Translations under genes and position numbers: made by a program
The notes under the pieces: generated by a model
Databases searched by the model: none
Seen by the model: the letters and a program-made list of their open reading frames with translations, nothing else
Told to the model about the DNA's origin: nothing
Assembly (NCBI RefSeq): GCF_002157735.2
Contig: NZ_AP018689.1
Location: 434,001 to 498,000, forward strand
Length of the DNA stretch: 64,000 bases
Origin: Vibrio aphrogenes
Lineage (GTDB): Bacteria; Pseudomonadota; Gammaproteobacteria; Enterobacterales; Vibrionaceae
Direction of reading: 5' to 3'
In this document: positions 1 to 64,000 of the stretch, piece by piece
Layout: each line of letters begins with the position of its first letter
How positions within the stretch are numbered: position 1 is the stretch's first letter

Positions 1-148
1 CTTGTATGCGGGTAAGCGTAAGCTTGGATTAAAACCGATTGATCTAGATAACTTCCGTGGCGAACGTGGTCGTCGAGGAGGCAAACTGCCTAGAGGCTTA
101 CAACGTGTCACGAAAATCGAAGTGGATCATCCTGAATCTGCCGAGTAA
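1..148 (+). CDS. parC: DNA topoisomerase IV subunit A, C-terminal end (partial)
   Basis: Only the last 48 codons lie in the window, reading LYAGKRKLGLKPIDLDNF and then an RGERGRRGGKLPRGLQRV segment before a TAA stop at 146-148. This tail matches the end of the ParC C-terminal beta-pinwheel domain, the DNA-wrapping part of the decatenating topoisomerase. The gene enters from the left edge. A hairpin with a T-run follows at 170-197. The family call rests on the conserved tail only; GyrA is less likely because its tail differs. Confidence 0.8.
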   Translation, partial: LYAGKRKLGLKPIDLDNFRGERGRRGGKLPRGLQRVTKIEVDHPESAE

Positions 149-169
149 TCAATATGTTGTAAAATTGTA

Positions 170-197
170 AAGCGCCAGTGAGTTTGGCGCTTTTTTT
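170..197 (+). terminator. Rho-independent terminator after parC
   Basis: A 7-bp perfect stem, AGCGCCA (171-177) with TGGCGCT (185-191), is followed by a run of seven T. It lies 22 bases after the parC stop and ends that transcript before nupC. Confidence 0.85.
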
Positions 198-374
198 ATA
201 TTTGTTGATAAATCGATTTTAAAGTGACGAGTTAAAGAGGTATTCGTTTGCGTTCACATCTCAATAGATTGGTCGTGTTACAGACGTAATAGAAATGAAT
301 GAATGTGATCTATGCATTATAAAAATGAAACGATATGATCAAATATTCACACCAATTGAGAACTATATTGGGTT

Positions 375-1586
375 TTGAGTGTGATGGTATATTTACAATT
401 CTTCTTTGCGTTATTGGTTGTGACTGGGCTGGCTTTGTTAGGAAGCCGAAATCGTTCAGAGATTAAGATTCGCTATATCTTGCAATTATTACTTGTTGAA
501 ATAGCGCTGGCTTTCTTCTTTCTTCATTCTGATGTGGGAACTGGGATTATTCGCTCCATCTCTGCTGGGTTTGAAGCATTAATGGAATTTGCCGCACAAG
601 GTACCAACTTTGTATTTGGTGGTTTGCTGAATGCGGGTGAGTTTAGCTTTTTCCTCAACGTATTGATGCCGATAGTGTTGATTTCCGCTTTGATTGGTAT
701 TTTACAACACATCAAATTACTTCCTATTGTGATCCAAGCGATTGGCTTTGTATTGTCGAAAGTGAATGGTATGGGGCGGTTAGAGTCATTTAACGCGATC
801 AGTGCGCTTATGGTGGGTCAATCAGAAAACTTTATTACCTATAAAGACATTCTCGGCAAAATGTCTGAAAAACGTATGTATACACTTGCGGCCACCGCGA
901 TGTCGACGGTATCGATGTCGATTGTCGGCTCTTATATGCAATTGATTGACCCTAAATATGTCGTAACGGCTTTGATTCTAAATATGTTCAGTAGTTTTAC
1001 GATTTTATCTTTGATTAACCCTTATGATTACGATGCGGAAGTCGATTTTAATGACATGGTTAAGCAAGGGCAGGACGAGCAACCTAAAGACAGTTTCTTT
1101 GAAATGTTAGGTGAGTATATTCTTACTGGGTTCAAAGTGGCGGTGATTGTGGCTGCGATGTTAATTGGCTTTATTGCCTTAATTGCCTTAATCAACCATG
1201 GTTTTGATTTAGTGTTCGGGATTACGTTCCAAGCGGTACTCGGTTATGTATTTTATCCGATTGCTTGGCTGATTGGAGTGCCAAGTTCAGAGGCGTTACA
1301 AGCGGGCAGCATTATGGCGACTAAATTAGTGACTAATGAATTTGTTGCGATGCTGGAGCTCAAAGATCAAGCCGCAAACTTATCGGAAATCACTGTCGGG
1401 ACTTTATCCATTTTTCTGGTGTCTTTTGCAAACTTTAGCTCCATTGGCATCATCGCTGGTGCGGTCAAAGGGGTCAATGAAGAAAAAGGCAATATGGTGG
1501 CAAAATTTGGCTTGAGATTGCTGTATGGCGCAACGTTAGTCAGCATTTTATCGGCAATTATCGCCAACTTTGTGTTTAGTTTGTAG
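375..1586 (+). CDS. nupC: Concentrative nucleoside transporter NupC
   Basis: This is an inner-membrane CNT-family nucleoside importer driven by an ion gradient. The 403 aa closely follow E. coli NupC (400 aa). Shared blocks include [59 protein letters not shown] and [17 protein letters not shown], with hydrophobic helices throughout. The start is uncertain: TTG at 375, GTG at 381 and ATG at 384 are in frame and none has a strong ribosome site. The gene is monocistronic, with a terminator at 1687-1719. Upstream, TGTGATCT near 305 looks like a left CRP half-site, but the right half is poor, so regulation by CRP or CytR is only a possibility. Confidence 0.93.
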
Positions 1587-1589
1587 TTT

Positions 1590-1640
1590 ATACCAATCCT
1601 ACTAATTATCTGAACACCTAATTAGTAGGATTAATGGTAT
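1590..1640. repeat. Long palindrome after nupC (possible dispersed repeat)
   Basis: ATACCAATCCTACTAATTA (1590-1608) pairs with TAATTAGTAGGAT...TGGTAT (1619-1640), leaving a 3-nt bulge and a 10-nt loop. It has no T-run, so it is not a simple terminator. A relative of the left arm with loop (20 of 24 bases) recurs at 11857-11880, which suggests a dispersed palindromic unit. Confidence 0.55.
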
Positions 1641-1686
1641 GAGAAACTCAGTTTTAAGCCACATTTATGGTCTGCTAAATGAATGA

Positions 1687-1719
1687 AAACATCATCATGT
1701 TATGTGATGATGTTTTTTT
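1687..1719 (+). terminator. Rho-independent terminator after nupC
   Basis: The 11-bp stem AAACATCATCA (1687-1697) with TGATGATGTTT (1705-1715) runs into a T-tract. It lies between nupC and the convergent degS and fits nupC termination. Confidence 0.8.
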
Positions 1720-1771
1720 ATGTCGTTGAGGGAGCATAATTGTTGTGCCGAGCTTTTTTATTCTTAATGCT

Positions 1772-2836
1772 TTAATCTCTAGGGTCTTCAGCAATCGTAA
1801 CGGGTAATGTTAGAGATTTGCCATCTCGTAAAATATCGAAGTTAACTACGGTGCCGGGACGAAACTCTGCCACCATGTCTAAAACACTTTGACTATTAAT
1901 GACTTTTTTACCATCAATTCCCACGATGACATCTTTTTCTTTGAGCGTCGCTTTATCGGCAGGTGAACCTTCGGCAATACTGAGAACCACGATACCATTA
2001 ACATAATCAATACCCAGCAAGCGAGCGGCAACCGCATTCATATCTTGAGCGTCGATACCAATGTAACCACGAATTACTCGACCATCGGCAATAATTTTTG
2101 TCATGATCTTATGGGCTAATTTATAAGGAATCGCAAAAGAAATACCATAGGTTTCCAAGTCTGTTGCTTGTTGGAATGAAGCCGTATTAATTCCGATTAA
2201 CTCACCTAAGGTATTCACTAAAGCGCCGCCAGAGTTTCCCTTGTTGATTGCCGCATCGGTTTGGATAAAGGCTTGTCGTCCATCAGCACTGACGGAGGAG
2301 CGGCCGATGGCTGAAATAATGCCAAAGGTGGTGGTTTGTCCTAAGTTGTAAGGATTACCTATGGCTAATACCACATCGCCAACTTTGGAGTTAGAGTCGG
2401 GGTTTTGTGGGATCACCGGTAAATTATTCATTTCAACTTTGAGAACAGCAATATCTGTGCGTTTGTCAGAGCCCACCAATTGAGCACTGGATACTCGACC
2501 ATCTTGCAATGCCACAACAATTTGATCGGCTTGAGCTACCACATGGTAATTGGTAATGATATACCCTTTATCGGACACGATAACGCCAGAGCCTAAGCCT
2601 TGGGTTTTGAGTTTTAAGCGGTCGCCTTCAACATATTGTCGGCTATAAATATTGGCGACAGCAGGACCTGCTCGATGGACCGCATGGCTAAATGAAATTT
2701 GCATATCATCAAAAGTTTCAGCTTTAGGTTCCGATTCAATATGCAAAATATCCTGACGTAACGATGGTACTGCGAATAAAATTACGACAGCGGTTGCTAG
2801 GCCAATAAGAATAGGTCGCAGCAAAAAATTAACCAT
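1772..2836 (-). CDS. degS: Membrane-anchored site-1 serine protease DegS
   Basis: DegS senses unassembled outer-membrane porins and makes the first cut in the anti-sigma factor RseA, activating sigma E. The 354 aa show an N-terminal membrane anchor (about residues 5-24), a trypsin-like domain with triad His98 (TNYHVV), Asp128 (RTDIAVLK) and Ser202 (KGNSGGALVN), then one PDZ domain from about residue 255. A single PDZ plus an uncleaved anchor separates it from DegQ. It lies downstream of degQ on the same strand, as in E. coli, but a strong hairpin between them suggests partial uncoupling or an own promoter. Confidence 0.95.
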   Translation of the reverse strand: MVNFLLRPILIGLATAVVILFAVPSLRQDILHIESEPKAETFDDMQISFSHAVHRAGPAVANIYSRQYVEGDRLKLKTQGLGSGVIVSDKGYIITNYHVVAQADQIVVALQDGRVSSAQLVGSDKRTDIAVLKVEMNNLPVIPQNPDSNSKVGDVVLAIGNPYNLGQTTTFGIISAIGRSSVSADGRQAFIQTDAAINKGNSGGALVNTLGELIGINTASFQQATDLETYGISFAIPYKLAHKIMTKIIADGRVIRGYIGIDAQDMNAVAARLLGIDYVNGIVVLSIAEGSPADKATLKEKDVIVGIDGKKVINSQSVLDMVAEFRPGTVVNFDILRDGKSLTLPVTIAEDPRD

Positions 2837-2905
2837 TGGTATCCTCAGGTGCGGGTATGAATTAAAGGGAGTCTTGCAAAGAATAGCACCGGATAGAAAG
2901 CAAAG

Positions 2906-2937
2906 AAAAGAGAAGTTTAGCGCGAAACTTCTCTTTT
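2906..2937 (-). terminator. Hairpin terminator between degQ and degS
   Basis: A perfect 13-bp stem, AAAAGAGAAGTTT (2906-2918) with AAACTTCTCTTTT (2925-2937), has a 6-nt loop. Read on the minus strand it ends in a T-rich stretch, so it should terminate or attenuate degQ transcripts before degS. Confidence 0.75.
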
Positions 2938-2968
2938 CTGTTGGTTATGGCGTTGCTAGTTAGGAGAA

Positions 2969-4342
2969 TTATTGAACCACTAAGTAAATAGTGCGTTCTC
3001 CTCGTTGAATGTTCAAGGCCAAGATATTGGTTTTTTGCTCAAGGACTTTTTGCATTTGTGCTAAATTCTTCACGCGAGTCCTATTTACGCCAATAATGAT
3101 ATCGCCTGCTTGCAGTTGATAACGTTCCGCCGCTGAGCCTTTCGTGATGTCGGTAATCTTGACGCCAGCAATTGGATCGTGGCTGTCAGTATTACTAAAT
3201 TTGGCACCATCAAGCCCCGGATGCAGTTCGGCAGCATTGGCTTGGATTTGTTCTGCTTCCCCTAGGGTGACATTTTTAGTGATATTTTTACCATCACGGA
3301 TGATGCCTATCTTGACGGTTTTCCCTGCACCAATGGTGGCAATTTTGGCACGTAATTCACCAAAGGTGTTGATCTTCTTATCATTAATCGAAACTAAAAC
3401 ATCACCCGCTTTTAAGCCTGCTTTTTCTGCTGCGCTGTTGGGCATGACTTGACTTACAAAGGCACCTTTACTGCTGTCGTAGCCCATTGCTTCGGCAAGG
3501 TCTGGGGTGATCTCTCCCCCTTGGATGCCTAATATGCCACGCTTAACGCCACCAAACTCAATGATTTGTTCGGTTAAGTTTTTCACCATATTGGATGGGA
3601 TGGCAAAACCAATACCGACATTACCACCATTTGGCCCTAAGATAGCGGTGTTAATTCCGACCAGTTCACCTTTCAGGTTGACTAAGGCTCCACCTGAGTT
3701 GCCGGTGTTAATAGCGGCATCGGTTTGAATAAAGTTTTCAAAGTTTTCAATATTAAGCCCACTACGACCTAATGCTGAAATGATCCCTGAGGTAACAGTT
3801 TGTCCTAAACCAAATGGGTTACCTATTGCGACTGCAAAATCACCAACGCGCAGTTGATCAGAGTCAGCCATTTTAATTTGAGTTAAACCGGATACGCTCT
3901 TTTCGAGTTTTAGAATGGCGATATCTGACAGTTTATCACCACCAATTAATGTGGCTTTTATTTCTCGGCCATCGGATAGGGCTACTTGGATTTTATCGGC
4001 TTCATTAATGACATGATAATTAGTCACAATATAGCCTTTATTCGCATCAATAATGACGCCAGAGCCTAGACCTCTGAATTGACGTTCAGGTTGAGCTGGA
4101 ACGGGGAAGTCTGGTCCAAAGAAGAAGCGGAATTGCTCTGGAATGGATTGTCCACTAGCGTGTTTCTTGCCTTCTACGAGCACAGAAACTACAGCCGGAG
4201 TCACTTGCTCAAGCATAGGAGCAAGGCTCGGCATTTCTTGGCCATTTAATGACGTCGGAAGGGTAGCACTGGCTGACACCGGGGTTAAAACAGCACTAAG
4301 GCTTAATGAGATAGCACTCAGAACAAGCAAAGGTTTTTTCAT
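2969..4342 (-). CDS. degQ: Periplasmic serine endoprotease DegQ (DegP/HtrA family)
   Basis: This periplasmic protease and chaperone degrades misfolded envelope proteins. The 457 aa begin with a signal peptide cleaved after ASA at about residue 26. The protease domain has His110 (TNYHVI), Asp140 (LSDIAILK) and Ser216 (TGNSGGALVN), followed by two PDZ domains (roughly 255-345 and 370-457). The length, close to E. coli DegQ (455) and below DegP (474), the short LA loop and the place beside degS favour DegQ. In many vibrios this is the only DegP/DegQ protein and may serve both roles. Confidence 0.93.
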   Translation of the reverse strand: MKKPLLVLSAISLSLSAVLTPVSASATLPTSLNGQEMPSLAPMLEQVTPAVVSVLVEGKKHASGQSIPEQFRFFFGPDFPVPAQPERQFRGLGSGVIIDANKGYIVTNYHVINEADKIQVALSDGREIKATLIGGDKLSDIAILKLEKSVSGLTQIKMADSDQLRVGDFAVAIGNPFGLGQTVTSGIISALGRSGLNIENFENFIQTDAAINTGNSGGALVNLKGELVGINTAILGPNGGNVGIGFAIPSNMVKNLTEQIIEFGGVKRGILGIQGGEITPDLAEAMGYDSSKGAFVSQVMPNSAAEKAGLKAGDVLVSINDKKINTFGELRAKIATIGAGKTVKIGIIRDGKNITKNVTLGEAEQIQANAAELHPGLDGAKFSNTDSHDPIAGVKITDITKGSAAERYQLQAGDIIIGVNRTRVKNLAQMQKVLEQKTNILALNIQRGERTIYLVVQ

Positions 4343-4416
4343 TCTAATACTCCTTTATTGAATACCGGAGCTATAGAGTAAAAAAACCTTGCAAAGTTCC
4401 CACGAAATGAGAGAGG

Positions 4417-4854
4417 TTATGACGCTTTGTTCATTTCTGGTGAATTACTTAACGTTTTTTTCTGATCTTTAAGTAAGCCAGTCGAACCATTCGCGTAATC
4501 TTTAGGTTGAACATCGGTAATTTCTTCGTGATGTTTGTCTTCGCTTGACTCTTCTGCTGCCTGAGTAATAAATGGATTCTCTTGTTTTGGTAGGTTAGGC
4601 AATAAATCAGAAGAGGTTTGTGCCATATGTTGATAAAGCTTAGTGTAACTTTTCCCTAAACTATCGAGCATTTCTGCAGTATTTGAGAAGTGGTCAGATA
4701 GATCTTGGCGATGTTGTTCTAACTCAAACTTGGTGGTTTCAAGTTCCTTTTGAAGTTGCTTATGTTTCTTGTATTCAGGTGTCATTAAGCGGGCAATGAT
4801 AATGCCGATAATGATACCAATAACCAAACCTACTGCAGCATAAAGAAAAACCAT
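4417..4854 (-). CDS. zapG: Cell-envelope/division protein ZapG (YhcB, DUF1043)
   Basis: This small inner-membrane protein of the YhcB family is linked in E. coli to envelope growth and the divisome. The 145 aa start with one membrane helix (MVFLYAAVGLVIGIIIGIII), then a charged coiled-coil stretch rich in K, E and Q (about 28-70), and a low-complexity acidic C-terminus. It lies upstream of degQ on the same strand and back to back with zapE, the arrangement seen in E. coli. The 74-base gap to degQ has no obvious terminator, so co-transcription is possible. Confidence 0.9.
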   Translation of the reverse strand: MVFLYAAVGLVIGIIIGIIIARLMTPEYKKHKQLQKELETTKFELEQHRQDLSDHFSNTAEMLDSLGKSYTKLYQHMAQTSSDLLPNLPKQENPFITQAAEESSEDKHHEEITDVQPKDYANGSTGLLKDQKKTLSNSPEMNKAS

Positions 4855-5023
4855 AAAAGTTCCTTATCATTGTTTTCTAACATGTTTATTACAACAAGTT
4901 ATACATGTTTTAAATACATGGTACTATGGCCGTCTTGCTTGATAAAGCAAAAGCTGCCCTTAGAACGATCAATGTGGGGCCATTTTCTCAATATATCACT
5001 TCGGTAATCATGGATGACATTGA

Positions 5024-6127
5024 ATGATGACGCCAAAGCAAAAGTATCTCTACGACATTGAGCATTTAGGATTTCAACCTGATCAAGCTCAACATAATGC
5101 AGTCGAAAAGTTAGATCAACTTTATCATCAATTTCTTGAGTATGTATCAACACCTCGCAAAAAAACGAGTTTATTTTCTCAACTTTTTCAGCGTCAAAAA
5201 GAGACTGCTCCGCCAAAGGGATTGTACTTTTGGGGAGGGGTGGGGCGTGGTAAAACCTATTTGATGGATGTGTTTTATGATGCTTTGCCTTATGCCAAGA
5301 AAAGTCGAATGCATTTCCATCGTTTTATGTTACGAGTTCATAAAGAGTTAGGGTTATTGAAGGATGTCGAAGACCCGTTGCAAAAGGTTGCTGATATTTT
5401 AAAACAAGAAACGGACATCATTTGTTTTGATGAGTTTTTTGTCTCTGATATTACCGATGCGATGATCTTAGGCACCTTGTTTGAAGCGCTTTTTGAACGC
5501 GGTATGGTTTTGGTTGCAACCTCGAATATTCCTCCGAAAGAGTTATACCGAAATGGACTACAAAGAGCGCGTTTTTTACCTGCGATTCGCTTAATCGAAC
5601 AACATTGTACCGAAGTGAATGTCGACAGTGGGGTGGACTACCGATTAAGAACCTTAGAGCAAGCTGAAATTTATCATTTTCCATTAGATGACAAGGCTGC
5701 CGACAATTTGCAGCGGTATTATCGTCAATTGAGTCGAGGTGAATTAAAAGAAGCAACCTCTATCTTGATTAACCATCGACAAATTGCAGTAAAAGGTGCG
5801 TGCGATGGTGTGCTTTATGCCAACTTTTCTCAATTGTGTGAAAGCTCGCGTAGCCAATCAGACTATATTGAAATATCACGTTTATACCATACGGTGCTCT
5901 TGGCGGAAGTGAAGCAAATGGACAGCACTCGAGATGATGCCGCTCGACGTTTTATTGCGTTAGTGGATGAGTTTTATGAGCGTAATGTGACCTTGATTCT
6001 TTCTGCTGAAGTGGCATTGTCGGATTTGTACACTCAAGGTCGGCTAGAATTTGAATTTCAACGTTGCCAATCCCGTTTGATTGAAATGCAAAGTGTTGCG
6101 TATTTATCGAACGAACACTTAGCCTAG
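5024..6127 (+). CDS. zapE: Cell division ATPase ZapE (AFG1-like)
   Basis: ZapE is an AFG1/LACE1-type ATPase that acts on the Z-ring in E. coli under stress or low oxygen. The 367 aa carry a Walker A motif GGVGRGKT at residues 71-78 and a Walker B IICFDEFFVSD near 138. Other family blocks are VATSNIPP, LYRNGLQRARFLPAI and RFIALVDEFYERNV. Two consecutive ATG codons (5024 and 5027) are both possible starts. It is divergent from zapG. A 105-codon open frame on the opposite strand over its 5' end is treated as a shadow. Confidence 0.93.
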   Translation: MMTPKQKYLYDIEHLGFQPDQAQHNAVEKLDQLYHQFLEYVSTPRKKTSLFSQLFQRQKETAPPKGLYFWGGVGRGKTYLMDVFYDALPYAKKSRMHFHRFMLRVHKELGLLKDVEDPLQKVADILKQETDIICFDEFFVSDITDAMILGTLFEALFERGMVLVATSNIPPKELYRNGLQRARFLPAIRLIEQHCTEVNVDSGVDYRLRTLEQAEIYHFPLDDKAADNLQRYYRQLSRGELKEATSILINHRQIAVKGACDGVLYANFSQLCESSRSQSDYIEISRLYHTVLLAEVKQMDSTRDDAARRFIALVDEFYERNVTLILSAEVALSDLYTQGRLEFEFQRCQSRLIEMQSVAYLSNEHLA

Positions 6128-6267
6128 CGAGAGGATGAAATGAGTGAAATATCATCAATCCGCCTTTTATTTCCGGTGATTTTGACGATTTAAGTAAAAT
6201 CGTAACCTTATTTTTAATTAATCAGATTTTTTTAGCAAAAATAGATGATTTTTCCCTCACTCTTCTC

Positions 6268-6273
6268 TATAAT
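6268..6273 (+). promoter_or_regulatory. Likely -10 of the rplM-rpsI promoter
   Basis: A perfect TATAAT lies about 190 bases before rplM, and transcription would start near 6280. The region 17 bases upstream has no good TTGACA, so the -35 is weak or activated. No other consensus -10 is seen in the 333-base gap between zapE and rplM. Confidence 0.6.
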
Positions 6274-6279
6274 CCTGCG

Positions 6280-6460
6280 ACCCACCGTTACTGCAGGTTG
6301 CGTTTGCTCTTTTAGTAGAGGGACAAAGCCGAGAGTGTCTACCACTCGAAGGGGTGAGCATAGAGCTCTTAGACAGTGGGAATGAGTATATATGCTCATT
6401 GATAATGAATGGGGAACTCATTCCTTAAACTAGAATATTAATTTAACGGGTATTATTAGC
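6280..6460 (+). promoter_or_regulatory. Structured 5' leader of rplM-rpsI mRNA
   Basis: About 180 nt of leader separate the predicted start from the rplM ATG. CCCAC (6281-6285) can pair with GTGGG (6376-6380), closing a branched fold. Beyond it, GGAATGAG (6379-6386) can pair perfectly with CTCATTCC (6417-6424), or part of it with CTCAT (6395-6399), giving mutually exclusive hairpins. The operon is known to be autoregulated by L13 in E. coli; that this leader is the operator is inference. Confidence 0.5.
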
Positions 6461-6889
6461 ATGAAAACTTTCGTTGCTAAACCAGAAACTGTAAAACGCG
6501 ACTGGTATGTTGTAGACGCTGAAGGTAAAACTCTTGGCCGTCTAGCAAGTGAAATTGCATCTCGCCTACGTGGCAAACATAAAGCTGAGTACACTCCTCA
6601 CGTTGACACTGGTGATTACATCATCGTTGTAAACGCTGAGAAAGTAGCTGTTACAGGTAACAAAGCGAAGGGTAAAATCTATTACCGTCACTCTGAATTC
6701 CCTGGTGGTCTAAAATCAATCTCTTTTGAAAAACTGATTGATCACAAACCAGAAATGGCGATTGAACTAGCTGTTAAAGGTATGCTACCACGTGGTCCTC
6801 TTGGCCGTGCTATGTACCGTAAGCTAAAAGTTTACGCTGGCGCTGAGCACAACCATGCTGCTCAACAACCACAAGTACTAGACATCTAA
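6461..6889 (+). CDS. rplM: 50S ribosomal protein L13
   Basis: L13 is an early-assembly 23S rRNA-binding protein. The 142 aa match the universal length and sequence, with [19 protein letters not shown] at the start and [21 protein letters not shown] near the end. Codon use is strongly biased to preferred codons, as expected for a ribosomal gene. It is followed 15 bases later by rpsI in the conserved two-gene operon. Confidence 0.98.
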
Positions 6890-6904
6890 TCGAGGATTAT
6901 CGAA

Positions 6905-7297
6905 ATGGCAGAGAATCAATACTACGGCACTGGCCGTCGCAAAAGCTCAGCTGCTCGTGTTTTCATCAAACCAGGCAGCGGCAACATCGTAATCAACAAA
7001 CGTGACCTAGACACCTACTTCGGTCGTCCAACTTCACGTATGGTTGTTAAACAACCTCTTGAACTTGTTGATATGGTAGAGAAACTAGACCTATACATCA
7101 CTGTTAAAGGTGGTGGTATTTCTGGTCAAGCTGGTGCGATCCGTCACGGTATCACACGCGCTCTAATGGAATACGATGAGTCTCTACGTCCTGCGCTACG
7201 TGCAGCTGGCTACGTTACACGTGACGCTCGTTGCGTTGAACGTAAGAAAGTTGGTCTACGTAAAGCACGTCGTAAACCACAATTCTCTAAGCGTTAA
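6905..7297 (+). CDS. rpsI: 30S ribosomal protein S9
   Basis: S9 binds 16S rRNA in the small-subunit head, and its basic C-terminal tail reaches the P-site tRNA. The 130 aa show [17 protein letters not shown] at the start, the [15 protein letters not shown] block and the classic end [17 protein letters not shown]-type ribosome site lies before the ATG. It is the second gene of the rplM operon and is followed by a strong terminator. Confidence 0.98.
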
Positions 7298-7359
7298 TTT
7301 ACTTTACAGGTTTTCCTGTATTGCAAATCAACGTCACCAGTTTTCTGGTGTGTGGTTAC

Positions 7360-7389
7360 AAAAGCTCGGCTTCGGTCGAGCTTTTTTGT
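7360..7389 (+). terminator. UUCG-loop terminator after rpsI
   Basis: A stem GCTCG-GC / GT-CGAGC (about 7364-7381) is capped by TTCG, an extra-stable UUCG tetraloop, flanked by A's upstream and TTTTTT downstream. A second small hairpin, CACCAG/CTGGTG at 7335-7350, precedes it. Confidence 0.9.
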
Positions 7390-7887
7390 TTTTATGGTTT
7401 AACATTATTACTTCACGACGTCTTTTTACGGTTTTATTTTCTTTTTACGCTCTACTTTTTCACTTTATTCTCTTTGTGGATTTCATTTTTCCTTTCTTAT
7501 CTTTGCCATCATGTTGAGTTGGCTAAATGTTACTAAATGTATCATTTAAATATCGATTTCACTTTATTTCCCTAATAGTTCGCCACATTTTATCGTTTCA
7601 ATATGATTTTTAATGACCTGTAATGATGAGTTTTTAATGGCTTTTGTGAGGTCCTAAACAAATATAGGTTACAGATGTTACGAAAAGGTAGCTTTACCTT
7701 GTCTGGATGTAACGGTTTATTTATCATTTGAATGAATTTTTATAAACATGTGCATGATTATAAGCCAATAAATACTGCCGTTATCTTGGCGGTGTGAATA
7801 ATAAAGTGCACATTTGAGAGTATTAGGTCGCCAGACTTATGGATTGGGTTACTCTTTTGTATTGAATGCAGATTGGGAGATGTTTGG
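7390..7887. other. Intergenic region upstream of petABC
   Basis: About 500 AT-rich bases hold no convincing gene; open frames here are short, hydrophobic and composed of T-rich filler. A nested inverted repeat lies at 7677-7713: GTTAC with GTAAC outside, and AAGGTA with TACCTT inside around a 4-nt loop. It could be an operator or leader hairpin for petA. No clear sigma70 promoter is identified. Confidence 0.4.
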
Positions 7888-8481
7888 ATGAGCAATGCGC
7901 CTATAAATAATGGCCGTCGGCGCTTTTTAACCGCTACGACAGCTGTTGTTGGTGGTATTGGAGCGGTGGCGGTTGCCGTGCCTTTTATTAAATCTTGGAA
8001 TCCAAGTGAAAGGGCTAAGGCAGCTGGTGCGCCTGTAGAGGTGGATATCAGTAAGCTAGAAGAAGGTCAGTTAGTGCGGGTCGAATGGCGAGGAAAACCT
8101 GTTTGGGTGGTTCGGCGTTCAAAGTCCACATTAGCTGAGTTAGATTCGTTGGATGATAAACTTCGCGATCCTGCATCCGAACAAGAGCAGCAGCCTGAAT
8201 ATGCTCAAAATAAATATCGTTCTATTAAGCCTGACTATTTTGTCGCGGTAGGTATCTGTACTCACCTTGGCTGTTCACCAACGTATTTACCTGATTCTTT
8301 TAGTGAACAAGTTCAAGGTGTTAAATCGGGGTTCTTCTGCCCATGTCACGGGTCAAAATTTGATTTAGCGGGGCGAGTGTTCCAAGGGGTTCCTGCACCG
8401 CTCAATTTAGTGGTACCAGAACATGGTTATCTAAGTGATAGCAGAATTATCATTGGTGAGAGTCGTGGAGGGGAAGCCTGA
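7888..8481 (+). CDS. petA: Ubiquinol-cytochrome c reductase Rieske iron-sulfur subunit
   Basis: This is the Rieske 2Fe-2S subunit of the cytochrome bc1 complex, which passes electrons from ubiquinol to cytochrome c1. With ATG at 7888 (GGGAGA upstream) it is 197 aa. A twin-arginine-type N-terminus (NGRRRFLTATT) and a membrane anchor come first, then cluster ligands CTHLGC (C124, H126, C129) and CPCHGS (C151, C153, H154). An in-frame TTG at 7873 is rejected because it lacks a ribosome site. petB follows with a one-base TGATG overlap. Confidence 0.95.
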   Translation: MSNAPINNGRRRFLTATTAVVGGIGAVAVAVPFIKSWNPSERAKAAGAPVEVDISKLEEGQLVRVEWRGKPVWVVRRSKSTLAELDSLDDKLRDPASEQEQQPEYAQNKYRSIKPDYFVAVGICTHLGCSPTYLPDSFSEQVQGVKSGFFCPCHGSKFDLAGRVFQGVPAPLNLVVPEHGYLSDSRIIIGESRGGEA

Positions 8482-9749
8482 TGCAAGCCTTACTTGATTG
8501 GGTAGAAAAACGTCTACCTGTTATGGATGCCTATAAGAAGCATCTGTCTGAATACCCAATGCCTAAGAACTTCAACTTTTGGTATCTTTTCGGTTCTTTA
8601 GCCATGTTGGTACTTGTTAACCAGATCCTTACCGGCATTTGGTTAACCATGAATTATGTACCATCAGGCGATGGCGCATTTGCCTCGGTTGAATACATCA
8701 TGCGTGATGTAGAATATGGCTGGTTACTTCGTTATATGCACTCAACTGGCGCTTCTGCGTTCTTTGTTGTGGTGTATTTACACATGTTCCGTGGCCTTAT
8801 CTACGGATCTTATCAAAAGCCACGTGAGCTATTGTGGATCTTCGGTATGTTGATCTTCTTAGTACTGATGGCTGAAGCCTTTATGGGGTATTTATTACCT
8901 TGGGGACAAATGTCTTATTGGGGCGCACAGGTAATCATCTCATTATTTGGTGCGATTCCTGTTATTGGTGATGACTTAACATTATGGATTCGTGGTGACT
9001 ACGTTATTTCAGGCGCGACGCTAAACCGTTTCTTCGCATTGCACGTGATTGCATTACCAATTGTATTATTGCTATTGGTTGTATTACACGTACTAGCCTT
9101 GCATGAAGTCGGTTCGAACAACCCTGACGGTATTGATACTAAGATTCCAAAAGCACCAGATGATAACGGCGAGCATAAGACACAATTTAAATTCCATAAG
9201 CAGTTCACTAAGAAATATAACATCATCGATTCAGTACCTTTCCATCCTTATGGGACGGTTAAAGATTTGGTCGGTGTTGCTGGTTTCTTGTTCTTCTTTA
9301 GTTATGTGTTGTTCTTTAACCCAGAAATGGGGGGATACTTCCTTGAGCCGCCTAACTTTGAAGCTGCGAACCCATTGAAGACACCTGAGCATATTGCACC
9401 TGTTTGGTATTTCACACCTTTCTATGCAATTTTGCGTGCAGTACCTGACAAGTTGTTAGGGGTTGCGGCAATGGGAGCCTCGATTTTATTCTTATTCTTA
9501 TTACCATGGTTTGATCGCTGTAAAGTGCGTTCATACCGTTACCGTAGTAAATGGCACCTATTGAATATCTGCCAATTTGTTGTGTGCTTTATCGGTCTTG
9601 GGATCTTAGGTACTTTGCCAGCAACATCGTTGTATACGCTGTTATCGCAAATCTTTAGCTTAGGATATTTCATGTTCTTTGTGCTGCTGTATTTCTACAG
9701 TAAAAATGAAGCGACGAAACCATTGCCAGAGAGGGTAACATTCAAATGA
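8481..9749 (+). CDS. petB: Cytochrome b subunit of the bc1 complex
   Basis: This membrane diheme cytochrome b oxidises ubiquinol in the Q cycle. The 422 aa have multiple transmembrane helices, the heme-ligand histidines in RYMHSTGASAFF, VYLHMFRG, FFALHVIALP and VVLHVLALHEVG, and the Qo-site PEW-like sequence seen here as APVWYFTPFYAILRA. The full-length proteobacterial form extends beyond the short b6 type. Start and stop overlap petA and petC, showing translational coupling within the petABC operon. Confidence 0.96.
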   Translation: MQALLDWVEKRLPVMDAYKKHLSEYPMPKNFNFWYLFGSLAMLVLVNQILTGIWLTMNYVPSGDGAFASVEYIMRDVEYGWLLRYMHSTGASAFFVVVYLHMFRGLIYGSYQKPRELLWIFGMLIFLVLMAEAFMGYLLPWGQMSYWGAQVIISLFGAIPVIGDDLTLWIRGDYVISGATLNRFFALHVIALPIVLLLLVVLHVLALHEVGSNNPDGIDTKIPKAPDDNGEHKTQFKFHKQFTKKYNIIDSVPFHPYGTVKDLVGVAGFLFFFSYVLFFNPEMGGYFLEPPNFEAANPLKTPEHIAPVWYFTPFYAILRAVPDKLLGVAAMGASILFLFLLPWFDRCKVRSYRYRSKWHLLNICQFVVCFIGLGILGTLPATSLYTLLSQIFSLGYFMFFVLLYFYSKNEATKPLPERVTFK

Positions 9750-10486
9750 AAAAGTGGATTGTAGGACTTTTGACCATTATGTTGCCATTCACGGTAATGG
9801 CAGCAGGTGGAAATGTACATTTAGATAGTGCTAATAATGACTTAACAGATAAAGCATCGTTACAACGTGGTGCTAAAACCTTTATGAGTTATTGTGCAGC
9901 ATGTCATTCAACGCAATATCAACGTTATCAACGTGTCGCGACAGATTTAGGTATTCCAGATGATTTAATGATGGAAAACCTAGTATTCGATCCTAAGGCG
10001 AAAATCGGTGATTTGATGACCAATGCGATTCCAGCAGAAGATGCTGGTAAATGGTTTGGTAGCCCACCGCCGGATTTAACTTTAGTCGCTCGAGTACGTG
10101 GCGTTGATTGGCTTTATACGTATTTACGTTCTTTTTATACGGATCCTTCTCGTCCGTTTGGGGTGAATAATATCACCTTCCCTAATGTGGGGATGCCACA
10201 TGTATTAGAAGGATTACAAGGGATCCCTGAGCCGGTTTATGATACTCAAACGATCGATGGTGAAGAGCATAAAGTTGTTGTTGGTACACAAGTATCTAAA
10301 ATGGGTGAACTGACAAGTGAAGAATATGACAATACCGTTCGCGATCTTGTGAACTTTTTAGAATATTCAGGTGATCCTGTGAAACTTGAGCGACATGCTT
10401 TAGGTTGGTGGGTGATGGCGTTTTTGGTGATCTTTACCATTATCGTGGTCTTACTGAAGAAAGAGTACTGGAGAGATGTTCACTGA
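9746..10486 (+). CDS. petC: Cytochrome c1 subunit of the bc1 complex
   Basis: Cytochrome c1 receives electrons from the Rieske centre and delivers them to soluble cytochrome c. The 246 aa have a Sec signal peptide (MKKWIVGLLTIMLPFTVMAA), one heme-binding CAACH motif near residue 51, the PPPDLTLVARVRG block, and a C-terminal membrane anchor (about 220-240). The start overlaps the petB stop by four bases (ATGA). No clear terminator follows before sspA. Confidence 0.95.
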   Translation: MKKWIVGLLTIMLPFTVMAAGGNVHLDSANNDLTDKASLQRGAKTFMSYCAACHSTQYQRYQRVATDLGIPDDLMMENLVFDPKAKIGDLMTNAIPAEDAGKWFGSPPPDLTLVARVRGVDWLYTYLRSFYTDPSRPFGVNNITFPNVGMPHVLEGLQGIPEPVYDTQTIDGEEHKVVVGTQVSKMGELTSEEYDNTVRDLVNFLEYSGDPVKLERHALGWWVMAFLVIFTIIVVLLKKEYWRDVH

Positions 10487-10638
10487 TTTGGGGCATTTTG
10501 AATTACTACTAAAAAGTCTAAGGAATAAAAATTAGCCTGAATGTGAACAAATGTGCTAAAATTCCTTGCTAAATTTTGTGTAATGGGGGCAATTAGCCTC
10601 CATTCTTTTTTATTTTAAGTGTGCTGGAGGGCTTCTCA

Positions 10639-11274
10639 ATGGCTGTAGCTGCCAATAAACGTTCTGTGATGACTCTATTTTCAAGTGCTTCAGATATGTA
10701 TAGCCATCAGGTTCGTATTGTTCTAGCCGAAAAAGGTGTGAGTGTCGAAGTTGAGTTAGTCGATGAAGAAAACTTACCATCGGATTTAATTGAACTGAAC
10801 CCATATAAGTCAGTTCCGACATTGGTTGATCGTGAACTTGCACTTTATAACTCAAACATCATCATGGAATACCTTGATGAACGTTTTCCGCATCCACCTT
10901 TGATGCCGGTTTACCCTGTTGCTCGTGGTAACAGCCGTTTAATGATGTATCGTATTGAGCGTAACTGGTACTCTCAAGCTGAAAAAATCATGACAGGCTC
11001 AGCGGAAGAAGCCGAAGCAGCACGTGTTAAATTACGTAATGATTTACTGACGCTTGCGCCTGTATTTGCAGAATACGAACACTTCATGAGTGAAGAATTT
11101 AGCTTAATCGATTGTTATTTAGCTCCATTATTATGGCGTTTACCAACATTGGGTATTGAATTATCTGGACCTGGTTCTAAAGAACTTAAGATCTACATGA
11201 GCCGTGTGTTTGAGCGTGATTCATTCTTAGCTTCATTAACAGAAGCTGAAAGAGAAATGCGCTTGGTTCGCTAA
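10639..11274 (+). CDS. sspA: Stringent starvation protein A
   Basis: SspA is a GST-fold protein that binds RNA polymerase and lowers H-NS levels during starvation in E. coli. The 211 aa from ATG 10639 align from MAVAANKRSVMTLFS through MEYLDERFPHPPLMPVYPVARG to RVFERDSFLASLTEAEREM. GGAGG sits 8 bases before this ATG; an upstream GTG at 10621 would add six residues but is not supported. sspB follows after 4 bases. The rplM-rpsI-(petABC)-sspA-sspB order is conserved across related bacteria. Confidence 0.96.
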   Translation: MAVAANKRSVMTLFSSASDMYSHQVRIVLAEKGVSVEVELVDEENLPSDLIELNPYKSVPTLVDRELALYNSNIIMEYLDERFPHPPLMPVYPVARGNSRLMMYRIERNWYSQAEKIMTGSAEEAEAARVKLRNDLLTLAPVFAEYEHFMSEEFSLIDCYLAPLLWRLPTLGIELSGPGSKELKIYMSRVFERDSFLASLTEAEREMRLVR

Positions 11275-11278
11275 TATC

Positions 11279-11767
11279 ATGGATATGAACAAGATGACTC
11301 CAAGACGTCCATACCTCATTCGTGCATTTTACGAATGGTTAGTGGATAACGATTTGACGCCACATTTAGTTGTTGAGGCGACATTACCAGGTGTGCGAGT
11401 GCCGATTGAATTTGTACAAGATGGACAAATTATTTTAAATGTCGCCCCTCGCGCAGTTGGTAACTTGGAAATCAGTAATGATGCGATCATGTTTAATGCT
11501 CGTTTCAGTGGTCGTCCACATTCGGTGATTGTTCCTATTTACGCGGTACAAGCAATTTATGCGCGTGAAAATGGAGCGGGTACCATGTTTGAACCAGAGG
11601 AAGCTTATGAAGCGGAATTTGAGGAAAATATGGAAGAAGATGTAGCATCATCTTTGTCGAATGTAGATACCACGCTTGACGTTGAAGAAAGGGAAGGCTC
11701 AACCGCGATAGAGACTGACTCTTCAAGTAAGCCTAAAGGGCGTCCAACCTTAACGGTCGTTAAATAA
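11279..11767 (+). CDS. sspB: ClpXP adaptor SspB
   Basis: SspB tethers ssrA-tagged proteins from stalled ribosomes to the ClpXP protease. The 162 aa have the folded substrate-binding domain (PRRPYLIRAFYEWLVDNDLTPH to AIYARENGAGTMFEPE), a long acidic disordered linker, and the C-terminal ClpX-binding tail GRPTLTVVK. It is coupled to sspA with a 4-base gap. A strong terminator follows. Confidence 0.96.
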   Translation: MDMNKMTPRRPYLIRAFYEWLVDNDLTPHLVVEATLPGVRVPIEFVQDGQIILNVAPRAVGNLEISNDAIMFNARFSGRPHSVIVPIYAVQAIYARENGAGTMFEPEEAYEAEFEENMEEDVASSLSNVDTTLDVEEREGSTAIETDSSSKPKGRPTLTVVK

Positions 11768-11799
11768 CTTCCGCAAGTAGGTAAACAAACACCTTATCT

Positions 11800-11829
11800 A
11801 AAAAAGCAGTATGTGAGTACTGCTTTTTT
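11800..11829 (+). terminator. Rho-independent terminator after sspB
   Basis: The 12-bp stem AAAAAAGCAGTA (11800-11811) with TACTGCTTTTTT (11818-11829) has a 6-nt loop and ends in T's, 33 bases after the sspB stop. Confidence 0.9.
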
Positions 11830-11889
11830 GTTATCTCAGAACCCTCAGAGTACTAATATCAATTGTACTCATTATCTGATTCTTCTTTT

Positions 11890-11923
11890 TTAAGCAATTT
11901 CTGATTTTAAGCAATTTCTGATT
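11890..11923. repeat. Tandem duplication of a 17-bp unit
   Basis: TTAAGCAATTTCTGATT occurs twice in direct succession (11890-11906 and 11907-11923), just left of the miniature inverted-repeat element. No function is apparent; it may be slippage associated with the insertion. Confidence 0.7.
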
Positions 11924-11930
11924 ATCTAAG

Positions 11931-12164
11931 TAACCTCAGTTGCGGATAACTGGAAGTTACTCAATACAGCAATTTTGGCGTTTAACTTCTTTAAAACCTA
12001 CGTAATAGGTTAGATATTGACCGATTATTTTGCTTTATTATCCATCCTAAATTTCGGTATTGAGAGAAATTAATTAACCTTAGGTAGAGGATAGATATTT
12101 TTATTATTTATATATCAGAAGGTTAGAATGGTTATTGTGACACTCTTATCCGCAGTTGAGGTTA
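11931..12164. mobile_element. Miniature inverted-repeat element, copy 1
   Basis: A 234-bp non-coding unit is bounded by imperfect terminal inverted repeats, TAACCTCAGTTGCGGATAAC at 11931-11950 and CTTATCCGCAGTTGAGGTTA at 12145-12164 (17 of 20 positions pair). The interior is homologous throughout to 38901-39131. It encodes no protein, so it would depend on a transposase elsewhere if mobile. A related palindrome half (11857-11880) and TGATTGGTAT (12172-12181) flank it. Confidence 0.75.
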
Positions 12165-12211
12165 AGTACTATGATTGGTATAAATTTGACAATAGAACTT
12201 CTGATTCTTAC

Positions 12212-12239
12212 TCGACATTCCGATAAGGGTTGATATACT
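12212..12239 (+). promoter_or_regulatory. Predicted metA promoter
   Basis: TCGACA (12212-12217) and TATACT (12234-12239) are 16 bases apart, placing the start near 12246, immediately before the MetJ operator and 36 bases before metA. Confidence 0.55.
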
Positions 12240-12250
12240 CATGGGTGTTT

Positions 12251-12266
12251 AGACGTCTAGATTGCT
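12251..12266 (+). promoter_or_regulatory. MetJ operator (tandem met boxes) of metA
   Basis: A perfect met box AGACGTCT (12251-12258) is followed at once by a second, partial box AGATTGCT. MetJ with S-adenosylmethionine binds tandem 8-bp boxes of this consensus. The position just after the predicted start site is suited to repression of metA. Confidence 0.8.
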
Positions 12267-12281
12267 TATGGAGAGAGCGCA

Positions 12282-13223
12282 ATGCCAATTAAGATCCCCG
12301 ATCAACTTCCTGCATCCGATATTCTTCGTCAGGAACGAATCTTCATTATGTCGGAGACTCGAGCGACGACACAGATGATTCGCCCACTGAAAGTTTTGAT
12401 CTTAAATCTCATGCCTAAAAAGATTGAGACGGAAACTCAATTTTTACGTTTACTGTCAAACAGTCCACTTCAAGTGGATATTGAGCTATTAAGAATCGAT
12501 GACAGACCAAGCAAAAACACGCCAACCGAGCATTTAAATAACTTTTACCGCCAGTTTGATATGGTCAAAGACCGTAATTTTGATGGTTTGATCATAACAG
12601 GTGCACCGTTAGGCTTAGTTCAATTTGAAGATGTGGTTTATTGGGATCACTTACAAACGGTGATGACGTGGGCAAAAGATCATGTCACCTCGACACTCTA
12701 TGTATGTTGGGCCGCACAAGCTGGATTAAAGCTGTTGTATGATTTGCCGAAACAAACACGCGATGAAAAACTTTCTGGTGTGTACCAACACAGTGTTGTT
12801 AGTGAATTTCACCCCATTGTGAGAGGGTTTGATGATGGCTTTTTAGCTCCGCACTCCCGTTATGCAGACTTTAGTGCAGATTATCTTGCTGAGCATACCG
12901 ATTTAGATATTTTGGCGACATCTGATGATGCTGGCGTCTATTTGGCAGCAACCAAAGATAAACGTCATGTGTTTGTGACGGGACACCCTGAGTATGATGC
13001 CAATACTTTACACAATGAATACGTGCGTGATTTAGCGGAAGGATTAGATCCCGCCATACCTGTCAATTATTATCCCAACGATAATCCGGATAACCCTCCA
13101 TGTGCGAGCTGGCGTAGTCATGGGCATCTATTATTTGCCAATTGGCTCAATTATTGCGTCTATCAGCAAACCCCTTATGATTTAGAGCATTTCTCGGTTG
13201 AGAATTTTACCAAAGACGATTAA
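12282..13223 (+). CDS. metA: Homoserine O-succinyltransferase (MetA)
   Basis: MetA acylates homoserine at the first committed step of methionine synthesis. The 313 aa show the catalytic Cys142 in YVCWAAQAG, and His235 and Glu237 in VTGHPEYD, numbering as in E. coli. ATG 12282 has GGAG nine bases upstream. The gene stands alone between a MetJ operator and a terminator. It draws homoserine, which is also made by ThrA, encoded at 28.7 kb. Whether it uses succinyl- or acetyl-CoA cannot be settled by eye; enterobacterial relatives use succinyl-CoA. Confidence 0.95.
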
Positions 13224-13299
13224 GACCATGGGTACTCAAGCCTTTTTTTAGGCAGTTTTTGACTATCGAATTAGTGTGATGGATACAACTTATAACGAG

Positions 13300-13328
13300 A
13301 AAAGGAGTCAATGATTGACTCCTTTTTT
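13300..13328 (+). terminator. Rho-independent terminator after metA
   Basis: The 12-bp stem AAAAGGAGTCAA (13300-13311) with TTGACTCCTTTT (13315-13326) and trailing T's lies between metA and the convergent yadS-like gene. It may act in both directions. Confidence 0.85.
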
Positions 13329-13355
13329 GTTTTACAGCATTCATGTTTGAACGGA

Positions 13356-13985
13356 TTAATGTTTTAAAGATAAGGTCGGTAGAGCAAGGTGCCAACGGAT
13401 TGCGGCTAAGCGAATCGTTAAGGTCGTTGTCACCCCTAATAAAAATGAAACTTGGGAAGGCAGATCAAAATATAACGAAAGGGTGTGAATGATGCCACCG
13501 GCAATACACGCTGTGGCATAGATTTCACTGCGTAATACCATGGGAATTTCGCGGGCCAAAATATCCCGGATAATGCCACCGCCACAGCCAGTGATAACCC
13601 CCATAATAACCGCAACTAGCATCGAATCTTGCAATAATAGTGACTTTTCAACCCCAATTCCTACAAAGACCGCTAAACCGATCGCATCACATACAGGCAA
13701 TACGTACCACGAGAGTTTTCGGGGACGACGGACTAATAACAAAGTAAATAGGCAGGTCACAAACACCACCCATAAATAATTATTATCAATGATCCAGAAC
13801 ACTGGGGTTGAACCGAGCATCATATCTCGAATCGAGCCACCACCAATGGCGGTGACACTGGCTAATACAACCATGCCAAATGGGTCCATTTTTAAACGAC
13901 CTGCGAGTAATACGCCTGATATTGCAAAAATGGCGGTGCCAAATAAGTCAAAAATATACAGTAGCGATATATGCATGGAAGGCAT
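13356..13985 (-). CDS. yadS: TRIC-family membrane protein (YadS/UPF0126)
   Basis: This inner-membrane protein of the UPF0126/TRIC family includes glycine transporters and cation channels in bacteria. The 209 aa hold two repeats, each with three helices and the signature GGGxxRD (TAIGGGSIRDMM and TGCGGGIIRDILAREIPMVLR). It aligns along its length with E. coli YadS, which likewise follows mtnN-btuF. ATG 13985 or an in-frame ATG three codons later may be the start. The transported substrate here is not known. Confidence 0.88.
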   Translation of the reverse strand: MPSMHISLLYIFDLFGTAIFAISGVLLAGRLKMDPFGMVVLASVTAIGGGSIRDMMLGSTPVFWIIDNNYLWVVFVTCLFTLLLVRRPRKLSWYVLPVCDAIGLAVFVGIGVEKSLLLQDSMLVAVIMGVITGCGGGIIRDILAREIPMVLRSEIYATACIAGGIIHTLSLYFDLPSQVSFLLGVTTTLTIRLAAIRWHLALPTLSLKH

Positions 13986-14058
13986 TCTTATGGGTATATT
14001 GATATGGAGAAAATTGGCGTAGATTCTACTGGTAAATTCGATTTGCGCAAATATTTAT

Positions 14059-14889
14059 TTACAATGATCTTACTTTATCTAAATAGTGACAAACTTGCTC
14101 GAGTGCTTTAAGGCTACGCATGGTTGGACGGGAGATCCAATCTGGGTTCAGAGACCAAATAAATTGGTGCTTTACTGCTGGAATCTGCGGCCATTTTTGC
14201 CAAATTGAGTGACTGAGGGAGTCTTCAGGGATAAAGATGACGTCCGGTTTTAAGGCAATAATCTGCTCTTGATTGACTTGAGGATAAGCAACCGCTTGTT
14301 GTGAAAGAATATTTTGACCACCACACACTGATAATATGTCATTGGGCCAATGAGGTGGACTAAATGACATCAGAGGTTGGTCACTGAGCTGATAAAAATA
14401 ACGTACTTTTGACCTATGTTGGTATTTGCGGTGTAAATACTCGAGTGTTGCTTCAAATACAGCCGCATTATGTTGACCAATCGTCGGGTCGGCGGCCCAT
14501 TGGCTTAATTGGCGGATATTTTTAGGAATATCCGAGAGGGTTTCAATGTCGGAGTAATAAATAGGGATGCCAAATTGCTTTATTTTATCTAATTCTTTAG
14601 CGTTGGCATTAGAGTGCCAGGCAATTACCAAGTCGGGTTGTAATGTGAGAACTCTTTCGAGTTTAATATTTTGGTAGCTGGCAATTTGTTCGATATTACC
14701 AGCTTCTGGAGGGTAGTCACTGGCTTGACTGACACCAACGATTTTGTCACCTAATCCGGCAGAAAAGGCTAATTCGGTGGCGTGAGGTGAGAGGGTTATC
14801 ACGCGTTGTGCAACGTGAGGATGAGCGGCCATTACTTGTGTTGTAGCAGCGAGCCAAAGAGTAATAGCGAGTAACTGTTTCCGTAGCAA
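14059..14889 (-). CDS. btuF: Periplasmic vitamin B12-binding protein BtuF
   Basis: BtuF binds cobalamin in the periplasm and passes it to the BtuCD ABC importer. The 276 aa have a signal peptide (MLRKQLLAITLWLAATTQVMAA) and a class III periplasmic-binding fold. Typical blocks are VITLSPHATELAFSAG, VGVSQASDYP, LQPDLVIAW and IIALKPDVIFIPED. It lies 51 bases downstream of mtnN and upstream of yadS, as in E. coli, so a three-gene transcript is likely. btuCD are not in the window. Confidence 0.92.
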   Translation of the reverse strand: MLRKQLLAITLWLAATTQVMAAHPHVAQRVITLSPHATELAFSAGLGDKIVGVSQASDYPPEAGNIEQIASYQNIKLERVLTLQPDLVIAWHSNANAKELDKIKQFGIPIYYSDIETLSDIPKNIRQLSQWAADPTIGQHNAAVFEATLEYLHRKYQHRSKVRYFYQLSDQPLMSFSPPHWPNDILSVCGGQNILSQQAVAYPQVNQEQIIALKPDVIFIPEDSLSHSIWQKWPQIPAVKHQFIWSLNPDWISRPTMRSLKALEQVCHYLDKVRSL

Positions 14890-14940
14890 GTTTTCGTTCC
14901 TTGAAATGAGCCATGCCAGAAAACATGGCTCGATAAAGCG

Positions 14941-15636
14941 TTATTTCATACGAGTTAACATGTTAACAATCATATCTGATGAACGTTTAGCCGCAAGCGG
15001 TAAGAACTCATCAAAACTCATTGGTGATTCTTTATCTGCCACATCAGAAATTGCGCGAACAACCACAAAAGGCATACGGAATTGATGACAAGTTTGCGCA
15101 ATGGCTGACGCTTCCATTTCAACGGCGATCACATTAGGAAAATGTTGACGAATGAAGGCTTGTTGCTGTGCTGTACAAACAAAAGCATCACCGGTACAAA
15201 TTAAACCACGTACAGCATGAGTGTCTTTCATTTCTAGCAGAGTTTGTTCCACAATATCAATGAGTGTTGGATCGGCGGTGAAGGCGGCAGGTTGACCAGC
15301 CATTTGCCCCATTTCATAACCAAAAGCGGTCACATCAGCATCGTGGTGACGAACTTCGGTTGAAATCACAACATCACCTAGATTTAAGCTAGAATCAAAA
15401 CCACCAGCAGAACCTGTATTAATAATGACGTCTGGTTGGAAGCATTCAATCAGCAATGTGGTACCAATACTGGCCGACACTTTACCAATCCCTGATTGCA
15501 GTAAGATCACTTCAACATCATGGATGGTGCCTGTATGAAATGTACAGCCACCTTTTGTTGTGCTTTGGCAACCAATCAGGGCTGATTTTAGAATGGAGAC
15601 TTCTTGCTCCATTGCACCAATAATTCCAACTTTCAT
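14941..15636 (-). CDS. mtnN: 5'-methylthioadenosine/S-adenosylhomocysteine nucleosidase
   Basis: MtnN (Pfs) cleaves adenine from MTA and SAH, recycling methyl-cycle products and feeding autoinducer-2 synthesis through LuxS. From ATG 15636 it is 231 aa, matching the family length. Glu12 in GAMEQEV, the EMEASAIAQ block near 174 and the AISDVAD aspartate near 197 are the catalytic set. An upstream in-frame ATG would add eight residues and is not supported by homologues. It leads the mtnN-btuF-yadS group. Confidence 0.95.
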
Positions 15637-15814
15637 AATTTGTTTCTCTATGTCTATCAAATATGGCGCGATTGTAGCACAGGAGCGAGGGGGAGATAAA
15701 AGTTCCCCCCATATTAAAAAGCACGCTTATAGCAATCACATTCATTAGATGGTCAGAAATTGCGTAAGAACAAGGCTAAAATTTCGATAAGTCGTCCTCG
15801 CAATTAAAATTTTA

Positions 15815-16264
15815 TTAATGGTGAACAGCAGTATTGGGCGCTATCAACTTAGCCTCAAGCAGTTTTTGACGAAGCGCTTCTGTGCGAGATTTATTGACGC
15901 CAAAATCTGAATATCCAACTCGTGATTTGGAACGTACTTGCAATTGGTTACCTTGTTTTGTGATATGTAAGTCGTCTACAAAGCGCAAGATAAGGCTTTT
16001 GGCTTCTAAATGAAGACTGTTTTCGGTTTTTTGGACCGTCGATGTTCGTGGTAGCGTTAGCGCAATACGTTCAATGTCATCTAAGCTAGTGTCTGGAGAG
16101 ATTAATTGAAAAGGTGGAATGGAATAATCTTTGCGTATTTCTTGAGTAGAAACACAATTTGGCTTGGAGCTGCATAGTAGTTCTGGTGTTGGTTTTTTCA
16201 TGGCTCGACTCTGACTACACCCAATCAATAATATAACCATAGCTAAAATATAACGTTTTCGCAT
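15815..16264 (-). CDS. DUF1499 family lipoprotein
   Basis: This is a predicted lipoprotein of unknown function. The 149 aa begin with a lipoprotein signal peptide whose lipobox is LLIGC (Cys16). The DUF1499 pattern follows: SKPNCVST near residue 35 and SKSRVGYSDFGVNKSRTEAL near 112-131. It stands alone between mtnN and gltD on the minus strand. Family members occur widely in proteobacteria without an assigned activity. A short direct duplication (GAGCTTATTA twice near 16286-16313) lies just upstream. Confidence 0.85.
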   Translation of the reverse strand: MRKRYILAMVILLIGCSQSRAMKKPTPELLCSSKPNCVSTQEIRKDYSIPPFQLISPDTSLDDIERIALTLPRTSTVQKTENSLHLEAKSLILRFVDDLHITKQGNQLQVRSKSRVGYSDFGVNKSRTEALRQKLLEAKLIAPNTAVHH

Positions 16265-16386
16265 CTTGAGACCTTATTATTTTTGAGAGCTTATTATTTT
16301 TTAAGAGCTTATTAAGGCGGAATAATGGTGTCAGGAGCTATAAAAAAGAGCCCCCCATAGATAGAGACGCTAGCAAGAATAAAGAA

Positions 16387-16410
16387 AAACCCCGCAATAT
16401 AACGGGGTTT
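16387..16410 (-). terminator. Rho-independent terminator after gltD
   Basis: AAACCCCG (16387-16394) pairs with CGGGGTTT (16403-16410) around an 8-nt loop. On the minus strand the stem is followed by a T-run, and it lies 25 bases past the gltD stop. Confidence 0.85.
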
Positions 16411-16435
16411 TAATTTACGGATTTAATCGCAGTTA

Positions 16436-17905
16436 TTAGGCTGATTTCATTAATGAATCTGCACGAGCTTCTAAATGACTATTACCCATAAGATAAGCGT
16501 CGATCTCGCGAGCACATTCACGCCCTTCATTAATACAACGTACGACCAGTGATTGACCTGTGCGCATATCACCCGCGGCAAAGACTCCTTTTTGGTTCGT
16601 TGCATAGCCATTGGTGGCGACATTTCCACGCTCATCTAGCTTAATGTCCAATTGAGCCAATACCCCAGTTGGTTCTGGGTGTAAGAAGCCCATGGCTAAG
16701 AAGGCTTTAGTACAAGGAATCACGCGTTCAGAGCCTTCGACTTCTTTAAAGCCTGGGCGCTCACCGGGTTTGGCTTCATCCCAAACGATGTCAGCAATAC
16801 GCAATTCTTTTACATGGCCATTTTCATCACCAATGAATTCCTTGGTTAAAATGTTCCAATGACGCTCACAACCTTCTTCATGAGAAGTGGTGGTTTTCAT
16901 GATCATTGGGTATTGCGGCCAAGGTTGATTTGCTGGGCGTTTTTCTGGCGGGATTGGCATGATCTCGACTTGAGTAATACTCGCTGCACCATGACGGTTA
17001 GAAGTACCGACGCAGTCAGAACCTGTATCTCCTCCGCCAATTACGACAACATGATCATCTTTTGCATGAATTTCTTCACCTTTCAGATCCATGTTGTTGG
17101 CACGACGGTTGTTTTGACCTAAAAACTCCATCGCAAAATGGACGCCTTTCAGCTCACGACCAGGAATAGGTAAATCACGCGGTACGGTTGAGCCGCCGGT
17201 TAATAAAACCACATCAAACTCTTGGCGTAATTGCTGAGCATTAATGTTAACCCCAATATGTGCGTTAACCTCAAATTTCACACCCGCCTCTGCCATCAGA
17301 TCCAGTTTACGATCGATAACTTCCATGCTGAGTTTGAAATCTGGGATCCCAAAGCGCAATAAGCCACCAATTTTCTCATCACGTTCAAACACAGTGACAG
17401 AGTGGCCTGCGGCATTCAGTTGCTCGGCCGCTGCAAGCCCAGCGGGGCCTGAACCGACTATCGCAATTGACTTACCAGTACGTATACGAGGTTTACGCGG
17501 TTTGGCATAACCCTCTTTATAAGCACGTTCAACAATGTTCTTTTCAATGTTACAGATGGTAATCGGATCTTGGTTGATACCGAGTACACAGGCTGTTTCA
17601 CAAGGAGCCGGACAAACTCGGCCAGTAAACTCCGGGAAGTTGTTAGTACTGCTTAAAATGTGCCAAGCTTCTTCCCAGCTATCACGGTATACCGCATCAT
17701 TAAACTCAGGAATAATGTTGCCGATTGGGCAACCGCTATGACAAAACGGCACCCCACAGTCCATGCAACGAGAGGCCTGAGTGTTAATTTTACTGCCAAA
17801 CTCTTGGTCTAAAACGAACTCTTTGTTGTCTTGTATGCGAACCGCCGGGTCGACTTTTTTCGGTAGTTCACGTCCATGCTCTAAAAATCCAGTAGGCTTA
17901 CCCAT
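16436..17905 (-). CDS. gltD: Glutamate synthase [NADPH] small subunit
   Basis: GltD takes electrons from NADPH and passes them through FAD and iron-sulfur clusters to GltB. The 489 aa carry N-terminal 4Fe-4S cysteines (CMDCGVPFCHSGCP and CPAPCETAC), an FAD-binding GSGPAGLAAAEQL, and an NADPH-binding GGGDTGSDCVG. The start overlaps the gltB stop by eight bases, so the subunits are translationally coupled. A terminator closes the operon. Confidence 0.96.
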   Translation of the reverse strand: MGKPTGFLEHGRELPKKVDPAVRIQDNKEFVLDQEFGSKINTQASRCMDCGVPFCHSGCPIGNIIPEFNDAVYRDSWEEAWHILSSTNNFPEFTGRVCPAPCETACVLGINQDPITICNIEKNIVERAYKEGYAKPRKPRIRTGKSIAIVGSGPAGLAAAEQLNAAGHSVTVFERDEKIGGLLRFGIPDFKLSMEVIDRKLDLMAEAGVKFEVNAHIGVNINAQQLRQEFDVVLLTGGSTVPRDLPIPGRELKGVHFAMEFLGQNNRRANNMDLKGEEIHAKDDHVVVIGGGDTGSDCVGTSNRHGAASITQVEIMPIPPEKRPANQPWPQYPMIMKTTTSHEEGCERHWNILTKEFIGDENGHVKELRIADIVWDEAKPGERPGFKEVEGSERVIPCTKAFLAMGFLHPEPTGVLAQLDIKLDERGNVATNGYATNQKGVFAAGDMRTGQSLVVRCINEGRECAREIDAYLMGNSHLEARADSLMKSA

Positions 17906-20900
17906 TTACGGCCTCCAACTCTTCCTTGTTTGCGGCTTGTTTACGTTTTTGCAATACCGCTTTGTAATCACGAGGCATCACTTTTGCCAAGCGAGAGAGG
18001 TTATTGTCAAAATCAGCTAAGAATGCCTGCGCAACGGTACTTCCTGTGTACTCAACGTGCTTAGTGAGCATCTCTTTGATAAAGGTTTTATCTTCAGCTT
18101 CAATTGGATCGACATCAACCAACTCTGGGTTTAATTTCGTATTGAAATCCCCTTCTTTATCCCAGACATACGCCACACCGCCACTCATACCTGCGGCAAA
18201 GTTGCGGCCAGTTGAACCAAGGATAATCGCCGAGCCTCCAGTCATGTATTCACAACCGTGATCACCGACACCTTCCACTACCACGTGTGCACCTGAGTTA
18301 CGTACACAGAAACGCTCACCCGCCATACCGCGAATAAAGGATTCGCCAGAGGTTGCGCCGTAGAAACAGACGTTACCGACAACAATGTTATCTTCGGCGA
18401 CAACGGTTGCACGACGGTCAGGATAAAGCACTAAGGTGCCCCCTGATAGGCCTTTACCCCAATAGTCGTTGGCATCGCCTTCTACTTCAAACTTCACGCC
18501 TTTTGCTAAGAATGCGCCGAATGATTGACCAGCAGAACCAGTGAATTTCACATTCATTGGTTTTGGTAAGCCTTGGTCTTTGTACACTTTCGAAATTTCG
18601 TTCGACAGCATAGTACCGGTACTACGATCGGTATTGATGATAGGGAAGAGCGCTTCAACCGCTTCGCCTTTGGTTAGGGCAGGTTGTGCGACTTCAATCA
18701 ATTTGCGATCGAGGACTTGTTCTAAACCATGGTTTTGAGGTTTTTGGTTATAAACGCCATCTTCAGCACGTGGCTCTTGAATATAAAGCACAGGGCTAAG
18801 GTCAAGATTTTTGTATTTCCAATGTTGGATATCGTCACGAACTTTCAGTTTTTGTGATTGGCCGACCATTTCTTGGATGGTGCGGAAACCAAGCTCTGCC
18901 ATGATTTCACGTAAACCTTCTGCCATGTATTGGAAGAAGGTAACAACATCATCTACGCGGCCATCAAAACGTTCACGTAAGGTTTTGTTTTGTGTGGCAA
19001 TACCGACAGGGCAAGTATTTTTGTGACACTTACGCATCATGATACAGCCTTCAACTACTAACGCTGCGGTTGCCACGCCCCATTCTTCTGCGCCAAGTAG
19101 TGTCGCAATCGCTAGGTCACGCGGCGTTTTCATTTGGCCATCAGATTGCACGACGATGCGGTTACGCAAGCCGTTTTTCAGTAGCGTTTGATGTGTTTCG
19201 GCTAGGCCCAATTCCCATGGTAAACCTGTGTGGCGAATCGATGACATCGGTGATGCACCTGTACCACCATCAAAGCCTGCAATTAAAACTACATCTGCTT
19301 TGGCTTTCGCTACACCAGAGGCAATAGTACCAACACCAGCTTCCGATACCAGCTTAACGTTCACGCGGCTGTCACGGTTAGCATTTTTCAGATCGTAGAT
19401 CAGCTGAGCCAAATCCTCGATTGAGTAAATATCGTGGTGTGGTGGTGGAGAAATGAGACCGACTCCAGGAGTTGAGTGACGGGTTGCCCCGATCCAATCA
19501 TCGACTTTATCACCTGGTAGCTGGCCACCTTCACCTGGTTTTGCCCCTTGAGCCATTTTGATTTGTAGCTCATCAGCGTTAGTCAGGTAGTAAGAGGTTA
19601 CCCCGAAACGGCCAGATGCAACCTGTTTGATTGCAGAGCGTTCCCAGTCGCCATTGGCTTTCTTCTCAAAGCGAATTGGGTCTTCACCGCCTTCACCTGA
19701 GTTCGATTTTGCGCCAATACGGTTCATGGCAACAGCCAGTGTGGAGTGCGCTTCGTAGGAGATAGAACCAAAACTCATGGCTCCGGTAGCAAAGCGTTTG
19801 AGGATGCTTTCAATTGACTCGACTTCATCTAGCGGGATAGAACCGGCAGGATTTTTGATGAAATCTAATTGGCTGCGTAATGTCGCTGCGTTATCACCTT
19901 GATCATCCACCGTTTTCGCATATTGCTTAAACTGTGAGTAATCTTTATTACGAGTTGATTGTTGCAAGAGAGAGATGGTTTCAGGGTTAAACAAGTGTTT
20001 TTCACCACGTTGTTTCCACTGGTAAACCCCACCCACATCCAGCATTTGAATTGGGATTTCACGCGTTGGGTAGCCAACACGGTGACGGATCAACACTTCA
20101 CGAGCGATATCATCGATGGTTAAACCTTGAATACGTGAAACAGTACCGGTGAAGTATTTATCTACCACCGATTTACTGATCCCTAGCGCTTCAAAAATTT
20201 GCGCACCATGGTATGACTGTAAAGTTGAGATGCCCATCTTAGAGAAGATCTTCAATAGACCAGCATTGATGCCTTTACGGTAATTGTTGAAGTATTGCTC
20301 GGTTGAAATTTCAGGATCGAGTTTTTTCTTCTTCTGAAGATCCACGATCGTTTCTGTCACCAAGTATGGGTTAACCGCATTGGCACCATAGCCAACTAAA
20401 GTGGCAAAGTGGTGTGTTTCGCGGGCATCACCGGTTTCGATTACGATGTCACACTTGGCACGTAAGCCTTTACGGATAAGGTGATGGTGAACCGCACCTA
20501 CAGCTAACATCGCAGGAATTGCTGCGTGGTTAGAGTTGGTTGCACGGTCTGTCAGTAGAATGATCGAATAACCGTCGATCACTGCATCTTCTGCGTACTG
20601 ACAAATACGTTTCAGTGCACGTTCTAGTTTGCCCGGCTCTTCAGTGGCACGGAATACGATATCCAGTGTTTTGGCTTGCAAGTGTTCGTTATCAATCGCA
20701 CGTAATTTCTCAAGCTCATCGTTAGAGAGAACGGGCGACTCAAGCTCAACTTTTCGGCAGTGCTCTGGGGTTTCAGTTAACAGGTTATGGTCACGACCTA
20801 AGTAGGTGTTAAGTGACATCACCATACGCTCACGGATCGGGTCGATCGGTGGGTTAGTGACCTGAGCAAATAACTGCTTAAAGTAATGAGACAGGTGTTG

Positions 20901-22442
20901 TGATTGGTGTGATAACACCGCAAGAGGCCAGTCGGCACCCATGGACATCAAGGGTTCATAGCCTGTTTCCGCCAGAACATGGATGATGTCATTCACTTCT
21001 TCGCTAGTAATCCCAAATGCTTGTTGGTGTTGTAGCAGTTTCGCCGCCGAAGGCTGGTGGTGCATGTTATCTGCATCTGGCAGTGTTTTGAGTGTTAATA
21101 GATTGTCTTGTACCCATTGCTCATAAGGTTTGGCTTTTGCGATGGTATCTTTGACTTCTTCATCAGAAATGATGCGACCTTGTTCAAGGTCGGCAACAAA
21201 GATACGACCTGGTTGTAAGCGACCGCGGTATTCGATGTTTTCTGGTGCAATTTCTACCGCACCTGATTCTGATGCCATAACTAAGAAATTATCTTTAGTT
21301 ACCGTATAGCGAGATGGACGTAACCCATTACGGTCCAGTGTTGCCCCTACTTGAACACCATCAGTGAAACAAACAGAAGCCGGGCCATCCCAAGGTTCCA
21401 TGATATTGGCATGGTATTGGTAGAAGGCACGACGCGCTGGATCCATATTTTTATTTTCTTGCCAAGCTTCAGGGATTAACATCATTAAAGCGTGTGGCAA
21501 GCTACGGCCAGATAGAACAAGTAGCTCTAATGCCATATCGAAGTTTGATGAATCTGAACCGTTCTCTGAACAAATCGGCAATAGCATGTCGATTTCAGCT
21601 TTGGTGAAGAGATCCGATTCTAAAATAGCTTCGCGTGCTTTCATCCAGTTGAGGTTACCGCGAACCGTATTGATCTCACCATTGTGAGCGATGTAACGGA
21701 AAGGTTGAGCTAAACGCCAACGAGGGAACGTATTGGTTGAAAAGCGAGAGTGAACCAAGGCTAACGCGGTCACCATGGTTGGATTTTGCAGATCTAAGAA
21801 ATACTGAGGAACCTGATCTGTAGTTAGCTGGCCTTTGTAGACTAGCGTTTTATACGAAAGTGAGTTGATGTAGAAATCGTCACCAATGTTGGAAACTGAC
21901 TCTAAACAGACTCGAACGGTATAGTTACGTAATACGTACAGTTTACGTTCAAGTTCTTCTGGCTCTGTACTTGGGCCACCAGAAATGAAAACATGCTCAA
22001 ACTGAGGTTCTGTGCTCAGTGGATCTTCGCCAATCATAGAGTTGTCGACGGGGAGAACACGGTAACCTAAGATCTCAAGATCAAGGCGTTTGGCATTACG
22101 TTCAAGAATATCGCGGCATTGTTGGCGCTTGTGTTCATCTTTAGGGAAAAGAACCACACCAACACCGTATTTTTCAAAAGAAGGTAACTTGATACTAAGT
22201 TTAACTGCTTCTTCTAATAGAAATTCGTGAGGTTTTTGTAGCAGAATACCCGCACCATCACCACTACAGGGGTCACAACCTTGACCACCTCGGTGTTCCA
22301 TTCGGGCTAGCATATCGAGTGCTTGAGTAACTACCGCGTGGGATTTACGGTTTTTTAAGTGAGCAACAAAACCGATTCCACAGGCATCATGCTCCAGCTC
22401 GGGAGTGTACAATCCTTGTGTACTGTGCTCTCTACTTACCAT
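17898..22442 (-). CDS. gltB: Glutamate synthase [NADPH] large subunit
   Basis: GltB transfers the glutamine amide to 2-oxoglutarate, giving two glutamates. From ATG 22442 (GGAAGGA eight bases upstream) it is 1514 aa. A short propeptide precedes Cys21 (EHDACGIGF), the expected N-terminal nucleophile of the class II amidotransferase domain. The central and FMN-binding synthase domains follow, with 3Fe-4S cysteines in CIMMRKCHKNTCPVG, and the GXGXG beta-helix is C-terminal. An in-frame start 15 codons upstream lacks a ribosome site. Ammonia assimilation is its role. Confidence 0.96.
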   Translation of the reverse strand: MVSREHSTQGLYTPELEHDACGIGFVAHLKNRKSHAVVTQALDMLARMEHRGGQGCDPCSGDGAGILLQKPHEFLLEEAVKLSIKLPSFEKYGVGVVLFPKDEHKRQQCRDILERNAKRLDLEILGYRVLPVDNSMIGEDPLSTEPQFEHVFISGGPSTEPEELERKLYVLRNYTVRVCLESVSNIGDDFYINSLSYKTLVYKGQLTTDQVPQYFLDLQNPTMVTALALVHSRFSTNTFPRWRLAQPFRYIAHNGEINTVRGNLNWMKAREAILESDLFTKAEIDMLLPICSENGSDSSNFDMALELLVLSGRSLPHALMMLIPEAWQENKNMDPARRAFYQYHANIMEPWDGPASVCFTDGVQVGATLDRNGLRPSRYTVTKDNFLVMASESGAVEIAPENIEYRGRLQPGRIFVADLEQGRIISDEEVKDTIAKAKPYEQWVQDNLLTLKTLPDADNMHHQPSAAKLLQHQQAFGITSEEVNDIIHVLAETGYEPLMSMGADWPLAVLSHQSQHLSHYFKQLFAQVTNPPIDPIRERMVMSLNTYLGRDHNLLTETPEHCRKVELESPVLSNDELEKLRAIDNEHLQAKTLDIVFRATEEPGKLERALKRICQYAEDAVIDGYSIILLTDRATNSNHAAIPAMLAVGAVHHHLIRKGLRAKCDIVIETGDARETHHFATLVGYGANAVNPYLVTETIVDLQKKKKLDPEISTEQYFNNYRKGINAGLLKIFSKMGISTLQSYHGAQIFEALGISKSVVDKYFTGTVSRIQGLTIDDIAREVLIRHRVGYPTREIPIQMLDVGGVYQWKQRGEKHLFNPETISLLQQSTRNKDYSQFKQYAKTVDDQGDNAATLRSQLDFIKNPAGSIPLDEVESIESILKRFATGAMSFGSISYEAHSTLAVAMNRIGAKSNSGEGGEDPIRFEKKANGDWERSAIKQVASGRFGVTSYYLTNADELQIKMAQGAKPGEGGQLPGDKVDDWIGATRHSTPGVGLISPPPHHDIYSIEDLAQLIYDLKNANRDSRVNVKLVSEAGVGTIASGVAKAKADVVLIAGFDGGTGASPMSSIRHTGLPWELGLAETHQTLLKNGLRNRIVVQSDGQMKTPRDLAIATLLGAEEWGVATAALVVEGCIMMRKCHKNTCPVGIATQNKTLRERFDGRVDDVVTFFQYMAEGLREIMAELGFRTIQEMVGQSQKLKVRDDIQHWKYKNLDLSPVLYIQEPRAEDGVYNQKPQNHGLEQVLDRKLIEVAQPALTKGEAVEALFPIINTDRSTGTMLSNEISKVYKDQGLPKPMNVKFTGSAGQSFGAFLAKGVKFEVEGDANDYWGKGLSGGTLVLYPDRRATVVAEDNIVVGNVCFYGATSGESFIRGMAGERFCVRNSGAHVVVEGVGDHGCEYMTGGSAIILGSTGRNFAAGMSGGVAYVWDKEGDFNTKLNPELVDVDPIEAEDKTFIKEMLTKHVEYTGSTVAQAFLADFDNNLSRLAKVMPRDYKAVLQKRKQAANKEELEAVNG

Positions 22443-23121
22443 AGGTACATCCTTCCAAGTTAAATAGCAGCTATTGATTCGCTTCAATGCGTTTCGTTAT
22501 AGCCGCTTTGTCCTTTTATTTACTTATAATCTTCAGCTTACGTCGACATTGCTCGGTCTAGTAAGTGCGATTCCTTTCAACCATTCGCAGAAAAGTATTT
22601 GCGAAAAAAGCGGTTCCTTAGTTCCTTTTATATCCGTTTCAACACATAATTAGTGTTTTATGCTGTTTTAAAAGGAAGTGCTAGCGATTTACTCCTGAGT
22701 TTTGGCGTGATTCCTATCACGAAAACACAGAATCGTTCACCCATCCTACATTTTTGTACTATGTAATTCCAACGAAAGTTAAATAAATTTGTTTATTTTT
22801 TTCACATATTTTGCATATTAAAAGAACAAAATGTCGATGATGTTGAATTTTATGCATTTTAAGTGAATGTTTATTTGTTTTTGTTAATGCGATGTTAGGG
22901 TGAATCATTGAGCGAGTCGTGTACCTTAATTGTCACGCCTCATGTTGATGCTAAGTGAAAGTAAGGGGAAATAACTCAAGGCTTTTTAGTGTTTTGAATG
23001 ATATAAAAGGGTGGTTTAAGCAATAGGATTATCATGGTTTTAGTTAACCAGTCATCGCTTTGGTTTTATCTTTTCATTACCTCATTTATCAAATTAACTA
23101 GCTGTCTGAGCGGAATGTATC
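22443..23121. other. Divergent control region between gltB and arcB
   Basis: About 680 AT-rich bases carry promoters for two divergent genes and no convincing coding frame. Visible structure: a CRP-like site at 22706-22721 and an inverted repeat TTCGCA (22584-22589) with TGCGAA (22600-22605). A 131-codon frame overlapping the arcB start resembles no family and is taken as chance. Confidence 0.5.
22706..22721. promoter_or_regulatory. CRP-like site upstream of gltB and arcB
   Basis: CGTGATTCCTATCACG is a perfect 6-bp inverted repeat with the GTGA-N6-TCAC core of CRP sites; only the outermost T/A pair differs from consensus. It lies about 265 bases before gltB and 400 before arcB, so its target is unclear. 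Confidence 0.4.
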
Positions 23122-25533
23122 ATGAAATTAATAAAAAAATTGGCTCAATATTATGTCGATCTGCTTGTGAAGTTAGGCATGGTTCGTTTTTCCATGTTGC
23201 TGGCACTGGCTTTCGTTTGTTTTTCAGTGCTCTTACAAGCCGTTGTCAGCATGATCTGGCTGGGCGAAGTAGAAAATATTGTCATTATTCGTTCTATTTT
23301 CTTCGGGATCTTAATCACCCCTTGGGCGGTGTATTTTCTAACAGTGGTTGTGGATCAATTAGAAGAGTCACGCCAGCGGCTGAGCAAAATGGTGGAAAAG
23401 CTCAAAAATATGCGTCAGCGCGATCATGAGCTGAATTTAGAACTGCAACAAAATATCCATAAATTAAATCAGCAAATCGCCGAAAGGGTCAAAGCGGAAG
23501 CAGCGCGTCTTGAAATGATGCAAGACTTAAAAAATGAAGTTTATCAAAGAGAGAAAACCCAAGTGGAGCTAGCGGAAAGAACGGCTTTGCTGCGCTCTTT
23601 TTTAGATTCCTCTCCAGATCTTATTTATTACCGAAATACCGAAGGGGTGTTTTCTGGTTGTAATAAGGCTTTTGAAGAGCTGACCGGGTTAACCGAAAAT
23701 GAGTTGGTGGGGCTATCTATTTATGATGTGTATAAAGACATCCATACGCTCCACCAAATCGAAATCACAGATAAAGAAGTTTTTGATTCTAACCGAGAAT
23801 TGGCTTACGACATTTGGTTAGAGTACCCCAATGGTGAAAAAGCCTACTTTGAATTTAGGAAGTTGCCATTTTACAACAAGTCGAAACAGTTGCTTGGTTT
23901 GGTAGGGTTTGGACGAAATATTACCGACCGTAAGGCTTATCAAGATGCGTTAGTGAAAGCGAGCCAAGATAAAACCACCTTTATTTCGACGATCAGTCAC
24001 GAACTTCGTACGCCATTAAATGGGATTGTCGGTTTAAGTCGTATTTTGCTGGACTCTAAGTTGGATCAAGAGCAACGCCAATATATGCAAACCATTAATA
24101 TCAGCGCGATCACATTGGGCCATATTTTTAATGATGTGATCGATTTAGATAAGTTAGATCGTACACAATTGGAGTTATTACCAACGGATACGGATTTTCA
24201 AAGTTTTATCAGCGATATTGAAACAATCTCTGGATTAATGGCCGAGCAAAAAGGATTAAGTTTTGAATTAGACCGGTTAACGGAATTACCGACAGCGATT
24301 TCAGTCGATGCGACCCGTTTACGTCAAGTGCTGTGGAACTTACTGAATAATGCCATGAAGTTTACGAAAGAAGGTGGTGTGACCGTCAATGTCAGCGCAG
24401 ATTTTGATGATCAATTTGCCGATATTATTTTTGAAATTGAAGACACTGGTATCGGTATTCCAGAATCTGAAATCGATAATATTTTTGGTATGTATTATCA
24501 AGTGAAATCCGGTAAAGATAATTTGCATGCAGTTGGGACGGGCATTGGTTTGGCGGTTTCGAAAGAATTTGCTCGCCGTATGGGCGGTGATATCACGGTG
24601 ACAAGTGAGCTAGGCTTTGGTTGTACTTTTACGGTTTCTATTCATGTTCCGATTGCGCATCTTCCTGATGTTACTGACAAAGTAAAAACACAAAAAAGCT
24701 TACGTATTTTTATGGTGGAAGACATCGCCTTAAACATTACGGTGGCTCGTTCGGTATTAGAAAACTTAGGGCATACGGTTGAGATCGCCATGTCAGGAGA
24801 AGAAGCATTAGAGAAGTTTGCACCTGAGCAGTTTGATTTGGTGTTTCTTGATATTCAATTACCCGATATGACAGGTTTTGATATCGCTCAACAGCTGAGA
24901 AAGCAATACACTGATTTACCACCACTGGTGGCTTTGACAGCAAATTTATTGAAAAATAAGCAAGAATATATTGATAAAGGAATGGATGACGCAATAAGTA
25001 AGCCATTGTCGGTGAAAGATATTTATCAGGTGATTAATAAGTTTTCGCCAAGTTTACCATCCAGAGATGCGGTCAGTTCTCAATTGATTGTCGAGGAGAA
25101 GAAAGAGTCTGAACCTGTGTCTGAGTGTCAAAATAGTACGAACCAACCCCAACAGCTCACACCATCAGATGAGATCATCGATCAAGATATGCTCTTGATG
25201 TATTTAGAGATTGTTGGCACACAAGCGGTATTAGACAGTGTCGCGATGTTTGAGCGAGCTATGCCGGAATATATGACGTTATTGAATCAGTATTTACAAG
25301 ATAAAGATGACGACAACCTTGTGTCTGAGGCGCATAAAATTAAAGGGGCGGCAGGCTCGGTGGGGCTGCAAAGGATACAAGCTTTAGCCCAATTGGCTCA
25401 AACGCCAGAGTCACCACAATGGCGTGAGAAAGTGGCTTCTTGGGTGGCAAGTATCGAGCGTTATTATCAACAAGATATTGAATTATTAAAGCAATGGATT
25501 CAACAACAAAAGATGAGTAAAAAGTCGCAATAG
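23122..25533 (+). CDS. arcB: Aerobic respiration control sensor histidine kinase ArcB
   Basis: This tripartite hybrid kinase responds to the quinone pool and phosphorylates ArcA. The 803 aa comprise two membrane helices (about 24-45 and 57-78), a coiled coil, a PAS domain (155-275), the kinase core with His293 in STISHELRTPLNG, an ATPase domain (NNAMKF, DTGIGIP), a receiver domain with the VFLDIQLPDM aspartate, and a C-terminal Hpt domain (EAHKIKGAAGSVG). Cys180 (FSGCNKA) matches the E. coli redox cysteine, but the second, C241 in E. coli, is Tyr242 here (EKAYFEFRK). It converges on arcA. Confidence 0.96.
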   Translation: MKLIKKLAQYYVDLLVKLGMVRFSMLLALAFVCFSVLLQAVVSMIWLGEVENIVIIRSIFFGILITPWAVYFLTVVVDQLEESRQRLSKMVEKLKNMRQRDHELNLELQQNIHKLNQQIAERVKAEAARLEMMQDLKNEVYQREKTQVELAERTALLRSFLDSSPDLIYYRNTEGVFSGCNKAFEELTGLTENELVGLSIYDVYKDIHTLHQIEITDKEVFDSNRELAYDIWLEYPNGEKAYFEFRKLPFYNKSKQLLGLVGFGRNITDRKAYQDALVKASQDKTTFISTISHELRTPLNGIVGLSRILLDSKLDQEQRQYMQTINISAITLGHIFNDVIDLDKLDRTQLELLPTDTDFQSFISDIETISGLMAEQKGLSFELDRLTELPTAISVDATRLRQVLWNLLNNAMKFTKEGGVTVNVSADFDDQFADIIFEIEDTGIGIPESEIDNIFGMYYQVKSGKDNLHAVGTGIGLAVSKEFARRMGGDITVTSELGFGCTFTVSIHVPIAHLPDVTDKVKTQKSLRIFMVEDIALNITVARSVLENLGHTVEIAMSGEEALEKFAPEQFDLVFLDIQLPDMTGFDIAQQLRKQYTDLPPLVALTANLLKNKQEYIDKGMDDAISKPLSVKDIYQVINKFSPSLPSRDAVSSQLIVEEKKESEPVSECQNSTNQPQQLTPSDEIIDQDMLLMYLEIVGTQAVLDSVAMFERAMPEYMTLLNQYLQDKDDDNLVSEAHKIKGAAGSVGLQRIQALAQLAQTPESPQWREKVASWVASIERYYQQDIELLKQWIQQQKMSKKSQ

Positions 25534-25541
25534 CAAGAAAT

Positions 25542-25571
25542 AAAAAAGCCTCATTGTGAGTGCAATGAGGC
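25542..25571 (-). terminator. Terminator between arcB and arcA
   Basis: GCCTCATTG (25548-25556) pairs with CAATGAGGC (25563-25571) around a 6-nt loop. On the minus strand a T-run follows, so it chiefly ends arcA transcripts; on the plus strand the T-run is poor. Confidence 0.8.
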
Positions 25572-25612
25572 TTGAGCATTATGCAAGAGTAAGACGCTGC
25601 AATGGCAAGGTC

Positions 25613-26329
25613 TTATTCGGCTAGATCACCACAAAAGCGGTAGCCTTCACCATGGATCGTAGCAATGATTTCAGGGGTGTCTGCAACGGATTCAAAATGT
25701 TTACGAATACGACGAATTGTCACATCCACAGTACGGTCATGAGGTTTTAGTTCACGTCCGGTCATTTTTTTCAGTAAGTCAGCACGAGTTTGAATCTTGC
25801 CTGGGTTTTCACAAAAGTGTAGCAACGCTCGGAACTCTGAACGAGGTAACTTGTAGCTATCACCCATTGGATTGATCAAAGAACGACTGTTAATATCCAG
25901 CGTCCAACCATTAAATTCGTATTTTTCTACGACACGTTTTTCTTCTTGTGCATCACCTTGACTCATTGAACGATGCAATAAGTTACGTGCACGAATGGTT
26001 AATTCACGTGGGTTAAATGGTTTAGTGATGTAATCATCTGCACCAATTTCTAAACCTAAAATCTTATCGACTTCATTGTCACGTCCAGTTAAGAACATCA
26101 GAGCAACATTCGCTTGCTCTCTCAATTCTCGAGCAAGAAGCAAGCCATTTTTGCCTGGTAGATTAATATCCATGATCACTAAGTTAATAGGGTTTTCAGA
26201 CAGTATTTGGTGCATAGTATCGCCGTCAATGGCTTCAAAAACTGTATATCCTTCTGCTTCAAAAATAGTCTTCAGCGTATTGCGTGTGACTTGTTCATCT
26301 TCAACGATAAGAATTTGTGGGGTATGCAT
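25613..26329 (-). CDS. arcA: Two-component response regulator ArcA
   Basis: ArcA is an OmpR-class regulator that represses aerobic respiration genes and activates fermentative ones when phosphorylated by ArcB. The 238 aa have a receiver domain with the acidic pair EDE near 11-13, phospho-acceptor Asp in [13 protein letters not shown] (Asp54) and Lys in [12 protein letters not shown], then a winged-helix domain ([14 protein letters not shown]). It lies convergent to its partner kinase gene. A perfect FNR box lies 240 bases upstream. Confidence 0.97.
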
Positions 26330-27044
26330 AGGAGTACCTAAATCATGACTTTAAATAATTTATAAATCTTGGAAAAAAATATTATGTTATTAAAAACTTC
26401 ATTATGAACAATATAGTCAATGAATCATTATTAGGCATTAATGAGGTTGATTAATTAAGCCTGGAAATATTGAAAAAGCTTGGCTAATGTTTTGTCCACT
26501 TATGATATTGAGTCTACCGTCTTAACAGCTTGCTAACAATATGTGTCTATGAGCTATTATCAAGTTTGTTGATTTGCATCAATCAGTTCTATAAATGGAT
26601 GTTTAAAAAGACCAAGTTTACGCTAACGTGCATATAACAAATTTGATCTTTTGCGGTTATGTTAAGGATGATGAGAGTATTTTTATGCATCATGCATGAT
26701 CTGAATTAGGTGGTGTTTGGAGTTAGCCTTAAATTGATTTGGGGTTAACGCATTAAGAGGCAGTCTTTTTACATGCACATACAGCTTCTTATAAAGATGA
26801 ATAGCAACTGAGTTGATTCTCGTGTGATAATTCCTGTATAGAACAAAAGTTTCTTACAGGGGATAATGGCTAATTAAATTATAGCTCTATCTTGATGTGT
26901 TGATTTTTTTAATTTTTTATTTTGAATCTCCCTTTTTTTTTAGAAGGTTGTTCAAGTTAGTTTTCATTCTGTAGTTGATAATTTTTATGACCTTTATCGC
27001 TATATTGGAACGAATTAGGAATAAATCGAACTTTTGATTGACTC
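26330..27044. other. Intergenic region between arcA and the thr leader
   Basis: This AT-rich stretch of about 700 bases separates the divergent arcA and thr operons. No open frame with a recognisable product is present. It contains the FNR box at 26569-26582 and, at its right end, the thr promoter. Nothing else is recognised. Confidence 0.5.
26569..26582. promoter_or_regulatory. FNR box upstream of arcA
   Basis: TTGATTTGCATCAA is a perfect match to the FNR consensus TTGAT-N4-ATCAA. It lies 240 bases before the arcA start codon. In E. coli arcA is activated by FNR under anaerobiosis, so the same control is likely here. The exact spacing to a promoter could not be fixed. Confidence 0.7.
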
Positions 27045-27066
27045 TTGACAGTTAAGTCGGTAAATC
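27038..27066 (+). promoter_or_regulatory. Candidate thr operon promoter
   Basis: TTGACT (27038-27043) and a weak TAAATC (27061-27066) are 17 bases apart, giving a start near 27073 and a 25-nt leader before the leader peptide. An overlapping TTGACA at 27045-27050 has no suitably spaced -10. Confidence 0.35.
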
Positions 27067-27097
27067 TAAGGGCAGTTACTAAGAAAAGTTAAGAAAT

Positions 27098-27172
27098 ATG
27101 ATGTTTATCAATAGCACTGCGATTATGACCACCATTATTACCGACACCATGTATGTTGGGGCAGGCTGGTAA
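27098..27172 (+). CDS. thrL: Threonine operon leader peptide
   Basis: A 24-codon frame starts with two ATGs and ends TAA, 13 bases before the left arm of the attenuator. It contains five Thr and four Ile codons, including the block TTIITDT at residues 11-17. E. coli ThrL has the same kind of Thr/Ile cluster and also ends shortly before the terminator; the endings GAGW here and GAG in E. coli are alike. Ribosome stalling on these codons would sense both amino acids. It was too short for usual gene finding. An IS element now lies between it and thrA. Confidence 0.85.
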   Translation: MMFINSTAIMTTIITDTMYVGAGW

Positions 27173-27184
27173 GCGAAAGTTTTC

Positions 27185-27201
27185 AAAAAAAGGCCTGTAT
27201 C
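27185..27201 (+). terminator. Thr attenuator, left arm (split by IS insertion)
   Basis: AAAAAAAGGCCTGTATC is the exact reverse complement of 28639-28655. The two arms would form a 17-bp stem with a 6-nt loop (CCACCA) and seven terminal T's. The IS element at 27206-28633 now separates them, so the terminator should no longer form efficiently. Confidence 0.85.
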
Positions 27202-27236
27202 CCACTGAAGTGACCCCTTAAAGTTGGACATTTCTG

Positions 27237-28082
27237 TTATGCGGCTTCTAAGGCCTGATTTCGGTATTCTACCGGAGTTAGGCCTTTTAATTTCACCTTA
27301 ATCCGATCGTTATTGTAATAATCAATATATTCATCAATGCATGCCATAAGTTGCTCAGCACTGTCAAAGTGGTAACCATGGTACATTTCTGTTTTTAAAA
27401 GTGCGAAGAAGTTTTCAGCCACAGCATTATCAAGACAGTTTCCTTTTCTCGACATACTCTGATTTATTCTTTTCTCTTTTAGCTTGTTACGATAATCACG
27501 GTGTTGGTATTGCCACCCTTGGTCACTATGTAAAGTTAACGAGGACGCTTGACTTAACTTACTCGTCGCTTTCTCTAGCATCTCGGTCACGAGATGTAAT
27601 TTAGGTGAGCTCGCTACAGTATGACTAACGACTTCTTGATTAAATAAATCGATGATAGGAGATAAATAGACTTTTTCACCTGCCACTTTAAATTCCGTCA
27701 CATCGGTCACCCATTTTTCATTTGGTTTCGTCGATTTAAAGTCTCGCTTCAGAATATTCGGGGCAATACGCCCAATCGCACCTTTATAAGAACGATATTT
27801 CTTCGGTCTTACGGTCGATTTTAGCCCTAGTTTTGCCATTAAGCGCTGAACCGTTTTATGATTTAAGTAGATGCCTTCTCTACGTAAAGCATAATGAATG
27901 CGTCGATAACCATATCGACCTTTATGCTTATGAAATATTCTTTCAATACTCGCTATCTCATTCGCGTAAGGCTCGGGAGTGCTCAACACTTGGCATTGGT
28001 AGTAATACACACTCTTGGGCAATCCAATGGATTGCAATAAATGCTGGATTTTGTGTTGGTGTTTTAGAGCTTGAACAGTCAA
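27237..28082 (-). CDS. IS3-family transposase OrfB (DDE integrase domain)
   Basis: This is the catalytic half of the transposase. The 281 aa contain an HTH_21 region (KGRYGYRRIHYALRREG) and an rve integrase core with the DDE triad in WVTDVTEF, LHSDQGWQYQ and NAVAENFFALLKTE. Blocks such as RPNEKWVTDV-like, SMSRKGNCLDN and LKGLTPVEYRNQ are typical of the IS150 group. The frame lies -1 to orfA with a 4-base overlap. A TTG start is possible, but the usual product is an OrfAB fusion made by -1 frameshifting at the A-rich stretch AAAGAAAAAGC near 28086-28096. Confidence 0.93.
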   Translation of the reverse strand: MTVQALKHQHKIQHLLQSIGLPKSVYYYQCQVLSTPEPYANEIASIERIFHKHKGRYGYRRIHYALRREGIYLNHKTVQRLMAKLGLKSTVRPKKYRSYKGAIGRIAPNILKRDFKSTKPNEKWVTDVTEFKVAGEKVYLSPIIDLFNQEVVSHTVASSPKLHLVTEMLEKATSKLSQASSLTLHSDQGWQYQHRDYRNKLKEKRINQSMSRKGNCLDNAVAENFFALLKTEMYHGYHFDSAEQLMACIDEYIDYYNNDRIKVKLKGLTPVEYRNQALEAA

Positions 28083-28588
28083 CGCTTTTTCTTTGCTGCT
28101 TGACGTTTTAACTTGTCCAGCTCCTCTAACTTTTTTAGAACAGCATTCTCCGCTCTCAAATAAGCCAGTTCCTCTCTGAGTTCATCAAGTGACATGTCTT
28201 CATCAGGTTTAGTCGGACGCTTATTTGATTGAGTTTTCATAGATGGTCTGCCTTTAGGTCGGGAATGTAAGCCTTGGAATCCCGACTGATTATAAAGCTT
28301 TAACCAAACAGAAATAGTCCCGTTAGAAGAAAAATTGAATTCAGCACTCGCTTGGCTTATAGACCAGTTATTTTCCCACATTGATTTTAATACCGAGAAT
28401 TTAAAATCTGCGGAATTTTCATAATCAAGAGGTAAAAATGAAGATGAACCATGGATCCTGTAAACAGAAGTCCAATAACGAATTTGGTTCGCAGGAATAG
28501 ATAACTCTTTTGCAAGAGATGTCGATGATTCGCCATCAAGGCAACGCTGAGCAATGCACAGCTTTAATTCTCTGATGTACTTAGACAT
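28079..28588 (-). CDS. IS3-family transposase OrfA (helix-turn-helix)
   Basis: This is the DNA-binding subunit of the IS transposase. From ATG 28588 (GGGGG upstream) it is 169 aa; an in-frame ATG at 28615 lies inside the terminal repeat and is less likely. Two helix-turn-helix regions are seen (SSTSLAKELSIPANQIRYW and SISQASAEFNFSSNGTISVW), then a leucine-zipper-like coiled coil (ELREELAYLRAENAVLKKLEEL). It ends KKKR at the frameshift site shared with orfB. IS150 OrfA is similar in length (173 aa). Confidence 0.88.
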   Translation of the reverse strand: MSKYIRELKLCIAQRCLDGESSTSLAKELSIPANQIRYWTSVYRIHGSSSFLPLDYENSADFKFSVLKSMWENNWSISQASAEFNFSSNGTISVWLKLYNQSGFQGLHSRPKGRPSMKTQSNKRPTKPDEDMSLDELREELAYLRAENAVLKKLEELDKLKRQAAKKKR

Positions 28589-28595
28589 AAAATAA

Positions 28596-28625
28596 CCCCC
28601 AATGTTGGTGTCCAACTATTGGGGG
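28596..28625. promoter_or_regulatory. IS-end hairpin covering the orfA ribosome site
   Basis: CCCCCAAT (28596-28603) pairs with ATTGGGGG (28618-28625), and inside it GTTGG (28604-28608) pairs with CCAAC (28612-28616) around loop TGT, with one bulged T. In minus-strand RNA entering from outside the element, the GGGGG used as the orfA Shine-Dalgarno is locked in this stem. That suits a guard against transposase made from impinging transcription. Confidence 0.55.
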
Positions 28626-28638
28626 TCAGTTCACACCA

Positions 28639-28655
28639 GATACAGGCCTTTTTTT
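28639..28655 (+). terminator. Thr attenuator, right arm (split by IS insertion)
   Basis: GATACAGGCCTTTTTTT is the second arm of the thr attenuator with its T-run, perfectly complementary to 27185-27201. Without the left arm nearby it cannot act as an intrinsic terminator. It lies 33 bases before the thrA ATG. Confidence 0.85.
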
Positions 28656-28688
28656 ATGCCAATTTAGAAGTAAAATTTGGAGGAAGGG

Positions 28689-31148
28689 ATGCGAGTACTG
28701 AAGTTTGGAGGGTCATCACTGGCCGATGCTGATCGCTTTTTAAGAGCGGCCGATATTATTATCAACAATGCTCAGCAACAAGAAGTTGCCGTGGTGTTAT
28801 CAGCACCAGGAAAAACGACCAATAAATTGGTGGCGGTGATTGAAAGTACGCTCAAAAATGGCGAGGCCGAGTTACTCATTAATGAGCTTGAACAATCATT
28901 TTATGACCTATTTGCCCACATCAAGTTACAGGTGCCTGAATTAGAAAGTACGGCATTTGATCATCAAGTAAACACCTCGATCAAGAAATTACGACAATAC
29001 GTTCATGGCATGGCTTTATTAGGAATGTGTCCTGATCATGTGAATGCTCGTATTATCAGTAAAGGCGAACGCATCTCGATTCAATTAATGAAAGCGGTGG
29101 TAGAAGCCAAAGGTAAGCCGGTCAATTTGATTGATCCTGTTTCTTATCTATTAGCTAAAGGCGATCATTTGGAAGCCATGGTGGATGTGGATATTTCTAC
29201 CGTTAATTTTCAACAATATCCGTTGCCACAAGGTCACATTAATATCATGCCAGGCTTCACTGCAGGGAATGCAAAAGGTGAATTGGTGACGCTTGGGCGC
29301 AATGGCTCGGATTATTCTGCTGCCGTATTAGCCGCGTGTTTACGTGCTGACTGTTGTGAAATTTGGACGGATGTCGATGGCGTATATAACTGCGATCCTC
29401 GTTTAGTTGAAGATGCCAGATTGCTTAAATCTTTGAGTTATCAAGAAGCCATGGAATTATCTTATTTTGGCGCTTCTGTCCTCCATCCTAAAACCATTGC
29501 TCCTATCGCTCAATTTCAAATCCCTTGTCTCATCAAAAATAGTTTTAATCCTCAAGGTGCCGGTACTTTAATCGGCCAAGATACCGGTGAAGATAATCTT
29601 GCAATCAAAGGCATTACGACATTAAGCCAATTAACCATGGTGAACGTATCAGGCCCAGGTATGAAAGGCATGGTGGGGATGGCGAGCCGTGTGTTTGGCG
29701 CTATGTCGACCTCTGGGGTATCGATTGTATTGATCACGCAATCGTCTTCGGAATACAGCATCAGTTTTTGTATTGAATCACAAGATAAATTTAAAGCGGA
29801 GTTGGCCTTACAAGATGCCTTCGAATTAGAGCTTAAAGATGGGTTGTTAGATCCGATCGAGTTTACAGATGATGTGGCGATCGTGACATTAGTTGGCGAT
29901 AAAATGCGCACTTCTCGTGGCGTTGCGGCGCAGTTCTTTGCCTCTCTTGCTGAAGTGAATGTCAATGTTGTTGCCATTGCTCAAGGCTCTTCTGAGCGTG
30001 CCATTTCTGCGGTGATTCCTGAAGACCGAGTGTCGGTGGCCATCAAGGCTTGCCATGAAAATCTCTTTAATTCTAAACACTTCCTTGATGTATTTGTCGT
30101 CGGTATCGGTGGTGTTGGTGGTGAGCTGGTGGATCAATTTCAACGTCAACAAGCGAAATTGGCCGAAAAAGGTATCGTGATTCGAGTATGTGGCCTGGCG
30201 AATTCCAAAGGCTTATTGCTCGACAGTGAAGGTTTACCTTTGGAAAACTGGCGCGATCGTATGTCTCACGCTACCGAAGAATTTAGCTTGGCTCGTATGA
30301 TTGCTTTGGTACAACGCAACCACATTATCAACCCAGTGTTGGTCGATTGTACCTCCAGTGAAGCTATTGCTAACCAATATACTGATTTCTTGGCTGCCGG
30401 CTTCCATGTGGTGACACCAAATAAGAAAGCCAACACGGCGAGCATGAGCTATTACCATCAGTTACGAGAAATCGCCCGTAGTACTCGTCGTAAATTGATG
30501 TATGAAACAACGGTAGGTGCAGGCTTGCCAGTGATTGAAAACTTACAGAATTTGATTTCAGCAGGGGACGAATTAGAGAAGTTTAACGGCATTTTATCGG
30601 GTTCATTATCGTATATTTTCGGTAAATTAGATGAAGGCATGAGTCTTAGCCAAGCCACCAATATTGCCAAAGAGAACGGTTTTACAGAGCCGGATCCTCG
30701 TGATGATTTATCTGGCATGGACGTAGCGCGTAAGTTATTAATTCTTGCTCGTGAAGCCGGGATGGAATTAGAGCTAGATGATGTGGTGGTTGAACAAGCC
30801 TTACCACCGGGCTTTGATGATTCAGGCAGCGTTGAAGAATTCATGGCACGTTTGCCAGAAGCAGATGCTTACTTTGCGGCTTTATCTAAACAAGCGGCTG
30901 AAGAAGGAAAAGTGCTGCGTTATGTAGGCAGTATCGATGAAGGCCAATGTAAGGTGAAAATGATCGCGGTCGATGAAAATGATCCGATGTTTAAAATCAA
31001 AGATGGCGAAAATGCTTTGGCGTTCTACAGTCGTTATTACCAGCCAATCCCATTGGTTTTACGTGGTTATGGCGCGGGTACTCAAGTGACCGCCGCTGGG
31101 GTGTTTTCGGATGTGATGCGTACTTTAGGTTGGAAATTAGGAGTTTAA
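28689..31148 (+). CDS. thrA: Bifunctional aspartokinase I/homoserine dehydrogenase I
   Basis: ThrA performs steps one and three of threonine synthesis: phosphorylation of aspartate and reduction of aspartate semialdehyde to homoserine. From ATG 28689 (GGAGGAAGGG upstream) it is 819 aa; E. coli has 820. The kinase domain starts [17 protein letters not shown], two ACT regulatory domains lie at about 310-450 ([26 protein letters not shown]), and the dehydrogenase has [25 protein letters not shown] and [17 protein letters not shown]. The protein appears intact. Its upstream attenuator is disrupted by the IS. Confidence 0.97.
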
Positions 31149-31149
31149 T

Positions 31150-32133
31150 ATGTCTTTATCTCAATCAAATCAACCTCAAAGTGTTGCTGTCTATGCACCG
31201 GCCTCAATTGGCAACGTGAGTGTTGGGTTTGATGTCTTAGGTGCGGCGGTGTCACCAATAGATGGTAGTTTATTGGGTGACCGAGTGTTGGTGGCATCAG
31301 GAGTAACCCCGTTTGAGTTAAAAACAGCGGGCCGCTTTGTTTCGAAACTGCCCGCCGATCCTAAAGACAATATTGTCTATGATTGTTGGGTGGTTTTTGC
31401 GCGCGAGCTAGAAAAGAAAAATATTCCGTTACTGCCACTGGAAATGACGCTTGAGAAAAATATGCCGATTGGCTCTGGCTTAGGTTCAAGCGCTTGTTCG
31501 ATTGTTGCCGCACTGGACGCCTTAAATCGTTTTCATGGTGAACCATTAAATGAAATGGCATTATTGGCCTTAATGGGGGAAATGGAAGGCAATATTTCTG
31601 GTGGAATTCACTATGACAATGTCGCACCATGCTATCTCGGTGGCTTGCAATTAATGTTGGAAGAACTCGGCATTATCAGTCAAGAAGTGCCTTGCTTTGA
31701 TGAATGGTATTGGGTCATGGCCTATCCGGGAATTAAAGTTTCGACCGCAGAAGCGCGTGCTATTTTGCCATCACAATATCGTCGTCAAGACATCATTGCG
31801 CATGGTCGTCATTTAGGTGGTTTTATTCATGCGTGTCATTCAGCTCAGCCTGAATTAGCGGCAAAACTCATTAAAGATGTGATTGCTGAACCTTATCGTG
31901 AAAAGCTATTGCCAGGCTTTGCTGAAGCGCGTAAATACGCCATGTCAGCCGGAGCTCTTGCGTGTGGTATCTCAGGTTCAGGGCCTACCTTATTTACTAT
32001 TTGCAGTAAAAAAGAGGTCGCAGAGCGAGTCGCATGCTGGTTAAATGAACATTACATACAAAATGAAGAAGGTTTCGTACATATTTGTCGTTTAGACAAG
32101 GAAGGTTCGAGAGTAACAGGAAGTGAATTATGA
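31150..32133 (+). CDS. thrB: Homoserine kinase
   Basis: ThrB phosphorylates homoserine for threonine synthesis. The 327 aa have the GHMP-kinase N-terminus ([23 protein letters not shown]), the ATP-binding motif [17 protein letters not shown] near 110-126, and the C-terminal [15 protein letters not shown]. It starts one base after the thrA stop and overlaps thrC by four bases, so thrABC is one translationally coupled operon. Confidence 0.97.
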
Positions 32134-33419
32134 AGCTGTACAATATCAAAGAAAACGATCAACAAGTCTCTTTTGGTCAAGCGGTGCGCCAAGGATTAGG
32201 GCGTAATCAAGGGCTCTTTTTTCCATCAGAATTACCTCAATTTGATGATATCGATGCATTGCTTGCAGAAGATTTTGTGAGCCGCAGTAGTAAGATTTTA
32301 TCGGCGTTAATTGGCGATGAACTGTCGGCAGAGCAAGTCAATCAATTAGTCGCAGCGGCCTTTCAGTTTCCAGCCCCGATTAAATCAGTGAAAGATGACG
32401 TGTATGCCTTAGAGCTTTTCCATGGCCCTACTTTGGCATTTAAAGATTTCGGTGGTCGTTTTATGGCGCAATCTTTAGCGGCGGTGACCAGCGATAAAAA
32501 CGAAAAAATTACCATTTTAACCGCTACCTCTGGTGATACTGGCGCTGCAGTGGCTCACGCTTTTTATGGCCTAGAAAATATCAATGTGGTGATCTTGTAC
32601 CCGAAAGGGAAAATTAGCCCATTACAGGAAAAACTATTCTGTACGTTAGGTGGCAACATTCATACTGTTGCGATTGATGGTGATTTCGATGCTTGCCAAG
32701 CGCTCGTGAAACAAGCTTTTGATGACCAAACACTACGTGAAGAAATCGGCTTGAACTCAGCGAACTCGATTAATATCAGCCGTCTCATGGCGCAGATCTG
32801 TTATTACTTTGAAGCGGCAGCACAGATGAGTAAAGCTGAACGTGAAAACTTAGTGGTGTCTGTGCCAAGTGGAAATTTTGGTAACCTAACCGCAGGTCTC
32901 TTAGCTAAAGCGTTAGGTTTGCCTATCAAACGCTTTATTGCTGCGACCAATGCCAACGATACGGTGCCACGTTACCTAGAAACAGGGAAATGGGATCCAA
33001 AACCCACAGTTGCGACTACCTCTAATGCGATGGATGTCAGTCAACCTAATAACTGGCCACGTATTGAAGAACTGTGCCGCATCAAAGGTTGGGGATTAGA
33101 TACTCTAGGTAAGGGCATGGTCACCGATGATCAAAGTGCTGCCTCTGTCGTTGAGCTGAATGAGTTAGGTTACTTATGTGAACCTCATGGCGCGATTGCT
33201 TATCGGCTTTTAAATGAGCAACTACAGCCAGGTGAAACCGGATTATTCTTATGTACAGCACATCCAGCGAAATTTAAAGAAGTCGTCGATGAGATTTTAG
33301 GTTCTGATATTGATGTTCCAGGGCCATTGGCGAAGCACGGTGCGATGGAGTTATTGTCTGAAGATTTAGCGGCTGATTTTGATTTGCTGAAAGCGGTTTT
33401 AAGAAAGGTACAGAGATAG
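32130..33419 (+). CDS. thrC: Threonine synthase
   Basis: ThrC converts O-phosphohomoserine to threonine with pyridoxal phosphate. The 429 aa show the PLP lysine in [10 protein letters not shown] (near residue 107), the phosphate-binding TSGDTGAA, and the long-form family blocks [15 protein letters not shown] and [14 protein letters not shown] overlap with thrB marks coupling. It is followed by a bidirectional terminator facing grcA. Confidence 0.97.
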
Positions 33420-33510
33420 AGCATAAGATCTAGGTTGATAGTTCCTAGTTCCTAGGGAAAGTGTCAAACATTGAATTAGCATGCTGTTATTTATAAAAGC
33501 GGCTATTAAT

Positions 33511-33541
33511 AAAAAAGGTGCCGTTGAGAGGCACCTTTTTT
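33511..33541. terminator. Bidirectional terminator between thrC and grcA
   Basis: AAAAAAGGTGCC (33511-33522) pairs with GGCACCTTTTTT (33530-33541), with A's on the left and T's on the right, so it serves both convergent genes. A separate 12-bp inverted repeat, ATAGTTCCTAGT (33438-33449) with ACTAGGAACTAT (33553-33564), encloses it. Confidence 0.9.
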
Positions 33542-33583
33542 GCTTTCTAGAGACTAGGAACTATAAGCCTAGCCACTTGAAAA

Positions 33584-33961
33584 TTACATAGACTCAGTAA
33601 ACGTACGAGCGATAACGTCGCGTTGTTGTTCTGCTGTTAGAGAGTTGAAACGTACAGCGTAACCAGACACACGAATTGTTAATTGTGGGTAGTTTTCTGG
33701 GTGTGCAACTGCATCTTCTAAAGTTTCACGAGAAAGTACGTTTACGTTTAGGTGTTGGCCACCTTCAACGCGTGGAGCGGTTTCAATTTTCACTTCACGG
33801 TACTCGATGTCGCCTAGAGAGTCTACAGCAACAACTTGATCTGCTTCAAAACCAGCTTCTGCAGCAACACAACGAGCTTCATTTTTTTCGCTATCTAGTA
33901 ACCAGATAGAGTTTAGTAGGTCATCGTTTGCAGCTTTAGTAATTTGGATACCTTGGATCAT
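33584..33961 (-). CDS. grcA: Autonomous glycyl radical cofactor GrcA (YfiD)
   Basis: GrcA replaces the damaged C-terminal part of pyruvate formate-lyase after oxygen exposure. From ATG 33961 (AAGGAG six bases upstream) it is 125 aa; the ATG two codons earlier is too close to that ribosome site. Family blocks are [24 protein letters not shown], and the radical glycine Gly100 in [12 protein letters not shown]. It has an FNR-type promoter upstream and lies divergent from ung, as in E. coli. Confidence 0.96.
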
Positions 33962-34025
33962 GCCCATCTCCTTTCCACGTTAGTGGGGTTAATATGATGT
34001 TGTATTCGAACGAATCGATGTCGCC

Positions 34026-34069
34026 ATTATATACAAAATAACCCTATAATCAATATTGATTTAGGTCAA
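34026..34069 (-). promoter_or_regulatory. FNR-dependent promoter of grcA
   Basis: On the minus strand TTGACCTAAATCAA (34056-34069) matches the FNR consensus with one mismatch, and TATAAT (34026-34031) follows. The predicted start near 34019 puts the FNR site at about -43, class II spacing. Anaerobic induction fits the role of GrcA. Confidence 0.7.
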
Positions 34070-34234
34070 TAAATTACAAAAATTAGTTTCCATTCCTGGT
34101 GTGTTTTCTTGCTTTAAATCAAGAAAAGCATAAGAAATAAGGGTTTGCTGGCATTTTTTAAAGAATCAAAAATAGTTGAAATATGGGAGTTGTAGTAATT
34201 TTACAACTAAAAAAGAGGTTTCTTAGCATTTTTT

Positions 34235-34258
34235 ATTCTATACAGGAGAGTATAGAAT
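34235..34258 (+). promoter_or_regulatory. Hairpin in the ung leader with a Shine-Dalgarno-like loop
   Basis: ATTCTATAC (34235-34243) pairs perfectly with GTATAGAAT (34250-34258), leaving AGGAGA in the loop. The 3' arm overlaps an ATG at 34257 that opens a 28-codon frame out of phase with ung and ending at 34343, beyond the ung start. It could be an operator palindrome or a translational control element. Confidence 0.35.
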
Positions 34259-34290
34259 GTCGGGAAAACACCAATTTGATAGGAATTATT

Positions 34291-34986
34291 ATGTTGATCT
34301 GGGAAGACATTATCGCCAAAGAGCAACAACAGGCTTATTTTAAATCATTGCAACAATTTGTTGAGAATGAACGAGCACAAGGTAAAAATATTTACCCTCC
34401 TCAAGAGTGGGTTTTTTCTGCTTTTGAACAGACGCCATTTGAACAAGTCAAAGTCGTGATTCTTGGTCAAGATCCTTATCATGGGCCACATCAAGCTCAT
34501 GGTTTGTCATTTTCTGTGCAACCGGGCATTAAAACCCCGCCATCGCTCAAGAATATGTACAAAGAGTTAGCACAAGATATTGATGACTTTGTTATCCCCA
34601 AGCATGGTCATTTAGTCTCTTGGGCTCAACAAGGTGTTTTGTTGCTTAATACCGTATTAACGGTTGAACAAGGTAAGGCACATTCTCATGCTAAAGCTGG
34701 GTGGGAACGTTTTACTGATCAGGTGATTTCCGAATTGAATCATCATCATAGTGGGTTGATTTTTTTATTGTGGGGCGCTCATGCTCAGAAAAAAGGTGCC
34801 GGAATAGACACCACTAAGCATCATGTGCTGCATGCACCCCATCCATCACCATTATCGGCCCATCGTGGCTTTTTTGGCTGTCAGCACTTTTCACAAACCA
34901 ATCAGTTATTGAAACAACAGCAAAAGCAACCAATCGATTGGACTTCAGTATGTTTGGATATGAATGAACAAATAGCTTTATTGTGA
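34291..34986 (+). CDS. ung: Uracil-DNA glycosylase
   Basis: Ung removes uracil from DNA to start base-excision repair. From ATG 34291 (AGGA upstream) it is 231 aa, the family length. The water-activating Asp61 lies in GQDPYHG, GLSFSV and [10 protein letters not shown] are the core blocks, and [16 protein letters not shown] holds the catalytic His and DNA-intercalating loop. A longer in-frame extension to 34183 has no homology support. Confidence 0.96.
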
Positions 34987-35101
34987 TTTTAATTTTTTAT
35001 TGAGTATGCACTATACTTGATCGGTGAATATTTGACCATGGACAAAAACGCAAGTGAGATGTGGACTTATAGTAATCACTCTAACTTGAGTAGGAGGGGT
35101 C

Positions 35102-35632
35102 ATGATTGGAGATATAATCAGCCGTGAACATAGCTACATGGTGCGCTTATTAGTGATATTAGATCAAAAACTGAATAGTTTGAAACAAGGAGAAGTGGTT
35201 AACTATTTAATTATTAATGATATTATTTCTTACCTACAACGTCATTCAGAGTTGACACACCACCCTAAAGAGGATCTTATTTATCAGTATTTCCTCGATC
35301 ATTATGGTCAAGAAGCCAGTATTGCTAATTTATCTTTAGAGCATAAAAAGTTAGGTAAGACAACAGAAGAGTTTGCGGATTTACTGGCAATGGTGCTACA
35401 AGATGCTGTTGTACCTCATGAAGTGTTTACCGAGTACCTTGCGAATTTCATTCATCAACAGAAGAAACATTTGGACTTTGAAGAGCGAGAAATTTTGCCA
35501 GCATTAAAACAACGTTTTACGGAGAAAGATTGGCAGCAAGTTGAAATATTGTGGGGAAATGAAGATGTTGATCCATTGTTTGGTCAAAATATTGAACAAG
35601 AATATCAACGCTTATCGAAATACCTAAAGTAA
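35102..35632 (+). CDS. Hemerythrin-like (HHE) domain protein
   Basis: This is a four-helix di-iron-type protein of the HHE family; relatives sense or bind oxygen, nitric oxide or iron. The 176 aa contain candidate metal ligands His10 (SREHSYM), His48/His53/His54 with Glu57 (RHSELTHHPKEDL), His81, and His118/His123 with Glu127 (IHQQKKHLDFEER). A GGAGGG ribosome site lies before the ATG. It stands alone. No specific function can be assigned. Confidence 0.82.
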   Translation: MIGDIISREHSYMVRLLVILDQKLNSLKQGEVVNYLIINDIISYLQRHSELTHHPKEDLIYQYFLDHYGQEASIANLSLEHKKLGKTTEEFADLLAMVLQDAVVPHEVFTEYLANFIHQQKKHLDFEEREILPALKQRFTEKDWQQVEILWGNEDVDPLFGQNIEQEYQRLSKYLK

Positions 35633-35701
35633 AGAGAACTCAGAAAGATTTCTAAAGCATTCAGGCACAATAGTTTGTGCCTGAATTAAATAATACAGAG
35701 A

Positions 35702-35887
35702 TTAGAAATCAATGTCTTCTAGCTTATATTCACCGAGGTAATCCAGCTCTTTTAATTCCTTTTGTAGCTGACGTTTATCTTGGATTGCCTCTATCTCTCG
35801 CCACCGTCTTTTAGTGGGCTTTGTTTTATTTGAGCGATAAAGGTTAGGTTCCATTTCCATGATGTTATCTAATTGAAAACTTTCCAT
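35702..35887 (-). CDS. Small DUF3545 family protein
   Basis: This 61-residue, highly charged soluble protein of unknown function has the DUF3545 core RRWREIEAIQDKRQLQKELKELD at about 27-49. The family is common in Vibrio and related genera. On the minus strand the ATG is preceded by GAGGG. The conserved core and a proper ribosome site argue that it is real despite its size. Confidence 0.75.
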   Translation of the reverse strand: MESFQLDNIMEMEPNLYRSNKTKPTKRRWREIEAIQDKRQLQKELKELDYLGEYKLEDIDF

Positions 35888-36585
35888 TTGAGATCCCTCT
35901 TGGTTAGGTCTGCTGAATCCTATGCAGGACTTATTGATACCACATGTCTTAGGAGATTAACCATGACGTGTTTCTCATTTGTTTCTAAAAAATGAATCTT
36001 TTATTTCATTCTGCAGATGACATCATTCTTTTGTTTTTGATTGATCTTTAAGCAATATTGAAAAATATCAGGTTTTTTTACTGCTACGAATAAGTAGTGA
36101 GAAGGTTACATTTTTGGTGGGATTTTTTTTGAGTTTATTGATTTTATCAATAAGAAGTGACGTAGTGAGATTATAAGTTAATCCAGCGTACTCAAGTTTA
36201 GTTTGAAACCTTGCCGGCTCTTACCTGTCGTTAGTTCACACTTTTATAACAATTGAGGTCTTTTAGGCTTTTGTCACGGTATTTAAGAAGCATAAACTTA
36301 GGGTTTGATGTTAAAAAAAAGCATAAATTTTCCTAAAAAATCGCTGCAATTAGGCTAAAAATGCATAACTGCGAATTAAATTTCATATTGATTTTTATGC
36401 TTGAGGCCTGCATTATCCTGCCGGATATATAAATGCCGTACCCAATCAAAAGTACAAGCAAGGCATTTTAACAGCGTCATCATCGTTCAAATTATACTAA
36501 AATTAATCAATTCAATTGGCGATATTGACAGAGGGAGCTCGTGTCATTACGAGGGTAAATTAATCATAATTTAGGTGAGGTTTGC
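35888..36585. other. Intergenic region with promoter of the alanine symporter
   Basis: About 700 AT-rich bases without a convincing gene. TTGATT (36388-36393) and CATTAT (36411-36416), 17 apart, form a plausible promoter. It is overlapped by GAATTAAATTTCA, loosely like an ARG box. The leader after it contains AAATGCC (36431-36437) pairing with GGCATTT (36462-36468), with GTAC/GTAC inside. No glycine-riboswitch core was found. Confidence 0.4.
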
Positions 36586-38013
36586 GTGACGGATCTAATC
36601 GCGTTATTAAATGATCTTCTTTGGGGATCGATCTTGGTCTATTTATTAGTGGGAGTAGGGATCTACTTTACGCTACGTTTAGGCTTTATACAGTTCCGCC
36701 ATTTTACTCATACGTTTTCAGTCTTAAAAAATAGCCGTAAAGCGGATGAATCGGGGATATCTTCATTCCAAGCATTTTGTACGAGCTTAGCGGCTCGCGT
36801 CGGCACCGGTAATATGGCTGGTGTGGCGGTTGCATTGACGGTTGGTGGTCCAGGTGCCATTTTCTGGATGTGGCTTATTGCTATGATGGGTATGGCAACT
36901 GCATTTGCGGAAAGTACGCTAGCACAGCTATACAAAACGAAAGGCAGTGATGGTAACTACATTGGTGGCCCAGCCTACTACATGGAAAAAGGCTTAGGAA
37001 TGCGTTGGATGGGGGTTCTATTCTCTGTCTTTCTTATCATTGCCTTTGGTCTAGTGTTTAATGCGGTACAGTCCAACTCTATTGCAGATGCTATGTATAC
37101 GGCATTTAACTGGAATAAAACCATTGTTGGTGGTGTACTGGTTGTATTGTCTGGCTTTGTTATCTTTGGTGGTATTCGTAAGATTGCTCGCACCGCCGAA
37201 GTGTTAGTGCCTATTATGGCTATCTTCTATTTGTTACTTGCAGTGATTGTCATTGCAATGAACCTAGAAAAAGTTCCTGGTGCTTTAGCGCTGATCTTTA
37301 AGAGTGCGTTTGGTTTGCAAGAAGCGGCTGCCGGTGGTGTTGGTTATGCTGTGATGAATGCGATTAAAACTGGTGTAGCTCGTGGTTTGTTCTCGAACGA
37401 AGCAGGTATGGGTTCTGCGCCTAATGCGGCAGCAGCGGCAACACCATATCCACCACACCCGGCATCACAAGGTTATGTGCAAATGCTTGGTGTGTTTGTT
37501 GATACAATCGTAATTTGTACTGCAACCGTTTCGATCATTTTGCTTTCTGGTGAATACGTACCACATGGCGAAGTGACTGGCATCATCTTGACGCAAAATG
37601 CATTAAGTTCTCAAGTGGGTGAGTGGGGTAAAACCTTCGTTGCCATCGCGATCTTCTTCTTTGCATTTACCTCGATCATTGCTAACTACTCTTATGCTGA
37701 AGGTAATATTCTCTTCATCTTTAAGAAGGCTCGTCACGCAAAAAACATTTTCCGTGTTATCGTGTTAGCCATGGTAATGTTTGGCTCGATGGCAACACTG
37801 CCAACAGTATGGTCTTTAGCGGATGCCTCAATGGGCTTAATGGCGATTGTTAACTTAGTGGCGATTTTATTGCTCTCAGGCATCGTGATAAAACTAGCGA
37901 AAGATTACAACAAGCAATTGGATGAAGGTAAATTACCAACATTCCATGCTGAAGATTTCCCTGAATTACACTCTCAAATTGAAGAAGGTGTTTGGGGTAA
38001 AAAAGAAGATTAA
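36586..38013 (+). CDS. Sodium:alanine (AGCS family) symporter
   Basis: This inner-membrane carrier is predicted to take up alanine or glycine with sodium. The 475 aa have about ten membrane helices and the family signatures SLAARVGTGNMAGVAVALTVGGPGA-type near 63-88, TAFAESTLAQLYK, and FSNEAGMGSAPNAAAAA. It starts at GTG 36586 with AGGTGAGG upstream. It lies close to yaaA near the thr operon, where E. coli has the homologue YaaJ (476 aa). The substrate is inferred from family only. Confidence 0.9.
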   Translation: MTDLIALLNDLLWGSILVYLLVGVGIYFTLRLGFIQFRHFTHTFSVLKNSRKADESGISSFQAFCTSLAARVGTGNMAGVAVALTVGGPGAIFWMWLIAMMGMATAFAESTLAQLYKTKGSDGNYIGGPAYYMEKGLGMRWMGVLFSVFLIIAFGLVFNAVQSNSIADAMYTAFNWNKTIVGGVLVVLSGFVIFGGIRKIARTAEVLVPIMAIFYLLLAVIVIAMNLEKVPGALALIFKSAFGLQEAAAGGVGYAVMNAIKTGVARGLFSNEAGMGSAPNAAAAATPYPPHPASQGYVQMLGVFVDTIVICTATVSIILLSGEYVPHGEVTGIILTQNALSSQVGEWGKTFVAIAIFFFAFTSIIANYSYAEGNILFIFKKARHAKNIFRVIVLAMVMFGSMATLPTVWSLADASMGLMAIVNLVAILLLSGIVIKLAKDYNKQLDEGKLPTFHAEDFPELHSQIEEGVWGKKED

Positions 38014-38039
38014 TTGTTGCAAGCAATTACACTGATTGA

Positions 38040-38068
38040 AAAAGCCATGCAGAGATGTATGGCTTTTT
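38040..38068 (+). terminator. Terminator after the alanine symporter gene
   Basis: AAAAGCCAT (38040-38048) pairs with ATGGCTTTT (38059-38067) and a T-run follows, 27 bases after the stop codon. Confidence 0.85.
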
Positions 38069-38111
38069 TGTTATACTGGCGATAAGTTACTTCAGAATAA
38101 ATGGATTGAAT

Positions 38112-38888
38112 ATGCTGATTTTGGTTTCCCCTGCTAAAACCTTAGATTATGAATCACCACTGCCAACTACCGAGCATACTTTACCTGAGTTGACAGAGCA
38201 TTCGGCTGAACTGATTGAAGTCTGTCGCCAATTGACGCCACAAGATATCGCCAGCTTGATGAAAGTGAGTGATAAAATTGCAGGCCTTAATGTAGCGCGT
38301 TTTGCACAATGGTCGCCGCAATTTTCGTTGGAAAATGCCCGCCAAGCGCTCTTTGCTTTTAAAGGTGATGTATATACTGGGTTAGAGGCTGAGAGCTTAT
38401 CTGACGAGGATATCCATTATGCGCAGGCTCATTTACGTATGTTGTCTGGTTTATATGGATTATTAAAGCCTTTAGATCTCATGCAGCCTTACCGTTTAGA
38501 AATGGGGACGAAGTTAGCCAACTCTCGCGGTAGCAACTTATACCAATTTTGGGGTGATATCGTAACCAATAAAGTGAACGAAGCCCTACAGCAACAAGGT
38601 GATGATTATTTGGTGAACTTGGCGTCGAATGAATACTTCAAATCGGTTAAGCCGGCGAAAATCCAAGGCAACATCATTACCCCAGTATTTAAAGACTGTA
38701 AAAATGGCACTTATAAAGTGATCAGTTTTTATGCCAAAAAAGCACGCGGCATGATGGCGCGTTACATCATTGAAAATAAAGTAGACAGTCTCGATAAGCT
38801 AAAAGCATTTGATAGTGCGGGTTATTTCTTTGTCGCCGCAGAATCAACGGATACGGAGTTGGTGTTTAAGCGGGAAGAGCAACACTAA
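38112..38888 (+). CDS. yaaA: Peroxide stress protein YaaA
   Basis: YaaA (DUF328) limits intracellular iron and oxidative damage in E. coli during peroxide stress. From ATG 38112 it is 258 aa, exactly the E. coli length. Family blocks are [43 protein letters not shown] and [15 protein letters not shown]. An upstream in-frame extension overlaps the preceding terminator and is rejected. Confidence 0.95.
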
Positions 38889-38900
38889 GACCGTTTAATT

Positions 38901-39131
38901 TAACCTCTGCTGCGGATAACTAGAAGTCACTCAATATACACTTTGGGCGCCTAACTTCGTTAAAATCAACGTAATAGGGCTGCTATTGACTTATGATTTT
39001 GCCTTGTTATTCATCCCAAATTGCAGCATTGAGAGAAAGTAACCAACCCTAGGTACCTGATAGATGTTTTTATCACATATATCAATAGGTTAGAATTTTT
39101 ATTGTGATACTCTGATCCACAATTGAGGTTA
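38901..39131. mobile_element. Miniature inverted-repeat element, copy 2
   Basis: This 231-bp unit is homologous over its whole length to 11931-12164. Shared internal blocks include GCGGATAACT, AGAAGT/GGAAGT plus CACTCAATA-like, ACGTAATAGG, TATTGA, CATTGAGAGAAA-like and AGGTTAGAAT. Its ends are TAACCTCTGCTGCGGATAAC and CTGATCCACAATTGAGGTTA, imperfect inverted repeats. It lies just after yaaA, ahead of the terminator shared with srmB, and has no coding capacity. Confidence 0.75.
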
Positions 39132-39180
39132 ATTTATGTGATTGGTCTCAATCTAAAGCCTGAATATACTGATAAAAATA

Positions 39181-39211
39181 AAAAAGGAGCACCTTATGGC
39201 GCTCCTTTTTT
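39181..39211. terminator. Bidirectional terminator between yaaA and srmB
   Basis: AAAAAGGAGC (39181-39190) pairs with GCTCCTTTTT (39201-39210), with CC/GG extending inside the loop. A's and T's flank it, so it suits both convergent transcripts. Confidence 0.9.
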
Positions 39212-39257
39212 ATAAACGGATTGGCTTTAATAACGCAGCTGAATTATTACAAGCGAG

Positions 39258-40490
39258 TTACTTTTTCTTACCAGTCTTTTTCTTCACGTTTGATTTCTTT
39301 TTCGTCTCAGCGGATTTTTTCTTCTTTTTCTTGAACGTTGGTTTTTTCGCTTTTGGACGTAAGTCTTTAATGTAACGCTCTTTAATTTCATCTTTGGTAT
39401 AGCGCATAACTCGCTCAATCATAGGCTGGTCATGGGCTTCGATAATCGAAATGGCATTACCTTTTTTACCAGCGCGAGCAGTACGACCAATACGGTGTAG
39501 GTACACATCGGCCGTGCGTGGCATGTCATAGTTGATCACATGGCTGACATCCGGTAAATCGATACCACGTGCCGCTACGTCGGTGGCAATCAAGACGTTA
39601 ACCTCACCATCACGGAAACGCTGAATCGCATTGTTACGACGGTCTTGTGGCATTTCACCTTGAATCCAAGAGCAGACGATTTGCACACTTTCTAATTGAC
39701 CACGCAGCTCGGCTAAGCGCTCACGAGTTTTGACGAAGATAATACTACGCTCAGCTTGATCGGATAAAATGGCTTTTAATAACGCTAATTTATGCTCGGC
39801 ATTATCGGCGCGATGGTACCACTGAGTGATTTTTTTACGTTCACGACGTGAAGGGTCGGCTTCAATTTTGACCGGGTTTTTAAGCAGATCTTCAGTAAAC
39901 CCTTCGACGCCTTTACCTTCTAAAGTGGCAGAGAAGAGTAAGGTTTGTTTACGCCAGCGGCACTCGGCAGATAAGCGGTCGACCACTGGGCCAAAACCCA
40001 TGTCCAACATACGATCCGCTTCATCGAGAATTAACCATTCGATCGCGCGGCAATCAAAGCGTTCGGCTTCAATGTATTCCATTAAACGACCCGGTGTGGC
40101 CACTACGATGTCTTGGGTAGTGCCTAAGATATCCGCATGTTCTTGATACATAACACCACCGGTAATGGTGAAAATATTCAAGTTGGTATTTTTGGCTAAA
40201 GCACGTGCTTGATCGGCAACTTGCATGGCAAGCTCGCGGGTCGGCGTTAGGATCAATACACGTGCGGGACCTGCTTTTTTACGTGGAAAGTCTTGTAAAT
40301 ATTGTAAAGCAGGTAAGACAAAAGCTGCGGTTTTGCCTGTACCTGTCGGAGCAGACGCTAACACATCTTTGCCATCAAGCGCTTGTGGAATGGCGTCCGC
40401 TTGAATTTGGGTTGGGCGCTCAAAGCCCATTTGTTCAATGGCTTCAATAAGGTTTTGGTCTAGATCGAGTTCAGCAAAGGTTCTGATCAC
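39258..40490 (-). CDS. srmB: DEAD-box RNA helicase SrmB
   Basis: SrmB is an ATP-dependent RNA helicase that assists early assembly of the large ribosomal subunit. From GTG 40490 (GGAG seven bases upstream) it is 410 aa. Motifs are Q (RPTQIQADAIP), I (APTGTGKTAAF), Ia (PTRELAMQV), II (LDEADRML), III (FSATLEG, the SrmB form), V (ATDVAARGIDLPD) and VI (HRIGRTARAGK). The C-terminus is a Lys-rich RNA-binding tail. It is next to trmN6, as in E. coli. Confidence 0.92.
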   Translation of the reverse strand: MIRTFAELDLDQNLIEAIEQMGFERPTQIQADAIPQALDGKDVLASAPTGTGKTAAFVLPALQYLQDFPRKKAGPARVLILTPTRELAMQVADQARALAKNTNLNIFTITGGVMYQEHADILGTTQDIVVATPGRLMEYIEAERFDCRAIEWLILDEADRMLDMGFGPVVDRLSAECRWRKQTLLFSATLEGKGVEGFTEDLLKNPVKIEADPSRRERKKITQWYHRADNAEHKLALLKAILSDQAERSIIFVKTRERLAELRGQLESVQIVCSWIQGEMPQDRRNNAIQRFRDGEVNVLIATDVAARGIDLPDVSHVINYDMPRTADVYLHRIGRTARAGKKGNAISIIEAHDQPMIERVMRYTKDEIKERYIKDLRPKAKKPTFKKKKKKSAETKKKSNVKKKTGKKK

Positions 40491-40622
40491 GGTATATCTC
40501 CGATAAGCCACATGGCTTTAGCATTAGGGTTCAAAAAAACAAACCCTTGCCATAGGCAAAAAAGGTTTATTAAAACGGTCGCGCATTATACTGCAAGATC
40601 GTGATTTCAGCGAGCGATCTCT

Positions 40623-41333
40623 TCACGACATCTTGAGATAAAAATCACGCGTTAAGTTGATAAATTCGGCGGTATAGTGATTATCTTGCCGTATGGTTAA
40701 CTGAGTCTGCTGAGTCTCGGTAGGATACCTTACTAAGGTAAAGAGTAAGCGATAAGCAGGCTTTCTCTGGGTGGTGTTCACCTGACATAGCTGTTCGACA
40801 AACCATCCTTGCTGCTGCGCCATAGCGATAAACTCTACGCCTTCCGCATTAGGTAAGATAAAACTGGCACCGCCCTCATGTTTGAGGAGTCGCTGACAGG
40901 CGGTTAATAACTCAAGATGAGACAAATTGTGAGTATGTCTGGCGGTGGCTCGGGCTTGCCAGTTCGAGGTGACGCCTGAATTAAAATAAGGTGGGTTACA
41001 AATAATATGGTCAAATGTCTCTGGTGGGGTAAATGCTTGTACGGCGATGTGTTCCAGCGTGATTCTGGATGACCAAGGACTATTTTGAATGTTGATTGAG
41101 GCCGCTTGAATGGCATCGTCATCAATATCAAGGGCTGTGATAGTGGCGTGTTGAGTACGTTGCGCACACATCAAGCTTAATAACCCGGTTCCGGTTCCTA
41201 TATCCAAAATTCGACTGTGCTCGGTAATGCCCGCCCACGCACCTAATACGATGCCATCAGTACTTACCGCCATGCCAGATTGACCACCATAGATCGAAAA
41301 TTGTTTTAAATGAAAATCTTTAGTTTGCTTCAT
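40623..41333 (-). CDS. trmN6: tRNA1(Val) adenine-37 N6-methyltransferase
   Basis: This enzyme (YfiC) methylates A37 of tRNA-Val1 using S-adenosylmethionine. The 236 aa have the SAM-binding LDIGTGTGLLSLM (near 44-56), an acidic loop LDID, and the N6-methylase catalytic NPPYF at about 113-117. The N-terminus FHLKQFSIYGGQSGMAVSTDGI is conserved in the family. It lies upstream of srmB on the same strand with about 130 bases between. Confidence 0.92.
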   Translation of the reverse strand: MKQTKDFHLKQFSIYGGQSGMAVSTDGIVLGAWAGITEHSRILDIGTGTGLLSLMCAQRTQHATITALDIDDDAIQAASINIQNSPWSSRITLEHIAVQAFTPPETFDHIICNPPYFNSGVTSNWQARATARHTHNLSHLELLTACQRLLKHEGGASFILPNAEGVEFIAMAQQQGWFVEQLCQVNTTQRKPAYRLLFTLVRYPTETQQTQLTIRQDNHYTAEFINLTRDFYLKMS

Positions 41334-41613
41334 ATTTAGTCTAAGTCACTGATTTTTTATTAGGTGATGGTTTTATGTTCTATTTCGTGCTTGTTTTGTT
41401 TGTTAATTGTTAAGCGATTCGTGCTTATTACTTATTAAATACTAGTGATAATAACTGCCTTTTGTTTATTTTGTTGCTATTTTGTGGTGTTTTATTGCTG
41501 TTTACTTGCGTAATGAGTTTGTTTTGTTCATTATTCTTCGCTTCTTTATTGGCTGGGAGAGGGGGTTTTTCTAGCCAAGTGACACTTCATTACTATTAGA
41601 TTAAGGGTTTATT

Positions 41614-42936
41614 TTGAACCAAAAGTTAAAAATAACCGATATTTTGGCCTTAGGCTTCATGCTGTTTGCCTTTTTTTTAGGCGCTGGGAATATCATTTTT
41701 CCGCCTCTTGCAGGGCAACTTGCAGGTGAAGAGGTTCTGCCCACCATGTTGGGTTTCTTGAGTACCGCTGTTGGGTTGCCGTTGTTAGGTATTATTGCCA
41801 TTGCTCTAGTGGGTGGTGGTTGGGATAAATTAACCCAAGACCTACCTAAAACGGCTGCAACCATAGTCGCGGTATTGTTCTTTATTATTATTGGTCCTGC
41901 CTTTGCCGCGCCACGTACCGGATTGGTTGCTTATGAAATGGGATTAAAACCTTTTATTGCAGAGCCATCACAAATCCATTTAACCATTTTTTCGATTACC
42001 TTTTTTGTTATTGCGAGTATGTTTGCTTGGTCACAAGGTAAATTACTCGATGTGATAGGCAAGGTACTGACACCGGTTTTATTTCTCGGTCTATTGGTAC
42101 TTTCTGTGATGGTTTTTGTTGAGCCTCAAGGTGAGATTGCGGCCGCACAAGCCAGTTATCTGACTCAGCCTTTTAGTACCGGTTTTCTTGATGGTTACAA
42201 TACTATGGATACCTTTGCATCCTTGATGTTTGGTACTTTAGTCATTGAAGCATTACGTACGAAAAAAATCACAGAAAAACGTGCGATAACTCGTTACGTG
42301 ATCTTCGCAGCCTTCATTGCGGCAGGTGGATTAGCTCTGGTTTATGTATCTTTATTTTATCTTGGTGCCACGAGCAGTACGATTGCTGCTGGACTGGATA
42401 ATGGCGGCGCAATCTTAAGTGTGTATGTACAGGCATTATTTGGTACGGAAGGACAATTAGTCCTCACGACCATTGTTTTATTGGCGTGTTTGACCACTTC
42501 GATTGGTTTGATTTCTGCATGTGCTGACTACTTTAGCTCTTTATGTTCAGTAGGTTATAAAGCGTGGGTTGTGATTGTTGGTGCGGTTTGTGCCTTGGTG
42601 GCTAATGTGGGGTTAACTCAGCTTATTGCGCTATCAGTTCCCGTATTATTTGCCTTGTATCCGGTTGCCATTGCGATCGTCTTGCTGACTTTGGTGCGCT
42701 CTCGCTTGCCAAATCGCCCACTGGCTTACCGTGTCGTTGTTTGCGTGTCATTGCTTTTCGCTTTAATCGACGCGGCTAAAGCTTTAAGTATTGATACCAG
42801 TGCCTTTACGTTCTTGCCTCTTTATGACTACGGTATGGCGTGGATGCTACCAACCGTGATTGCGATTGCTGCCATGTTAGTTGTTCCTAAAGCGCAAGCT
42901 CGTCAATCTGAAGAATTAGTAGAAGATATAGCGTAA
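41614..42936 (+). CDS. brnQ: Branched-chain amino acid transporter BrnQ
   Basis: BrnQ is a sodium-coupled inner-membrane carrier for leucine, isoleucine and valine. The 440 aa have about twelve helices, beginning with the conserved LGFMLFAFFLGAGNIIFPPLAGQ. Other blocks are GPAFAAPRTGLVAYEMG and DGYNTMDTFASLMFG. It starts at TTG 41614, in line with homologues. It is monocistronic and followed by a long terminator. Confidence 0.93.
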   Translation: MNQKLKITDILALGFMLFAFFLGAGNIIFPPLAGQLAGEEVLPTMLGFLSTAVGLPLLGIIAIALVGGGWDKLTQDLPKTAATIVAVLFFIIIGPAFAAPRTGLVAYEMGLKPFIAEPSQIHLTIFSITFFVIASMFAWSQGKLLDVIGKVLTPVLFLGLLVLSVMVFVEPQGEIAAAQASYLTQPFSTGFLDGYNTMDTFASLMFGTLVIEALRTKKITEKRAITRYVIFAAFIAAGGLALVYVSLFYLGATSSTIAAGLDNGGAILSVYVQALFGTEGQLVLTTIVLLACLTTSIGLISACADYFSSLCSVGYKAWVVIVGAVCALVANVGLTQLIALSVPVLFALYPVAIAIVLLTLVRSRLPNRPLAYRVVVCVSLLFALIDAAKALSIDTSAFTFLPLYDYGMAWMLPTVIAIAAMLVVPKAQARQSEELVEDIA

Positions 42937-42957
42937 GTCTTACCTTATCTCAGCGAC

Positions 42958-42997
42958 AAAAAAGGCAGAGAGATGTGAATGATCTCTCTGCCTTTTG
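42958..42997 (+). terminator. Terminator after brnQ
   Basis: A 15-bp perfect stem AAAAGGCAGAGAGAT (42960-42974) with ATCTCTCTGCCTTTT (42982-42996) encloses a 7-nt loop and ends in T's. A's on the left allow bidirectional use with fldB. Confidence 0.9.
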
Positions 42998-43023
42998 TGT
43001 TTTGGTATTTAACCTTATTGGTC

Positions 43024-43093
43024 AATTACTTTGATTTTAAAAGAAGTTGTATTCCGAGAGTGCGGTATTGAGTGACTTCTAGTTAACCGCTGC
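43024..43093 (-). repeat. Fragment of the miniature inverted-repeat element
   Basis: The reverse complement of this stretch matches the left end of copy 2: TTAACTAGAAGTCACTCAATA (one change from the copy 2 sequence), then CACT...ACAACTTCTTTTAAAATCAAAGTAAT against TAACTTCGTTAAAATCAACGTAAT. Only about 70 bp remain; the right terminal repeat is missing. It abuts the fldB stop codon. Confidence 0.65.
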
Positions 43094-43612
43094 TTACATT
43101 GCGTCGTAATATTGAACTAAAATCTGTTCACACCAAGCATCTAGTCGCTCATCGGTTAATTCATATTGCGAATCTTCATCTAAGGCTAAACCAACAAAGT
43201 GGCTATTATCAGCGGTTAAGGCTTTCGATTTTTCAAATTGATAACCTTGATTTGGCCAATAACCAATGAAGTTAACGCCCGTGGGAGTGAGTTCGTCGTG
43301 TAACATCCCCATCGCATCCAGAAACCATTCGCCATAGCCTTCTTGATCGCCGAGTCCGAATAATGCGACGTACTTGCCGTTTAGAGATAGCCCATCGATT
43401 TGCTGCCATACCGCGCTCCAATCTTCTTGAATCTCACCGAAATCCCAAGTGGAGATACCTAAAATAAGAAAATCATAATCTTGCATTGCTGCGACTGGCG
43501 TATCTTTGATGTTGTAGATATCGACTAACTCTTCACCAATGATAGCGCGTATTTTTTCTGAGACCATTTCGGTGTAACAGGTGCTAGAACCGTAGAATAA
43601 ACCAATCTTCAT
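43094..43612 (-). CDS. fldB: Flavodoxin 2 (FldB)
   Basis: FldB is a small FMN electron carrier of the long-chain flavodoxin type. The 172 aa start [21 protein letters not shown], with the phosphate-binding loop GSSTCYTE. The flavin-stacking loops [16 protein letters not shown] and [21 protein letters not shown] follow the family. It is divergent from xerD, as in E. coli. Its last residues ([10 protein letters not shown]) differ from homologues, and the TAA stop is adjacent to a repeat fragment that may have trimmed or replaced the original end. Confidence 0.93.
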
Positions 43613-43816
43613 AAGTATTTTTTGATCATTTGATGAATTTTCGCTTTATTGTAGCGATAAAGTTAACGGCTTTATAGCGTCTTGTTTCTTTAAAATAATG
43701 CTATTTCATTTTCCGACATGAGTTATTAAGGCGAGGCATGAAATGTAGTGGTAATTGTTTGCGGCCTGCCGTACCCTCAACGGGTAAATGACAGAGGTTG
43801 AGTTAGGTGAAAAACG

Positions 43817-44725
43817 ATGGTGGCAGTGAAGCAATCAGAATTATCTTTCGTGGAACGTTTTCTTGATGCGATATGGTTAGAACGAGGGTTATCCGAAAAT
43901 ACCTTGCAGTCTTATCGTCATGATCTCGATAAATTAATTCATTGGTTGCAAGATAAATCGGTGTCGGTTTTAGAGGTGACCACTTTTGATTTGCAAGCCT
44001 ATCAAGCTTGGTTGGTTGAAAAAGAATTTAAACAAACCTCGCGCGCGCGAATGTTGTCTGCAATTCGGCGTTTCTTTCAATATTTAACGCGTGAAAAATT
44101 GCGTACCGATGACCCTAGTGCGTTATTAATTGCGCCTAAATTACCCAAACGTCTACCGAAGGATTTATCGGAACAGCAAGTTGATGCGTTATTAGCCGCT
44201 CCGATTGTTGAAGACCCGCTCGAATTACGCGATAAAGCCATGTTGGAATTATTGTATGCCACTGGGCTGCGTGTCACAGAGTTAATCAGTTTGACCATGG
44301 AGAACATGAGCTTACGCCAAGGTGTGGTGCGAGTGATGGGGAAAGGGGGAAAAGAGCGTTTAGTACCAATGGGAGAAGATGCCATTGAGTGGATTGAGAC
44401 CTATTTAGAGCAAGGTCGGCCAGCACTCCTTGGTGAGAAGAGTTCTGATGTTGTGTTTCCTAGTAAACGAGGCCAACAAATGACACGGCAAACCTTCTGG
44501 CATCGGATTAAGTTTTACGCCCAACATGCCGGCATTGATTCAGATGCGCTCTCGCCCCACGTGTTGCGTCACGCCTTTGCGACTCACTTATTAAACCATG
44601 GCGCGGATCTCAGGGTGGTGCAAATGCTACTCGGTCATAGTGACTTATCGACCACACAAATTTATACTCATGTCGCAACAGAACGATTAAAACAAATTCA
44701 TCAAGAACATCATCCTCGTGCTTGA
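43817..44725 (+). CDS. xerD: Site-specific tyrosine recombinase XerD
   Basis: XerD works with XerC at dif to resolve chromosome dimers under FtsK control. The 302 aa have the N-terminal core-binding domain and the catalytic domain with Arg in YATGLRVTEL, the HxxR box in LSPHVLRHAFATHLLNHG, His in QMLLGHSDLSTT and the nucleophile Tyr near 283 in TQIYTHV. It opens the xerD-dsbC-yqfB-recJ-prfB-lysS series, conserved with E. coli for most members. AGGTGA precedes the ATG. Confidence 0.96.
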   Translation: MVAVKQSELSFVERFLDAIWLERGLSENTLQSYRHDLDKLIHWLQDKSVSVLEVTTFDLQAYQAWLVEKEFKQTSRARMLSAIRRFFQYLTREKLRTDDPSALLIAPKLPKRLPKDLSEQQVDALLAAPIVEDPLELRDKAMLELLYATGLRVTELISLTMENMSLRQGVVRVMGKGGKERLVPMGEDAIEWIETYLEQGRPALLGEKSSDVVFPSKRGQQMTRQTFWHRIKFYAQHAGIDSDALSPHVLRHAFATHLLNHGADLRVVQMLLGHSDLSTTQIYTHVATERLKQIHQEHHPRA

Positions 44726-44752
44726 GGTGTGATTTATTTTTTAAGGTGTGTT

Positions 44753-45517
44753 ATGCATTTATTTTCTTTCGCGAAGGCCATGCGTCGTCGCTTCGTGTTA
44801 TTTCAAGGTTTACTTGCGTGCTTGGTTGCCGTGGTCAGTGTGTCTAGCCATGCCGCTGAGGCCAATAAAGATGAAATTAGCGCTCGTTTTATTAATCTTG
44901 GCATCATGGTGATGGACGTTGCAGCTTCACCGATTGATGGCTTGTATGAAGTGACTACCAACCAAGGCTTGTTTTACGCTTCTGAAAATGGGGACTTTTT
45001 CATTCAAGGAAAAATGTATAGCCTCGATAAACAAGGTAATTTTACCGATTTACTCGCCAAGAAATACGCGAAGCAAGTTGAGAAATTTACCGATGATATG
45101 ATCATTTACAAAGCCAAAGATGAGAAATATGTGGTGACGGTTTTTACCGATATTACTTGTGGTTACTGCGTAAAATTACATAAAGAAATGCAGAAATATA
45201 ACGATGCTGGCATTACGGTTCGCTATATGGCTTATCCACGTCAAGGACCAAGAGGGGAAGTGGCGGATGCGATGGCAAAAGTGTGGTGTGCTGATGATCG
45301 CAAACAAGCCTTAGATGATGTGAAATTGAACCGCAATTTTGATTTTAACTCTAAGCATTTACCACAGTGTCAACAGATGATCGTTGACCAATATGCCTTT
45401 GGTGCACAATTAGGAATCAATGGTACGCCAGCCATTTTATTGTCGAATGGGCGTTTAGTTGGTGGCTACTTACCGGCAGACAAACTTTTAGAAGCGTTAA
45501 AGGCTGAAAATTTATAA
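44753..45517 (+). CDS. dsbC: Thiol:disulfide interchange protein DsbC
   Basis: DsbC is the periplasmic disulfide isomerase kept reduced by DsbD. From ATG 44753 (AAGG upstream) it is 254 aa, with an N-terminal signal peptide ending near SSHA-A (residue 34), a dimerisation domain, and a thioredoxin-like domain whose redox motif is C136-G-Y-C139. A further in-frame ATG lies nine codons later. It is 27 bases after xerD and overlaps the next gene by one base. Confidence 0.93.
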   Translation: MHLFSFAKAMRRRFVLFQGLLACLVAVVSVSSHAAEANKDEISARFINLGIMVMDVAASPIDGLYEVTTNQGLFYASENGDFFIQGKMYSLDKQGNFTDLLAKKYAKQVEKFTDDMIIYKAKDEKYVVTVFTDITCGYCVKLHKEMQKYNDAGITVRYMAYPRQGPRGEVADAMAKVWCADDRKQALDDVKLNRNFDFNSKHLPQCQQMIVDQYAFGAQLGINGTPAILLSNGRLVGGYLPADKLLEALKAENL

Positions 45518-45846
45518 TGGATAATAAAAGTAACATCGCGACCGAAATGACTTTTTTTGCGCGCTTTGAAGCTGATATCGTTGCCGGTAAGAAGACCATT
45601 ACCATTCGCGATGAAGCCGATAGCCATTATGCGCCGGGTTCTATCGTATCTGTCTCGACACAAGAGCAAGGCCGTGTCTTTTGTCGTTTGAAAATATGCT
45701 CAGTGACGCCGATTCATTTTTCAGAGTTGAATGAATATCATGCCCAGCAAGAGAATATGACCTTGCCGCAACTACAAGCGGTGATTCAAGAGATTTACCC
45801 GGGGCAACAATCTTTATATTTAATTGAATATCAATTACAAGCCTAG
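45517..45846 (+). CDS. yqfB: ASCH-domain protein, YqfB-like N4-acetylcytidine amidohydrolase
   Basis: This small ASCH-domain protein resembles E. coli YqfB, which hydrolyses N4-acetylcytidine to cytidine. The 109 aa include the block GKKTITIRDEADSHY with Lys26 and Thr29, and Glu79 in HAQQENMTL, aligning with the E. coli catalytic Lys21, Thr24 and Glu74. The start overlaps the dsbC stop (TAATG), implying translational coupling. The catalytic residues are present, so the activity is plausible but inferred. Confidence 0.88.
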   Translation: MDNKSNIATEMTFFARFEADIVAGKKTITIRDEADSHYAPGSIVSVSTQEQGRVFCRLKICSVTPIHFSELNEYHAQQENMTLPQLQAVIQEIYPGQQSLYLIEYQLQA

Positions 45847-45947
45847 TGCTGATTTAAGAAGTTAGGGTGAGTGCTTACTTACTTTAACTTCTTAATGATC
45901 ACTTATTATTGCTTGGCTTAATCCACGTTTAACAACTTAAGATTATT

Positions 45948-47717
45948 ATGACTACCATTCTGCGCCGACCCGATGTTGACCTGACTCTTTTACCCGAGTC
46001 GATTCCTGCCTTATTAAGACGTATTTATATCAATCGAAATATCTCCGATGTGGGGCAATTAGAGAAAGGGGCGAAAGGCTTGCATTCGTATCAAGCATTG
46101 CATGGCATTTCTCATGCGGTGACTTTGTTATTTCAGGCGATTAAAGATCAGCAGCGCATTATCGTGGTGGGTGATTTTGATGCCGATGGGGCAACCAGCT
46201 CAGCCTTATCGGTACTCGCGATCCGAATGCTTGGCAGTCACAATGTTGATTACTTGGTCCCGAATCGTTTTGAAGACGGTTATGGATTGAGCCCCGAAGT
46301 GGTTGAACAAGCCATTGCTCGTGGCGCGCAAGTGATCATGACAGTGGATAACGGGGTCTCATCGATTGAAGGGGTTAAGTTTGCCAAGCAACACGGGTTG
46401 ACGGTGATTGTGACCGATCACCATTTACCAGGCTCGGTCTTGCCTGAAGCTGATGCGATGGTCAACCCGAATTTGCAGCAATGCGCTTTCCCATCTAAAG
46501 CTTTGGCTGGGGTCGGCGTGGCGTTTTATTTAATGCTAGCGTTACGTGCTGAAATGCGCGCTCAAGGCTGGTTTACGCAGCAACAAATCCCAGAGCCAAA
46601 TTTAGCCGAGCTGTTGGATTTAGTGGCGTTGGGCACGGTTGCCGATGTGGTGGCCTTAGATGATAATAACCGCATTTTAGTCCATCAAGGTTTACAGCGC
46701 ATTCGTGCCGGTAAAGCGCGTCCAGGGATTCAAGCGTTGATTGAAGTGTCGAAACGGGACGCCAAACGTTTGGTTGCCGCCGATTTTGGTTTTGCTCTTG
46801 GACCAAGAATTAATGCCGCTGGACGCTTAGAAGACATGTCGTTTGGGGTCGAGTTGCTCTTGTGTAATAACATTCATGCGGCTCGTCGTATGGCTAATGA
46901 GCTGGATGGCTTAAACCACATGCGCCGTGAAATAGAACAAGGCATGAAGCAAGAAGCAATGGCATTTTGTGAGCGTATTCTTAATGCCGGAGGTGATCTA
47001 TCCGATACGTCTTCATTGCCTTATGGATTGACACTTTTTCAAGCTGATTGGCACCAAGGGGTAATTGGTATTTTAGCTTCACGGATCAAAGATGAATTTC
47101 ATCGTCCAGTCATTGCTTTTGCTGATGGTGGCGAGTTAGCCGATGGGCAAGCGTCGCTAAAAGGCTCTTGTCGTTCGATTCCGGGTCTTCATATGCGTGA
47201 TGTGTTGGATAAAATCGACACTTTATACCCAGGTATTATTGTTAAATTCGGTGGTCATGCGATGGCCGCAGGCCTGACGATTTATCAAAATAAATACCAA
47301 GAATTTTCGCAATTGTTTGATTTAGCCGTACGGGAAGAACTGGACGAATCGGCGCTAGAAGGGGTCGTTCTTTCCGATGGTGAATTAACGCCTGAAGAGT
47401 TTTCTATGCACACTGCCGAATTGTTACGTGCTGGTGGCCCATGGGGACAAGCCTTTCCTGAGCCAGTATTTGATGGCGACTTTAAACTGCTTCACCAAAA
47501 ATTAGTGGGCGAAAAACATCTTAAATTGATGTTAGAGCCTTTATTTAAAGGACATCCGACAGGGATCATGGTGGATGGGATTGCATTTAATGTCGATTTA
47601 CGTCGTTGGCCAGATGCATCAGTGAAAACCGTACATTTAGCGTATAAGCTGGATATTAATGAATTTCGTGGTAATCAATCGCTGCAATTAATGGTTGAGT
47701 ATTTAGAAGCAAAATAG
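45948..47717 (+). CDS. recJ: Single-stranded-DNA-specific exonuclease RecJ
   Basis: RecJ degrades single-stranded DNA 5' to 3' in recombination and mismatch repair. The 589 aa carry the DHH phosphoesterase motifs VVGDFDADGATSSAL, MTVDNGVSS, VTDHHLPG and LGTVADVVALDDNNR, and the DHHA1 motif KFGGHAMAAGLTI near 430. It follows dsbC and yqfB and precedes prfB in the conserved order. Confidence 0.95.
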   Translation: MTTILRRPDVDLTLLPESIPALLRRIYINRNISDVGQLEKGAKGLHSYQALHGISHAVTLLFQAIKDQQRIIVVGDFDADGATSSALSVLAIRMLGSHNVDYLVPNRFEDGYGLSPEVVEQAIARGAQVIMTVDNGVSSIEGVKFAKQHGLTVIVTDHHLPGSVLPEADAMVNPNLQQCAFPSKALAGVGVAFYLMLALRAEMRAQGWFTQQQIPEPNLAELLDLVALGTVADVVALDDNNRILVHQGLQRIRAGKARPGIQALIEVSKRDAKRLVAADFGFALGPRINAAGRLEDMSFGVELLLCNNIHAARRMANELDGLNHMRREIEQGMKQEAMAFCERILNAGGDLSDTSSLPYGLTLFQADWHQGVIGILASRIKDEFHRPVIAFADGGELADGQASLKGSCRSIPGLHMRDVLDKIDTLYPGIIVKFGGHAMAAGLTIYQNKYQEFSQLFDLAVREELDESALEGVVLSDGELTPEEFSMHTAELLRAGGPWGQAFPEPVFDGDFKLLHQKLVGEKHLKLMLEPLFKGHPTGIMVDGIAFNVDLRRWPDASVKTVHLAYKLDINEFRGNQSLQLMVEYLEAK

Positions 47718-47920
47718 TTAATGCGGATGATCCGTTGGAGTGACTGATTCCTCTTTGATTGATTGACGAGGCGCTATTTGGCTTTCATTTATTTTTTGTG
47801 GTTGATTTCTTCGGCGGATTAACAACAAAACTCCTGTATATTCGCAAGGTATTTAGGTAGAATTTCGCGCCTATATACGTATAAGAAATCCCCAATCTCT
47901 TAAATAAGTGATGAGTCAAC

Positions 47921-49019
47921 ATGTTTGAAATCAACCCAATTAAAAACCGTCTACAGGACGTTGCTGAGCGCACCAATGTTCTGAGGGGGTATCTTTGACT
48001 ATGATGCTAAGAAAGAGCGTCTAGAAGAAGTTAATGCCGAACTTGAACAACCCGATGTGTGGAACGAACCTGAACGTGCACAAGCGTTAGGTAAAGAGCG
48101 TTCAGCATTGGAAGCTGTCGTTGAAACGATTGATCAATTGGATCAAGGTTGTGATGATGTTGAAGGCCTACTTGAGCTTGCCGTTGAAGAGCAAGATCAG
48201 GAAACCTTTGATGAGATCGAACCTGAGCTTGCAGAACTGGAAGCGAAACTTGAGAAGTTAGAGTTCCGTCGTATGTTCTCTGGCGATCATGATGCCTCCG
48301 ATTGTTATATCGACTTACAATCAGGTTCTGGTGGTACAGAAGCGCAGGATTGGACATCCATGATGTTGCGTATGTATCTGCGTTGGGCTGAAGCTAAAGG
48401 CTTTAAAACCGAAGTGATTGAGGTGTCAGAAGGCGACGTTGCCGGCCTTAAAGGCGCAACAGTTCGTATTTCTGGTGAATACGCTTATGGTTGGTTACGT
48501 ACCGAGACTGGGGTTCACCGTCTTGTTCGTAAATCTCCATTTGATTCAGGTGGTCGTCGTCATACTTCATTTGCCTCGGCGTTTATTTACCCTGAAATTG
48601 ATGACAACATCGAGATTGATATTAATCCTGCTGATTTACGTATCGATGTTTATCGTGCGTCAGGGGCTGGTGGTCAGCACGTAAACACCACCGAATCGGC
48701 GGTACGTATTACCCACGTTCCGACCAATATTGTAGTGCAATGTCAAAACGATCGTTCGCAACACAAAAACAAAGATCAGGCAATGAAGCAATTGCGTGCC
48801 AAATTGTTTGAATTTGAACTGCAAAAGCAAAATGCGGAAAAACAAGCGAACGAAGATTCTAAGTCTGACATTGGCTGGGGAAGCCAAATCCGCTCGTACG
48901 TACTGGATGATTCTCGTATTAAAGATCTACGTACTGGCGTTGAGAACCGTAACACTCAAGCAGTGTTAGATGGTGACCTCGATAAGTTTATTGAAGCGAG
49001 TTTGAAATCAGGCTTATAA
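47921..49019 (+). CDS. prfB: Peptide chain release factor 2 (programmed +1 frameshift)
   Basis: RF2 ends translation at UGA and UAA. The first 25 codons (ATG 47921) run into an in-frame TGA at 47996-47998 in the context CTT TGA C, preceded by an internal AGGGGG. Skipping one T continues in the +1 frame to 49019, giving 365 aa as in E. coli. This is the classic RF2 autoregulatory frameshift. The stop-codon motif SPF ([12 protein letters not shown]) and the catalytic GGQ ([10 protein letters not shown]) are present. The residue matching E. coli K-12 Thr246 is Ala, the common active form. Confidence 0.97.
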
Positions 49020-49120
49020 AGCAACGAGTTTCAAACGACTAAGAGACAATTTCCTCTTCTATTTGGCTAATGCTTAGCGAGATAGAAAATAGAAGATAAC
49101 CAAATTATAAATAAGGGCAC

Positions 49121-50647
49121 ATGATGACTGAATCAAACAGCCAGCACCAAATTGATGCAGTAGAAGAAAATAAACTGATTGCCGAACGCCGTGCAAAATT
49201 AGACCACATTCGTCAAAGCTGTAAAGCCAATGGTCACCCAAATGACTTCCGTCGTGAACATTTAGCCGGTGATCTTCAAGCTGAGTTTGGTGAAAAATCT
49301 AAACAAGAGTTGGAAGAACTAAACCATATTGTGGCCATTGCCGGTCGTGTGATGGCGAAACGTGGTCCTTTCCTTGTATTGCAAGAAACTTCTGGCCGCA
49401 TTCAAGCGTACGCTGCGAAAGATGTACAAAAAGAATTAAAAGAGAAATACCAAGGTTTAGACATTGGTGACATCATCGGTGTTAAAGGCGCACTGCATAA
49501 ATCGGGTAAAGGAGACCTTTACGTCAACATGGAATCGTATGAGTTGCTTACCAAAGCACTGCGTCCATTACCGGAAAAATTCCACGGTCTAACAGACCAA
49601 GAAATGCGTTACCGTCAGCGTTATGTCGATCTTATCGTTAACGAAGATTCACGTACCGCATTCATCATCCGCTCTAAGTTGGTGATGGCAATTCGTAACT
49701 TCATGGCGAAAAAAGGCTTCTTAGAAGTAGAAACCCCAATGATGCACGTGATCCCTGGTGGTGCGACAGCGCGTCCATTCATCACTCATCACAATGCGTT
49801 AGATATTGATATGTATCTACGTGTAGCACCAGAGCTGTACTTGAAGCGTTTGGTTGTTGGTGGTTTTGATCGCGTATTCGAAGTGAACCGTAACTTCCGT
49901 AACGAAGGTTTGTCACCACGCCATAACCCAGAATTCACTATGATGGAATTCTACATGGCGTACGCTGATTACAAAGATCTGATGGATCTAACCGAAGAGC
50001 TATTAAGTACGGTTGCTGTGGAAGTGTTAGGTAACACTGCAATGCCTTATGGCGATGAAATGGTTGAATTTGGTGGTCAATACGCTCGCATGAGTATGCT
50101 GGAAGCGATCAAGCACTACAACCCAGATCACGCTGACATCCAAGCGCTAACAGAAGAAGGCGTAAAAGATCGCGATCTTATGGTGAAAATTGCCAAATCG
50201 GTGCATGTAGAAGTGGAAAGCTTCTGGACATGTGGTCAGCTTCTTGAAGAGATCTTTGGTGAAACTGCCGAACCTAAACTGATCCAACCAACCTTCATTA
50301 CCGGTTACCCAGCGGATATTTCGCCACTGGCTCGTCGTAGCGATGACAACCCATTCTTCACCGACCGTTTTGAGTTCTTCATTGGTGGTCGCGAAGTGGC
50401 GAATGGTTTCTCTGAGCTGAATGATGCAGAAGATCAAGATGCACGCTTTAAAGCGCAAGTAGAAGCTAAAGATGCTGGCGATGATGAAGCGATGTTCTAC
50501 GATGCAGACTACATTACTGCACTGGAACACGGCCTACCACCAACAGCAGGTCAAGGTATTGGTATTGACCGTTTAGCGATGTTATTTACTAATACTCATA
50601 CTATTCGTGACGTGATCCTATTCCCAGCAATGCGTCCACAGCAATAA
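49121..50647 (+). CDS. lysS: Lysyl-tRNA synthetase (class II)
   Basis: LysRS charges tRNA-Lys. The 508 aa have an N-terminal OB-fold anticodon domain and class II core with motif 2 ([25 protein letters not shown]) and motif 3 ([12 protein letters not shown]). Two adjacent ATGs (49121, 49124) are both feasible starts with GGG upstream. It ends the prfB-lysS pair and is followed by a strong terminator. Confidence 0.96.
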
Positions 50648-50670
50648 TTTTCGTTATTGATTTTGATATA

Positions 50671-50700
50671 AACCCACCGTCTCATTGGTGGGTTTTTTTT
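50671..50700 (+). terminator. Rho-independent terminator after lysS
   Basis: AACCCACC (50671-50678) pairs with GGTGGGTT (50687-50694) around an 8-nt loop and is followed by T's, 24 bases after the stop. Confidence 0.9.
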
Positions 50701-50866
50701 AAGTAAAATTCGCAAGATTCTTCCCCACCACCTATTTTTAGTAAATAAAAGCAATATCACAAAGCTAAGAAAGTGTTACATAGCCTTATCTCTACAGAGC
50801 TGTATATTATAGTTTAACCTAATAATAGCCTAATTATTGAGCAGTGGATGAGATGAAGGATAGAGA

Positions 50867-52198
50867 ATGATGAATCAATTTCGAATGGACTCAATACCGG
50901 GATCACTGTTAATTATTGGTGGTCGTCATGAGACGTGGTATGACAATCTGACTTTAGCTGGCTGGAAAGTTGAGCAGTGTACAGACTTAAGACAAGGTCA
51001 ATCTATGATAGAACGGATAGGGCCTTGCATTGGTTTAGTGGATCTTACCCATGATAACTTTAGCCTCAGCGCTATTGCCTATTTGGCCAATAATAATAAA
51101 CATGTACGCTGGATGGCTTATATCAACGAGCATCAATTGAATAGAGATCCTATTTGCCAGTTTATTGTGCATTATTGTACGGATTTTTTTTCAGCACCAA
51201 TGCCGGTAAAACTGTTATTGAGTAGCATTGGGCATCAGTTAGGAATGTTAAAATTAGAAAAGAAAGTATGGCCTGACTGTGTGATGGACAAACAAGCGCG
51301 CTTAGTTGGAGATTCACTTTCAATGAAACGACTAAAAGAGCAAATCCAGCGCATCGCTCCGACTGAGACTAGCGTTATTATTTCTGGGGAAAGGGGAGTT
51401 GGAAAAAGCTTAGTGGCTAAATTAGTTCATGAAGCATCCGGCAGAAATAAAGGTCCCTTTGTGGTGGTCTGTGCGAGTGCCTTATCTGAGAAGCGTTTTG
51501 AAAAAGAAGTTTTTGGGATTGGTCGCGAGTCACATCAAACAGATTTTGTCACTAAATTAGAAGAAGCTCATGAAGGAACATTGCTGATTAAAGATATTGG
51601 TGCCTTGGCAATGAGCCAACAAAATCATTTATTGCAGTTTATTCATTATCCAGCTATTCCAACCTCGAAAGGTGAAAAAGTTATTAATACTAGAATACTT
51701 GCAACCACTTATAATGATCTTGAGCAAAGCGTCAAGGATAAGGAGTTTTCTTCAGACTTGTTGTATTTATTGAAAATTTTAAAGATTAATATGACACCTT
51801 TAAAAGAGCGTGCGAGTGATATTTCTGCTTTGGCCAATTATTATCTTGTGCAGTTTAGCCGTGAATATTCAAGCCAAGTACGCAGTATCTCCCGGCAAGC
51901 TTTAACCATGTTGGTTCAATATCATTGGCCGGGTAATGTTAGAGAACTGGTTAATCAGATGAAGCGTGCGGTATTGATGTGTGAGGGAACCATTTTAGAA
52001 CCAGACCATTTTGACCTTCCCACTCAAAATCAACACGTTCGTAGCTTAAAAGTGATTCGAGAAAATTCAGAAAGAGAAGCTTTAATACAAGCGCTAGAGA
52101 CTTACCATGGACAAGTGGCGCTCGCAGCAAAGGAATTGAAAATTTCCAGAGCAACCATGTATCGGTTACTCAGTAAATATAAAATTATTGCCGATTAA
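50867..52198 (+). CDS. vpsR: VpsR-type c-di-GMP-responsive biofilm regulator
   Basis: VpsR activates extracellular polysaccharide genes in V. cholerae. The 443 aa begin MDSIPGSL like V. cholerae VpsR, and later share GPCIGLVDL, QFIVHYCTDFFSAP and GHQLGMLKLEKKVWP. A degenerate receiver domain lacks a clear phosphoacceptor. The AAA+ domain has Walker A GERGVGKS, no GAFTGA loop, and Walker B TLLIKDIG, where Asp is replaced by Lys. A Fis-type HTH (QVALAAKELKISRATMYRLL) ends it. These features fit the known sigma54-independent action of VpsR. It lies after lysS, as in V. cholerae. Confidence 0.9.
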   Translation: MMNQFRMDSIPGSLLIIGGRHETWYDNLTLAGWKVEQCTDLRQGQSMIERIGPCIGLVDLTHDNFSLSAIAYLANNNKHVRWMAYINEHQLNRDPICQFIVHYCTDFFSAPMPVKLLLSSIGHQLGMLKLEKKVWPDCVMDKQARLVGDSLSMKRLKEQIQRIAPTETSVIISGERGVGKSLVAKLVHEASGRNKGPFVVVCASALSEKRFEKEVFGIGRESHQTDFVTKLEEAHEGTLLIKDIGALAMSQQNHLLQFIHYPAIPTSKGEKVINTRILATTYNDLEQSVKDKEFSSDLLYLLKILKINMTPLKERASDISALANYYLVQFSREYSSQVRSISRQALTMLVQYHWPGNVRELVNQMKRAVLMCEGTILEPDHFDLPTQNQHVRSLKVIRENSEREALIQALETYHGQVALAAKELKISRATMYRLLSKYKIIAD

Positions 52199-52266
52199 TA
52201 CTAAACGCTGGTGGGGTAAGTGATACCACCAACGTCTAATAATACTTCACCATTCTCAATGCATTT

Positions 52267-53301
52267 TTAAGGGCAAGGATTGGAGTATTTCACGCCCACC
52301 TCGTACAAATCTCGCAAGACTTCATCGCTTAATATCGTATCGATACTGTTAATGTTGGCTTCCAATTGTTGCATATTAGTCGCCCCAATAATTGTTGATG
52401 CGACAAATGGACGTTGATTGACAAAAGCTAAGGCCATTTGTGCCGGATCAAGCCCATGTTGGTGTGCGATATCAATATAAGCTTGAGTCGCCTCAATCCC
52501 TTGTGGCGTAAAATAACGGACAAACCGTTCAAATAATTGGCAACGAGATCCTGCTGGACGCTGATTGTTAAGGTATTTGCCAGTTAAGGTGCCAAAAGCC
52601 AGTGGCGAGTAGGCGAGTAACTCTACTCCCTCATGGTGAGAAATTTCGGATAAGCCAACTTCAAAACTACGATTAAGCAGACTGTAAGGGTTTTGGATAG
52701 AGATCACTCTAGGAAGATCATGCTTTTCAGCTAATCGAAGTAAAGTCATTAATCCCCAAGGCGTTTCATTCGATACCCCGATATAACGTGTTTTTCCTGC
52801 TTTCACCAGTTCGGCTAACGCTTCTAATGTTTCGATTAAGGTAACTTCTTGTTGTTCATCAATATAGGGATAATTGAGCTGACCAAAGCAATTGGTTTGT
52901 CGTTGTGGCCAGTGGATTTGATAAAGGTCGAGATAATCGGTGTTGAGCCTTTGCAAACTGGAATCGATCGCTAAATGAATATTACGGCGATCGAGGCTGA
53001 TATGATCGCGAATATGGGATAGTCGGCCGGGGCCTGTCACTTTCGATGCGAGGATGATCTTTTCACGCTTGCCAGATTTCTTTATCCAATGACCAAGGTA
53101 TTGCTCAGTTAAACCTTGGGTCTCTGGCTTTGCTGGAACGGGGTACATTTCAGCGGTATCGATTAAGTTGATCCCTCGTTCAAGAGCATAATCTAACTGG
53201 TGACACGCTTCCGCTTGAGTATTTTGTTCACCATAGGTCATGGTGCCTAAAGCAATCTGGCTAACTTCAAGAGTGGAATGTGGGATCTTATGGTATTTCA
53301 T
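52267..53301 (-). CDS. tas: Aldo/keto reductase Tas
   Basis: Tas is an NADPH-dependent aldo/keto reductase of uncertain physiological substrate, first found as a suppressor of tyrosine auxotrophy in E. coli. From ATG 53301 (AAGGA upstream) it is 344 aa. MKYHKIPHSTLEVSQIALGTMTYGEQNT, DTAEMYPVP with the catalytic Asp/Tyr, and IQNPYSLLNRSFEVGLSE match E. coli Tas closely. A long in-frame upstream extension is hydrophobic filler and is rejected. Confidence 0.94.
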   Translation of the reverse strand: MKYHKIPHSTLEVSQIALGTMTYGEQNTQAEACHQLDYALERGINLIDTAEMYPVPAKPETQGLTEQYLGHWIKKSGKREKIILASKVTGPGRLSHIRDHISLDRRNIHLAIDSSLQRLNTDYLDLYQIHWPQRQTNCFGQLNYPYIDEQQEVTLIETLEALAELVKAGKTRYIGVSNETPWGLMTLLRLAEKHDLPRVISIQNPYSLLNRSFEVGLSEISHHEGVELLAYSPLAFGTLTGKYLNNQRPAGSRCQLFERFVRYFTPQGIEATQAYIDIAHQHGLDPAQMALAFVNQRPFVASTIIGATNMQQLEANINSIDTILSDEVLRDLYEVGVKYSNPCP

Positions 53302-53459
53302 TGCACATCCTTGGCTTATTGTCATTAAAGTGAATTCCAATATATAGGAAAAGCACAAGAGTATGAAGTAACCGCTAATATGATCTAGACTGATCATAAC
53401 GGTCAAAGATCAATCGAGCATATCGTATGCTTTTTCCCGACTCAATAGTGGGAGATACT

Positions 53460-53768
53460 ATGAAAAAACAGCAATTAGATCATTGGTTACAAGCCAGCCA
53501 AAAAGAACATATTGAGCCACCAAAAGTGTTTGTGGTTAGTTGTGCTGATTTGTCGCAATATTCGTTAGCCGTAGAATACAAACACCGCCTCGAACCGATT
53601 ACTGAGCAAGATCGATTAGCGTATTTTAATTCGATAGAATCAGTAAAAGAGGAGTTGAAGAAGCTAGGCTTTACCAGTGCTTACTTAAGGTTACACAATG
53701 CTTATGATGAATGTGGGGCGGAAGAAAGTGCGCTGTTTCAGGACATTAAGCTTCATTTAGCGTCTTAA
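53460..53768 (+). CDS. Small conserved protein, possibly DUF6482
   Basis: This 102-residue soluble protein of unknown function starts at ATG 53460 with GGGAGA six bases upstream. Features include KVFVVSCADLSQYSLAVE at about 24-41 and SVKEELKKLGFTSAYLRLHNAYDECG near 60-85. The pattern recalls a family of small Vibrio proteins annotated DUF6482, but this is recalled from memory and not certain. It lies between tas and mutH, divergent from tas. Confidence 0.6.
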   Translation: MKKQQLDHWLQASQKEHIEPPKVFVVSCADLSQYSLAVEYKHRLEPITEQDRLAYFNSIESVKEELKKLGFTSAYLRLHNAYDECGAEESALFQDIKLHLAS

Positions 53769-53813
53769 GTCGCTGCCAGTGAGTGCGTTGAGGATAAGCT
53801 AAGCTTGCCTGGA

Positions 53814-54527
53814 TTAATTTAAGTTGAGATGGCGCATCAAGATCTCTGCCGTAAATTGTGTGCGTAGATAAAAACCTCTTGGTAAGGTTTTGATGGGCTG
53901 ACCTGCTGAGCTGTATGCCTCGGTCACCACTTTACTGTTGGCTGCTTTAGGACGTAATTGCATTACTGCGCCATGCTTAGCTGTGATTTGCTCAACTTTA
54001 CCTAACACAATAAATTCCATAAGTTCTTCCCAATCTTGCTTTAACAACAATTCTTCTGCTGGACTAGGAGACCACAGTAACGGACGGCCAACCCGCCTTT
54101 CTGCTAAAGGAATCTCTCTTTCTCCTTCGACAGGAACCCATAAAACTTTAGCTAATTTATGTTTTACATGACTATTTTCCCAGGTCAAACCATGCACCCC
54201 AGTTAAGGGAGCAACGGATACAAACGTGGTTTCTAATGGTTTACCGGTAAAGCTAATGGGAATAGTTTTTAATTCTATGCCTAAGTGTTCAAAGTCGGGC
54301 TGTGCTTTACTGCCTGATTCCGCCCCTAAATGCCACTCTATCAGTTGTCCAACCCAACCTTTTTCTCTTTTTAAGTTAGCGGGTACAGCAATACCAGCCA
54401 TACTAGCTAGGCAAGCAAAGGATTGACCAACCAGCTGATTGGCTCGTTGCATTAATTCAAATTCGGTTTGTGGTAATAGCGGCATAACAAGCATCGAGTT
54501 GTGAAATCTGGCGTTATTGTACAACAT
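53814..54527 (-). CDS. mutH: DNA mismatch repair endonuclease MutH
   Basis: MutH nicks the unmethylated strand at hemimethylated GATC sites once activated by MutS and MutL. The frame of 237 codons carries the restriction-enzyme-like active site: Glu64, Asp78 (AQPDFEHLG), Glu85 and Lys87 (IELKTIP). Further blocks are [22 protein letters not shown] and [10 protein letters not shown]. coli MutH is 229 aa with an offset of eight, so the true start is probably one of the ATGs at residues 12 or 15 (54494 or 54485). Dam-directed repair is expected in vibrios. Confidence 0.94.
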
Positions 54528-55078
54528 TTTAGAATGGATCTTATTATTGAGAGAATTTTGTTAGTTATCCACAAGATGGTCAGTGTTTATCATTAATCAT
54601 GCAATTAGCGATCATTTTATTCACATAGAACACGATGTTTTGTTAGGTATGAAGCCTTTTTGAACGTTTTTTCCTCATTATTTGTGGATAATATCAAGCA
54701 TGGTGGATCTTTGACCGATCTGTGTTTACAAATGATCCTAAAGATCCAGGGTGTGTTTAAAATATGAGCTTTTTTGTTTATCTTATTGTTTTTATAGATT
54801 TTTAACTTATTTTTGAATGGTTTTTATACGGTTGGTTCTGATGGTTAAATCACCCATTAATTCCTTTACTCATTTTCTTCACACATTTATTCACAGAAAT
54901 AGTGAATAAATCCCACATTATGCTTAGATTTGTGTTGATAACTTATGTTTTGAGCGATTTTTAAAGTAAAAGTGTCAGATGAGCAATAAAAAATGCGATA
55001 TTGTGCACTTGAAATTTGCCCCTTTTGTGGATATGTGAAAAAATCACTGCCAACAGAGATTTATATTAGAGGTTAGCC
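54528..55078. other. DnaA-box cluster in the mutH-rppH intergenic region
   Basis: The 551-bp AT-rich gap has four matches to the DnaA box TTATNCACA: 54565-54573 (perfect TTATCCACA), 54617-54625, 54683-54691 (perfect, reverse) and 54887-54895. Near matches lie at 54901-54909 and 55026-55034. The boxes at 54887 and 54901 form an inverted pair. Chance expectation for four is far below one. E. coli has the DnaA-reactivating locus DARS2 beside mutH, though on the ygdQ side. No gene is seen here. Confidence 0.55.
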
Positions 55079-55594
55079 GTGATAGATGGCGATGGTTACC
55101 GCTTAAATGTGGGAATTGTAATATGTAACAACCATGGTCAGGTATTCTGGGCAAAACGATACGGGCAGCACTCTTGGCAATTTCCACAAGGTGGCATAGA
55201 TGACGGCGAAACACCGGAACAAGCGCTATTTCGAGAATTGTATGAAGAGGTTGGGCTAACAAAAAATGATGTGAAGATCATCGGAGTCAGTCGCCATTGG
55301 CTAAAGTATAAGTTGCCAAAGCGTTTGGTTCGATGGGACTCCAAGCCCGTATGTATTGGCCAAAAACAGAAATGGTTTTTACTGCGTTTAGAATGTGATG
55401 AATCCAATATCAATATGAACCGTGGTCGAACCCCTGAATTTGATGGTTGGCGTTGGGTGAGCTTTTGGTACCCAGTCAGACAAGTGGTTTCTTTTAAAAG
55501 AGATGTGTATCGGCGAGCAATGAAAGAATTTGCTTCTATCGCCATGCCATTTAGAGAACCTAAAATAAAAGGTAAGCGTAAAATGCGTCGATAA
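55079..55594 (+). CDS. rppH: RNA pyrophosphohydrolase RppH
   Basis: RppH removes pyrophosphate from triphosphorylated mRNA 5' ends, triggering RNase E decay. The 171 aa start at GTG 55079 (GAGG upstream) with [17 protein letters not shown]. The Nudix box spans about Gly38-Leu60, with catalytic Glu53, Glu56 and Glu57 in [31 protein letters not shown] and [16 protein letters not shown] are family blocks. It leads rppH-ptsP-lgt-thyA, as in E. coli. Confidence 0.96.
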
Positions 55595-55632
55595 TGTCTT
55601 TCTCTTAAGAGAGAGTAACAAGGGGGGAATGA

Positions 55633-57882
55633 ATGCTGATTCAACTGAGGGAGATTGTTGAACAAGTCTCTAAAGCCGACGATCTTCGTCAAGCTCTAGA
55701 TATTTTGGTCAAGGATACTTGTCAGGCAATGCACACCGAGTGCTGCACCGTCTATTTAGCCAATAATGAAAAAAGCCGACTTGAGTTGATGGCGACTCAA
55801 GGGCTTAAGTTTTCCGGTCAGACGATTCATATCCCTTTTACCGAAGGTTTAGTTGGCTTAGTACGTCGTAGTGCTGAGCCATTAAACTTAGCCCATGCCC
55901 AAAATCATCCCAATTTTAAATATTTTCCGGAACTTGGTGAGAATATTTATCAATCCTTTCTCGGTACGCCGATCATTCATCGTCGCCAAGTACTGGGAGT
56001 GTTAGTGATTCAGCAGCGCTCCCCTCGCTCGTTTAGTGAAATAGAAGAATCATTTTTAGTGACTCTCGCAGCGCAACTTGCTGTGATTCTTGCCAATGCA
56101 AAAGCACAAGGCCAATGGCAATTAAATAAGAGCCGAGTTCACTCTTATAAAGGCATTGCCGCTTCTTCAGGGATCGCGATTGGTAAAATTTGGTGGGACG
56201 ATACCCATCCGGATCTTTCTAAGATCTCTCCTGCATCCTGTTTGGATATCAATAAAGAACAAGAATGGCTAGCGTTAGCCATTGAAAATGCCATTGCGGA
56301 TTTTCGCCGCATGCGAAAGCGTTTTGATAATGAATTAAATAAAGACACTTTAGCCATTTTTGAATTGTTTATTCACTTGCTGCACGATCCTATGTTGCGT
56401 GCCGATCTCAACAAAAAAATTGCAGATGGTGACCGAGCCGATTGGGCTCTCAGGCAAGTCGTTGAGTTATATTCAGAACGCTTTGCGAAAATGAGTGATG
56501 CCTACTTACGAGAACGTGCCAATGATATTCGAGAGCTTGGTCAACGATTGTTGTATTTTTTACATAATAGCGAAGCAAGAGATCCGTTAATTAAAGAGCC
56601 GATGATCTTGGTGGTGAGGGAGCTGACAGCATCAATTTTAGCGGCGATTCCCAAAGATAAATTATTAGCCGTCATTTCGATGGAAGGGGCTGCCAACTCA
56701 CATGCGGCTATTTTATCTCGAGCATTAGATATTCCAGCAATTATGGGGGTGCAAGTTAAACCGGAATTGATCTCTGGAAAGTTGGGGATTGTGGACGGTT
56801 ATAGCGGTGATATTTTTGTTGAGCCTGCCTATCAACTTTTAAATGAATATCGTTCATTAGCAACAGAGGAAGAAGAGTTATCTGAGTTAGTCGCACAAGA
56901 ACTGGCGCAACCCGCTGCGACCAAAGATGGTCAGCGAGTTGAGCTTATGCTAAATGCCGGTTTAAGTGCCGATACTAATATTGCGGTTAACCAAGGTGTT
57001 GATGGAGTTGGGCTTTATCGCACCGAAATCTCGTTCTTACTACAAAATCGTTTTCCATCAGAAGAAGAACAAACCCAGCAATATAAGACGATTTTAACCA
57101 CTTATCCCAATAAACGAGTCGTGATGCGTACCTTGGATATTGGTGGAGATAAAGCCTTACCTTACTTTCCTATTGAAGAAGACAATCCTTTTTTAGGTTG
57201 GCGTGGGATTCGATTTACACTTGATCATCCTGATATTTTTCTTATCCAACTCAGAGCTATGCTCAAAGCCAGTTCCGGCTTAAATAATTTAAATATTATG
57301 TTGCCGATGGTATCCGGATGTCAGGAGATTGATCAATCATTGACGCTGATAGAGCAGGCCTATAAAGAAGTAACGACGTTAGATCCTAATATTTGTCGAC
57401 CTCAAGTGGGGATTATGCTTGAGGTCCCATCTATGCTGTATTTATTGCCTTTAATTGCCGATAAAGTGGATTTTGTGTCAGTGGGCACCAACGATCTTAC
57501 TCAATATTTATTGGCGGTTGATCGTAATAATGCTCGTGTTTCTGATGTCTATGAATATGTCCATCCCTCGGTCGTCAGAGCGCTTAAACACATTCATGAT
57601 ATGTGTCAGCAGCATCAGTTACCGGTATGTATTTGTGGAGAACTGGCTGGAGACCCTATCGGTGCCTTATTATTGATTGGCATGGGCTATCGTTCATTAA
57701 GCATGAATACTTCTAATGTTGCTCGTATTAAATATATTTTACGAAAATCTCAGTCAGAAGAATTACAAGCCTTATTACATCAAGCGATGCAGCAAGCTTA
57801 CGGAACGGATATTTATAATTTGGTTTTCCAATATTTAGAAGAGAAAGGATTAGCCGGTTTTATCCGAGCCGGTAAGAGCTAG
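55633..57882 (+). CDS. ptsP: Phosphoenolpyruvate-protein phosphotransferase PtsP (Enzyme I-Ntr)
   Basis: PtsP is the first enzyme of the nitrogen PTS, passing phosphate from PEP to NPr. The 749 aa have an N-terminal GAF domain (about 1-160) that senses small molecules, then Enzyme I domains with the phosphohistidine His357 in GAANSHAAILSRALDIPAIMG. The PEP-binding barrel includes DGVGLYRTEISFL, MRTLDIGGDKALPYF, SVGTNDLTQYLLAVDRNN and the CICGELAGDP cysteine. It follows rppH by 38 bases. Confidence 0.96.
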   Translation: MLIQLREIVEQVSKADDLRQALDILVKDTCQAMHTECCTVYLANNEKSRLELMATQGLKFSGQTIHIPFTEGLVGLVRRSAEPLNLAHAQNHPNFKYFPELGENIYQSFLGTPIIHRRQVLGVLVIQQRSPRSFSEIEESFLVTLAAQLAVILANAKAQGQWQLNKSRVHSYKGIAASSGIAIGKIWWDDTHPDLSKISPASCLDINKEQEWLALAIENAIADFRRMRKRFDNELNKDTLAIFELFIHLLHDPMLRADLNKKIADGDRADWALRQVVELYSERFAKMSDAYLRERANDIRELGQRLLYFLHNSEARDPLIKEPMILVVRELTASILAAIPKDKLLAVISMEGAANSHAAILSRALDIPAIMGVQVKPELISGKLGIVDGYSGDIFVEPAYQLLNEYRSLATEEEELSELVAQELAQPAATKDGQRVELMLNAGLSADTNIAVNQGVDGVGLYRTEISFLLQNRFPSEEEQTQQYKTILTTYPNKRVVMRTLDIGGDKALPYFPIEEDNPFLGWRGIRFTLDHPDIFLIQLRAMLKASSGLNNLNIMLPMVSGCQEIDQSLTLIEQAYKEVTTLDPNICRPQVGIMLEVPSMLYLLPLIADKVDFVSVGTNDLTQYLLAVDRNNARVSDVYEYVHPSVVRALKHIHDMCQQHQLPVCICGELAGDPIGALLLIGMGYRSLSMNTSNVARIKYILRKSQSEELQALLHQAMQQAYGTDIYNLVFQYLEEKGLAGFIRAGKS

Positions 57883-58029
57883 CCTGAGACTTTTATACTG
57901 CAACTGATTTGGGTTTACTTTATGATACCGTTCATTCAGTAAGCCCTATTATTTTATGGCACTAATGACGGTTATTTCGGTCATAAGTAGTCACTATTTT
58001 TGATTATTAACGAGAACAGAGAGACTTTT

Positions 58030-58884
58030 ATGAGTCAGGGATTTTTGGTTTTCCCACAAATTGATCCAATCATTTTTTCCATTGGTCCGATTGGCGTTCG
58101 CTGGTATGGATTGATGTATTTACTTGGTTTTGCCTTTGCGATGTATGTGGCTAATAAACGTGCCGATAAACCTGGTAGTGGTTGGACACGAGAACAAGTT
58201 TCGGATCTGTTATTTGCCGGTTTCTTAGGGGTGGTTTTAGGCGGGCGCATTGGTTACGTTCTGTTTTATGGTTTCGATTACTGGATGGCCGATCCTCTGT
58301 ATATTTTTAAAGTATGGACCGGCGGCATGTCGTTCCATGGCGGATTACTGGGCGTGATCACTGCAATGTGGTGGTATGCACGTAAGCATCACCGTACTTT
58401 CTTTAGTATTGCCGATTTTATTGCGCCATTGGTTCCTTTTGGCTTAGGAGCAGGCCGAATTGGTAACTTTATTAATGGTGAGTTATGGGGGCGAGTGACA
58501 GAGGTACCTTGGGCGATGATTTTCCCAACGGGTGGCCCTTATCCTCGACACCCATCACAGCTATATGAGTTCTTGCTTGAAGGTGTGGTGCTGTTCTTAA
58601 TTCTACATTGGTTTATTCGTAAGCCTCGACCAGCTGGAGCGGTATCAGGGTTATTCTTAATCGGTTATGGTGTCTTCCGTTTCTGCGTAGAGTTTGTGCG
58701 TGAACCCGATGCTCAACTTGGCTTATTTGATAACTTTATTTCAATGGGGCAGATTTTATCGACCCCGATGATTATAATCGGCGCATTGATCATGATTTGG
58801 TCTTATAAGACTCAAAAGCCGACAATTGATTCCAGCCGTCAAGAAAGTGAACGCAAACCAAGCAAAGCCGTAAAAGGAAAATAA
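58030..58884 (+). CDS. lgt: Prolipoprotein diacylglyceryl transferase
   Basis: Lgt adds diacylglycerol from phosphatidylglycerol to the lipobox cysteine of prolipoproteins. From ATG 58030 it is 284 aa, about seven membrane helices. The signature [14 protein letters not shown] (near 140-153), IRWYG-like [23 protein letters not shown] and [12 protein letters not shown] are present. An upstream in-frame TTG is not supported. thyA begins four bases after its stop. Confidence 0.95.
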
Positions 58885-58887
58885 CTT

Positions 58888-59739
58888 GTGAAACAATATC
58901 TAGAACTATGCCAACGTATTATTAATGAAGGCCAATGGGTTGAAAACGAACGAACTGGAAAGCGTTGCTTAACCATTATTAATGCCGATTTAACCTATGA
59001 TGTTGGACATAATCAGTTTCCACTCGTCACCACTCGTAAAAGCTTTTGGAAAGCAGCGGTGGCGGAATTACTCGGTTATATTCGCGGTTATGACAATGCG
59101 GAAGACTTTCGTAAATTGGGCACAAAGACTTGGGATGCCAATGCGAACTTAAATCAAGCTTGGCTCAATAATCCTTACCGAAAAGGTGAAGATGATATGG
59201 GGCGAGTTTATGGCGTACAAGGCCGACAATGGGCCAAACCCGATGGTGGTCATATTGACCAATTACGTAAAATTGTTGATGACTTAACTCGTGGCGTGGA
59301 TGACCGTGGTGAAATTTTAAATTTCTATAATCCGGGCGAGTTCCATATGGGCTGCCTACGCCCATGCATGTATAGCCACCACTTTTCGTTGCTCGGTGAT
59401 ACATTGTATTTAAATAGCACACAACGCTCTTGTGATGTTCCGCTGGGATTGAATTTTAATATGGTGCAAGTGTATGTCTTTTTAGCCATTATGGCGCAGA
59501 TCACCGGTAAAAAAGCCGGAGTGGCTTACCATAAAATCGTCAATGGACATATTTATGAAGATCAATTGGCACCTATGCGCGATATCCAATTAAAGCGTGA
59601 GCCATTTGCTGCGGCAAAATTTCACATTAATCCAAAGATAAAAACATTAGAGGATTTAGAAACCTGGGTAACGTTAGATGATTTTGAAGTCACCGATTAT
59701 CAATGCCATGAGCCGATAAAATACCCATTTTCAGTGTAA
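58888..59739 (+). CDS. thyA: Thymidylate synthase
   Basis: ThyA methylates dUMP to dTMP with methylenetetrahydrofolate. The 283 aa start at GTG 58888 with AAGGA upstream. The nucleophile cysteine lies in [12 protein letters not shown], the dUMP-binding segment is [13 protein letters not shown], and [13 protein letters not shown] follows. It is about 20 residues longer than E. coli ThyA (264) and diverges from it, for example Met after the catalytic Cys, where E. coli has His. It belongs to a longer ThyA subtype. Confidence 0.94.
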
Positions 59740-59756
59740 TTAATTCATTTTTAATC

Positions 59757-59790
59757 AGCCTCTATTTGCGTGAGTAAATAGAGGCTTTTT
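59757..59790 (+). terminator. Rho-independent terminator after thyA
   Basis: AGCCTCTATTT (59757-59767) pairs with AAATAGAGGCT (59776-59786) around an 8-nt loop and leads into T's. It closes the rppH-ptsP-lgt-thyA group. Confidence 0.9.
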
Positions 59791-59847
59791 AATTACTCGA
59801 AAAAACCATATTATGCATGAATAAGCTATCGTTTTTTCGAGGGAATA

Positions 59848-60747
59848 ATGTCACATTTGAATTACAACCATCTTTATTATTTTTGGATGGTATGTAAACA
59901 GGGATCGGTGGCTAGAGCTGCGGAAGCGCTATTTTTAACGCCACAAACAGTGACCGGCCAAATCAAGGCGTTTGAAGATCGCATGAACGGCAAATTGATG
60001 AAGAGAAGTGGGCGTAGTGTTGAGCCGACGGAGCTTGGTCAATTGGTTTTCAAATATGCCGATAAAATGTTTGGCCTTAGTTATGAAATGCTGGATATCG
60101 TCAATTATTCACAGCAAGCTAATGTTTTATTTGATGTTGGCGTAGCCGATGCGCTCTCTAAGCGTTTGGTCAGTAAAATTTTATTGAATACGGTGCCGGA
60201 CGATAACAGTATCCATTTACGCTGTTTTGAATCGACTCATGAATTGTTATTAGAACAGTTGTCTCAACATAAATTGGATATGATTTTATCGGATTGTCCG
60301 GTGGATTCGAGCCAAAGCCCTGGGTTATTTAGTAAAAAACTTGGGGAATGTAAGATGAGTTTTTACTCTTCTCAAGCGATCGTTGATGGCGATTTTCCCG
60401 CGATATTAAATCAGCGGAAGTTATTGATCCCGGGACGACGCACCTCGATGGGAAGAAATGTGATGCATTGGTTTGAAAGATTGGGTATCACCCCTAATAT
60501 TTTAGGAGAATTTGACGATTCAGCGTTAATGAAAGCATTTGCTCGTTACCACACTGAAGCGATCTTTCTTGCACCGAATTTATATGCGGCAGAAGTCGAT
60601 GATGAGTTTCCATTGCATTTAATTGCAGAAGTGGATGATTTAAAAGAAGAGTATTATGTGATTTTTGCTGAACGAATGATTCAACATCCATCAGTAAAAA
60701 ATGTATGTGATGCAGATTTTAGCGAATTATTTAAAGTCACGTTATGA
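59848..60747 (+). CDS. nhaR: LysR-family transcriptional activator NhaR
   Basis: NhaR activates the sodium/proton antiporter gene nhaA, and in E. coli also pgaABCD, in response to sodium. The 299 aa align throughout with E. coli Nha[22 protein letters not shown], the winged-helix [63 protein letters not shown] and LLIPGRR. nhaA is not adjacent in this window. hlyU follows 31 bases later. Confidence 0.93.
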
Positions 60748-60778
60748 TAACGCGCTGGACAATGAGTGAGGCAGTATC

Positions 60779-61075
60779 ATGGATCTAAATAAGATGGAAC
60801 GTAATCTTTCACAAGCGGTGGTCTTGTTAAAGGCGATGGCCAATGAGAATCGACTACAAATTTTGTGCATTTTGCATGAAGATGAATTGTCGGTTGGAGA
60901 GTTGTGTGAAAAGCTACCTTTGAGTCAATCGGCTCTTTCCCAACATCTTGCTTGGTTGCGCCGTGATGGGTTAGTCAGTACCCGTAAACAGTCACAAACC
61001 GTGTACTACTCATTACAAAGTGATGAGGTAAAAGCATTGATTGAGCAGTTGCATCAACTCTATTGTAAAAAATAA
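60779..61075 (+). CDS. hlyU: ArsR/SmtB-family regulator HlyU
   Basis: HlyU is a winged-helix regulator that activates haemolysin or RTX toxin genes in pathogenic vibrios by countering H-NS. The 98 aa match V. cholerae HlyU in AVVLLKAMANE-RLQILC, ELSVGELCEKL-like and LSQSALSQHLAWLRRDGLV, followed by YSLQSDEVKALIEQLHQLYC. It lacks the metal-site CXC of ArsR. It lies after nhaR and faces rpsT, as in V. cholerae. No toxin target is in the window. Confidence 0.9.
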   Translation: MDLNKMERNLSQAVVLLKAMANENRLQILCILHEDELSVGELCEKLPLSQSALSQHLAWLRRDGLVSTRKQSQTVYYSLQSDEVKALIEQLHQLYCKK

Positions 61076-61080
61076 TTTTT

Positions 61081-61164
61081 CGAGAAACGAGAAACGAGAA
61101 ACGAGAAACGAGAAACGAGAAACGAGAAACGAGAAACGAGAAACGAGAAACGAGAAACGAGAAA
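61081..61164. repeat. Heptanucleotide tandem repeat (12 x CGAGAAA)
   Basis: Twelve uninterrupted perfect copies of CGAGAAA are followed by a partial CGAAAA. The tract begins five bases after the hlyU stop and ends 17 bases before the terminator shared with rpsT. Such perfect arrays change copy number by slippage. Confidence 0.97.
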
Positions 61165-61181
61165 CGAAAATTATAGATATA

Positions 61182-61207
61182 AAAAAACCGGCCTGAGCCG
61201 GTTTTTT
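61182..61207. terminator. Bidirectional terminator between hlyU and rpsT
   Basis: AAAAAACCGGC (61182-61192) pairs with GCCGGTTTTTT (61197-61207) around loop CTGA. A's and T's on both sides let it end either transcript. Confidence 0.92.
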
Positions 61208-61227
61208 AGCAATTAAGCAATTTAAAA

Positions 61228-61488
61228 TTAAAGAGCTTTGATCGCTGCAGTAAAACGAGACTTATGACGTGCAGCTTTATTCTTATGAATAAGGCCTTTA
61301 GTCGCCATGCGGTCTAGTAATGGTGTTGCTTCAGCTAGTGCAGCTGTTGCAGCTTCTTTATCGCCTGCAGCAATTGCAGCGATAGTTTTTTTCATGTAAG
61401 TGCGCATCATAGAACGACGGCTAGCGTTGTGCTGGCGACGTTTCTCAGCTTGGATAGCGCGCTTCTTAGCAGATTTACTGTTTGCCAA
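61228..61488 (-). CDS. rpsT: 30S ribosomal protein S20
   Basis: S20 binds 16S rRNA early in small-subunit assembly. It starts at TTG 61488 (residues read [11 protein letters not shown]) with GGAG eight bases upstream, giving 86 aa. The rare UUG start is also used by E. coli rpsT and contributes to its translational autocontrol. [24 protein letters not shown] and [15 protein letters not shown] are the conserved parts. An ATG five codons upstream overlaps the ribosome site and is rejected. Confidence 0.96.
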
Positions 61489-61781
61489 GGGTCTAACTCC
61501 CAAAAAACTTTAGTTCGGTGACAATTTAAGGGCGAGGACTATGCCTTTTTCCCAAAAAAAAGTCAACAGATTTGTGCAAAAACCAATCTTTACCAAACAA
61601 AACTTTGGTGAAGTATGGCTATCGCGGTTAAGATGGCGGGGATTCTATCAGCATTTGCATACCAATGCTATTAATTATCTCATTACAAAGCCACTTGGTA
61701 AGACGAAATTACTTCTAATTATTAGGAGTGAGAGTTTTAGGGGCTTGTCGTCATTTATATTCATTTTCTATTGAGGCACTC

Positions 61782-63338
61782 GTGAGTCGAAAACTACTGA
61801 GATCAGGTCTAATTGTCAGCTCAATGACATTTGTTTCTAGGGTATTAGGTCTTGTACGTGATGTTGTGGTCGCGAATTTAATGGGAGCAGGGGCGGCGGC
61901 GGATGTGTTTTTCTTTGCTAACCGCATTCCCAATTTTTTACGTCGCTTATTTGCTGAAGGGGCATTTTCTCAAGCTTTTGTTCCTGTTTTAACTGAGTAT
62001 CACGCCTCTGGTGATATGGATAAAACTCGCCAATTGATAGCCAAAGCCTCCGGAACGCTTGGGGTTTTAGTGACATTAGTGACTTTATTTGGAGTGCTCG
62101 GGTCGGGAATTGTTACAGCGATTTTTGGTGCGGGCTGGTTTATGGATTGGCTCAATGGTGGACCAGATGCCCATAAGTTTCTTCTGGCGAGCTTTTTATT
62201 AAAAATCACCTTTCCTTATTTGTGGTTCATCACTTTTGTGGCGTTATCTGGTGCGATTCTAAACACCTTAGGGAAGTTTGCCGTTTCATCTTTTACCCCG
62301 GTATTTTTAAATATCATGATGATTGTGGCCGCACTGTATATCTCACCGAATATGGAACAGCCAGAAGTCGGCTTGGCCATCGGGGTGTTTTTAGGGGGGT
62401 TAGTCCAATTTTTATTCCAAATTCCATTTTTATTAAAGCAAGGAATGATCGTTCGTCCGCAATGGGGATGGAATGATCCAGGCGTGAAACGAATCCGCAC
62501 TTTAATGATTCCTGCTTTATTTGGCGTTTCTGTTAGTCAGATCAACTTGTTATTTGATTCAGCAGTAGCCAGCTTCTTAGCGACAGGCTCGATTAGTTAT
62601 TTGTATTATTCTGACCGGTTGCTTGAGTTTCCTTTAGGGTTATTTGGGATTGCGATTGCCACGGTAATTTTACCGGCGCTGTCTCGTAATCATGTGGATG
62701 CTGAAAGTCACGGTTTTGCGAAAACTATGGACTGGGGGGTGCGTATGGTGCTATTGCTTGGCGTCCCGGCGATGTGCGGTTTGATTATTCTTGCCAAACC
62801 AATGTTGATGGTATTGTTTATGCGTGGGGAGTTCTCACCGGCGGATGTGCAAAATGCCTCTTTATCACTGTGGGCTTATGCGACGGGTTTGTTAAACTTT
62901 ATGTTAATTAAAGTGCTCGCACCGGGATATTATTCGAGACAAGATACCAAAACTCCTGTTCGTTATGGCATTATCGCTATGCTAACCAACATCGTTTTTA
63001 ATGCTATTTTTGCCTACTTCTTTGGTTACGTCGGTTTGGCTTTAGCCACTTCTTTGTCAGCGCTCGTTAATATGACGTTGTTATATCGTGGATTACATAT
63101 TGCCAATGTTTATCGTTTATCAAAAGAAACCATTGGCTTTGCAATAAAGGTAGCATTGGCAGGCGCTGTCATGGTCGCTGCGATTGAATGGCAGATGGCT
63201 GATTTTGATGTATGGTTAAGCTGGTCAACGGCTTATCGTGCAATGTGGTTAGTTGGCTTGATCGGTTTAGGTGCTTTAGTCTATGTGGTGTCTGCGCTGA
63301 TCTTAGGTGTGCGTACGCGACATTTAAAAGCCGATTAA
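61782..63338 (+). CDS. murJ: Lipid II flippase MurJ
   Basis: MurJ moves lipid II across the inner membrane for peptidoglycan synthesis. From GTG 61782 (GAGG upstream) it is 518 aa with about fourteen membrane helices. MOP-family blocks include SSMTFVSRVLGLVRDVVVAN, RIPNFLRRLFAEGAFSQAFVPV, GVSVSQINLLFDSAVASFL and VKVLAPGYYSRQDTKTPV. Longer in-frame starts add non-homologous residues. ribF follows about 100 bases later. Confidence 0.95.
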   Translation: MSRKLLRSGLIVSSMTFVSRVLGLVRDVVVANLMGAGAAADVFFFANRIPNFLRRLFAEGAFSQAFVPVLTEYHASGDMDKTRQLIAKASGTLGVLVTLVTLFGVLGSGIVTAIFGAGWFMDWLNGGPDAHKFLLASFLLKITFPYLWFITFVALSGAILNTLGKFAVSSFTPVFLNIMMIVAALYISPNMEQPEVGLAIGVFLGGLVQFLFQIPFLLKQGMIVRPQWGWNDPGVKRIRTLMIPALFGVSVSQINLLFDSAVASFLATGSISYLYYSDRLLEFPLGLFGIAIATVILPALSRNHVDAESHGFAKTMDWGVRMVLLLGVPAMCGLIILAKPMLMVLFMRGEFSPADVQNASLSLWAYATGLLNFMLIKVLAPGYYSRQDTKTPVRYGIIAMLTNIVFNAIFAYFFGYVGLALATSLSALVNMTLLYRGLHIANVYRLSKETIGFAIKVALAGAVMVAAIEWQMADFDVWLSWSTAYRAMWLVGLIGLGALVYVVSALILGVRTRHLKAD

Positions 63339-63440
63339 ACAAAGCTGAGTAAAGCCGATTCAAGCGCTCGCATCTTAAGGGTATAACGTATATAATTCGC
63401 CGGTTTAACGCTTGGCAACAATTTGGTAATAAAGAACCAT

Positions 63441-64000
63441 ATGGAATTAATCCGGGGCATTCATAACATTAAACCGCATCATAAAGGATGCGTACTGAGC
63501 ATTGGTAATTTTGATGGGGTGCATTTAGGGCACCAACAAGTCTTAACCCAGCTTTGTGAGCAGGCTGATCGCTTAGGGTTACCTGCGGTGGTGATGACAT
63601 TTGAACCCCAACCAATGGAATTTTTTGCTAAACAAGCGGCACCAGCACGTTTAACACGTCTACGAGATAAGTTCGTTCAATTAGAAAAATGTCAAATAGA
63701 CCGTTTATTATGTGTTAATTTTAACCAAGAATTTGCCAGTCAAAGCCCAGCAGATTTCATCTATGAATTGTTGGTGAGACGTTTAGGTGTTAAATTTTTG
63801 GTAGTAGGTGATGATTTTTGCTTTGGTAAAGATCGGAAAGGTAATTTTTCAGATCTACAACGAGCCGCTCAAGAACATGACTTTCAAGTGGTAAGCACGC
63901 AAAGTTTTTGTATGCCAGCCCGCGTCACTCAACAAGACGCTACGCCTATCCGGGTGAGCAGTACGGCGATTCGTCAAGCGCTTGCCAGTGATGACTTAGC
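63441..64000 (+). CDS. ribF: Bifunctional riboflavin kinase/FAD synthetase (partial)
   Basis: RibF phosphorylates riboflavin and adenylates FMN to FAD. The first 186 codons are in the window, running off the right edge without a stop. The N-terminal adenylyltransferase domain shows the nucleotide-binding SIGNFDGVHLGHQQVL, VMTFEPQPMEFF, RLTRLRDKF, VGDDFCFGKDRKG and RVSSTAIRQAL. The riboflavin kinase domain lies outside. rpsT, murJ and ribF sit together in many relatives. Confidence 0.95.
   Translation, partial: MELIRGIHNIKPHHKGCVLSIGNFDGVHLGHQQVLTQLCEQADRLGLPAVVMTFEPQPMEFFAKQAAPARLTRLRDKFVQLEKCQIDRLLCVNFNQEFASQSPADFIYELLVRRLGVKFLVVGDDFCFGKDRKGNFSDLQRAAQEHDFQVVSTQSFCMPARVTQQDATPIRVSSTAIRQALASDDL

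Follow-up and report, generated by a model that had tools for sequence, protein, structure and literature searches.

An IS3-family, IS150-like insertion element of Vibrio aphrogenes lies exactly in the loop of the intrinsic terminator of the thr attenuator, and very probably it was brought there by a transposase that seeks out the palindromic DNA of such terminators, with the hairpins carried by the element itself likely replacing the terminator that was broken. The target bases are duplicated, the nearest relative keeps the empty site, related elements occupy hairpins far more often than control positions do, and the element has an inward-facing hairpin at each of its two ends, one of which is under a constraint on synonymous codons. 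The locus was found in a window of 64,000 nucleotides, the whole stretch of DNA that was analyzed, and the positions given for it below are those of this window.

Direct reading of the locus confirmed the arrangement described in the initial annotation, namely an intact element sitting precisely in the terminator loop with both arms kept. The 5′ arm AAAAAAAGGCCTGTATC (27185–27201, plus strand) and the 3′ arm GATACAGGCCTTTTTTT with its T tract (28639–28655, plus strand) are exact reverse complements of 17 bp, and the terminator obtained by rejoining them has the loop CCACCA, at which the element splits the hairpin. The element, 1,428 bp in length, is flanked by a duplicated CAC (left copy at 27203–27205 and right copy at 28634–28636, both read on the plus strand), and no part of either arm has been lost. 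Upstream, the leader peptide MMFINSTAIMTTIITDTMYVGAGW (27098–27172, plus strand), which was assigned by reading and by the presence of the same type of peptide 5′ of thrA in relatives, consists of 24 codons rich in those for threonine and isoleucine and is followed by the terminator ahead of thrA, which is the arrangement of a thr attenuator. The alignment to the Rfam family Thr_leader (RF00506) was below threshold at the split locus, with 21.9 bits against a gathering score of 55, whereas all five IS-free relatives scanned passed with 59.2 to 72.5 bits, indicating that the failure at the split locus is due to the insertion. Downstream, the frames of thrABC are open and intact, as had been stated; they comprise thrA for aspartokinase-homoserine dehydrogenase (28689–31148; open reading frame list and family match), thrB (31150–32133) and thrC (32130–33419), the last being the sole copy in the genome, all on the plus strand and the latter two named by position and sequence.

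A comparison with Vibrio genomes lacking the element had been proposed as a check, with an uninterrupted hairpin as the expectation. When the start of ThrA was used as the query against 41 genomes, the upstream region was read in every other member of the genus among them, 24 in number (L135–L158), and each of the 24 had an unsplit hairpin 5′ of thrA, in the form GGCCTGTATC-loop-GATACAGGCC or one closely similar, with the 5′ arm unbroken. The nearest relative (L135) reads AAAAAAAGGCCTGTATC-CCACCA-GATACAGGCCTTTTTTT, letter for letter the empty site expected once the element and one CAC are taken out. Because the hairpin is kept in all 24 relatives and the empty site is identical in the nearest one, the split hairpin is not a product of chance. 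The insertion was private to the V. aphrogenes genome among the genomes read. Upstream of thrA in five loci of other families, a hairpin of different sequence was present in four, and none was seen 5′ of thrA at L159, a locus from another family.

The element (27206–28633, minus strand) has its right inverted repeat at 27206 and its left inverted repeat at 28633, running from TGAAGTGACCCC (27206) to GGGGGTCAGTTCA (28633), and its transposase genes are on the minus strand, opposed to the direction of thr. OrfA (28079–28588, minus strand; 169 aa from its ATG, assigned by the open reading frame list and a family match) is a helix-turn-helix protein, and OrfB (27237–28082, minus strand; 281 aa) is a DDE (rve) transposase that scored 326 bits with NCBIfam transpos_IS3 (cut-off 160); the two genes overlap by 4 bases in different frames, and the Pfam matches of the transposase proteins were rve, rve_2 and HTH_21. 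The element was placed in the IS3 family on the basis of the transpos_IS3 match with its rve core, the TG...CA ends, the imperfect inverted repeats and the short duplication, which was 3 or 4 bases in 9 of the 10 near-identical full-length copies in the V. aphrogenes genome. Its likeness to the IS150 group lies in the 53% identity of OrfB to that of Escherichia coli IS150, the TG...CA ends, the length of the duplication and the OrfA/OrfB overlap, and in a 45-row tree, which has no other IS3 group as an outgroup, IS150 also falls among the relatives of the element. Relatives in the genus showed about 65 to 69% DNA identity, with some closer fragments in addition.

Insertion into a terminator loop with both arms kept had been regarded as unusual, but it turned out to be the rule in the genome itself, in the genus and beyond it. 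For each site, the flanks were joined minus one copy of the duplication, and the best ungapped stem enclosing the insertion was scored, with a threshold of 18. The genus set was obtained from 17 genomes, in each of which up to 22 candidates were scored (of 69 in the case of the genome G129), so that sites in the genus number at least 91; it comprised 91 sites with both ends, including the copies of V. aphrogenes itself and counting identical 30-base flanks once, and 22 further loci gave no site (11 with the left end only and 11 without a recognized pair of ends, L037 and L056 being one copy). Seven of the 10 copies in the V. aphrogenes genome were in hairpins, the stems of which were unrelated in sequence, and 82 of the 91 genus sites among the matches listed reached the threshold, 81 of them together with an A or T tract (70 with the insertion in the loop and 11 in an arm). 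The tract rule was a lenient one, under which two sites, L036 and L079, passed on A content alone. Random positions in the same flanks gave a hairpin in 675 of 13,650 cases (5%) and a hairpin with a tract in 187 of 13,650, and merging the sites common to species left the proportions at 76/85 and 75/85, respectively. The IS5-family elements of G129, used as a control in the form of 26 copies chosen out of a longer list (at least 26) and having 9 bases duplicated in 22 of the 26, were in hairpins in only 2/26 cases and in hairpins with a tract in 1/26, and none of the 26 reached a score of 20. Within G129 alone, the comparison was 20/22 for the element against 2/26 for the IS5 family (Fisher P = 3.3e-9). 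The folding energy, expressed relative to positions in the same locus, was likewise low, with a mean z of −2.87 for the genus and −2.82 for the wide set of more distant relatives described below, compared with +0.18 for the IS5-family control. The preference is not absolute, since 3 of the 10 own copies, 9 of the 91 genus sites and 8 of the 56 sites of the wide set were without such a hairpin. In addition, no obvious hairpin was found on inspection of L112, a locus with diverged ends that is outside the pattern and the counts. Base pairing around the insertion point in the folded site was also tried as a measure and was dropped, because control positions were enclosed about equally often.

Such an excess could in principle arise if the element inserted anywhere and only copies at harmless places, such as operon ends, persisted, which we regard as very improbable. 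Most terminators do lie outside genes, and repeats and insertion elements are reported to be in excess between the convergent genes of pneumococcus (PMC3049150). Selection of this kind, however, does not account for the placement of insertions no more than about 3 bases from the dyad or for the contrast with the IS5 family in the same genome, and it leaves unexplained both the regulatory attenuator as a target and the occurrence of the same orthologous terminator as a target in both orientations. Targeting by the transposase is the reading that we prefer, and the position of the insertions gives an indication of what is recognized. Across the 82 hairpins, the midpoint of the duplication was at a median distance of 1 base from the dyad and within 3 bases in 87%, and the insertion was inside the loop in all nine targets whose loops were 13 to 27 bases long. 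The palindrome would be recognized by the transposase as DNA, probably in the shape of a hairpin or cruciform, and the A and T tracts that flank it on either side, together with the motif AAGCC...GGCTT in the case of one subgroup, may contribute to the recognition.

To what extent sequence contributes can be seen from a comparison, under the same filter, of 66 targets with 39 background terminators in the flanks. The motif AAGCC...GGCTT was present in 52/66 genus targets against 2/39 background terminators, the weaker of the two tracts was longer in the targets (P = 3.4e-4), the loop was slightly larger and the stem score was higher. The excess of the motif indicates that, in the genus set, there is a preference for sequence also and not for shape alone, although the hairpins of the V. 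aphrogenes genome do not share it. These two enrichments, of the motif and of the tracts, are what would be expected if the transposase read only such a short sequence and terminators merely happened to contain it. We consider this rather unlikely, as the seven hairpins of V. aphrogenes have unrelated stems, the targets of distant relatives have pairing and not sequence in common, insertion occurs within the loop even where it is 13 to 27 bases long, and the palindromes at L036 and L079, both in the genome G082, are without a T tract. The latter two are ACCCCGG/CCGGGGT and ATCCCGGA/TCCGGGAT, respectively, and they may hint that it is the palindrome, and not termination, that is recognized.

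Another reading is that targeting follows transcription, integration taking place where RNA polymerase pauses or is released at terminators, and the inclusion of an attenuator and of a hairpin beside ssrA among the targets is in line with it. It is quite unlikely, given that the insertion is at the dyad of the DNA and not at the release point past the T tract, and that the element showed no orientation bias with respect to the better T tract (16 sites one way, 22 the other and 44 symmetric). Orthologous terminators of different species were found with the element in opposite orientations (L033/L100, L071/L114 and L093/L125) or with different duplications (L054/L069), indicating separate insertion events at the same terminators.

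To see how widely the hairpin habit is spread, relatives of OrfB were collected from 295 genomes of the order, 369 genomes of the class and a named collection, and 115 loci were taken (27 of 30 from the order, 8 of 14 from the class and the best 80 of 572 from the named collection). With at least 17 of 28 matches between the inverted repeats and 3 duplicated bases as criteria, 58 of the 115 were excluded (20 without ends and 38 failing in the repeats or the duplication), leaving 57 with reliable ends and a duplication and 56 after the removal of L310, a repeat of L172. In this wide set, in which the named collection is represented by its best 80 of 572, 48 of the 56 sites were in hairpins and 39 of the 56 also had a tract, compared with 359 and 65, respectively, of 3,360 control positions. 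The proportion in hairpins was 13/14 for relatives with an OrfB identity of 58% or more, 22/26 for those at 50 to 58% and 13/16 for those below 50%, as judged by tblastn over a range of 45 to 64%. The hosts with hairpin sites belong to seven phyla, Pseudomonadota, Bacillota, Bacteroidota, Spirochaetota, Fibrobacterota, Actinomycetota and Mycoplasmatota. We are somewhat inclined to regard the elements of the IS150 group as terminator replacers across phyla, which would home on terminator hairpins and bring two inward-facing terminators, one of them within transposase codons, so that the insertion would be silent for most hosts and visible where the terminator is a switch, as in the thr attenuator and the sok RNAs. 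A lineage that had lost the hairpin habit was also sought and was rejected, as the misses were scattered on the tree, requiring 7 changes against a mean of 7.5 after shuffling; in that tree, L274 and L275 were labeled as misses for want of a score, although L275 is actually in a hairpin. This L275 is a relative of the element in E. coli N1420 (about 2501–3929 of the locus), which is located in a hairpin with an A tract adjoining ssrA and was matched in only 2 of 5,426 E. coli genomes. A further relative, L187, from another family of the order and with 42% identity, lies between inverted AAGTGCGGT motifs that are able to form a hairpin and is outside the counts because it failed the end criterion. 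We take the AAGTGCGGT motifs to be the uptake signals of Pasteurellaceae.

The element itself carries terminator-like hairpins that face inward. Just inward of the right inverted repeat there is a perfect 17-bp hairpin with the loop TTC and the tail TTAATTTC (27250–27286, plus strand; −25.5 kcal/mol), which is antisense to the last codons of OrfB, and at the left inverted repeat there is another with the tail TTATTTTATG (28596–28624, minus strand), just ahead of the start of OrfA. Among 49 representatives, an inward hairpin followed by a T tract was present at the OrfB end in 44 and at the other end in 36, compared with 95 of 490 interior windows. When the OrfB end was recoded with synonymous codons, the z value of the native fold was below −2 in 43 of the 49, with a mean of −3.38 on the antisense side and −2.61 on the sense side, whereas in other windows of OrfB it was below −2 in 19 of 288, with a mean of −0.17. 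Thus, the fold at the OrfB end is far better than the protein requires, which represents a constraint on synonymous codons. The location of the T tract on the antisense side favors a terminator for transcripts that enter against the genes of the element, although, as the signal is present on the sense strand also, the hairpin could act in the sense transposase mRNA. The two hairpins would then terminate host transcripts arriving from either side and, by doing so, would replace the host terminator that the element has split. A terminator for the transposase genes composed of the captured arm and the end of the element was considered and rejected, since the minus-strand fold of 27185–27290 was not unusual (z = −1.50).

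These hairpins bear on the expression of thrABC, for which the initial annotation expected that attenuation by threonine and isoleucine would be lost and that transcription would depend on read-through across the element or on a new promoter. The loss of attenuation is supported insofar as the attenuator is split, but it is doubtful that thrABC is simply freed, because the inward hairpin at 27250–27286 is ahead of thrA. A new promoter found no support, as none facing thrA stood out in a promoter scan, in which 2 promoter-like sites were detected against 4.9 in shuffled sequences, with a single one of the 2 on the plus strand; an outward promoter of the element driving constitutive expression of thrABC was rejected on the same counts. 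The transcript of the leader, thrL, would enter the element at the right inverted repeat and meet the 17-bp hairpin with its tail TTAATTTC, and in this way the regulated stop of the thr operon would be exchanged for a fixed one 45 to 81 bases inside the element. From the sequence, a low expression of thrABC that does not respond to threonine and isoleucine is predicted, barring a downstream promoter that was not recognized. The opposite outcome for thr, in which the insertion frees thrABC from attenuation and leads to constitutive expression by read-through, is a possibility to be taken seriously even if it is the less probable one; short-range formation of the attenuator hairpin is no longer possible, and thrA, thrB and thrC are all intact, but the inward 17-bp hairpin with its U-rich tail lies in the path of such read-through.

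Elements that seek hairpins are already known, among them IS1272/TnSha1, IS1397 and group IIC introns. Group IIC introns settle at the stem-loops of terminators or attC sites. They share with the present element the property of being mobile elements at stem-loops, and they are reported to insert into the attC stem-loop or immediately behind it, but they are retroelements, whereas the present element inserts into the loop by means of a DDE transposase (PMC7923331). IS1272/TnSha1 of the IS1182 family is reported to target hairpins that have no primary sequence consensus, several of which are terminators by RNA-seq (PMC4923244). That element resembles ours in this respect but belongs to another family and is reported to cut bluntly within the stem, to remove a portion of the hairpin and to produce no duplication (PMC4923244), whereas the present element inserts mostly into the loop, with 3 or 4 bases duplicated and the arms kept. 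IS1397 and ISKpn1 have an IS3-family transposase as well and, along with others, insert into REP/PU palindromes, with earlier work cited to the effect that the transposase chooses the target (PMC1525189). Their target is one repeated family of palindromes, whereas the stems here vary from site to site and are terminator-like, as seen in the seven unrelated stems of V. aphrogenes. The available part of a report on IS1447, an annotated member of the IS150 subgroup, mentions no such target (PMC6211511), and we found no statement of terminator targeting by IS150-group elements in the accessible open-licence literature, a scope that leaves most subscription papers outside it and the absence of such a statement unproven.

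The same habit was encountered in an element of a different family. Of 25 scored copies of an IS4-family element, which has TAATGCC ends and duplicates 11 to 14 bases, 24 were in hairpin loops, most of them with terminator tracts (10/11 in G129 and 14/14 of those scored in G115 and G120). The loci read were L344–L358, L284, L289, L293, L294, L298, L299, L303, L304, L307 and L308 in these three genomes; one of the eight copies of G115 (L288) could not be aligned, and the family was assigned by NCBIfam for a G129 copy. It is like the IS150-like element in its hairpin-loop sites and unlike it in its family and longer duplication, and it thus represents an independent case; the occurrence of the habit in an unrelated element in the same genomes suggests convergent evolution. 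Two genomes, G129 and G086, were very rich in insertion elements, with 97 and 95 matches to the transposase family PF01609, respectively (E <= 1e-8).

E. coli IS150 itself differs from its relatives in that its sites, most of which lie in sok genes, are weak as hairpins by the stem score used here. We read 17 loci (L274, L276–L279 and L359–L370, L370 being ISKpn8), which represent 11 distinct sites, situated at hokA, hokB and hokE, at rbsR, at one other gene and at plasmid loci, the last mostly next to hok. None of the 11 distinct sites reached the stem score of 18, the highest being 16, the mean z of the fold was −1.27 (10 sites), and no hairpin was seen at the hokA and rbsR copies. The hairpin case for E. 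coli IS150 proper is therefore weak and suggestive only. Rfam matches to sok overlapped the ends of the element at all nine loci scanned, 5 of them above the gathering score. IS150 or ISKpn8 was present in genes for sok antitoxin RNAs on chromosomes and plasmids of E. coli and its relatives (L274, L277, L278, L360, L364 and L367–L370), and some of the copies were inside the loop of the sok hairpin. That hok loci carry insertion elements is an old observation, and insertion into the sok hairpin may explain it.

The present analysis extends one odd insertion to a rule that applies to a widespread group of mobile elements, and it suggests why copies of E. coli IS150 occur in hok/sok loci. It also offers a testable reason why such elements might cause little harm, in that they target the loops of terminators and likely bring replacements, and it serves as a warning that terminators and attenuators are hot spots of mutation. 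A DDE transposase together with a DNA palindrome should provide an accessible model for structure-guided target choice. Solitary pieces of the left end of the element, about 40 to 60 bases in length, were also found scattered in the genomes of V. aphrogenes and other members of the genus; those at L020 and L021 consist of a hairpin with a T-rich tail, and such pieces might act as terminators themselves.
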